Assembly: GCA_902554355.1 (NCBI GenBank)
Contig: CACDOC010000009.1
Coordinates: forward strand, 1-36,412
Length of the DNA: 36,412 nt
Origin: an uncultured SAR86 cluster bacterium
GTDB taxonomy: Bacteria; Pseudomonadota; Gammaproteobacteria; Magnimaribacterales; Magnimaribacteraceae
Direction of reading: 5' to 3'
The notes below the pieces were generated by a model. It was not told the DNA's origin and ran no database searches. It saw only the letters and a list, made by a program, of their open reading frames with translations. Position 1 is the stretch's first letter; each line of letters starts with the position of its first letter. Of this stretch, positions 1-36,412 are shown piece by piece. The translations under genes were made by a program, and so were the position numbers.

Positions 1-19
1 ATAGTTCATGAAGTTTCAT
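1..19 (-). CDS. gatA: Start of GatA, amidotransferase subunit A (cut by window edge)
   Basis: On the minus strand an ATG lies at 19-17, three bases after the gatC stop, and reads MKLHEL before the window ends. GatA, the amidase subunit of the GatCAB tRNA-dependent amidotransferase, commonly starts with a short stretch of this kind and commonly follows gatC. Only six codons are visible, so the call rests on position and reading frame rather than on any domain. Confidence 0.55.
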
Positions 20-22
20 CTT

Positions 23-319
23 CTAGCTTTCCCCTTCAATTACTTTAGGTACTAAAAAAAGTCCAGACTTAACGGAAGGGGCTGTTTCTTGTAGTTTTTC
101 TCTCTGATCTTCTTCCGTAACTTCATCGGAACGGGTAGGTTGTGAAAGGTTTAATGGATGCGACATCGCTTCAACTGAATCAGTGTCAGCTGAATTAAGC
201 TTTTCAAATAAATCAAGAATTTGCTCTAACTCTGCTTTTAAAGAAGGAAATATCTCTTTATTTATGTTGATTCTAGCTAAATATGCTATTTCTTTTAGCT
301 CTTTGTCGTTTAAAGCCAT
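23..319 (-). CDS. gatC: GatC, Asp/Glu-tRNA amidotransferase subunit C
   Basis: A 98-residue protein with the usual GatC length and look: an N-terminal helix with EIAYLARI, a middle helix with LEQILDLFEKL, then a loop with the family-typical block MSHPLNLSQPTRSDEV (about residues 51-66). GatC is the small subunit that stabilises GatA in the GatCAB complex, which converts Glu-tRNA(Gln), and often Asp-tRNA(Asn), to the amidated forms in the cytoplasm. It is transcribed away from mreB, the divergent arrangement seen in Pseudomonas-type genomes, and is followed after three bases by gatA. The start at 319 gives MALNDKEL, where a GatC should begin. The strong family match and the context agree. Confidence 0.93.
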   Translation of the reverse strand: MALNDKELKEIAYLARININKEIFPSLKAELEQILDLFEKLNSADTDSVEAMSHPLNLSQPTRSDEVTEEDQREKLQETAPSVKSGLFLVPKVIEGES

Positions 320-1486
<1,167 letters not shown>

Positions 1487-1534
1487 TTTTTTTTAAAGAT
1501 TTCATTCCTACCTACTCCTGAGTATTATTGAATA

Positions 1535-2389
1535 ATGCACAGAAGAGAGCATAAAGTTTCGTATCTAAGTAGTGAGGCAATATTTGCAATTCCGGCAATG
1601 AAGCCTTCGAAGGTCATCCTTTCCATTCTGATTTGTTCTTCTTTAATATTTTCTGATATATATTTTGAATCGTCATCTAAAATTAGAGGCTACGCACAAG
1701 ATCTATTTATACCTTTAGGAGCAATTATCAATGTTCCTTTTGGTTTAGTATCGTCTATACCTGATTCTATTAGAACAAGATCTCAGTTAAAACATGCTCT
1801 AGAGGAAGCTGAAGTTGAAAATAAAAAACTAAAAGCAATAAATCAGTTTTTAGAAAAGGTTTCAAAAGACAATGAAGAATTGAACACTCTATGGTCCTCC
1901 GCAAGATTAAATTTTGATAATTATTCTTTTGTAAAAAAAAGATCTATTTCTTCAAATGAATTTCAGCCTCTACTTATTGTAGATATAGGTCGTAATAGTC
2001 AAGCTAAAGTAAATGACATATTGCTCAGCTCAAAAGGCCTAATTGGTAGAGTTATATCTTTAGGATTTTATAGTGCTGAAATAATGCTTTTACATGATGT
2101 AAGATCTTCTATTCCGATCATTTCAGAGAAATCTAAATTACACGGAAATGTTAGAGGAAGCGGTATAGGAAGACCTGGAAATATTGATTACATAAAAAAA
2201 ACAGCTTCTTATGAATTAGGAGAAAAGATTTATACATCTGGCATAGCTGGAATTTTCCCTGAAGGAATTTTTGTTGGGGAAATAACTTCTATAGATGACC
2301 TTGCGGATAATGAATTTTTACAAATAGAAGTATCTTTTATGCAATCACCCATTAATCAAGATATTTATTTGATTTATAAGAATGAATAG
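1535..2389 (+). CDS. mreC: MreC, rod-shape periplasmic scaffold
   Basis: 284 residues with one N-terminal membrane segment (about 25-43), then a coiled-coil stretch rich in E, K and L (about 85-115) and a periplasmic double beta-barrel part containing LLSSKGLIGRV and a late SGIAGIFPEGIFVGEI block typical of MreC. MreC links MreB filaments to RodA and PBP2 during side-wall synthesis. Start is uncertain: ATG 1535 adds about 21 residues before a second Met (MKPSKV), which resembles the E. coli MreC start, so translation could begin there instead. The 3' end overlaps mreD by 8 bases, pointing to translational coupling. Divergence in the barrel is normal for the family. Confidence 0.93.
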   Translation: MHRREHKVSYLSSEAIFAIPAMKPSKVILSILICSSLIFSDIYFESSSKIRGYAQDLFIPLGAIINVPFGLVSSIPDSIRTRSQLKHALEEAEVENKKLKAINQFLEKVSKDNEELNTLWSSARLNFDNYSFVKKRSISSNEFQPLLIVDIGRNSQAKVNDILLSSKGLIGRVISLGFYSAEIMLLHDVRSSIPIISEKSKLHGNVRGSGIGRPGNIDYIKKTASYELGEKIYTSGIAGIFPEGIFVGEITSIDDLADNEFLQIEVSFMQSPINQDIYLIYKNE

Positions 2390-2891
2390 AGATGTAAAAA
2401 ATCAAATTTTAATTTTTCTAACGCTATTTATAGCTTTATATATTGATAGCTATTTGTTTTTATCAAATCTCCAAACGATTAAGCCAACCTTAGTGTTGTT
2501 AACTCTTATTTATTGGAACATGGCCTTACCAGACAGGGTGGGAATAACGGCTTCTTTGTCTTTTGGTATTTTTGTCGATTTGATTGAAGGGTCTTTGCTT
2601 GGTCTTCATGGACTCCTTTTCGTTTTGATAACTTATATCTGCCAAAGGTTTTTTTATCAATTTAGAGTTTCTCCCTTATGGCAACAATCGTTTATCCTTT
2701 TCTTTTTATTCCTTTTATACAAGCAAGTATTTGCTTTAGATTTTATAGACACAAATGAAGATCTAACAAATCTCTCGGATAGATTATTTATCATGAATTC
2801 TTTTCTGTATGCATTATTTTCCGCTCTAATTTGGTCGCCTTTACTTTTAATTCTTAGGTACTTTCGGAGAAGGTGGGTTAAACATAATTGA
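2382..2891 (+). CDS. mreD: MreD, rod-shape membrane protein
   Basis: 169 residues, almost wholly hydrophobic, with about five predicted membrane helices and the MreD-like segment GIFVDLIEGSLLGLHGLLF (about 61-79), where the family has a conserved D near G-x-LG. MreD is an inner-membrane part of the elongasome with MreB and MreC; its exact job is not settled. It starts inside the end of mreC (8-base overlap) and its TGA overlaps the TTG start of yhdP by four bases. In many gammaproteobacteria maf and rng come next; here they are missing. Family assignment relies on length, topology and position as much as on sequence. Confidence 0.92.
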   Translation: MNRDVKNQILIFLTLFIALYIDSYLFLSNLQTIKPTLVLLTLIYWNMALPDRVGITASLSFGIFVDLIEGSLLGLHGLLFVLITYICQRFFYQFRVSPLWQQSFILFFLFLLYKQVFALDFIDTNEDLTNLSDRLFIMNSFLYALFSALIWSPLLLILRYFRRRWVKHN

Positions 2892-5800
2892 TAGTGTATA
2901 AATTTATATCTTCAATCTTAGTAATATTAAGCTTCCTGGCAGGTATTTTGCTTCTGTTCTCTTCGCTCTTAGTTTCTGAAAAGAGTCTGAATTATATTTT
3001 GAATTACAATCAAACCTCCAATGTAGATTTGGTTTTAACTGATAGCTATTGGCATCCATACAAACCAAGTATAGAAATAGGAAGTTTATCTTTTACAGAA
3101 ATTAAAGAAGATAATAGTTTTTTAAAGGTTAATGGGTTAAAGATCAAATTTAACCTTCTTTCTCTTTTGCGGGGTAATTTAATTGAGAGTTTGTACGCAG
3201 AAGATATGGATCTTCTTCGTTATCTTCCTTCTAATAAAGAAGAGACTTCGTTGGCTGATTTGTGGATTTACGTTTCCTCTATTAAGAATTTAAGAATTAA
3301 AGAATTTTCTGTAACGGATTCTAGTAATTATTCAAATAGTTTGGAGGGTGATTTATCTTTAATAAACACCAAGTCTGGAGACTCCAAAGTAAAATTCTCT
3401 GCACAAAATACAAACGGAGGCAATCTAGACTTTAGGATGAATTCTATTGTTGGCTCTAAATCCTTAAAAGATTACAAAGGTTTTTTAAATGCTTCTAGCT
3501 TTAATTTAAACCAAGGAATTACAAATCAATTCTGTTTTGACTGTCCAAGTGGAACTTTAGATAGCAAGATTTGGTTTACCCTTATTGATTTGAAGTTGGT
3601 TAAATTCTTGGGTGATTTAAATTTTAAGCTTAATTCCGATTTAGATTTAATAAATTCAATATATGCAAATATTGAATTAGAAAATACGAAGAATAATGTT
3701 TTTAGGATCTCGTCTTTTGTAAATGAAAATCCAGAAAGCAGTGCTCCTTTGATATTTGCGTCGCTTACTAATAGCAATTTGCTATTTTTTATTCCTGAAA
3801 TAGAGTTAGGTAAAGATAAATTCATCAATAAGTTTCAAGACCTGTTAGATTTGCCTGAAGATTTCCTTTTGAAAGGGTATGTAAGAAATTTTGTTTTAAA
3901 CTTAAGAGATTCTCAATTTAACGCCGATTTTGAAGGTATATCTGTAGAATCGAATAATTTTTTTATCTCCGGACTGCAAGGATACTTTCAATATTCAAAA
4001 GATCTAACCAGACTGATGGTAAAGACACCTTCTCTTAAAATTGATCTAGGTGCTTTATTTGACAACCCAATTATATTTAATGATCTAAGTTCTAAAATAG
4101 ACATAAACTTAATTGATGAAAAAGTTTCTATTTCAGATTCTGATTTTAAAGGGACTTATAAAAAGACACTAATTAAAGGTAAGGTAAATTTATTTGCCAG
4201 CCCATTTAATGATACCGGTGACCTTTCATTAGAAATCACTTCTGATGAATTAGATTATTTGGATGCTTTAAACCTATTTCCTAACTTAAATTACACTCGA
4301 TTAACTAAGAGTTGGTTACAACAATCAATAGCTTGTGGCTCTTTGCAAGGATTTGCATTCATATATAGAGGTCCTATTGACAATGAATACAACGACTCCA
4401 GTTCTTCCTTCCAATCTAAAGGGTTATTAGACAATTCTTGTTTAAATATAAATGGCGTAGACATAAATAAAATAAAACTTGTTGCAAAGACTAACAATTC
4501 TTCTTTTCTTGGAGAAATCATGGATGGTGATTTATATGGATCTAAGATTCAAGGGATAGTTAAGACATATAAAGACCATATAAATTATAGATTCGAGCTT
4601 AAGGGCAATTCTAAGGGCCCTTTCACGACGATCCTACGTTTATCTAATTTAAATAAATTCTTTGATACCGAACAAGATGAATCTGGAGAACATAATACGA
4701 ATTTCTATTTCTTTTCCCCTTTGGTCTCAGATTTTTATCTTTTAGGAAAAAATTCGGATCTTAAATTATTTACTAAGATTAAAGATGCGAGTTTTAGGAA
4801 CAGAAATACAAACTTAAATTTTTCTAACCTCTATTCATCTTTAGAATATGACAGCTCGAGTGGAGTAAAAGATGGTTTTGCAACAATTAAAATAAACAAT
4901 GTTCCTGTTGAATTTGATATCAAGCTAGATAGGGAAAGCGGCATATTCAAAACTCAATTAATTGCAGAAGAGAATTTTTCGGCAAAGAAGATATTTTCTG
5001 AATTTGGAAATAAAGATGATATTAAAGGGGGTTCTGTATTTAAAATAATATTAACTCTTCCTTCCTTTATTAAGGAACAACCTTTCATAGATCCTAAAGT
5101 AGAAGTTCTATCTAATTTAAAAGGAATTTCTATAAATTTACCAGATCCATTCAAAAAGGCACGTGATTCTGAAGTTGAATTCAATTTAATATTTAAGCCT
5201 TATTTGAACATGTCACCCATGTTAAGTTTCAAGTATGGCGATTTATTTAGAGGAAAATTTAGATTTCTAAATAATTTAACAGAAGGTTTTGTTATAGCTG
5301 GAAAGAAGAAGCAAAACATCTCAATTGCTGATAAACAAATCCTATTAGTAGGTGAGTTAGAAAAACTAGATTTAGGTTCTCTTCTTTCCTATGGTTTATT
5401 TGAAGCTGAGGGCTCAGGAAATTTATTTGTAAAAGACTTATTGGTTCGAGAAACCAATCTTTCAAATTTAAGCCTGTCGAATACAAGATTTAGTTCTTTT
5501 AAGACTAAAGCTGGAGTTGAGTACAAATTTATCAATGAAGACTTAAACGGAATACTTTTAATACCTGAGGAAGATAATGAAAATCTATCCTTAGAATTTG
5601 ATTTTATTAAAATAAAACAAACACCTGCTGGCTCTAAAGATGCCTTTTTGTCCCTATATAACAGTATCGAAAATGAGTTTAATTTTAGCTCTAATGCGAT
5701 CTTCTTCAATAATAAAAATTATGGAAATTGGGAATTTTCAATAATTCCTGAGACTAATAAGCTTACTCTTAATGACATTAAGGGAGTTTACGGAAAATGG

Positions 5801-6547
5801 GGATTAAAGGATACTAGCGAAGGTATATCAGTCTTAACGATATCTAAGAATTCAACTGGATGGACTTCGAGACTTGAATCAAATATATATTCTGGTTCTC
5901 CTGAGAAAGCCATGCTTCAGATAGGTATCAAACCTAATTTTGAATTAGATACAATTAGTTTGGATACAGACTTGATATGGAATAATCTTCCTTGGCTTCT
6001 TGAGTACAACTTAATTCAGGGAGAAATTACTACAAAGTTAGAAGGGTTAATTATTGAAAATAGTGAAGAGCTGGAGACAACAAATAATTTATTAAGATTA
6101 GTTAATATTTTTAATATAACTGATTCTTTTGAGAAGGTTACTAATTTAGATTTTAGAAAATTATATAAAAGAGGATTTAGTGCCGACAGTGTTACAGGTA
6201 AATTTAGCATAAGCCATAAATCACTACAAATTAAAGAACCTATTTTACTGAAAAGTGGATCAAGTGAATTTAGCTGGACTGGAGATATCTCTAGAGATAA
6301 AGATGGAAATTTGGATTTGCTTAATCTAGAAGTAATAATGACTCTCCCATTAAGGGAATATTTACCTGCTTATGCTCTAGTTTTGGGAGGCCCTATAACT
6401 GCTGGTATTGTATACATTGCTGGCAAAGCTTTTGAAAAAAATCTTGATAAGATCAGCTCAGGTAAATGGAAAATCAAGGGTGATATTTATAACCCGAAAA
6501 CAGATTTTGATGGCTGGTTTGAAGAGAATGATTTACCTAAAAATTAA
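2888..6547 (+). CDS. yhdP: YhdP-type AsmA-like envelope protein
   Basis: 1219 residues, close to E. coli YhdP (about 1266). One N-terminal membrane anchor (about 7-29) is followed by a very long periplasmic stretch of short alternating beta strands, as expected for the AsmA-like bridge family. Recognisable are the block TKSWLQQSIACGSLQGF (about 475-491) and the C-terminal end with GKWKIKGDIYNPK. YhdP, with TamB and YdbH, is held to move phospholipid between the inner and outer membranes. The start is TTG 2888, overlapping the mreD stop (TTGA), with a GGAG/AAGG/GGTGG-rich stretch at 2866-2877; GTG 2894, two codons on, is an equal alternative. Its stop directly abuts the stop of rpoN on the other strand. 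Low complexity in D, N, S, L is typical of this AT-rich genome. Confidence 0.9.
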   Translation: MIVYKFISSILVILSFLAGILLLFSSLLVSEKSLNYILNYNQTSNVDLVLTDSYWHPYKPSIEIGSLSFTEIKEDNSFLKVNGLKIKFNLLSLLRGNLIESLYAEDMDLLRYLPSNKEETSLADLWIYVSSIKNLRIKEFSVTDSSNYSNSLEGDLSLINTKSGDSKVKFSAQNTNGGNLDFRMNSIVGSKSLKDYKGFLNASSFNLNQGITNQFCFDCPSGTLDSKIWFTLIDLKLVKFLGDLNFKLNSDLDLINSIYANIELENTKNNVFRISSFVNENPESSAPLIFASLTNSNLLFFIPEIELGKDKFINKFQDLLDLPEDFLLKGYVRNFVLNLRDSQFNADFEGISVESNNFFISGLQGYFQYSKDLTRLMVKTPSLKIDLGALFDNPIIFNDLSSKIDINLIDEKVSISDSDFKGTYKKTLIKGKVNLFASPFNDTGDLSLEITSDELDYLDALNLFPNLNYTRLTKSWLQQSIACGSLQGFAFIYRGPIDNEYNDSSSSFQSKGLLDNSCLNINGVDINKIKLVAKTNNSSFLGEIMDGDLYGSKIQGIVKTYKDHINYRFELKGNSKGPFTTILRLSNLNKFFDTEQDESGEHNTNFYFFSPLVSDFYLLGKNSDLKLFTKIKDASFRNRNTNLNFSNLYSSLEYDSSSGVKDGFATIKINNVPVEFDIKLDRESGIFKTQLIAEENFSAKKIFSEFGNKDDIKGGSVFKIILTLPSFIKEQPFIDPKVEVLSNLKGISINLPDPFKKARDSEVEFNLIFKPYLNMSPMLSFKYGDLFRGKFRFLNNLTEGFVIAGKKKQNISIADKQILLVGELEKLDLGSLLSYGLFEAEGSGNLFVKDLLVRETNLSNLSLSNTRFSSFKTKAGVEYKFINEDLNGILLIPEEDNENLSLEFDFIKIKQTPAGSKDAFLSLYNSIENEFNFSSNAIFFNNKNYGNWEFSIIPETNKLTLNDIKGVYGKWGLKDTSEGISVLTISKNSTGWTSRLESNIYSGSPEKAMLQIGIKPNFELDTISLDTDLIWNNLPWLLEYNLIQGEITTKLEGLIIENSEELETTNNLLRLVNIFNITDSFEKVTNLDFRKLYKRGFSADSVTGKFSISHKSLQIKEPILLKSGSSEFSWTGDISRDKDGNLDLLNLEVIMTLPLREYLPAYALVLGGPITAGIVYIAGKAFEKNLDKISSGKWKIKGDIYNPKTDFDGWFEENDLPKN

Positions 6548-7834
6548 TTAACCCTTTCTGGCCCGACTTGAACCTATTCCTACCTCTTCTCGGTATTTAC
6601 TAATTGTTCTTCTTGCAACCCTAATTTGATAATTGGTTGTTAATAGGGTACTAAGTTTTTCATCACTTAATGGCTGTTCAGAGTTTTCCTCAGAAATTAA
6701 TAAAGTTATGTAATCTTTAAGTTCTTTAGGAGTTACATCCCTTCCTGTTGCATCCTTATTCACTTTCTTTTGTAGTAATTCCTTTAAAGGAATTAACTTA
6801 TCTGGAAATTGGATAAATTTATTTTTAACAATTCTTGAAACTGTTGATTCACTAATTTTAAGTGCTTCGGCAATTTCCTTATTCGCGATAGGTTTTTTAT
6901 TTGTAATTTTATTGAGATATTCTCTTTGCTTATTCAATATATATTGCCCTACAAGGAAAAGAGTTTTTTGTCTTCTCTCAAGACCTCTTATAAAAGACTT
7001 TGCTTCTATAACTTTTTTATTGTTGGAAGATTCTATTGTCTTTCTTATTACTTCTAAAAACTCTTTGTTCATAAATTCATCATTCAGACTGACATGCCAT
7101 ACATTCTTTTGAGAATAGGCTACGAGGTCTGGTCTAACATACAGATTTTCATTAGAACCATAGTTCAAACCTTGATTAAAATTTAGTTTATCTATTTGAC
7201 TCTGAATATCTGAATTAAGATCTTCTCTTTTTATCTCTTTATTAATGAGAGATGTTAAAGAATTCATCACTTCTTTTTGTTTTGCTTTATTTACATCTAA
7301 ATTACTAATTTGTATTCTTAAAGATTCTTCTATAGATCTATAAGCACAACCAGGAGGATCAAAGTTCTGAATTAACTGAAGTATAGATTCTATTTGCAAA
7401 TCATCTATATTCAAATTTAAATCTTCTTTAACTATCTTTTTTATATCCTTATATTGCAGCTCAGGATCTAATCTTCCATTCTCCAAGATTGAATCAATTA
7501 TGATTTCTCCAATTAATATCTCGTGTTCTTTTAAAGGACAGATAACTAATTGGTCCATAAGCTCTTTTCGTAAATCTATATCTTGATCAATAGCTAATTG
7601 GTAGGAATCATTTCCTACATTAGGACTTAAAGTGTTCCTAATTCGATCAGTTAGGACCTCATCTTTAAAGTAATTTATTTTTTTATTATTTGATTCTTTA
7701 CAGAACTCATTAATTAAATCATCTAGATTAGATCTAATCTCGAAACCACTAAGAGATAAAAGTTCAATTTGTTTCTTAAGATTTAGTGTAAGGTTTAATG
7801 ATAGTTTTTGTTTCTGTTTTAGACTCTGTTTCAC
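6548..7834 (-). CDS. rpoN: RpoN, RNA polymerase sigma-54 factor
   Basis: 428 residues (E. coli 477). The N-terminal activator-interacting region starts with a KQKQKLSLNLTLNLKKQIELL pattern, here poor in the glutamines and acidic linker normally seen. The core-binding domain includes FDPPGCAYRSIEESL (about 155-169); a helix-turn-helix with ISESTVSRIVKNK lies near 328-340, and the RpoN box reads ARRTISKYRE at 407-416 (ARRTVAKYRE in most species). Sigma-54 serves promoters with GG and GC at -24/-12 and needs AAA+ activators. It lies four bases after lptB, the standard lptA-lptB-rpoN order, but hpf and ptsN do not follow; instead the gene runs straight into the end of yhdP. The reduced region I is the main oddity. 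Confidence 0.95.
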   Translation of the reverse strand: MKQSLKQKQKLSLNLTLNLKKQIELLSLSGFEIRSNLDDLINEFCKESNNKKINYFKDEVLTDRIRNTLSPNVGNDSYQLAIDQDIDLRKELMDQLVICPLKEHEILIGEIIIDSILENGRLDPELQYKDIKKIVKEDLNLNIDDLQIESILQLIQNFDPPGCAYRSIEESLRIQISNLDVNKAKQKEVMNSLTSLINKEIKREDLNSDIQSQIDKLNFNQGLNYGSNENLYVRPDLVAYSQKNVWHVSLNDEFMNKEFLEVIRKTIESSNNKKVIEAKSFIRGLERRQKTLFLVGQYILNKQREYLNKITNKKPIANKEIAEALKISESTVSRIVKNKFIQFPDKLIPLKELLQKKVNKDATGRDVTPKELKDYITLLISEENSEQPLSDEKLSTLLTTNYQIRVARRTISKYREEVGIGSSRARKG

Positions 7835-7838
7835 TTTA

Positions 7839-8558
7839 TTAAAAAAAATCCTTGCCTAGATACACATCTTTAACTAATGGGTCCTTGCTGACTTCCTCTG
7901 GCTTTCCTTCTGCAATTAGTTTTCCTTGATTGATTACTAAGACTTGGTCACATATTTGCATAGTATCTCGTACATTATGATCACTAATAAGAACGCCTAT
8001 ATTTTTGGATTTAAGTTGTTTAATTGTTTTCTTTAGATCTGAGACGGCTATAGGGTCTATACCTGCAAAGGGCTCGTCTAGAAGAATAAATCTAGGGTTA
8101 GAGCCCAGAGATCTTGCAATTTCAGTTCTTCTTCTTTCTCCTCCTGAAAGTTTTATACCTAATGTGTCAGAAAACTCGGTCAGGTTAAATTCATCAAGTA
8201 ATTTCTGTAATTCATTAGTAATGGAAGCCTTGCTTAAGTCTTTTCTCTGCTCCAGCGATGTTAGTATATTTTCTTTTACTGTTAACTTTCTAAATATTGA
8301 AGCTTCTTGAGGTAAGTAAGACAATCCTAAGCTAGATCTTTCTGATATATTTTTATCACTTATATCTTTTAAGTCTAATTTAATTATTCCTGAATCTTTC
8401 TTTAACAAGCCGGCAATTATGTAAAACAATGTTGTTTTACCGGCTCCGTTAGGACCTAACAAGCCTAAAGTATTGCCTGAGATCATTTCAAAAGAAATAT
8501 TATCAACAGCTATTTTAGAACTATAACTCTTGAAGATATTTTCAACAGATAATTTCAT
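7839..8558 (-). CDS. lptB: LptB, LPS export ABC transporter ATPase
   Basis: 239 residues with a full ABC ATPase set: Walker A GPNGAGKT at 35-42, Q-loop PQEASIF around Q84, signature LSGGE at 137-141, Walker B FILLDE with D161-E162, and H-loop His194 in ISDHN. The YLPQEASIFRKL segment is typical of LptB. LptB dimerises under LptF and LptG in the inner membrane and powers LPS extraction towards LptC-LptA-LptD. lptF and lptG are not in this window, which is normal. The start overlaps the end of the upstream lptA-like gene by four bases, and rpoN begins four bases after its stop, so the operon is translationally packed. Confidence 0.95.
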   Translation of the reverse strand: MKLSVENIFKSYSSKIAVDNISFEMISGNTLGLLGPNGAGKTTLFYIIAGLLKKDSGIIKLDLKDISDKNISERSSLGLSYLPQEASIFRKLTVKENILTSLEQRKDLSKASITNELQKLLDEFNLTEFSDTLGIKLSGGERRRTEIARSLGSNPRFILLDEPFAGIDPIAVSDLKKTIKQLKSKNIGVLISDHNVRDTMQICDQVLVINQGKLIAEGKPEEVSKDPLVKDVYLGKDFF

Positions 8559-9193
8559 GAATTGTTAATTATTCGGGCATTAACTGATTTCAGTATTCTA
8601 TCTTTGTGCAGGTCATAATGAAGTTCATCTGAAATAATTTTCATACTATCTTCATAAAACACTGCATTTCCATCCATCACGATTAAATCTTTTGAGAGAA
8701 AGAGTTTTATTCTATTTGCATTACCCTTAACAATTCTTGAATCAGAAGCTATTTGATTTAAATTCGCATTCCAAAAGAGAATCTTTGTACCTTCTTGACC
8801 TTTTCGATTAATTTCCATGGTTGATGCAACAATCTCAAAACCCTCCGTTTCAAATATAACTTTTTCTTTGGATAAAATTGATTTGCCTAATAGATCGCCA
8901 CTTAGACTATCCGTGCTTATATTAAAAACTTCTCCATTCAAGTTAAATCTTCCTTCAACAGCACCCCTGAAAATAATTTCATTGTTGTCTAAATTTAATT
9001 CTCCCACTTTTGATCTTAGAACTATTTGTTCATTCTTCGAAAAATAACTTTGGAAAGAAGAGTTATTGAATTGAATTAAATTGTCAGGCTTAAAAGTGCC
9101 ATTAGCGTACAAAGTCGCACTAGAGAAATATATCGCCATAGAACATACCATAAATCTAGTTACTTTAATTAAGGGGTGTGTAAATTTAATCAA
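8555..9193 (-). CDS. lptA: LptA-like LPS transport protein with LptC-like first half
   Basis: 212 residues; E. coli LptA has 185 and LptC 191. A hydrophobic N-terminus (about 10-27) ending in LYA-NG may be a cleaved signal or an anchor. Residues about 55-140 follow the LptC pattern: a charged strand, a GAVEGRF strand, STDSLSGDLLGKSILS and then ETEGFEIVASTMEINRKGQ, which resembles the LptC C-terminal half. Residues about 150-205 look like an LptA repeat (MDGNAVFYEDSMKIISDEL, then YDLHKDRI). Both are OstA/LptC-fold strands that carry LPS across the periplasm. It lies one base after kdsD and overlaps lptB. In related operons kdsC and lptC lie between kdsD and lptA; here neither does. That it combines LptC and LptA roles is my inference; it may simply be a long LptA. 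Confidence 0.78.
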   Translation of the reverse strand: MIKFTHPLIKVTRFMVCSMAIYFSSATLYANGTFKPDNLIQFNNSSFQSYFSKNEQIVLRSKVGELNLDNNEIIFRGAVEGRFNLNGEVFNISTDSLSGDLLGKSILSKEKVIFETEGFEIVASTMEINRKGQEGTKILFWNANLNQIASDSRIVKGNANRIKLFLSKDLIVMDGNAVFYEDSMKIISDELHYDLHKDRILKSVNARIINNS

Positions 9194-9194
9194 T

Positions 9195-10163
9195 TTAAAC
9201 TAGCCCGGTTTCTACTAAATCATGCATCCTAATTAACCCTTCAGGTTGGCCCTTATTATTAGTTACGACTAAGGAATAAATCTGATTTCTTTGCATCATC
9301 TCAATAGCTTCTGTTGCTAGAGAAGAATTCGTTATGGTTTTTGCTTTATTTGACATTAATTGGGATATAGGAAGCTCCAGTACATCTGTTTTTTTATTCA
9401 AAGCTCTTCTGAGATCTCCATCAGTAAATATTCCTTTTAGTTTTAATTTTTCTATTACTAACGCTACACCCAGACCTTTAGAGCTAATCTCAATTAGTGT
9501 TTTGCCAAGGGTATCAGTTGGCAAAACTATTGGTAGCTCTTCCCCTTTTTTCATAACGTCCTCTACTTTAAGAGTCAATCTTTTTCCTAGCTTGCCTCCT
9601 GGGTGTGATTTAGCAAAATCATCTGCTTTAAATTTTTTAGCTTCTAATAGTGCAACTGCTATTGCATCGCCTAAAGCAAGAGAAGCGGTGGTACTCGTCG
9701 TAGGGGCCAAATCTAGAGGACAGGCTTCTTCTGAAATACCTGTATCTATATTTATCTTTGAATTTTGAGCAATAATTGAATCTTTAGATCCTGTTATTGA
9801 AAAAAAATCGCAGCCTAGATTTCTAAGATAAGGTAGCAAGTCTATAATTTCTTTACTTTGACCTGAGTGAGAAAAAATCAATACTTTATCTGATCTGTTA
9901 ATTCCACCTATGTCTCCATGTAATGCTTCCGCTGCATTTATAAAATTAGAAGGAGACCCAGTACTAGACAAGGTAGCAGAAACTTTGTTTGCTATATGGC
10001 CTGATTTCCCTATACCTAAGGTAATAATTTTGCCCTTAGTAAGTAAAAGTTTGTCACAAATATCATTAAATTCCTTTCCTAGAGACTTAACTAGATTGTC
10101 CAATCCTTTGGCCTCTATTTTAATTGTTCTTCTTCCAGTTTTTAGGTGGTTAATTTTTGTCAT
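9195..10163 (-). CDS. kdsD: KdsD, D-arabinose 5-phosphate isomerase
   Basis: 322 residues, the family length. An N-terminal SIS sugar-isomerase domain (about 25-175) has GIGKSGHIANK, SSTGSPSNF, AEALHGDIGG and FSHSGQSKE, with the later CPLDLAPTTST segment; two CBS domains follow (about 200-322). The enzyme makes D-arabinose 5-phosphate from ribulose 5-phosphate, the first step to Kdo for LPS core. It sits between the antiporter gene (17 bases upstream) and the lptA-like gene (one base downstream). The usual downstream partner kdsC, the Kdo-8-phosphate phosphatase, is absent here and must be elsewhere or replaced. All SIS motifs are present, so the gene looks functional. Confidence 0.96.
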   Translation of the reverse strand: MTKINHLKTGRRTIKIEAKGLDNLVKSLGKEFNDICDKLLLTKGKIITLGIGKSGHIANKVSATLSSTGSPSNFINAAEALHGDIGGINRSDKVLIFSHSGQSKEIIDLLPYLRNLGCDFFSITGSKDSIIAQNSKINIDTGISEEACPLDLAPTTSTTASLALGDAIAVALLEAKKFKADDFAKSHPGGKLGKRLTLKVEDVMKKGEELPIVLPTDTLGKTLIEISSKGLGVALVIEKLKLKGIFTDGDLRRALNKKTDVLELPISQLMSNKAKTITNSSLATEAIEMMQRNQIYSLVVTNNKGQPEGLIRMHDLVETGLV

Positions 10164-10180
10164 AGTGTTTAATTGTTACA

Positions 10181-11128
10181 TTAATAGGCATAAATTAGAG
10201 AAATAAAATAGATACTTAAGAATAATAGGCTTAGTACGATACTTGCTTTCCTGCCCTTTTTAGAAAGTATAAAGATATATGCACAAAAAATTATAGTTAT
10301 TATAAATAGAATCATTAGTAAGCTTGACCATTCTGAGTATTCCCATCCTAAAGACATTTGATCGCTTCTAAATAGACCTGGAATGGCTAAAACACATAAT
10401 CCGTTAAAGATATTTGAACCAATTAAAGTGCCTGCAACTGCCTCATATCTGCCTTTAAGTGCCAAGGACACTGAAGCTGCAATTTCAGGCAGGCTTGTTC
10501 CTATTGCTAGAACAGTGTAACCAATAAAGAGTTGACCTAAGTTAAGATTTTCTAAAATTATATTGGCTCCAGTGGTAATAAGCCAAGCAGCAAAAACCAA
10601 AGCAATTAAGGATAATATTAGCTTATTAAAACTACATTTCGAGTAAGTGTGTTCTTCTATTTCGTGCAGGTCTTGGTTGTTCGAGTACCAGAAATAAATT
10701 ACAGATATTAAAGCTATTAATAAGATTATAGATGTAATAATACTAAAGGGATTAATAGCAATTACAAACCAAACTAATACGCTAGAAGTTAGAAGAATTA
10801 TTAAATTACTGTTAATAGATTTAGGCTGAGAAATATTTTGCTTCTTTATAGAAATTACAAATAACATAGAACCAAATACAAGAGATAGATTGGCTACATT
10901 TGAGCCTATTACATTACCAATAACCATGGCACCCTGATCTTCTAGAGATACAAAGAAAGTTGTTAGCATTTCAGGCGCAGATGTTCCAAATGCTATTACA
11001 GTTGACCCAATAAGGAAGGGTGACATACCATACTGCTTAGCTGTCGACACAGAGTATTTTTCAAGTTTTTCCGCACTAATCCAGATTAATGCAATTCCTG
11101 AAAAAATTGATATAAAAGCTAATGCCAT
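10181..11128 (-). CDS. yrbG: Calcium/sodium antiporter, YrbG type
   Basis: 315 residues, nearly all membrane helices (about ten). It has the two inverted alpha repeats of the cation/calcium exchanger family: GSTVIAFGTSAPEMLTTF early (about 41-58) and GYTVLAIGTSLPEIAASV later (about 203-220), each with the GTS-x-PE motif whose acidic residue binds the cation. These proteins exchange Ca2+ for Na+ across the inner membrane; the ion specificity is not visible in the sequence. It is the first gene of the minus-strand operon with kdsD, as in E. coli (yrbG-kdsD). An AAGGA stretch precedes the ATG at 11128. The start is also well placed for the first helix. Confidence 0.93.
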   Translation of the reverse strand: MALAFISIFSGIALIWISAEKLEKYSVSTAKQYGMSPFLIGSTVIAFGTSAPEMLTTFFVSLEDQGAMVIGNVIGSNVANLSLVFGSMLFVISIKKQNISQPKSINSNLIILLTSSVLVWFVIAINPFSIITSIILLIALISVIYFWYSNNQDLHEIEEHTYSKCSFNKLILSLIALVFAAWLITTGANIILENLNLGQLFIGYTVLAIGTSLPEIAASVSLALKGRYEAVAGTLIGSNIFNGLCVLAIPGLFRSDQMSLGWEYSEWSSLLMILFIITIIFCAYIFILSKKGRKASIVLSLLFLSIYFISLIYAY

Positions 11129-11171
11129 AATTCCTTAAAGACTAAACTATTTAATTAAGATAAATTCCAAG

Positions 11172-11180
11172 TGATATAAT
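11172..11180 (+). promoter_or_regulatory. Extended -10 promoter for mlaC-murA-hisG-hisD
   Basis: The sequence TGATATAAT holds a perfect TATAAT at 11175-11180 preceded by the TG of an extended -10 element. The -35 side is weak (TTAATT at 11151-11156, 18-base spacer), as expected when an extended -10 is used. Transcription would start near 11187, about 30 bases before the mlaC ATG. This is the only clear promoter in the 87-base gap between the divergent yrbG and mlaC genes. Confidence 0.55.
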
Positions 11181-11215
11181 AATGCTAAAACATAACTTAT
11201 TCACATTTATCTCCC

Positions 11216-11824
11216 ATGAGAAACACCTTAATACAACTTATTCTATTGACTATTTCTGTAGGAAATAGTTTGGTTATTTGGGCAGATGACATTTCTGCTC
11301 ATGAACATGCAGAAAGTACTCATAATACTATTATCCAAATTTTACAAACAAAGAATTCTTTATTCGAAGAAAATCCGGAACTTTTTATTGAAGAAATTAG
11401 TAATGCTTTTAGCCCAATAGTTGATTTTAAAAGAATAGCAAAAAATGTTATGGGTAAGCATTATGAAGCTGCAAATGATTTACAAAAAGATCAATTCTCC
11501 AAGGTTTTCAGGGTTAGTTTACTAAATTCTTATTCGAAAACTTTAATAGAATTCAGAGATGAAAAAATAATCGTTTTGCCTCCTATAAGCAAACCTAAGT
11601 ATCCTGACAAAGTTAAGGTTTATATTGAAATAGTAACTTCATCAAAAAGTTATCCAGGAGTTTATTACATGTATTTAGATAAAAACAATAAATGGAAAAT
11701 AACAAATATTTTAATTGAAGGAATTAACTTAGGAAAAATTTTTCGAAGTCAATTTTATTCTTTAATGGAAAAGAATAACAATGACATCACAATAGTGATA
11801 GATAAATGGATTACATCTGTATAA
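11216..11824 (+). CDS. mlaC: MlaC/Ttg2D-type periplasmic phospholipid carrier
   Basis: 202 residues with a signal peptide (about 1-23, likely cut after VIWA) and the MlaC fold. Typical are the helix with VDFKRIAKNVMGKHYEAA (about 73-90; the family has a conserved F-x-R-x-A-x-x-V-G pattern), the following SFL-type helix with LLNSYSKTLIEF, and the C-terminal WKITNILIEGINL with the R-SQF end. MlaC shuttles phospholipids between the outer-membrane MlaA complex and the inner-membrane MlaFEDB transporter. Those transporter genes normally precede mlaC at this locus, and mlaB follows it; all are missing here, and murA starts on the next base after the stop. It reads as intact. Either the other Mla genes lie elsewhere or this protein works with another system. 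Confidence 0.88.
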   Translation: MRNTLIQLILLTISVGNSLVIWADDISAHEHAESTHNTIIQILQTKNSLFEENPELFIEEISNAFSPIVDFKRIAKNVMGKHYEAANDLQKDQFSKVFRVSLLNSYSKTLIEFRDEKIIVLPPISKPKYPDKVKVYIEIVTSSKSYPGVYYMYLDKNNKWKITNILIEGINLGKIFRSQFYSLMEKNNNDITIVIDKWITSV

Positions 11825-13084
<1,260 letters not shown>

Positions 13085-13092
13085 TAGTTATC

Positions 13093-13719
13093 ATGGAGGA
13101 CAAAAAAGAATCTTTAATATTTGCTTTACCTAAGGGGAGGGTCTATGAAGAGGTCTTTCCTATTCTTAAAGGTAGTAAATTTGAATTAAAAGATGATCCA
13201 TATAAAACTAGAAAATTAGTTTTAGATACTAAAAATAATAAGGTTAAGATCTTATTAGTAAGGGGTTGGGATGTTCCAGCGTACGTAACTTCAGGAGCTG
13301 CTCATTTAGGGGTTGTAGGAAAGGACATTTTACTAGAAAAGGAATCTGAAGAATTTATTGAGTTAAAGGATCTAGGAATAGGTAAATGTAGGTTGTCTTT
13401 AGCAGGTAAAAAGAATTTATTTATTGGTACGACAAGGATGAAAATAGCTACTAAATATCCAAAAAGTTCTATAAAGTTTATGGAATCTTTAGGAATACAG
13501 TCAGAAATTATTTATCTACATGGAGCTCAAGAACTAGCACCTTTGTTAGGTCTTTCAGATGCCATAATTGATCTTGTTGAAAGTGGAAATACACTTAAGG
13601 AAAACGGGTTGCAAGAAATACAAGTTATAAGGGATATTTCTACTAGACTTATAGCTAACAAAGCTGCTTTAAAAACTAAATCATCACTTATACAAGAGCT
13701 TTTAGAGGTCTTTAACTAG
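13093..13719 (+). CDS. hisG: HisG, ATP phosphoribosyltransferase, short form
   Basis: 208 residues, which is the short HisG form lacking the C-terminal regulatory domain. Visible are the N-terminal LPKGRVYEE, the VRGWDVPAYVTSGAAHLGVVGKD stretch (residues about 56-78, read in two parts), and the PRPP-loop region DAIIDLVESGNTLKENGL (about 156-173). It catalyses the first step of histidine synthesis from ATP and PRPP. Short HisG is active and feedback-regulated only with HisZ, a HisRS-like partner; hisZ is not in this window. It starts eight bases after murA and is followed after four bases by hisD, so the pair is cotranscribed with murA. Confidence 0.95.
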   Translation: MEDKKESLIFALPKGRVYEEVFPILKGSKFELKDDPYKTRKLVLDTKNNKVKILLVRGWDVPAYVTSGAAHLGVVGKDILLEKESEEFIELKDLGIGKCRLSLAGKKNLFIGTTRMKIATKYPKSSIKFMESLGIQSEIIYLHGAQELAPLLGLSDAIIDLVESGNTLKENGLQEIQVIRDISTRLIANKAALKTKSSLIQELLEVFN

Positions 13720-13723
13720 ATTT

Positions 13724-15016
13724 ATGTTTAGTAACGAGTTAAATATATCAAATAAAGGATTTGATTTAGATTTTAAAAATATTCTTTCAAAAAAAGAATT
13801 CGTTGATAATAAAATAATTACATCTGTTTCTAAGATAATTCAGGATATATCTTCTAGAGGCGATGATGCTGTAATACAGATTACAAAAAAACTGGATAAT
13901 CATCTAATAGAAGGTTTTTTTGTTTCTGAAGAAGAAATAAACAATAGTTTTGAAAAGGTAGACAAAGAGATTATTGCTGCTCTAGAGTTTTCATTTGATA
14001 ACATTATTGATTTTCATTCCAAGTGCATGGATTCTCTACATTTAGAACCATTTGACTCTGAAATTTATAGAATTTTTAAACCAATCAGAAGTGCTTTGTT
14101 GTATGTTCCAGGAGGGAAGGCTTCGTATCCTTCATCAGTTTTAATGGCAGCCGGTCCAGCGATAGCAAGTCAAGTCAAGGAAATATATTTAACTACTCCT
14201 TTTATAAAAGGTTATATAAATGATTTAACAATTGCAGCTGCAAAGGTAGCAGGAGTTAAAAAGATTGCTAAATTAGGAGGAGCTCAAGCTATTGCTGCCT
14301 TCGCACTTGGAACAGAATCTATTCCTAAAGTAGATAAGATAGTCGGTCCAGGGAATTCTTATGTTACTCAAGCTAAGAGACAACTATTTGGTAAAGTTGG
14401 CATTGATTCAATCGCAGGGCCATCTGAGATAGTTGTTTTAGCTGATGAAACTTCATCGCCTGAACTTGTTGCTTGGGATCTCATGGCTCAAGCGGAACAT
14501 GATGAAGAGGCAAGTTCTATTTTGATTTGCACCTCTAGTAAAGTTATAAATAAAATAAAAGAGATTATAGAGAATGAATTACCTCATCTTGGTAGAGCAT
14601 CGATTATCAAATCTTCTTTGAAAAATAACGGTTTAATAATAAAAATTGAAAATCTTGATCAATCAATAAAGCTTATAAATAGTTTCGCACCTGAGCATCT
14701 TAATTTAGCTTTTAATAATCAAGTTATTGATGTTAAAGACTTGATAGCCGGAATAGTTCTTGAAGGACCAGATGCAGCTGTATCATTATCTGATTACGTT
14801 TTAGGGCCAAGCCATATATTACCCACAAATACTAGTTCAAGGTTCAGTTCTCCATTATCAGTAGAAGATTTTATGGTTAGCTCTACAAAAGTAACTATGA
14901 AACCAACATTAAATAAAGACCTATATAATAAGTTAATCGATAAAACTTCTATATTGGCTAGAGCAGAAGGATTAACGGCGCACGCTATTTCCGCAGAAAA
15001 GAGAAAAAAAGACTAG
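13724..15016 (+). CDS. hisD: HisD, histidinol dehydrogenase
   Basis: 430 residues, normal for the family. Clear motifs are YVPGGKASYPSSVLMAA (about 126-142), LGGAQAIAAFALGT (about 185-198), VDKIVGPGNSYVTQAKR (about 203-219), the zinc-site region with AQAEHDEEA (about 255-263) and the late GPSHILPT. The enzyme oxidises histidinol to histidine in two NAD-dependent steps. It follows hisG directly; hisC, which often comes next, is absent. The stop codon shares the CTAG at 15013-15016 with the stop of the convergent protease gene, so the two genes overlap by four bases and leave no room for a terminator between them. Confidence 0.97.
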   Translation: MFSNELNISNKGFDLDFKNILSKKEFVDNKIITSVSKIIQDISSRGDDAVIQITKKLDNHLIEGFFVSEEEINNSFEKVDKEIIAALEFSFDNIIDFHSKCMDSLHLEPFDSEIYRIFKPIRSALLYVPGGKASYPSSVLMAAGPAIASQVKEIYLTTPFIKGYINDLTIAAAKVAGVKKIAKLGGAQAIAAFALGTESIPKVDKIVGPGNSYVTQAKRQLFGKVGIDSIAGPSEIVVLADETSSPELVAWDLMAQAEHDEEASSILICTSSKVINKIKEIIENELPHLGRASIIKSSLKNNGLIIKIENLDQSIKLINSFAPEHLNLAFNNQVIDVKDLIAGIVLEGPDAAVSLSDYVLGPSHILPTNTSSRFSSPLSVEDFMVSSTKVTMKPTLNKDLYNKLIDKTSILARAEGLTAHAISAEKRKKD

Positions 15017-16089
15017 TTTAACTCTCCTGAAATAATCTTTATTTCTAGAGTTTCATTATTTCTAAAGATTTCCAATAAAACAGTATCTCCCGGTTTGGAC
15101 CTTGCAAAGGTCTTAAAAAGATTCTCGTAGGAAGCAACTTGTTCGTTTATAGATAGGATTAAATCTCTATTTGAAAGACCTGATATGCTTGCAGGACTGT
15201 CTTGAATCACTTCTGAAACTACAAGTTGGCCATTTTTGATTAAGTTAACCTGGTCAATACTAAATCCTAGCCATCCTCTTCTTACTTCACCATATTGAAT
15301 AATATCGCTAATAACATTAAGGGCAACAGATGATGGTATTGCAAGACCTACGCCTTCAGAACCTCCTGAGGTTGATCGTATAATTGTATTTATCCCTATT
15401 AATCTTCCATTTATATCAATCAAAGCTCCCCCAGAATTGCCTTTATTTATTGACGCATCTGTTTGTAAATAATTTGAATAGGGGTTTTCATATTCTCTTC
15501 CTGTCGCACTAATTATCCCCATACTAACTGATTGGCCTAACCCGTAAGGGTTACCGATAGCTAATACAATGTCCCCTATCTGAACTTTATCTGAGTCTTC
15601 TATTTCTATAGATGGATACATTTCTTCTTCTAAGTCTGCTTTAAGTACAGCAAGATCCGTTCCTTTATCTATGCCGATAATTTTAGCCTTTATTCTTCTT
15701 CCATCAGAGAGTTCTACAATAACTTTAATATTTTTATCTCCAATTACATGCTGATTGGTTAGAATGTACCCATCTGAACTAAACAGAACCCCAGAACCTA
15801 AACTTGTTTTAATTAGATTACTTTTTCCAAAAATAGAATCTCTATTTTTCTTAGCTTTACTAATCCTGCTATTAAATAATTGTTCACTAAAAATATTGAC
15901 TACAGCAGGAGACGCTTTAGAAACAGCTGAGTTATATGAGAAAAGAGCATTATTCTTATTATTTATAGATTGATTGAGGTTAAATTCTTTGAGTATTTCT
16001 GACAATGCTATAGCAGATATTGCACCTACGAGAAAAGCAACTATTATTTTGCTACTTTTGAGATTATTGAATTTCATAACTTTCATCAT
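15013..16089 (-). CDS. degS: DegS/AlgW-type membrane-anchored serine protease
   Basis: 358 residues, the DegS size. One N-terminal membrane segment (about 14-31), a trypsin-like domain with the triad His114 (TNQHV), Asp145 (GTDLAVLK) and Ser219 (GNSGGALID), and a single PDZ domain (about 270-358). One PDZ plus an uncleaved anchor favours DegS/AlgW over DegP/DegQ. In E. coli and Pseudomonas this protease senses misfolded outer-membrane proteins and cleaves the anti-sigma factor RseA/MucA; neither rseA nor rpoE is in this window. AlgW lies downstream of hisD in Pseudomonas, matching this place. The gene faces hisD and shares its terminal CTAG. Three near Met codons (residues 1, 2, 5) leave the exact start open. 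Confidence 0.92.
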   Translation of the reverse strand: MMKVMKFNNLKSSKIIVAFLVGAISAIALSEILKEFNLNQSINNKNNALFSYNSAVSKASPAVVNIFSEQLFNSRISKAKKNRDSIFGKSNLIKTSLGSGVLFSSDGYILTNQHVIGDKNIKVIVELSDGRRIKAKIIGIDKGTDLAVLKADLEEEMYPSIEIEDSDKVQIGDIVLAIGNPYGLGQSVSMGIISATGREYENPYSNYLQTDASINKGNSGGALIDINGRLIGINTIIRSTSGGSEGVGLAIPSSVALNVISDIIQYGEVRRGWLGFSIDQVNLIKNGQLVVSEVIQDSPASISGLSNRDLILSINEQVASYENLFKTFARSKPGDTVLLEIFRNNETLEIKIISGELN

Positions 16090-16168
16090 AATTTAACCAA
16101 ATAGGCATTAAATAGGTAACTTTTATTTATTTTTTATTAAATCTGAAGCGTAATTTGTAAAGTTCTGG

Positions 16169-16206
16169 TTGAATATGAGGTTTGGAGGCATTAAAATGCG
16201 CGCGCC
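16169..16206 (+). promoter_or_regulatory. rplM-rpsI promoter with GC-rich discriminator
   Basis: TTGAAT at 16169-16174 and TAAAAT at 16192-16197 are separated by 17 bases, a good sigma-70 promoter. Directly after the -10 comes GCGCGCGCC (16198-16206), the most GC-rich stretch for hundreds of bases. A GC-rich discriminator between -10 and the start site is the known mark of promoters repressed by ppGpp, such as those of rRNA and ribosomal protein genes. The start site would be near 16204, leaving a leader of about 40 bases before the rplM ATG at 16245. Confidence 0.62.
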
Positions 16207-16244
16207 TACAATCTAAATCGAATTTATAATTTTTAGTGCTACTA

Positions 16245-16673
16245 ATGAATACGCAAAGTTTTAAAAAATCTGATATACCTGAAACGTGGGTCCTTTTAGA
16301 TGCTAAAGGTAAAACCTTAGGCAGATTCGCTTCTCAAATAGCGAAGGTTCTATCTGGAAAAAATAAACCTGAATATACGCCCAATGCAGATATGGGAGAT
16401 TTTGTAGTTGTTGTTAACGCAAAAGATATCCAAGTAACTGGCCAAAAGAAAGATCAAAAGAGGTACTATAGACATTCTGGATATCCTGGTGGCATAAAAT
16501 CAAAGCTTTTAGGAGAGATTCTCGAAGATTCACCAAGTGAATTAATTAAAAGTGCTGTTAAGGGAATGTTACCAAAGAGTAAATTGGGTAGAAAAATGTT
16601 TTCTAAACTAAAGGTTTATGATGATTCTGAACATCCACATATAGCACAGAATCCTCAATTAACAGAAATATAA
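16245..16673 (+). CDS. rplM: Ribosomal protein L13
   Basis: 142 residues from ATG 16245, the same length as E. coli L13. Matching blocks are [46 protein letters not shown] and [24 protein letters not shown] nine bases upstream (16236) is in frame and would add three residues, but it has no better ribosome site and the ATG fits the family start. L13 is an early-assembly protein of the large subunit. rpsI follows after ten bases, the universal rplM-rpsI pair. Expression should follow growth rate through the promoter just upstream. Confidence 0.97.
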
Positions 16674-16683
16674 GGAAAAGAAA

Positions 16684-17070
16684 TTGGAACAAATAGTTAC
16701 AGTAGGAAGGAGAAAAACCTCAACAGCAAGAGTCTTTTTAAAAAAAGGAAAGGGCGAAATAACTGTAAACAAGAAGAAACTAGAAGAATACTTTGGTAGA
16801 GAGGTAGCTCAAATGGTAGTTAAACAACCTTTAGAGACGACTGATTTAACTGAAGGAGTAGACATTAAAGCTACTGTTCAAGGCGGGGGAAGCTTTGGGC
16901 AGGCTGGTGCTATAAGGTTAGGCATTGCCAGAGCTTTAGTAGAATATGACGAGAATCTTAAACCGGCTCTAAAAAAAGAAGGATTTTTAACTAGAGACTC
17001 AAGGAAGGTTGAAAGAAAGAAAGTAGGTTTAAGAAAAGCAAGAAAAAGGCCACAATACTCTAAAAGGTAA
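16684..17070 (+). CDS. rpsI: Ribosomal protein S9
   Basis: 128 residues; E. coli S9 has 130. The body is unmistakable: [45 protein letters not shown] (read in parts), the [18 protein letters not shown] tail and the final YSKR, whose Arg reaches the tRNA in the P site. The start codon is TTG at 16684, supported by AAGGA at 16672-16676 seven bases upstream; no ATG lies nearby in frame. S9 belongs to the small-subunit head. petA starts one base after its stop, so the bc1 genes may be partly read from the ribosomal promoter, an arrangement also seen in Pseudomonas-type genomes. Confidence 0.97.
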
Positions 17071-17071
17071 T

Positions 17072-17668
17072 ATGCAACCTAAATCTCCTCCTAATCCAGG
17101 TAGAAGAAAATTTCTAATAACGGCAACTTCAGCGGTAGGCGCTGTAGGTATAGCAGGAGCTGCAGTACCTTTTTTAGGTTCTTGGAATCCTAGTGCTAGA
17201 GCGGAAGCAGCTGGAGCGCCAGCAATTGCAGATATTAGTAAGTTAGCACCTGGAGAGCTACTTATAGTGGAATGGAGAGGCGTTCCTATTTATGTAGTTA
17301 AACATTCAGCTGAATCCTTAAACCAGATTGATAAGAATTTAGAAAGATTAGCAGACCCTGAATCAAGCGAAGAACAACAACCCGAATATGCTAGAAATAA
17401 ACTTAGGTCGAGAAGGGAAGGAATCTCTGTTTTAACTGCAGTTTGTACTCATCTTGCTTGTGCACCTAAATATTATCCTCAGCTTGGCGTAAATGATTTT
17501 GATAACAATTGGCAGGGTGGATTCTTTTGCCCCTGTCATGGATCTAAATTCGATCTAGCAGGAAGAGTTTACTCTGGAGTTCCAGCTCCTACCAATTTAC
17601 CAGTACCTCCTCATTATTATAAATCTGAAGATATACTTGTTATTGGCGAAGATGGAGATGTTTCTTAA
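17072..17668 (+). CDS. petA: Rieske iron-sulfur protein of cytochrome bc1
   Basis: 198 residues. A twin-arginine signal/anchor starts with GRRKFLITA (Arg11-Arg12) and runs to about 37. The cluster-binding boxes are CTHLAC at 125-130 and CPCHGS at 153-158, giving the two Cys and two His ligands and the disulfide pair. The first box has Ala129 where bc1 Rieske proteins usually have Gly. Phe160 follows the second box (GSKFDLAGRV), a beta/gammaproteobacterial form. The protein passes electrons from quinol at the Qo site to cytochrome c1 on the periplasmic side. It begins one base after rpsI and its stop overlaps the petB ATG by one base (TAATG). Confidence 0.96.
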   Translation: MQPKSPPNPGRRKFLITATSAVGAVGIAGAAVPFLGSWNPSARAEAAGAPAIADISKLAPGELLIVEWRGVPIYVVKHSAESLNQIDKNLERLADPESSEEQQPEYARNKLRSRREGISVLTAVCTHLACAPKYYPQLGVNDFDNNWQGGFFCPCHGSKFDLAGRVYSGVPAPTNLPVPPHYYKSEDILVIGEDGDVS

Positions 17669-18906
17669 TGGTTACTAAGATAATGAATTGGTTTGATGAT
17701 AGGTTGCCCTTAACGGCTACCATAGAAAGGCATTTAACTAAGTACCCGGCTCCTATAAATATGAATATATGGTACTTGGCAGGGGTCTTGTTGGTAGTTG
17801 TTCTGGTAATACAACTTCTCTCTGGAATTTGGCTACTTATGAATTATGAGCCTACAGCAGAAGGAGCTTTTGCTTCAATTCAGTACATCATGAGAGATGT
17901 TGAGTACGGCTACATAATAAGATACATGCATACCACAGGTGCTTCGGCATTTTTTGCTTTGATATACCTGCACATGTTTAGAGGCATGATGTATGGTTCT
18001 TATCAAAAGCCCAGGGAGTTACTTTGGGTTGTAGGCTGGATCACTTATTTACTTCTATGCATGCTTGGATTTACTGGATATGTCTTACCCTGGGGTCAAA
18101 TGTCGTTTTGGGCAGCTCAGGTAATTATGTCTCTATTTGGCTCTATACCATATATTGGCGAGGATCTATTGATCTGGATAAGAGGTGATTATTTAATTTC
18201 TGGGATAACACTTAATAGGCTATTCGCACTTCACGTTGTTCTCTTACCTTTGGCATTAATTGCAGTTATTTTTGTCCATATCTTGGCTCTTCATGAGGTA
18301 GGTTCAAATAATCCGGATGGGGTGGATGTTAAGAAGTTTAAAGATGAAGACGGAGTTCCTTTAGACACAAAACCTTTCTTTCCTTATGACGTCATGCATG
18401 ATTTATATGCAATAGGTGTCTTTCTTATCTTCTTTTGCACAATTATGTTCTTCTATCCTGATGGAGGAGGTTACGTAATTGAATACGTTAATTATGAAGC
18501 AGCAGACAACCTAAAGACTCCTGAGCATATAGTACCTTCATGGTATTACACGCCTTTTTATGCAATGTTGAGAGCGATTACTTTTCCAATCTTTGGTTTA
18601 TCTGCTAAATTTTTAGGATTTGTAGTAATGGCAGCCGGTATAGCTATTTTTGTTGCTTTGCCTTGGCTAGATAGAAGTCCGGTTAAGTCTATAAAGTATA
18701 AAGGAGTTTATAGTAAGTTCTTCCTGAGTTTATTTGTGGTTAGTTTCTTTGTTCTAGGCTATCTGGGTTCTGTAGCACCAAGTCCAGCCAAAACTTTACT
18801 AGCTCAAATATTTACTGTTGGATATTTTTCTTATTTTCTTCTAATGCCAATTTATTCTAAATACGAAACCTGTAAACCTGTGCCTGACAGGGTGCAACTA
18901 TCATGA
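17668..18906 (+). CDS. petB: Cytochrome b of the bc1 complex
   Basis: 412 residues, a full-length (unsplit) cytochrome b with about eight membrane helices. Heme ligands are His88 and His102 (RYMHTTGAS, YLHMFRG) and His189 and His204 (FALHVVL, FVHILAL). LALHEVGSNNPDG is the typical loop of beta/gammaproteobacterial proteins. The Qo-site tetrapeptide, PEWY in most organisms, reads PSWY at 290-293, so the acidic residue is replaced by Ser291. The protein holds both hemes b and both quinone sites of complex III. It is coupled to petA (one shared base) and to petC (ATGA overlap). All ligands are present, so the enzyme should be functional. Confidence 0.97.
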   Translation: MVTKIMNWFDDRLPLTATIERHLTKYPAPINMNIWYLAGVLLVVVLVIQLLSGIWLLMNYEPTAEGAFASIQYIMRDVEYGYIIRYMHTTGASAFFALIYLHMFRGMMYGSYQKPRELLWVVGWITYLLLCMLGFTGYVLPWGQMSFWAAQVIMSLFGSIPYIGEDLLIWIRGDYLISGITLNRLFALHVVLLPLALIAVIFVHILALHEVGSNNPDGVDVKKFKDEDGVPLDTKPFFPYDVMHDLYAIGVFLIFFCTIMFFYPDGGGYVIEYVNYEAADNLKTPEHIVPSWYYTPFYAMLRAITFPIFGLSAKFLGFVVMAAGIAIFVALPWLDRSPVKSIKYKGVYSKFFLSLFVVSFFVLGYLGSVAPSPAKTLLAQIFTVGYFSYFLLMPIYSKYETCKPVPDRVQLS

Positions 18907-19742
18907 AGAGAATTAAGCTATTTACATACATCGTTAGCTTTATAGTGGCTTTCTTTTTTTCATATAATGTAAATGCAGCTAGTGGAGCTCCTTGCGGACA
19001 TTACTTATCTGAAAATGGATTAACTGAAGGGCAATGTGAAACTATAGAAGTTGATCCTTATGATTTATCTTCCCTTCAGAGGGGCGCACAAATTTATATG
19101 AATTATTGTTTAGGATGTCATTCCTTAAAGTTTGCAAGATATAAAAGAGTTTCAGAAGATCTTCAAATACCTTTAGATATGTTTCAAGAAAATTTAATCT
19201 TTGGAGATCAAAAACTGGGTGATTTAATTAGCATAGGGATGGATTCCAAAGAATCCAAAGTCTGGTTTGGAAACTCTCCTCCTGATTTGACTTTAGAAGC
19301 TGGGCTTAGAGGTCCGGACTGGATTTATACTTATTTAAAAAGTTTTTATATAGATGATTCAAGGCCATTAGGCGTGAACAATAAAGTTTATGAAAATGTA
19401 GGCATGCCTCATGCATTAATAGAAATGCAAGGTGAACAGTTTTCTGTATGTAAACAGATTCCTGAAATAGCTACTAATGGTGGCATAAAACAAGACCCTT
19501 TAACTGGAGAACAATTAACTGTAGAAAAGTGCGGCTTTCTTGAAGTAAAAGATGGGACTGGAATTCAAACGGCAGAAGAATTTGATCGATCGATGAAAGA
19601 TCTAACTAACTTTTTAGCCTATATGACTGATCCAATGAAAAAGGAAAGAGAGAGTATAGGAGTTTATGTACTCCTGTATTTATTTATTTTTACGATATTA
19701 AGCTATCTGCTTTATATAGAATTTAAGAAAGACCTTCATTAG
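18903..19742 (+). CDS. petC: Cytochrome c1 of the bc1 complex
   Basis: 279 residues: a signal peptide (about 1-26, cut after VNA), the heme c motif CLGCH at 69-73, a VGMPHALIEMQG block near 161-172, and one C-terminal membrane anchor (about 252-272) before a short basic tail. Cytochrome c1 takes electrons from the Rieske protein and hands them to a soluble or membrane cytochrome c. Two additional Cys pairs, Cys31/Cys45 before the heme site and one pair in the CKQIPEI...KCGF region, could form disulfides in the periplasm; I do not know how common they are. Its ATG overlaps the petB stop by four bases. sspA follows after 21 bases with its own ribosome site. Confidence 0.95.
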   Translation: MKRIKLFTYIVSFIVAFFFSYNVNAASGAPCGHYLSENGLTEGQCETIEVDPYDLSSLQRGAQIYMNYCLGCHSLKFARYKRVSEDLQIPLDMFQENLIFGDQKLGDLISIGMDSKESKVWFGNSPPDLTLEAGLRGPDWIYTYLKSFYIDDSRPLGVNNKVYENVGMPHALIEMQGEQFSVCKQIPEIATNGGIKQDPLTGEQLTVEKCGFLEVKDGTGIQTAEEFDRSMKDLTNFLAYMTDPMKKERESIGVYVLLYLFIFTILSYLLYIEFKKDLH

Positions 19743-19763
19743 TTTTTAAGAAAGGAGTAGTTT

Positions 19764-20399
19764 ATGGTATCCCTTAGTAATAGAACATCAATGGCATTAT
19801 TTTCAGATCCTTTAGATCACTACAGTCATAGAGTTAGGATTGTTATGTGTGAAAAAGGGGTAACTAGTGAAATAATTGACACAGATACAAAGAATCTTAG
19901 CTCAGAAATTTTAGAAGTTAGTCCTTATGAACAATTGCCTGTTTTAGTAGACCGGGATGTTTGTTTGTATGATTCAGTTATTTTAATGGAGTATTTAGAT
20001 GAAAGATTTCCTCATCCCCCACTTCTTCCTGTTTATCCTGTCTCAAGAGCACATATAAGATTATTCATACAGAGAATCGAAAAAGATTGGTGTGAGATCT
20101 TCGACAGTTTAATAGAAGGAGTTTCAGAGTCTAAAGCAAAAAAAATGAGAACAGAGCTTAAATCGCAAATATTGAGCATGTCTCCAATTCTTAAAGAAAA
20201 AGATTATTTTATGTCGGATGAATTTAGTTTAGTGGATTGTTGTATAGGTCCTATTTTATGGAGATTACCTCTTGTAGGCATAGAATTACAAAAGAATTCT
20301 AAAACAAAACCTATTTATGAATACATGCAAAGAATATTTACTAAGCCTTGCTTTATAGATAGTCTTTCTGAATTGGAAAAAGAAATTAGAAATAGTTAA
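19764..20399 (+). CDS. sspA: SspA, stringent starvation protein A
   Basis: 211 residues, the usual SspA length (E. coli 212). It has the glutathione-transferase fold of the family: an N-terminal thioredoxin-like part with ALFSDPLDHYSHRVRIVM (about 11-28), then EVSPYEQLPVLVDRD, LYDSVILMEYLDERFPHPPL and a helical C-terminal part. SspA binds RNA polymerase and alters promoter use under starvation and acid stress; it has no transferase activity. The strong AAGGAG-type site before ATG 19764 (AAAGGAG) suggests good translation. In Pseudomonas-type genomes sspB follows; here the convergent lpoA-like gene ends three bases away, so sspB is absent. Confidence 0.95.
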   Translation: MVSLSNRTSMALFSDPLDHYSHRVRIVMCEKGVTSEIIDTDTKNLSSEILEVSPYEQLPVLVDRDVCLYDSVILMEYLDERFPHPPLLPVYPVSRAHIRLFIQRIEKDWCEIFDSLIEGVSESKAKKMRTELKSQILSMSPILKEKDYFMSDEFSLVDCCIGPILWRLPLVGIELQKNSKTKPIYEYMQRIFTKPCFIDSLSELEKEIRNS

Positions 20400-20402
20400 T
20401 TT

Positions 20403-21557
20403 TTAATTTAGGTATTTGTAATTTCCGTTTTTAATCTTAAAAATGATAGATCTACGAAAAATGGATCTATCTTTAAAAGTAATATTTCCAGTTAGTCCTT
20501 TGTATTCGATCTTATTTAGATTTCTGGAGCCTTTTGTTAAAAGGACAATCTGAAAAGAATCGTATCCAATAGCAAACTTTCTTGTTTTGTTTTTTACAAA
20601 CTTTAGATCTTCGGGAAGGGGCGTAGGAAGCATAAATGGAAAGTCTATAGAAATTACTTCTTCAAGATCTTTATCAGTCTTTAGGAATTTTACCTCTTCC
20701 CCCCAATCATTAATTAAGAACACCTCCATTCCTTCAAAGTAGCTGTAATCCAGTGCTGGTTTTATGCTTCGAGCTTCTTGAGTACTAACGGATAGAAATA
20801 GAGAGTCTACGTCTTTCCTGGTTCTAGAATTGTGGTTTAACTCTTTAGAGATTGTTCTCGACAATTTTCTTTTCCTTTTAGTGCTTTGATCTAGTAGCAA
20901 TAAGTTAGCGAAAATTTCTTGTATTGATTCTTCTTTGTTTAGAGTTTTGTACTCAGCTACTTCTTTATCATATTGCTCTTTCAAAATTTTTCCAATTTCG
21001 TATTTATCGTTTGTGACTTTATTATCTATGATCATTATATTTCTATTATTAGAGTTCATAAATTCGATTAATTCAGATCTATCTTCATTCCTATTTACAA
21101 AAAATCTTCTAAAATTCTTATTTTTGTATTCTTTTTTAAAATTAGAAACAAGAATAGATTCTTTGTTGACGAATTTATCTAAACAATATTCGTTAAATTT
21201 AATTTCTAGAGAATTATTTAAAAGAAAGATAATGTTAAAAGCTTCTTTATTAACTTTTCTAGAACAGGAATCTTGGTTATTAAGATCAATAAATTTGATA
21301 ATAGGCGAGTACTTATTTTCTTTTGAAAATGCATAATAACTTGTTAAAAGACCTTTCACTTCATCAGGATATGCTTTTTTAGTCTCTGGATCAGATAGAT
21401 AAATAACATTTATATCTTTTGGCAGAGAGTTAAGTTTATAGTTTATTTTTGGCTTCTCTATTAATATCTCTTCTAGATTAATTGCATTAGTGCTTTTAGG
21501 ATTGCTAGAACAGCTAAATAAAATTAAAAAGGTTATTCCGATAAATAAATTCTTCAT
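20403..21557 (-). CDS. lpoA: Short LpoA-like lipoprotein (PBP1A activator family)
   Basis: 384 residues against 678 in E. coli LpoA. A lipoprotein signal ends in LFSC with Cys16 and Ser at +2, the outer-membrane sorting pattern. The remainder has the periplasmic-binding-protein-like LpoA domain: the strand-loop DVDSLFLSVSTQEARSIKP (about 253-271; LpoA has a similar block with FL-x-x-x-x-x-EAR), the later FAIGYDSFQIVLL, then GLTGNITFKDRS near the end. The N-terminal helical (TPR-like) domain of LpoA is missing, leaving about 30 residues of linker. LpoA reaches through peptidoglycan to switch on PBP1A. The place, back to back with rsmI, is the same as in E. coli (yraM-yraL). High K and N content is normal for this genome. 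Family call fairly firm, function inferred. Confidence 0.82.
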   Translation of the reverse strand: MKNLFIGITFLILFSCSSNPKSTNAINLEEILIEKPKINYKLNSLPKDINVIYLSDPETKKAYPDEVKGLLTSYYAFSKENKYSPIIKFIDLNNQDSCSRKVNKEAFNIIFLLNNSLEIKFNEYCLDKFVNKESILVSNFKKEYKNKNFRRFFVNRNEDRSELIEFMNSNNRNIMIIDNKVTNDKYEIGKILKEQYDKEVAEYKTLNKEESIQEIFANLLLLDQSTKRKRKLSRTISKELNHNSRTRKDVDSLFLSVSTQEARSIKPALDYSYFEGMEVFLINDWGEEVKFLKTDKDLEEVISIDFPFMLPTPLPEDLKFVKNKTRKFAIGYDSFQIVLLTKGSRNLNKIEYKGLTGNITFKDRSIFRRSIIFKIKNGNYKYLN

Positions 21558-21565
21558 TCTTAGTT

Positions 21566-22408
21566 ATGGATATTAAATCAGGAACTTTATATATAGTTTC
21601 CACACCTATTGGTAATTTAAATGATATTACGAATAGAGCAATAGAAATACTTAATAAAGTTGAGATATGTGCTGCTGAAGATACAAGAAATTCAATTAAG
21701 TTGTTTAATGCTTTTGATATTAATACGAAGCTTACTTCTTACCATAAATTCTCAGAAAAGAGCAAAACTACTGGTCTGATCAAATACCTTCTTAATGGAA
21801 AAGACGTAGCATTAATAAGTGATGCGGGAACACCTCTAATTTCTGATCCCGGAAAATATTTAGTTAATAAGGCAATTGAAGAAGGTATTGAAATTGTGCC
21901 TATTCCCGGTGTTTCTTCAGTTATTACAGCTTTAAGCATCTCTGGATTTAATCTTTATAATTTTAAGTTTTTCGGATTCTTGCCTAGAAAAAAGGCTGAA
22001 AGGGAAGAACGAATTTTGGAAATCTGCACCTCTGGAATTACGTCAGTGGTTTTTGAATCTGGAAAAAGGATAGAAAGGTTATTGCAAGAAATATCTAAGA
22101 TACTGCCTGAAAATGTGCCGATATTGATTGCTCGTGAAATGACAAAAATTCATGAAACTTATTATAGGGGAAATGTTATAAATATTATTAAGCAATTAAA
22201 TTCTTCTGAACATGGCACAAAAGGTGAATTTGTATTAGTTGTATCAGCTTATCAAAAGCCTTTTCAAGAAGGTCTATCGGATGAAGATATGAGAATTATG
22301 GACATTCTCTTCAACGCCTTACCTCAAAAGGAAGCTTTATTTTTAGCTTCAAAGATTTTAAAAAAGAAACGAAATTTTCTTTATAAAATCAAGATTGACA
22401 ATAATTAA
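21566..22408 (+). CDS. rsmI: RsmI, 16S rRNA 2'-O-methyltransferase (C1402)
   Basis: 280 residues, the RsmI length. Typical motifs of this SAM-dependent tetrapyrrole-methylase-like family: LYIVSTPIGNLNDIT (about 8-22), AAEDTRNSIKL (about 36-46), ALISDAGTPLISDPG (about 82-96) and the IPGVSSVITAL block (about 112-122). The enzyme ribose-methylates C1402 in the decoding centre, together with RsmH, which is also in this window. Its ATG lies only eight bases from the ATG of the divergent lpoA-like gene. rnpB follows about 40 bases after its stop, as in E. coli and Pseudomonas regions. Start choice is firm because nothing upstream is available in frame without entering the other gene. Confidence 0.96.
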   Translation: MDIKSGTLYIVSTPIGNLNDITNRAIEILNKVEICAAEDTRNSIKLFNAFDINTKLTSYHKFSEKSKTTGLIKYLLNGKDVALISDAGTPLISDPGKYLVNKAIEEGIEIVPIPGVSSVITALSISGFNLYNFKFFGFLPRKKAEREERILEICTSGITSVVFESGKRIERLLQEISKILPENVPILIAREMTKIHETYYRGNVINIIKQLNSSEHGTKGEFVLVVSAYQKPFQEGLSDEDMRIMDILFNALPQKEALFLASKILKKKRNFLYKIKIDNN

Positions 22409-22413
22409 AGAAA

Positions 22414-22442
22414 TTAATACTTATTCTTTAATCTTATACAAT
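22414..22442 (+). promoter_or_regulatory. rnpB promoter
   Basis: TTAATA at 22414-22419 and TACAAT at 22437-22442 lie 17 bases apart; each differs from the sigma-70 consensus at one or two bases. The predicted start, about seven bases after the -10, falls at 22449-22451, exactly where the RNase P RNA should begin. A second TATAAT at 22444-22449 overlaps the start and is probably not used. Confidence 0.6.
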
Positions 22443-22449
22443 ATATAAT

Positions 22450-22790
22450 TGAGTCGAGCCAGTTAGATAATCGCTCTATATTGAGAGGAAAGTCCGGGCT
22501 CCTTTGGACAAGACGCCAGGTAACGCCTGGGAGATGCAAATCTACGGAAAGTGCAACAGAAAATTAACCGCCTAATATAGGTAAGGGTGAAAAGGTGTGG
22601 TAAGAGCGCACCGCATATCAGGTAACTGAATATGGCTATGCAAACCCCGTCTGGAGCAAGACCAAATAGAAGTTCAATAGTTAGTCCTGGCTGAACTTGG
22701 GTAGGTTGCTTGAATCTTGCGGTGACGTAAGATCTAGATGAATGATTATCCTAGACAGAACCCGGCTTACAGGCTGGCTCAATCCCTTTA
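22450..22790 (+). ncRNA. rnpB: RNase P RNA (type A)
   Basis: The universally conserved core is plain: GAGGAAAGTCCGGGCTCC at 22485-22502, CAGGTAACGCCTGG at 22516-22529, GTAAGGGTGAAAAGGTG near 22580, GGTAAGAGCGCACCGC near 22600, the GGAGCAAGACCAAATAGAAGTTC stretch near 22650-22675, GGGTAGGTTGCTTGA near 22699, and AGACAGAACCCGGCTTACA near 22753-22771. The ends pair: GAGCCAG at 22456-22462 with CTGGCTC at 22774-22780 (helix P1). This is the catalytic RNA that matures tRNA 5' ends. Its place between rsmI and mraZ is the usual gammaproteobacterial one. The two ends are estimated to within about ten bases. Confidence 0.96.
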
Positions 22791-22824
22791 AATACCTATC
22801 TTCTTGGTAGAAATCTCATTAAAG

Positions 22825-22844
22825 CTTCTTTTATTGAAAAGAAG
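22825..22844 (+). terminator. Possible weak terminator after rnpB
   Basis: CTTCTTTT at 22825-22832 and AAAAGAAG at 22837-22844 form a perfect 8-bp stem with a four-base loop. It has few G-C pairs and the following GTGCAATTTATTT is only a loose T-run, so it may be a weak terminator or just a processing or stop point between rnpB and mraZ. Confidence 0.35.
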
Positions 22845-22880
22845 GTGCAATTTATTTGTAATTTATACTGGTATTTTTAA

Positions 22881-22910
22881 AAAAAGTGTGTAAAAGTGTG
22901 TAAAAGTGCA
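22881..22910 (+). promoter_or_regulatory. MraZ operator: three 10-bp direct repeats
   Basis: Three head-to-tail copies of a 10-bp unit close to TAAAAGTGTG occupy 22881-22890, 22891-22900 and 22901-22910 (nine, ten and eight matches), so GTG recurs at exactly 10-base spacing. MraZ proteins are known to bind short direct repeats with a 10-bp period upstream of their own gene (AAAGTG-type boxes in Mollicutes, TGGG-type in E. coli). A possible -10, GATAAT, follows directly at 22912-22917, so bound MraZ would cover the -35 region and repress the dcw operon. Confidence 0.75.
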
Positions 22911-22950
22911 CGATAATGTAACTATATAAAAATACTTTATATATAAAAAA

Positions 22951-23430
22951 ATGAGTTTAGGAATATACGGATCCAGTACTCTTACCCTTGATACAAAAGG
23001 AAGAGTGATTATTCCTGCAAGATATAGAGAGCTTTTAAGGCAAAGTTGCCAAGGAGAAATGGTTATTACCAAAGACCCTCAATACCCTGCACTAATGATA
23101 TATCCTGGAAAAGCATGGAAAGAGATATCTAGAAAATTTGAAGCTCTTGGCGGTCTAAATCAGAAGGTAAGACCCATTCAATGGAAAGTATTGGGGAATG
23201 CTTCTGTTACAGAATTTGAAGTAACAGAAAGGATGACTTTACTAATACCTCAAATACTTAGAGAGTTTGCTAATTTAGCTCTAAAAGCACAAGTCGCATT
23301 AATAGGAATGGGCTCAAAATTTGAGTTGTGGAATCTAGAAAATTGGGAGAAGAAACAATCCGGTTTAGAAGTTCCAGGAGAGGATTTAATTGAAGACCTG
23401 CCCTCTAGTTTGGAGGAAATACCGTTTTGA
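22951..23430 (+). CDS. mraZ: MraZ, transcriptional regulator of the dcw cluster
   Basis: 159 residues (E. coli 152). Two AbrB/MraZ-type DNA-binding repeats are present: the first has TLDTKGRVIIPARYRELL (about 11-28) with the classic D-x-KGR; the second, EVTERMTLLIPQILREF (about 90-106), has lost the KGR. MraZ forms ring-shaped multimers that bind repeated boxes in front of the cluster and represses it. Three such boxes lie just upstream. The start ATG 22951 follows an A-rich leader with no clear Shine-Dalgarno. Its stop overlaps the TTG start of rsmH, the usual second gene. The tail, rich in E and D (about 142-159), is somewhat longer than usual. Confidence 0.95.
   Translation: MSLGIYGSSTLTLDTKGRVIIPARYRELLRQSCQGEMVITKDPQYPALMIYPGKAWKEISRKFEALGGLNQKVRPIQWKVLGNASVTEFEVTERMTLLIPQILREFANLALKAQVALIGMGSKFELWNLENWEKKQSGLEVPGEDLIEDLPSSLEEIPF
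23412..23416 (+). promoter_or_regulatory. Ribosome site that sets the rsmH TTG start
   Basis: A full GGAGG lies at 23412-23416 inside the end of mraZ, ten bases before TTG 23427. The TTG overlaps the mraZ TGA. The next Met codon is internal to the conserved HEAVM block, so this ribosome site is the main support for TTG as the real start of rsmH. Confidence 0.65.
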
Positions 23431-24311
23431 GTATATTAACTCATGAAGCGGTAATGACAGAAGAAGTGTTAGAGAGTCTTATCCATTCAAGAAAAGGACT
23501 TTATGTAGATTGCACTTTCGGAGCAGGGGGCCACTCCTCAAGAATACTTGAAGAGCTAAATAAAGATGGAAAATTGCTTTCCATGGATAAAGATAAGAAT
23601 GCAACAAGATTCCTAAGCAAGAAGTTTACTAAAGACTCAAGATTCAAGATTATTAATGATTCTTTCAGTCAGTTATCTTTGTATGTAGAAAATGAAACCG
23701 TAAGTGGGGTACTTATTGATCTGGGTATCTCATCAACACAATTAGATGATTCAGACAGAGGTTTTAGTTTTCAGTTAGATGGTCCTTTGGATATGAGAAT
23801 AGATAATTCTCAAGGGATATCCGCTGAAGAATGGATAAATACAGCTACTAAGAAAGAAATTGAAGATGTTTTCTGGGTCTTGGGAGAAGATCGCTTCTCT
23901 AGAAGAATTGCGAAGAAGATTTGCGATATTAGGATTAAGAACCCAATAAGAACAACTAAGGAGCTTTCAGAGATCGTCTTATCAGCTGTATCTAGGAAAT
24001 CAAAAAAGCATCCAGCTACTAACATCTTTAGAGCAATTAGGATGAAAATTAATGAAGAGCTTGAAGAGTTATATAAAGTTTTAGAGGCATCAAGTTATGC
24101 ATTATGTTTTGGTGGTAGGCTTGCAGTAATTAGTTTTCATTCCATTGAAGATAGGATAGTCAAGAGATTCATTCAAGGTAAAGATCGTGTTGATACGTCT
24201 GTAAAATTTTCTTATATAGGAGATAGATTTATAAAAGCTACTTCTGAAGAAATTAAAAGAAACCCAAGAAGCAGGAGCGCAATTCTACGAGTTGCTGAAA
24301 AGGTGGCGTAA
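23427..24311 (+). CDS. rsmH: RsmH (MraW), 16S rRNA m4C1402 methyltransferase
   Basis: 294 residues. The family opening LTHEAVMTEEVL, the SAM-binding DCTFGAGGHS (about 28-37), GVLIDLGISSTQLDDSDRGFSF (about 95-116, read in parts), DGPLDMRID and the C-terminal ISFHSIEDRIVKRF are all present. It methylates N4 of C1402 of 16S rRNA, the same base whose ribose RsmI modifies; both genes are in this window. The start is a TTG sharing bases with the mraZ stop and supported by GGAGG. Its stop overlaps the ftsL ATG (TAATG), so mraZ, rsmH, ftsL are coupled. Confidence 0.96.
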   Translation: MSILTHEAVMTEEVLESLIHSRKGLYVDCTFGAGGHSSRILEELNKDGKLLSMDKDKNATRFLSKKFTKDSRFKIINDSFSQLSLYVENETVSGVLIDLGISSTQLDDSDRGFSFQLDGPLDMRIDNSQGISAEEWINTATKKEIEDVFWVLGEDRFSRRIAKKICDIRIKNPIRTTKELSEIVLSAVSRKSKKHPATNIFRAIRMKINEELEELYKVLEASSYALCFGGRLAVISFHSIEDRIVKRFIQGKDRVDTSVKFSYIGDRFIKATSEEIKRNPRSRSAILRVAEKVA

Positions 24312-24595
24312 TGAAATGTAAAAGAAATTATTTATCTTTGGTGCTTCTTTTTACCATCTCTTTTACTAGCTGCTTAGCTTTAGTATTACAGACTTACGAG
24401 TATAGAAATTCGTTTTCAGAATTAGATAAGTTGAAGATAGAGAAAGAAGAGCTGTACTTTAAATCAAGCATATTGATTGAAGAGGTTGAATATTATAAGA
24501 ATCACATTTCTTTAAGAGAAGTTGCATTAAATAGTCTAGGTATGAGGCTTCCTTCTAATAAAGAAAGAGTTGTTGTAACTAAAGGGGAAAGCTAG
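24311..24595 (+). CDS. ftsL: FtsL, division protein
   Basis: 94 residues, typical for FtsL (E. coli 121, others near 95). A short basic cytoplasmic start (MKCKRNY), one membrane helix (about 8-26), then a heptad-like coiled coil (about 33-65) and a C-terminal segment ending RLPSNKERVVV, which parallels the E. coli end of the protein. FtsL joins FtsB and FtsQ at the septum and activates FtsW-FtsI. Sequence conservation in this family is weak, so the call relies strongly on size, topology and position after rsmH. Unlike most clusters, ftsI does not follow; ftsQ starts on the last base of the stop (TAGTG). Confidence 0.88.
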   Translation: MKCKRNYLSLVLLFTISFTSCLALVLQTYEYRNSFSELDKLKIEKEELYFKSSILIEEVEYYKNHISLREVALNSLGMRLPSNKERVVVTKGES

Positions 24596-25254
24596 TGAAG
24601 CCTTATTTTATCTCCCTAGTGGCTATGATATTAGTTTTAGGCTGTTCTGAAGATATAAGCGAGTCTCTTAGCAACTCTTTAGTTATTACTTCAGAAAAAG
24701 AAATAATCTCAGATCTAGAGGGTCTAGAAATTCATTTACTTCAATACTTAAAAAAGTCATCAGTTAAAAATGTCTCTTTAGAAGATATTTTTGAAGATTC
24801 TTGGTTATCTTCTATTAAAACAGATTACTCACTGGATAGATCTGTGTCAGTAGAAATAAAAGAGCATCACCCCATCGCAAATATAGGGCGAGATAGATAT
24901 TTAACTCAAAGAGGTAAATCTATCAATCCTAAAGGTCAATTTAAGAAGTTAAGCATAATCAGAATAAATGGGCCTGAAGGTTCAATTAGTAATCTTATTA
25001 ATCTTTCTAGGGAACTACAGACCAAACTAAATAAGTTAGATTTAAAGTTAATAAGTTTTGAATTAAAAAATAAAGATCAGTTAAAAGCTAGGGATGATTC
25101 AGGAACAGAATACATCTTTTCTAAAAAAGAATTCCGGGTTCAGCTCGAACGTCTCGAGGATTATATCTCGTTCGAACTGAACTCAGGAAAAGGAAATCAT
25201 ATCAGATATATAGATTTTAGGTATAACAATGCCATTGCGGTTTATCACAGCTAA
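24595..25254 (+). CDS. ftsQ: FtsQ, division protein, with possible lipobox
   Basis: 219 residues (E. coli 276). After a short hydrophobic start (5-15) the periplasmic part begins with a POTRA-like stretch (about 25-80) and continues with VEIKEHHPIANIG, INGPEGSISNLI and the end with HIRYIDFRYNNAIAVY, which match the FtsQ beta domain (E. coli RISYVDLRYDSGAAV). FtsQ recruits FtsL and FtsB. The start is GTG 24595 sharing a base with the ftsL stop. Oddities: the cytoplasmic N-terminus is nearly absent, and the hydrophobic start ends in VLGC (Cys17), which resembles a lipoprotein signal. Whether it is lipidated or simply has a Cys in its membrane helix cannot be told here. Confidence 0.88.
   Translation: MKPYFISLVAMILVLGCSEDISESLSNSLVITSEKEIISDLEGLEIHLLQYLKKSSVKNVSLEDIFEDSWLSSIKTDYSLDRSVSVEIKEHHPIANIGRDRYLTQRGKSINPKGQFKKLSIIRINGPEGSISNLINLSRELQTKLNKLDLKLISFELKNKDQLKARDDSGTEYIFSKKEFRVQLERLEDYISFELNSGKGNHIRYIDFRYNNAIAVYHS
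25138..25182 (+). repeat. Inverted repeat (14-bp arms) inside ftsQ
   Basis: GTTCAGCTCGAACG at 25138-25151 and CGTTCGAACTGAAC at 25169-25182 are inverted copies with one mismatch (13 of 14 pair), separated by 17 bases that contain CTCGAG. It is more GC-rich than its surroundings and lies in the coding sequence of the FtsQ beta domain, about 90 bases before the ftsQ stop. It could fold as a stable hairpin in the mRNA or serve as a palindromic binding site. Confidence 0.7.
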
Positions 25255-25268
25255 TTTAAGGAGATGTT

Positions 25269-26495
25269 ATGAGTAACGTGAGCAGGAATGAAATGTTAGT
25301 AGGGGTTGATATAGGAACTTCTAAGGTTGTTTCTATTGTTGCAGAGACCAGAGGTAATACTCTAGAGGTTATTGGCTTAGGAACTCATTCTTCTAAAGGT
25401 CTAAAGAATGGAGTTGTGGTAGATATTGATTCAACAACAACTGCAATAAAACGTTCGATAGAAGAAGCGGAAAGTATGGCCGGATGCCACATTGGTTCAT
25501 GTTATGTAGGTATCTCAGGTAGCCATATAAATGGTTTAAATTCTGAAGGAGTAGTCCCAATAAAAGATGGGGAGGTTAGATATGGAGATGTAGATAGAGT
25601 TATTGAAACAGCTCAAGCCATGGCTATACCAGCTGACCAAAGGCTACTTCACGTTCTCCCTAGAGATTATATTATTGATAAACAGGACGGGATTAAAGAG
25701 CCTCTAGGGATGGCAGGTTCAAGATTAGAAGCCAAAGTTCATTTAGTGACTTGTAGCGAGAATTCTTCACAGAATATACATAAGTGCATTAATGCATCTG
25801 GGCTTGATGTAGAGGCTTTTGTTTTGGAACAGCTAGCTTCTAGCTATTCTGTACTTACTGAAGATGAAAGAAATCTGGGAGTTTGTTTAATAGATATAGG
25901 GGGAGGAACTACAGATATAGCAGTGTTTGTAGACGGATCAATTTGCTTTACAGATGTAATCCCAATAGCAGGAGATCACGTAACTAATGATATAGCGCAA
26001 GCACTAAGAACTCCTCCTACTGAAGCCGAGGGCATCAAACAAAAGTATGGTTGTGCGGTGAGTTCAATGACGAAACCAGAAGAGATTATGATGGTTCCGG
26101 GTATGGGAGGTAGAAAAGAAAGAGAATTATCCAGACAGGCCTTGGCTGATGTGCTGGAAAGAAGATATGTTGAAATATTTAGTATGGCCCAACAAAAATT
26201 AAGTTTGAGTGGTTTTGATCAACTTATACCCGCGGGTATAGTTTTAACAGGTGGTGCCTCTAAGGTAGAAGCTGCAACTGAACTAGCAGAAGAAATTTTT
26301 CATGCCCCGGTAAGAATGGGTTCACCTCATTCTGTAGAAGGATTTTCAGAAATCTTAAATAATCCGATTTATGCCACTTCAGTAGGACTACTTCTATACG
26401 GGCAAAAGCAACTAGAAGAAGATCATATGAATTACATACATAGAGATAGAAATATCTTAAATAGAATTTCTAGATGGTTTGGTGGAAATCTTTAA
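25269..26495 (+). CDS. ftsA: FtsA, actin-like Z-ring membrane anchor
   Basis: 408 residues (E. coli 420). Actin-fold motifs: VGVDIGTSKVVSIV (about 12-25), the FtsA-specific 1C domain with CYVGISGSHINGLNSEG (about 79-95), DIGGGTTDIAVF (about 209-220) and LTGGAS near 325. The C-terminus ends in an amphipathic helix, ILNRISRWFGGNL, the membrane-targeting sequence. FtsA tethers FtsZ to the inner membrane and helps start septal synthesis. A strong AAGGAG site lies before ATG 25269. The gene is followed by ftsZ after 18 bases, the near-universal ftsA-ftsZ pair. Confidence 0.97.
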   Translation: MSNVSRNEMLVGVDIGTSKVVSIVAETRGNTLEVIGLGTHSSKGLKNGVVVDIDSTTTAIKRSIEEAESMAGCHIGSCYVGISGSHINGLNSEGVVPIKDGEVRYGDVDRVIETAQAMAIPADQRLLHVLPRDYIIDKQDGIKEPLGMAGSRLEAKVHLVTCSENSSQNIHKCINASGLDVEAFVLEQLASSYSVLTEDERNLGVCLIDIGGGTTDIAVFVDGSICFTDVIPIAGDHVTNDIAQALRTPPTEAEGIKQKYGCAVSSMTKPEEIMMVPGMGGRKERELSRQALADVLERRYVEIFSMAQQKLSLSGFDQLIPAGIVLTGGASKVEAATELAEEIFHAPVRMGSPHSVEGFSEILNNPIYATSVGLLLYGQKQLEEDHMNYIHRDRNILNRISRWFGGNL

Positions 26496-26513
26496 TTAAC
26501 GGAGAGAATAGAT

Positions 26514-27668
26514 ATGAGTGAATGGGAAATAGTTGAAGAAGTAAAAGAAAATGCGTCTATAAGGGTTATAGGTGTTGGTGGCGGTGGAGGAAATGCTGTC
26601 CAACATATGGTTGAAGGAGGTATAGAGGGAGCCGAATTCATATCAGTAAATACGGATAAACAAGCATTAGATAAGAATGATGCAGGAATAAAGCTTATTT
26701 TAGGCAAAGAGATAACAAATGGTCTTGGAGCAGGGGCTAATCCTGACATTGGAAGAGAAGCTGCTTTGGAGGATAGAGATAAGTTAAGAGATATTCTTAA
26801 GGGTACCGATATGGTGTTTATAACTGCTGGAATGGGGGGAGGAACCGGAACAGGAGCTGCACCAATAGTAGCTCAGGTATCCAAAGAATTAGGTATTCTA
26901 ACAGTTGCCGTAGTAACAAAGCCTTTCGAATTAGAGGGCAATAAACGCATGAAAATAGCTCAAGAGGGTATTAAAGAACTTGTAGATGAGGTTGATTCCT
27001 TAATTACTATACCTAACCAAAAATTATTGGAAGTTTTAGGAGAAGATTGCAGTATGTTAGAGGCTTTTAAACAAGCTAATGACGTATTAGGTGGAGCGGT
27101 TAGAGGTATATCGGATATTATCGTAAGACCAGGACTCATAAATGTAGATTTCGCAGATGTTAAAACAGTTATGTCTGAGAAGGGAACAGCTATGATGGGA
27201 ACTGGTACGGCTACAGGACCAGATAGAGCAAGAATAGCAGCAGAACATGCCGTTTCCAGTAAACTCCTAGAAGATATAAGTTTAAAAGATGCTAAGGGTG
27301 TTTTAGTCAATATTACGGCGGGAGCTGATCTTTCTTTAGGAGAAATACAAGCTGTTGGAGATTGCATAAATGATTTTGCTTCAGAAGAGGCAATAATTGT
27401 CACTGGAACTGTAATGGATGAGAATGCAAATAACGACCTAACTGTTACTGTTATTGCTACAGGTCTTAATTCTTCTGTGCAAAGTGTCTCGAATAAAAGA
27501 AGTCAAAGAGTTCAATCTTTAAATGAAAGACAGCCATTACCTTTAAGTGATGCTGCTCAACAGTTATTAGACAATCCTCCTTCTGCTGAGAAAGCAATAA
27601 CTAAAGGTTCCGAGGATGAGGATGACTATTTAGATATTCCATCTTTTGTAAGGACCCAACTAGATTAA
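26514..27668 (+). CDS. ftsZ: FtsZ, tubulin-like division GTPase
   Basis: 384 residues (E. coli 383). The GTP-binding signature MGGGTGTG is at 107-114, the early GGGGGNAV at 22-29, and the synergy loop has the NVDFADVK segment. After the GTPase core comes a variable linker (about 315-365), and the C-terminal peptide DYLDIPSFVRTQ that binds FtsA and ZipA is intact (E. coli DYLDIPAFLRKQ). FtsZ polymerises at mid-cell to form the division ring. A GGAGA ribosome site precedes the ATG. In this genome ftsZ is followed by ftsI, not lpxC as in most gammaproteobacteria. Confidence 0.98.
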   Translation: MSEWEIVEEVKENASIRVIGVGGGGGNAVQHMVEGGIEGAEFISVNTDKQALDKNDAGIKLILGKEITNGLGAGANPDIGREAALEDRDKLRDILKGTDMVFITAGMGGGTGTGAAPIVAQVSKELGILTVAVVTKPFELEGNKRMKIAQEGIKELVDEVDSLITIPNQKLLEVLGEDCSMLEAFKQANDVLGGAVRGISDIIVRPGLINVDFADVKTVMSEKGTAMMGTGTATGPDRARIAAEHAVSSKLLEDISLKDAKGVLVNITAGADLSLGEIQAVGDCINDFASEEAIIVTGTVMDENANNDLTVTVIATGLNSSVQSVSNKRSQRVQSLNERQPLPLSDAAQQLLDNPPSAEKAITKGSEDEDDYLDIPSFVRTQLD

Positions 27669-27680
27669 TTGAATTAGTCA

Positions 27681-29330
27681 ATGCCTTCCTCAAGATTTTT
27701 ATATTCTTCAGGAAGAATAGCTTTTATCCAGATCCTTTTTGTTCTTGGCTTCTTGCTGCTTGTAGCCAGATTAATTTACCTTCAACTTTCTCAAGATCTC
27801 TTCTTAGATGGTCAAGTCCTCTCAAGGTCATATTCTGAATATTCTCTTTTAGCTCCAAGGGGCAGGATATTAGATAGAGACAAAAATATTTTAGCCTTCG
27901 ATGTAATAAGTTATTCCTTAGGTATAGATTTTTCCAAGTTTAAGAGTAAAGAATCGATTTCTGCTATGTCAGAAATATTAAACACTGAAGAAGAAAAAAT
28001 CTTAAGTTCAATGAATAATCAAGAAAAAGGTTATAGAGAGATAGTCAGAAATATCAGTCCTAAAACTAAATTAGCATTAGAAGAAAAAGGCATTACGGGG
28101 TTATATTTTAGAAAAAATCTCAGAAGAAGTTACCCGGAAAAGAATACAACTGCTCATGTAGTGGGATTGACTGATATTGATAGAAATGGAATACAAGGTA
28201 CTGAATTAGTTTTTAATAATGAGTTGGAAGGTGAAGAGGGTAAATTTATAGGAATAAAAGGTTCAGGTAATACCAAAATAGAAGGAAAAAGAATAGAAGC
28301 AATAGAGGGAAAAGATATAACTCTTACTATTGATACTGACTTTCAATCTATAGCTTATCATCAATTAAATAAAGCTATAGCTAGATACGGAGCGCATTCA
28401 GGATCTGTAGTGATTGTTCAGCCAAAGACAGGCGAGATACTGTCTTTAGTAAGTTACCCTTCTTTTGATCCTTCTAATAGAAAAAATATTAGTGATATGT
28501 CTGTTTTTAGAAATAGAGCTTCTATAGATGTATTTGAACCAGGTTCAGTATTAAAGCCTATTGCAATGTCTGCAATTATTGAGTCTAAAAAAGAAGATTT
28601 AGATTCTGTTATCGAAACTTCTCCGGGATGGGTAGAGGTAGCTGGATATAAAACTAGTGACTTTAAAGATTATGGAAAATTAAATCTTTCTAAGATAATT
28701 TCTTTATCAAGTAATGTTGGAATGGTTAAGCTTTGCTCGAACCAAGAAATGGAACATTTAACAAATTACTATAAGAAATTTGGTATAGGTGAATACCCTG
28801 TAAGCATTTTGTTGCCTGCCAGAGAAGGATTTTTGCCGCACCACAGTGAATTCACTCTCAGAGATAAGGTAAGTTCATGTTACGGATATGGAATGACCTT
28901 ATCTGCATTACAAATTGCGCAGGCCTATATGGTTTTTGCTAATAATGGTTCTTTTAAAGAATTAAGATTATTTAAAGATAAATTATTTGAATCAAATAAA
29001 GAGTCGCAAGTAATCTCACAAGAAACTAACAATCTTATAGTAGAAATGCTTGAACAAACTGTTAATTCAGATACAGGTACAGCTAGAGCAGCTAGACTTA
29101 AAGGAAGAGTAGTTGCAGGGAAGACCGGAACAGCTAAGGAATCATTAAAAGATGACTCTTCGTATACAGCTACCTTTTCTGGTTTTGTACCTTCAAATAA
29201 CCCTGACTATCTTAGTGTAGTGGTTTTGCACGGTTTAAAAGGAGAAGAATCTTCAGGAGGAAGGGTTGCAGCCCCTGTCTTCTCAGACATAATGCATGAA
29301 ATATATATGCTTAATGACTTAGAAATCTAA
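27681..29330 (+). CDS. ftsI: FtsI (PBP3), septal peptidoglycan transpeptidase
   Basis: 549 residues (E. coli 588). One membrane anchor (about 12-34), the non-catalytic pedestal domain with APRGRILDRD (about 58-67), then the transpeptidase domain with all three motifs: SVLK at 289-292 (active Ser289), SSN at 343-345 and KTGT at 481-484. It cross-links septal peptidoglycan with FtsW as its glycan-polymerising partner, also in this window. Usually ftsI follows ftsL; here ftsQ, ftsA and ftsZ intervene. It starts 12 bases after ftsZ and ends directly before the murE ATG. A C-terminal extension like that processed by Prc in E. coli is not seen. Confidence 0.96.
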   Translation: MPSSRFLYSSGRIAFIQILFVLGFLLLVARLIYLQLSQDLFLDGQVLSRSYSEYSLLAPRGRILDRDKNILAFDVISYSLGIDFSKFKSKESISAMSEILNTEEEKILSSMNNQEKGYREIVRNISPKTKLALEEKGITGLYFRKNLRRSYPEKNTTAHVVGLTDIDRNGIQGTELVFNNELEGEEGKFIGIKGSGNTKIEGKRIEAIEGKDITLTIDTDFQSIAYHQLNKAIARYGAHSGSVVIVQPKTGEILSLVSYPSFDPSNRKNISDMSVFRNRASIDVFEPGSVLKPIAMSAIIESKKEDLDSVIETSPGWVEVAGYKTSDFKDYGKLNLSKIISLSSNVGMVKLCSNQEMEHLTNYYKKFGIGEYPVSILLPAREGFLPHHSEFTLRDKVSSCYGYGMTLSALQIAQAYMVFANNGSFKELRLFKDKLFESNKESQVISQETNNLIVEMLEQTVNSDTGTARAARLKGRVVAGKTGTAKESLKDDSSYTATFSGFVPSNNPDYLSVVVLHGLKGEESSGGRVAAPVFSDIMHEIYMLNDLEI

Positions 29331-30782
29331 ATGAAGAATTCAATAGAAATAATGCCAGAATTAATAGGTTCTAATAATTTTGTAAACTGTGAAATATCTA
29401 GTCTTCACTTGGATAGCAGAGATGTAAAGGAAGGAGGTGTGTTTTTTGCAATAAAAGGCACAAACCTGAACGGAATGGATTTTATTGAAGAGGCAAGATC
29501 AAAAGGGGCAAAGTTAATAGTTTCTGAAGAGTTAATTAACGATAAAGGAGTCGTACATTGCGATAACCTAAAAACTTTGTTAGGGAAATTTTCTTCAAGA
29601 TTTTATTCTGATGTCAGTAAAGAACTAACAACTTTTTGCGCGACTGGGACAAATGGAAAGACTACCTCAGTTGAGACCTATGCCAATATCTGTACAAGAT
29701 TAGGTAAACAATGCGGTTACATAAGTACCATAGGAAAATCAATAAACGGTAAAGGGGTTGATGAGCTATCCTATTTAACTACTCCAGATCCCATTTCTTT
29801 AAATCATAGTTTTTCTGAAATGTTATTGAATGGAGCGACGCACGCTGCGTTTGAAGCTTCTTCTCACGGGTTATATCAAGGTAGATTGTCAGGTATAAAT
29901 ATTGATTATGCAGTTTTAACAAGTTTTTCACAGGATCATCTTGATTATCATAAATCCTTAGAAGAATACGGAAATGCCAAAAGGATTTTATTTAAAGAAC
30001 TTAAACCTAAATATTCATTTATCCAGATTGATAGTGAATTTGGTTTAAACCTACATAAAGACCTTATAGAAAATAAAGCTGAAGTTTTTAGCGTATCTTT
30101 AGAAAAAAAATCTGATTTTTCTGCATCATTTAACAAAACAGATGACTCTTTGGAGGTTTCCTTAAAGTCACCTTATGGGAAAACTGAATTTAATCTAAGA
30201 ACTATTTCAAGGTATATAGCTTCAAATGTTATTTGCTCGATAGCGGCTTTAAGTGTTGAGGGTGTAAAAATAGATAAGCTGGCTGAGTGCGCATCTGAGA
30301 TTAGCTTTCCTGCAGGACGATTAGAAAGTATACGTGCAGGTAAAGATATTTGTTACGTTGATTATGCCCATACTCCTGAGGCTTTAAAGCATGCGTTAAA
30401 AGAGATTAGAGAATTTTATGGGGCAGAAATTTGGTGTGTCTTTGGTTGTGGTGGAGACAGAGATAAAGGAAAGAGGTCCATCATGGGAAAAATAGCAGAA
30501 GATTACAGTGACCATGTAGTAATTACAGATGACAATCCTAGAAATGAAGCTCCTCAAAAGATAATGAATGATATATTGGAAGGTACAACTAAATCTGAAA
30601 ATATAAAAACTATTTCAGATCGAAGAGAGGCAATTAAATTTACCTTAGAAGAGATGGCAAAAAGAAAAAACATGAACATTATGCTCCTTGCAGGGAAAGG
30701 TCATGAAAATTATCAGATTATTGGCTCAGAAAGAAATAAATTTGATGATAGAGAAACGTTGCTTTCCTTAACCAAAAGTTAA
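29331..30782 (+). CDS. murE: MurE, meso-diaminopimelate-adding ligase
   Basis: 483 residues (E. coli 495). Three Mur ligase domains: an N-terminal UDP-binding part with HLDSRDVKEGGVFFAIKGT, an ATP-binding centre with GTNGKTT at 106-112 and the FEASSHGLYQGRL block, and a C-terminal domain with DNPR at 401-404. DNPR is the signature for addition of meso-diaminopimelate rather than lysine, so the peptidoglycan should be of the Gram-negative type. The enzyme works in the cytoplasm on UDP-MurNAc-L-Ala-D-Glu. It abuts ftsI without a gap and is followed by murF after ten bases, the normal order. Confidence 0.97.
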   Translation: MKNSIEIMPELIGSNNFVNCEISSLHLDSRDVKEGGVFFAIKGTNLNGMDFIEEARSKGAKLIVSEELINDKGVVHCDNLKTLLGKFSSRFYSDVSKELTTFCATGTNGKTTSVETYANICTRLGKQCGYISTIGKSINGKGVDELSYLTTPDPISLNHSFSEMLLNGATHAAFEASSHGLYQGRLSGINIDYAVLTSFSQDHLDYHKSLEEYGNAKRILFKELKPKYSFIQIDSEFGLNLHKDLIENKAEVFSVSLEKKSDFSASFNKTDDSLEVSLKSPYGKTEFNLRTISRYIASNVICSIAALSVEGVKIDKLAECASEISFPAGRLESIRAGKDICYVDYAHTPEALKHALKEIREFYGAEIWCVFGCGGDRDKGKRSIMGKIAEDYSDHVVITDDNPRNEAPQKIMNDILEGTTKSENIKTISDRREAIKFTLEEMAKRKNMNIMLLAGKGHENYQIIGSERNKFDDRETLLSLTKS

Positions 30783-30792
30783 AATAGAGATA

Positions 30793-32130
30793 ATGGAATT
30801 AAAAGATCTAGCTTTATTATCTAACGGTTCGTTGCATGGGGATTCTTTAGAAGCATCTGAATTTAGCATTGACACCAGATCTATCAAGAAAGGGGAGGTG
30901 TACATTGCAATTGAAGGACAAAATTTTGACGGTCATGACTTTATAAAAGATGCAGAGAATAAGGGGGCAAGGGCATTTATCGTAAGTAGAGAAGTCAGTT
31001 CTAATCTACCTTTTATTGTTGTTAATAACACTTTAGATTTCATGGAAACTATCGCAGTTCATAATAGATCATCCTTTAGTGGAAATATGATTGGGATAAC
31101 GGGGACTAACGGCAAAACTACGTCTAAGCAAATTCTTTCAAGTTTATTATCACAAATACATAAAACTCATAAGACAGACGGAAATAAAAACAACCACATA
31201 GGTGTTCCTTTTTCTATGTTAAACATGGAAAATCAATACAAAAGTTCTGTGCTTGAGATAGGAACCAGTCAAGTTGGGGAAATAAAGAATCTTACTAACC
31301 TTGTAAAGCCCAATATAGCAGCTATAACTAATGTTTCTTCTGGCCATCTTCAAGGTCTTAGAGATACTGATTCAATAGCAGAAGAAAAGGGAGATATTCT
31401 TAAATTTTATAATTCTAATGGAATAGCCGTACTCCCTAGAGATTCAAGTTATTTTGAATTTTGGTATAGCAAAACTAATGCCAAGAAAGTAGTCAGTTTT
31501 GGGATTCATCAGGATTCAGATTTTAAGGTCATGAACCCTAGCATCGATGTTCAGAATAACTTAACAAGTTTTCAATTAATGCATGATGGCTTAATAGAAG
31601 AATGCTTAATAAATGGAGTAGGTATACACAACACCTTAAATGCAGCTATGGGGTTAGCTATTTGTTCTGTGCTTGGGATAGAAATTTCTGAAGTTAAAGA
31701 TGCACTTCATAACGTTAACTTTCCTGAACGAAGACTTTCTATTCATAAATCCATAGCTAATTCAATTCTCATAGATGATTCTTATAATTCGAATCCCGCT
31801 TCAATGAAAAGATCTATTGATCTAATAGCTTCAATGAATAACTATAAGAAAATATGTCTATTTGGAGCAATGAAAGAACTTGCAGATGATTCAAGTTCTT
31901 TGCATTCAGATATTTATGAATACGCTAGGGATAAGATAGATTTTTTTTACTGTTTAGGGGAAGAATGGAATTGTATTCAAGATCCTGATAATACAAATTT
32001 CAAGATCTTCTTAAGTCATGAAGAATTATACGAAAGTTCTAAAAATTTAATAAATCTGGATACTGTAACCCTTGTAAAAGGATCAAGATCAACGAGAATG
32101 GACGTTGTTGCTGATAAATTAAAAAATTAA
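30793..32130 (+). CDS. murF: MurF, UDP-MurNAc-pentapeptide synthetase
   Basis: 445 residues (E. coli 452). The N-terminal domain has FSIDTRSIKKGEVYIAIEG, the ATP loop is GTNGKTT at 104-110, followed by GNKNNHIGVPFS (the family GNLNNxIGVP) and EIGTSQVGEI; the C-terminal domain has LIDDSYNSNPASM (about 326-338), typical of MurF. It adds D-Ala-D-Ala to the tripeptide. The usual EMGASHPGEI block reads EIGTSQVGEI, a modest deviation. It lies between murE and mraY with only three bases to mraY. ddl, which makes D-Ala-D-Ala, is not within the window. Confidence 0.96.
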   Translation: MELKDLALLSNGSLHGDSLEASEFSIDTRSIKKGEVYIAIEGQNFDGHDFIKDAENKGARAFIVSREVSSNLPFIVVNNTLDFMETIAVHNRSSFSGNMIGITGTNGKTTSKQILSSLLSQIHKTHKTDGNKNNHIGVPFSMLNMENQYKSSVLEIGTSQVGEIKNLTNLVKPNIAAITNVSSGHLQGLRDTDSIAEEKGDILKFYNSNGIAVLPRDSSYFEFWYSKTNAKKVVSFGIHQDSDFKVMNPSIDVQNNLTSFQLMHDGLIEECLINGVGIHNTLNAAMGLAICSVLGIEISEVKDALHNVNFPERRLSIHKSIANSILIDDSYNSNPASMKRSIDLIASMNNYKKICLFGAMKELADDSSSLHSDIYEYARDKIDFFYCLGEEWNCIQDPDNTNFKIFLSHEELYESSKNLINLDTVTLVKGSRSTRMDVVADKLKN

Positions 32131-32133
32131 AGT

Positions 32134-33216
32134 ATGTTATTACCTTTATTTGAATATCTTAGTGAATTCTTTGGACCGTTTCGTGTAGTAGAGTTTTTAT
32201 CTACTAGAGCAATATTAGCAACTTTAACTTCGTTACTTTTCTCACTTGTTTTAGGGCCAAGATTCATTAATAAAATGAAAGATATTCAAGTGGGTCAGGT
32301 TGTTAGAGAAGAAGGTCCTAAAACTCATCTTTCCAAACAAGGAACCCCCACTATGGGAGGTACCTTGATATTAAGCTCTATAATCTTAAGTGTTATTTTA
32401 TGGGGAGATCTAGAAAATAGATATTTATGGGTAGCTTTCTTAACAACTATATCTTTTGGAGTTTTAGGTTGGATTGATGACAGACTGAAGATTAAACGTA
32501 AGTCTAGCGATGGACTTTCTGCTTCAAGCAAAATCTTATGGCAATCTTTTATAACTATCATAGCTTGTTCCTTCTTATTTTATAGCCATGAAAACATTAG
32601 AGAAGTTAGCTTAATAGTTCCATTCTTTAAAGATATCTCTATACCTTTAGGTATTGGTTTTATCTTCCTTTCTTATTTTGTTGTTTTAGGAACTAGCAAT
32701 GCTGTAAACCTAACTGATGGGTTGGACGGTTTAGCTATTTTGCCTTGTGTAATGGTTGCAGCTGGATTAGGCATTATCGGATACCTCGCAGGTAATATTA
32801 TTTATGCTGACTTCCTAAATATTCCTTATTTACCTGGGACTGGTGAGATGATTGTATTTTGTGGTGCGTTAGTTGGATCTGGAATCGGTTTCTTGTGGTT
32901 CAACACTTACCCTGCTCAGGTTTTTATGGGTGATGTAGGATCTCTTTCTTTGGGAGCTGCTTTAGGAATTGTCACAGTTATAATTAGACATGAGTATGTT
33001 CTGTTAGTCATGGGAGGGTTGTTTGTTGTTGAGGCCCTTTCAGTGATTGTTCAAGTATCTTCTTATAAACTAACAGGTAAACGTGTTTTCCAAATGGCGC
33101 CTTTACACCATCATTACGAACTTAAAGGATGGCCCGAGCCAAGGGTTATTGTAAGATTTTGGATAATTACTTTCATGCTAGTCTTGCTCGGTCTCGCTTT
33201 ATTGAGGTTAAGGTAG
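32134..33216 (+). CDS. mraY: MraY, phospho-MurNAc-pentapeptide translocase
   Basis: 360 residues, the same as E. coli MraY, with about ten membrane helices. Key motifs are [17 protein letters not shown] (about 54-70), the GWIDDRLK acidic pair (about 112-119), [12 protein letters not shown] (about 190-201), [12 protein letters not shown] (about 265-276) and the [13 protein letters not shown] histidine motif near 325-337. It transfers phospho-MurNAc-pentapeptide to undecaprenyl phosphate, making lipid I at the inner membrane. The gene is within the standard murF-mraY-murD order. All catalytic Asp and His positions appear intact. Confidence 0.98.
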
Positions 33217-33226
33217 ATTTTCGAAG

Positions 33227-34522
33227 TTGAATAAAATCCCCCTAATCATAGGACTTGGTAAAACAGGAGTTTCCTTAGCTAAATATCTAGCTAAGTCTGC
33301 GGAAACTTTGTATATCTTGGAATCTTCTCCAAATAATAAATACTTAAAAGAGTTAAATGATTTAGACATACATTACATTCTTAACCCAGAAATATCAGAA
33401 AGAAATTGCAAATTAATCTCTAGAATCTATCCAAGCCCAGGTGTAAGCATGGAGCATGAAGCATTTCAGTACGCCAAGCACTTAAATATACCTATTCAGA
33501 CTGATATTGATATTTATTTAAAAAATAGTAAGAGTTATAACATTTTAGTTACAGGAACTAATGGTAAGACAACTACGGTATCTATGTTAGAGCATCTTCT
33601 AAAAGGACTCTTAAAAGATAAGTCTGTATCGGCAATTGGTAACATAGGGAAACCAGTTTTGGATTTCTTAGATCAAAAAATTGATATTGCCATTATAGAA
33701 GTTTCAAGCTTCCAAATTGAAGCGAGCTCAAGATTAGAATCCGAGATAGGCATTCTTTTAAACATAAAAGAAGACCACATAGATAGACACAAATCTTTTG
33801 AAATTTATAAATCTCTAAAACTACGGGTACTTCAGGAATCTAATATTAATATTTCTAATTTAGAGCACAAAATAGTAGGAAAGGAATTTTATGATTATGA
33901 AAATTACTTCCCTGAATCGCATTTCTTAAATAATCCAACTTTAAAGAAATGCCCCATACACGATGTTTTTAACTTAAAGGCCTCTTTATTGGCACTAAAA
34001 CTTATTCTTGAAGAAAAAGAAAATTTAGAAATATTTGATGTTAATAATTTCTTAGATGAGGCCATTGGAATAATTTCCTCTTTCGAAAAACTACCGCATA
34101 GATTTGAAGTCTTAGAACAGGTAGACGATGTCACATATGTGAATGATTCAAAAGCAACTAATTTTGATGCTACTCTCAAATCCATTGAATCAAGCAGAAA
34201 TCTAAATAAAGAAGGAGATATTTATTTAATTTGTGGAGGAGATTTAAAAGGACAGAGCTTGAGTAATGAGGATGCAGTTATTTTTAAAGAAATAGAGAAA
34301 TGTTTTATTTACGGAAAAGATAAAGATCTAATAAAAGAATTATTATCACATTTTACTAATTGTATTCCTTGTCATGATTTGGATTCTGCTTATTCGTTAG
34401 CCAAAGAAGAATCAAAAAAGGGCGATCTTGTTTTACTTTCTCCTGCTTGCTCCAGTACTGATATGTTTACAGATTACCGTGAGAGGGGTCTTGCATTCAA
34501 AGAGTTAGTGAAACGAACATAA
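33227..34522 (+). CDS. murD: MurD, D-glutamate-adding ligase
   Basis: 431 residues (E. coli 438). An N-terminal Rossmann-like start (PLIIGLGKTGVSLAKYL), the ATP loop GTNGKTT at 110-116, NIGKPVLDFL and EVSSFQIE in the centre, LPHRFEVLEQVDDVTYVNDSKATN (about 290-313, read in parts) and the C-terminal LLSPACSSTDMFTDYRERGLAF. It adds D-Glu to UDP-MurNAc-L-Ala. The start appears to be TTG 33227, the only fitting codon that keeps the whole nucleotide-binding fold; the GAGG and AAGG stretches at 33205-33213 are somewhat far upstream. Conserved order between mraY and ftsW. Confidence 0.95.
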   Translation: MNKIPLIIGLGKTGVSLAKYLAKSAETLYILESSPNNKYLKELNDLDIHYILNPEISERNCKLISRIYPSPGVSMEHEAFQYAKHLNIPIQTDIDIYLKNSKSYNILVTGTNGKTTTVSMLEHLLKGLLKDKSVSAIGNIGKPVLDFLDQKIDIAIIEVSSFQIEASSRLESEIGILLNIKEDHIDRHKSFEIYKSLKLRVLQESNINISNLEHKIVGKEFYDYENYFPESHFLNNPTLKKCPIHDVFNLKASLLALKLILEEKENLEIFDVNNFLDEAIGIISSFEKLPHRFEVLEQVDDVTYVNDSKATNFDATLKSIESSRNLNKEGDIYLICGGDLKGQSLSNEDAVIFKEIEKCFIYGKDKDLIKELLSHFTNCIPCHDLDSAYSLAKEESKKGDLVLLSPACSSTDMFTDYRERGLAFKELVKRT

Positions 34523-34526
34523 TTTT

Positions 34527-35693
34527 ATGTTTTATAAACAAATTTTTGATTTTGACTTTAGTAAATTAGATTATTTTTTAATATCTTTGTTTGTATTGCT
34601 AGGGTTTATTGGACTTCTAGTTTTAACCACTGCTTCAGTGCATTTCTCAGATTCTTTATATGGGAACCCTACATATATTTTGAATAAACAATTATTTCAT
34701 CTCTTCCTGGGCCTAATTTTCTTGATTACTATTTTCCTAATACCCTTAAACTTTTGGAGCCAATTCGATAGATGGTTACTAGCTTTAGGGATTTTATTGT
34801 TGATTCTTGTTTTTATCCCAGGAATAGGAGTAGAAGTAAATGGATCAAATAGGTGGATAAGAGTATTTGGGTTTAGTCTTCAGCCTTCAGAAATAATGAA
34901 ATTCTTAAGTATTTTATATATTTCAACTTATTGCGTTAGAAGAATTGAGCTTGTTCAAAATGATTTATTTAGTTTTATTAGACCAGCTGTTTTGCTGGTC
35001 AGTATTATCTCATTAATTCTTATACAGCCTGATTTAGGTGCTTCAGCAGTTATTTTTGCTTCTGCTTTGGGGGTATTGTTTATAGCAGGTGTTCCAATTA
35101 GACAATTCCTAGTGGTTTTCTTGATAGGGCTGTTAGGAATAGCCCTTTTAATAACATACGTTCCTTGGAGATGGGAAAGGATCATTTCTTTTGTAGATCC
35201 TTGGAGTGATCCTTTTGATAAAGGATATCAACTTACTTTATCTCTTATGTCCATAGGTAGAGGTGATTGGTTTGGTGTTGGTTTAGGTGAGAGTTTAATG
35301 AAAATGGGTTATTTACCTGATGCTCACACAGATTTCATTTTCTCAATTCTAATTGAGGAACTAGGTCTCCTAACCGGAATCCTAATTATGGGGATGTTAT
35401 TTGGCATTTGTTTTAGGGTATTTTTAATTGGAAGGCAATCTCTTCAAAGAAGTAACTACTTTGGTTTCTTCTTTTGCTTTGGAGCAGCTATTTTAATTGG
35501 ATTGCATGTATTCATAAATGTAGGTGTTGCGACTGGTCTTTTGCCTACTAAAGGACTTACTCTGCCTTTATTCAGTGCTGGCGGTACAAATATATTAATA
35601 ATGTGTTCAATGATTGGACTTATACTTAGAATTGATTATGAAAATAAAATATCTATGCCTATAGCAAGCGTAAAGAGGAGAGTTACTTTTTAA
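34527..35693 (+). CDS. ftsW: FtsW, septal SEDS glycosyltransferase
   Basis: 388 residues with about ten membrane helices. SEDS-family motifs: GSNRWIRVFGFSLQPSE (about 110-126; the family GA-x-RWI...QPSE), LIQPDLGAS, the long loop with WSDPFDKGYQL and IGRGDWFGVGLG, then LPDAHTDFIFSILIEELG (about 264-281) carrying the catalytic Asp. FtsW polymerises septal glycan from lipid II together with FtsI. The choice of FtsW over RodA follows from position in the dcw cluster between murD and murG. Its TAA overlaps the murG ATG by one base (TAATG). Confidence 0.96.
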   Translation: MFYKQIFDFDFSKLDYFLISLFVLLGFIGLLVLTTASVHFSDSLYGNPTYILNKQLFHLFLGLIFLITIFLIPLNFWSQFDRWLLALGILLLILVFIPGIGVEVNGSNRWIRVFGFSLQPSEIMKFLSILYISTYCVRRIELVQNDLFSFIRPAVLLVSIISLILIQPDLGASAVIFASALGVLFIAGVPIRQFLVVFLIGLLGIALLITYVPWRWERIISFVDPWSDPFDKGYQLTLSLMSIGRGDWFGVGLGESLMKMGYLPDAHTDFIFSILIEELGLLTGILIMGMLFGICFRVFLIGRQSLQRSNYFGFFFCFGAAILIGLHVFINVGVATGLLPTKGLTLPLFSAGGTNILIMCSMIGLILRIDYENKISMPIASVKRRVTF

Positions 35694-36412
35694 TGAAAGT
35701 TCTAATTTTAGCTGGCGGAACAGGAGGCCACGTCTATCCGGCCTTATCTGTAGCAAAAGAGTTTAAAAAAAATGAATTTACAATATCCTGGATAGGAAAA
35801 AAAGACTCACTAGAAAGCAAACTGTCTAAAGCAGAAAGTTTTAATTTCATAAGTCTTGATACAAAAGGCTTTAAAGGGAAGAGTATTTTCGGAAAGATCA
35901 TTTCTTTAATCTATCTTGAAATTAATCTTTTAAAGAGCATTTTCATCATTAAAAAGATAAAGCCTGATGTTGTATTTTCAACTGGAGGTTACGTAACGTT
36001 AGCACCTGCTCTAGCTTCTTATATATTGTCTATTCCAATCTTCATACACGAACAAAATAGCATACCGGGTTTAGTCAACAGGATCCTAAATAGATTATCA
36101 AATTTAACTTTTGAGGCCTTCCCTGGTTCTTTTGATAAATCTTCAAAGATTCACACTGTAGGTAATCCTGTTAGGTCTGGGATTATTAAGAATCCTGCAA
36201 CTGAAGCAAAGAAGAAAGAACATTTTAATATTCTTATCTTAGGTGGCAGTCAAGGGTCTAAACAACTAAACGAAATAGTCTTAAAGGCATTTAAAGGCAA
36301 GATCATACCTTCGTATTGGCGTATAGTACACCAAACTGGAGATCAAGATAAAAGCTCAATAGTTGATATCTACTCTAAGCAATCTTTTAGTTATGAAGTA
36401 GTTTCTTACATC
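35693..36412 (+). CDS. murG: MurG, lipid II-forming glycosyltransferase (cut by window edge)
   Basis: The first 240 residues of MurG; a complete one has about 355. It has the N-terminal glycine-rich loop AGGTGGHVYPAL (residues 7-18), the second loop STGGYVTLAP near 100, the HEQNSIPGLVNR block near 120-131 and the start of the C-terminal domain with ILGGSQGSKQLNE near 182-194. It adds GlcNAc to lipid I on the inner face of the membrane. ATG 35693 shares one base with the ftsW stop. The usual next genes murC and ddl lie beyond the window, if present. Confidence 0.96.
   Translation, partial: MKVLILAGGTGGHVYPALSVAKEFKKNEFTISWIGKKDSLESKLSKAESFNFISLDTKGFKGKSIFGKIISLIYLEINLLKSIFIIKKIKPDVVFSTGGYVTLAPALASYILSIPIFIHEQNSIPGLVNRILNRLSNLTFEAFPGSFDKSSKIHTVGNPVRSGIIKNPATEAKKKEHFNILILGGSQGSKQLNEIVLKAFKGKIIPSYWRIVHQTGDQDKSSIVDIYSKQSFSYEVVSYI

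What the first reader, a model, noticed from the sequence alone, without database searches (positions are those of the whole stretch)
8555..9193. Single LptA-like protein with an LptC-like first half; no separate lptC or kdsC
Related operons read kdsD-kdsC-lptC-lptA-lptB. Here kdsD is followed after one base by a single 212-residue gene and then lptB. Its residues about 55-140 resemble the LptC beta-jellyroll strands, and about 150-205 an LptA repeat. One protein may thus replace the LptC-LptA pair, shortening the periplasmic LPS bridge, with the N-terminal hydrophobic stretch acting as the anchor. This is inferred by eye from strand patterns.
Basis: partly seen in the sequence, partly recalled or inferred. 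Interest (0 to 1): 0.55.

Follow-up and report, generated by a model that had tools for sequence, protein, structure and literature searches.

The report
One-protein LPS bridge in SAR86
Most Gram-negative bacteria use two linked proteins, LptC and LptA, to carry lipopolysaccharide across the gap between their two membranes, but this ocean group appears to use a single protein made of the front of LptC and the back of LptA.

Summary
Window 8555-9193 (-), 212 aa, is the only gene between kdsD and lptB. It passes curated cut-offs for LptC (TIGR04409, 44.8 bits) and LptA (PF03968, 37.8 bits). Cut in pieces, residues 25-92 match LptC weakly and residues 134-212 match LptA. The model is one continuous beta-jellyroll. 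The nearest named relatives are SAR86. All 51 lptB loci found in 61 genomes of the order have one lpt gene before lptB and no kdsC there. Outside the order, 49 of 54 class genomes have an LptC match. LptF Arg212, whose changes let E. coli live without LptC, is Arg in 24 of 28 sequences outside the order and 0 of 39 inside. Best reading: a natural six-component Lpt machine. Limits: the window's genome is 51% complete and gave no lptF, absence searches have limited reach, the R212 change is probably one event, and nothing was tested at the bench. A similar single gene occurs in Omnitrophota.

The parts
8555..9193 (-). X: single LptC/LptA hybrid gene, 212 aa (TTG start)
9101..9193 (-). residues 1-31: weakly hydrophobic N-terminus, read as a signal peptide rather than an LptC-type anchor
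   Evidence: hydropathy only; cleavage not tested
8921..9094 (-). residues 34-91: LptC-like front of the jellyroll (predicted LptF-facing end)
   Evidence: residues 25-92 alone match only TIGR04409 in NCBIfam (E 0.0032, profile 67-115); not significant in Pfam (E 0.13)
8795..8920 (-). residues 92-133: stretch covered by both LptC and LptA profiles
8594..8794 (-). residues 134-200: LptA-like back of the jellyroll (predicted LptD-facing end)
   Evidence: residues 134-212 alone match PF03968 30.1 bits (profile 57-112) and LptA models only
7839..8558 (-). lptB, ATPase of the LPS exporter (4-base overlap with X)
   Evidence: TIGR04406 329.5 bits
9195..10163 (-). kdsD, arabinose-5-phosphate isomerase
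   Evidence: TIGR00393 297 bits
6548..7834 (-). rpoN, same neighbour as in E. coli
10181..11128 (-). yrbG-like exchanger, same neighbour as in E. coli

Best explanation
[quoted passage not shown] SHOWN by computation: one predicted continuous beta-jellyroll whose front resembles LptC and whose back resembles LptA, in an operon with no other lpt bridge gene, in an order whose LptF is changed at the edge where LptC docks in E. coli. INFERRED: X is exported to the periplasm, its front strand docks on the LptF jellyroll, its back strand docks on the LptD N-terminal domain, and LPS slides through it, so that the LptC-LptA joint is gone. Likely origin (inferred): in-frame loss of DNA between the two neighbouring genes of the same fold, with kdsC lost separately, then lineage-specific trimming (front and anchor lost in families f2 and f4; back lost in part of f3; anchor weakened in the window's genus).
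For: Domain split. Fold: AlphaFold2 pLDDT 83.4, pTM 0.80; LptC 4b54_A on residues 24-147 (Z 13.4, rmsd 2.3, 120 aligned), LptA 2r1a_C on 86-212 (Z 14.2, rmsd 3.0, 125 aligned). Family: LptA in 26 of 26 and LptC in 25 of 26 proteins of family f1 at E<=0.01 (G014's split gene left out). Synteny: 51 of 51 order lptB loci (50 fetched plus the window) have one lpt gene before lptB and no kdsC there; in G014 it is split in two frames; kdsD is next to it in all but G047. Control: 49 of 54 class genomes outside the order have a PF06835 match; of the five without, G065 and G101 have an LptC-sized gene in place and G076, G095 and G109 gave no lptB. Of 36 outgroup loci viewed (30 of them picked as the best lptC hits, so a biased set), 35 have two genes in the lptC-lptA places. 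LptF: the E. coli Arg212 column is Arg in 24 of 28 sequences outside the order (27 outgroups + E. coli) and 0 of 39 inside (S 11, L 11, I 6, F 6, V 3, A 1, M 1); the 10 other columns with >=70% Arg/Lys outside keep Arg/Lys in 38-87% inside; an outgroup locus of 26% G+C keeps Arg; the segment aligned to residues 201-230 is 30 residues in 28 of 28 outside, 22-29 in 39 of 39 inside. In E. coli R212G/S/C makes LptC dispensable when LptA is overproduced, and LptA then cross-links to LptF (PMC4986956, PMC9972910; passages). LptD matches in 50 of 61 order genomes, LptF/G in 53 of 61.
Against: The own genome is 51% complete and gave no LptF/G match, so its residue 212 is unknown (genus-mates G003 and G005 have Val). 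The R212 change probably happened once, so 39 genomes are not 39 events; four outgroups with an LptC match also lack Arg there (G067 F, G068 L, G082 Q, G096 E). LptF columns 218 and 311 were lost as completely (3 of 35 columns conserved at >=85% outside are kept in <=2% inside). Absence searches are imperfect: PF06835 missed LptC-sized genes of G065 and G101 and does not see X in f2 and f4; the f3 profile did not find X in the six f1 genomes searched. The LptC match of residues 25-92 alone is weak, and G015's first 120 residues match LptC in Pfam but nothing in NCBIfam. The LptD N-domain gives the highest structural Z over the whole model (17.6), so the fold alone does not prove an LptC+LptA origin. 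X fails the LptA equivalog cut-off (38.1 vs 71.7).
Confidence: 0.67

Rival explanations
1. X is only an enlarged LptA, and a highly diverged lptC lies elsewhere in SAR86 genomes.
For: PF06835 missed LptC-sized genes in G065 and G101 and does not see X in f2 and f4; the f3 profile did not find X in six f1 genomes, so such a gene could be missed. The back part is the best conserved part of X.
Against: The front matches LptC and not LptA, if weakly; the whole protein passes the LptC cut-off. PF06835 in 61 order genomes (E<=0.01) hits only X or ORFs of 737-765 aa, the size of LptD. Six of the 61 genomes are single contigs (G010, G036, G038, G040, G043, G056).
Confidence: 0.18
2. X is an elongated LptC and a separate LptA has moved elsewhere.
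For: TIGR04409 (LptC) passes its equivalog cut-off and TIGR03002 (LptA) does not. The apparent sister lineage L340 has one LptC-like protein with a tail of about 54 residues and no LptA match at E<=0.01.
Against: PF03968 passes its cut-off over profile positions 2-112 of 113 and in family f1 finds only X or LptD-sized ORFs. The last 79 residues match LptA only.
Confidence: 0.07
3. X keeps an uncleaved N-terminal membrane anchor and works as LptC with LptA built in.
For: Family f3 and genus f1-g2 have N-termini of mean hydropathy 2.54 and 2.01, like outgroup LptC (2.12); an N-terminal helix is modelled in L340.
Against: The window's genus has mean 1.30 (n=4) and the window 1.26, nearer outgroup LptA (1.70) but below both. 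Possible cleavage sites follow (script: SSA in the window, SFA in G004; by eye ASA in G001). No signal-peptide predictor was available.
Confidence: 0.25
4. The fusion is an assembly or sequencing artefact of this genome bin.
For: The source is a fragmentary assembly of 61 contigs, 51% complete.
Against: 25 other genomes of the family have an uninterrupted relative; identity is 48% in G004 and 43% in G001.
Confidence: 0.01

Closest known systems
E. coli LptC (TIGR04409, PF06835)
   Same: Front of the jellyroll, profile positions 67-168; place in the operon between kdsD and lptB
   Different: No LptC-strength anchor in this genus; followed directly by lptB; back half is LptA-like
E. coli LptA / P. 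aeruginosa LptH (PF03968, TIGR03002)
   Same: Back of the jellyroll; gene directly before lptB; signal-peptide-like N-terminus
   Different: About 55 extra residues at the front that resemble LptC; fails the LptA equivalog cut-off
E. coli delta-lptC lptF-R212G/S/C suppressor strains (six-protein bridge; PMC4986956, PMC9972910)
   Same: No separate LptC; LptF residue 212 not Arg (Ser in 11 of 39 order LptF)
   Different: Laboratory mutants using unaltered LptA, needing LptA overproduction; here natural, order-wide, with a hybrid protein
Omnitrophota single LptC-LptA protein (L299, L300, L313, L337)
   Same: One gene between kdsC and lptB matching LptC first and LptA after
   Different: 270-308 aa, the two matches lie one after the other rather than merged; kdsC retained

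Membership tests
LptC | Score above curated LptC cut-off | tested here: met
   TIGR04409 44.8 vs 38; PF06835 30.6 vs 21; only profile positions 67-168 of 180
LptC | Single N-terminal membrane anchor | tested here: inconclusive
   hydropathy 1.26, below outgroup LptC mean 2.12; no topology or cleavage predictor available
LptC | Gene directly upstream of a separate lptA | tested here: not met
LptA | OstA/LptA domain above Pfam cut-off | tested here: met
   PF03968 37.8 vs 20.4
LptA | Score above LptA equivalog cut-off | tested here: not met
   TIGR03002 38.1 vs 71.7
LptA | Cleaved signal peptide, soluble in periplasm | not testable with these tools
   only hydropathy
LptA/LptC/LptD-N jellyroll fold | Continuous beta-jellyroll superposing on LptA, LptC and LptD-N | tested here: met
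   (predicted model)
Six-component (LptC-less) Lpt machine | No separate lptC in the genome | tested here: inconclusive
   none found in G000 (51% complete) or 60 order relatives; profile sensitivity is limited
Six-component (LptC-less) Lpt machine | LptF residue 212 not Arg | tested here: met
   39 of 39 order LptF aligned, of 53 order genomes with an LptF/G match; own genome's lptF not found
Six-component (LptC-less) Lpt machine | X contacts LptF and LptD and passes LPS | not tested
   needs bench work

The most novel reading that the evidence does not exclude
An entire order of marine bacteria (SAR86) naturally runs a six-component LPS exporter. LptC and LptA were merged into one jellyroll by joining the LptF-facing end of one to the LptD-facing end of the other, LptF changed at the residue that laboratory suppressors change, and the single bridge protein was then trimmed differently in each family, down to precursors of 125-143 aa in two of them.
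Probability: 0.48. Interest if true: 0.82.

Novelty: new variant of a known kind. Interest (0 to 1): 0.67.

Why it matters
LptC is treated as a universal part of the LPS exporter; [quoted passage not shown] SAR86 appears not to have kept a separate one. That gives a natural comparison for which parts of LptC are needed, shows which bridge interfaces evolution keeps, and turns an E. coli laboratory result (LptF R212) into a prediction testable with existing marine genomes. It would also be an example of genome streamlining shortening a multi-protein machine (inference).

Tried and rejected
Assembly artefact: rejected. Hidden second lptC or lptA: PF06835 and PF03968 gave only X and ORFs of LptD size. 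A family-f3 profile on 17 chosen genomes gave f3's own X, X of G056, an LptD-sized 702-aa ORF, LexA in G016, and hits at E 0.08-0.19 in ORFs of 358-475 aa that I did not examine; it found no X in the six f1 genomes, so it is a weak control. G095 and G109 looked LptC-less, but no lptB was found there either, so I do not count them. Base composition as the cause of R212 loss: weakened, not excluded for the region as a whole. In one search my length filter hid lptA in several outgroups; one search showed it in L240, L255, L258 and L264, and in L253 where lptB is out of view. One true exception remained (G081). Structural hits to unrelated folds with Z under 7 were ignored.

Rows dropped: G014's split gene from the f1 alignment. 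LptF regions were fetched for 40 of 53 order genomes with a match, f4 for 4 of 8; f4 was left out and added; G004's LptF was not in view. Of 30 class LptF/G loci, G086, G089 and G110 gave no usable LptF. The tree holds 48 order loci, E. coli and 24 chosen named loci. L268 and L269 (the two KdsC hits) were not looked at.

Papers: passages of PMC9972910 (plus its Discussion), PMC4986956, PMC10353723, PMC5575297, PMC5007114 and PMC10094684; all other titles only as search listings, some of them capped (20 of 27, 12 of 142).

Full report
WHAT IS THERE. Window 8555-9193 (-) encodes a 212-aa protein, X, starting with TTG one base after kdsD and overlapping lptB by four bases. The order yrbG-kdsD-X-lptB-rpoN is that of E. 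coli with kdsC, lptC and lptA replaced by X.

DOMAINS. X passes the cut-offs of PF03968 (LptA; 37.8 bits, residues 92-198), PF06835 (LptC; 30.6 bits, 35-133) and TIGR04409 (LptC; 44.8 bits, 34-133), but not that of the LptA equivalog TIGR03002 (38.1 vs 71.7). LptA and LptC share a fold, so I cut X. Residues 25-92 alone match only LptC in NCBIfam, weakly (E 0.0032); in Pfam LptC is not significant there (E 0.13, behind two chance hits). Residues 134-212 alone match only LptA models, at the LptA C-terminal half (TIGR03002 21.8 bits; PF03968 30.1 bits). The 243-aa relative in G015: its first 120 residues match PF06835 positions 5-110 (22.1 bits, just over the cut-off) but nothing in NCBIfam; its last 78 match PF03968 positions 50-112. 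The 246-aa relative in G007: first 119 residues LptC, below the cut-offs (TIGR04409 E 0.0062); last 78 LptA.

FOLD. With the window protein and nine relatives found (five labelled SAR86), AlphaFold2 gives pLDDT 83.4 and pTM 0.80: one continuous jellyroll, residues 1-23 poorly modelled. VIA-align places LptC on residues 24-147 (4b54_A, Z 13.4) or 7-155 (6mit_C, Z 13.8), LptA on 86-212 (2r1a_C, Z 14.2) and the LptD N-domain on 14-202 (Z 17.6). LptD-N has the highest Z, so the fold shows what X is like but not by itself that it came from LptC plus LptA. X is longer than LptA and far shorter than LptC plus LptA.

WHO CARRIES IT. In 61 genomes of the order (four families, f1 being the window's) 51 gave an lptB at E<=1e-60; 50 loci were fetched and the window is the 51st. 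All have one lpt gene before lptB (split in two frames in G014), none has kdsC there, and kdsD is next to it in all but G047. Sizes: f1 209-243 aa (171 in G011; 246 in G007, whose lptB is not in view), f2 131-143, f3 183-239, f4 125-134. NCBIfam: f1 LptA 26 of 26, LptC 25 of 26 (E<=0.01, G014 left out); f3 LptC 8 of 8, LptA 3 of 8; f2+f4 LptA 17 of 17, LptC 14 of 17 (E<=0.1). Profile-profile comparison aligns f1 with f3 over f1 positions 1-197 of 235 (E 2e-11) and with f2/f4 over positions 78-223 (E 2e-12).

NO SECOND COPY FOUND. PF06835 at E<=0.01 found X or ORFs of 737-765 aa in f1, only X in f3, and nothing in f2 and f4. PF03968 found X or LptD-sized ORFs in f1, X in f2 and f4, and one 702-aa ORF in f3. 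KdsC was found in 2 of 61. These searches have limits: PF06835 missed LptC-sized genes in outgroups G065 and G101, and a profile of f3 found no X in six f1 genomes.

CONTROL OUTSIDE THE ORDER. Of 54 class genomes outside the order, 49 have a PF06835 match at E<=0.001. Of the five without, G065 and G101 have an LptC-sized gene and a second gene before lptB, and G076, G095 and G109 gave no lptB. I looked at 36 outgroup loci: 30 were the best lptC hits, so they are biased towards having lptC, and six came. In 35 there are two genes in the lptC-lptA places, some named only by size and position; G081 has lptC directly before lptB. Among 50 named kdsD-lptB loci, the 11 labelled Omnitrophota have one gene of 260-324 aa beside kdsC; the four scanned match LptC then LptA, two of them weakly for LptA. 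L324 (Methylohalobius) has lptA but no lptC there. L340 (a Gammaproteobacteria MAG) has kdsC and one LptC-like gene of about 250 aa. In a KdsD+LptB tree L340 is sister to the order (support 0.956; order 0.986), on a long branch. Its model has an N-terminal helix and a jellyroll running to residue 221. This suggests, but does not prove, that the single gene is older than the loss of kdsC.

LPTF. In E. coli, R212G/S/C in LptF makes LptC dispensable when LptA is overproduced, and LptA then touches LptF (PMC4986956, PMC9972910). The column lies two residues after an invariant Gly210. It is Arg in 24 of 28 sequences outside the order (27 outgroups plus E. coli) and in 0 of 39 inside (Ser in 11, all in f1); 39 is a part of the 53 order genomes with an LptF/G match. 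Ten other columns rich in Arg/Lys outside keep Arg/Lys in 38-87% inside. The segment aligned to residues 201-230 is 30 residues long in 28 of 28 outside and 22-29 in 39 of 39 inside. Against over-reading: probably one ancestral change; four outgroups with an LptC match also lack Arg; columns 218 and 311 are lost as completely; the own genome's lptF is not in the data.

N-TERMINUS. Hydropathy: f3 2.54, f1-g2 2.01, outgroup LptC 2.12; f1-g4 1.90, f1-g7 1.86, f1-g6 1.68, f2 1.66, f4 1.35, the window's genus 1.30, the window 1.26; outgroup LptA 1.70. I read the window's form as secreted, with moderate confidence.

MECHANISM. In E. coli the chain is LptF-LptC-LptA-LptD. X keeps the front of LptC and the back of LptA, the two outer docking ends, and loses the joint between them. 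Export, docking and LPS passage are inferred.

LITERATURE. No paper in the held library contains lptC, lptA and SAR86 together. Searches for natural absence or fusion of LptC (some lists capped) showed none that I recognised as describing it. The library lacks most subscription papers. [quoted passage not shown] VERDICT: a well-supported new variant of the Lpt bridge; function untested.

Noticed in passing
L299, L300, L313, L337 and seven other Omnitrophota loci: One 260-324-aa gene beside kdsC before lptB; the four scanned match LptC then LptA: a parallel single-gene form in another phylum.
   Followed up: partly
L340:4480-5232: A Gammaproteobacteria MAG that groups as sister to the SAR86 order keeps kdsC but has one LptC-like gene of about 250 aa before lptB.
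   Followed up: partly
L324:3885-5659: Methylohalobius MAG: kdsC-lptA-lptB with no lptC between; not known whether lptC lies elsewhere.
   Followed up: no
L365 (G081): Outgroup genome with lptC directly before lptB, no lptA between, and no LptF/LptG match at E<=1e-20 despite 99% completeness.
   Followed up: no
G037, G040, G043, G046, G049, G052, G055, G058 (family f4): No LptD (PF04453) match at E<=1e-5 in 8 of 8 and weak LptF/LptG matches; the exporter may be further reduced or strongly diverged.
   Followed up: no
L090 (G014): The hybrid is split into 111- and 121-aa frames near a run of A; assembly error or slippage.
   Followed up: no
order-wide: KdsC was not found in 59 of 61 genomes although kdsD stays beside X, so another phosphatase may act in Kdo synthesis; kdsA, kdsB and waaA were not checked.
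   Followed up: partly
L187-L202 (families f2, f3): LptF is longer here (median 383 and 387 aa) than in f1 (339), mostly in the region aligned to E. coli residues 270-366.
   Followed up: no
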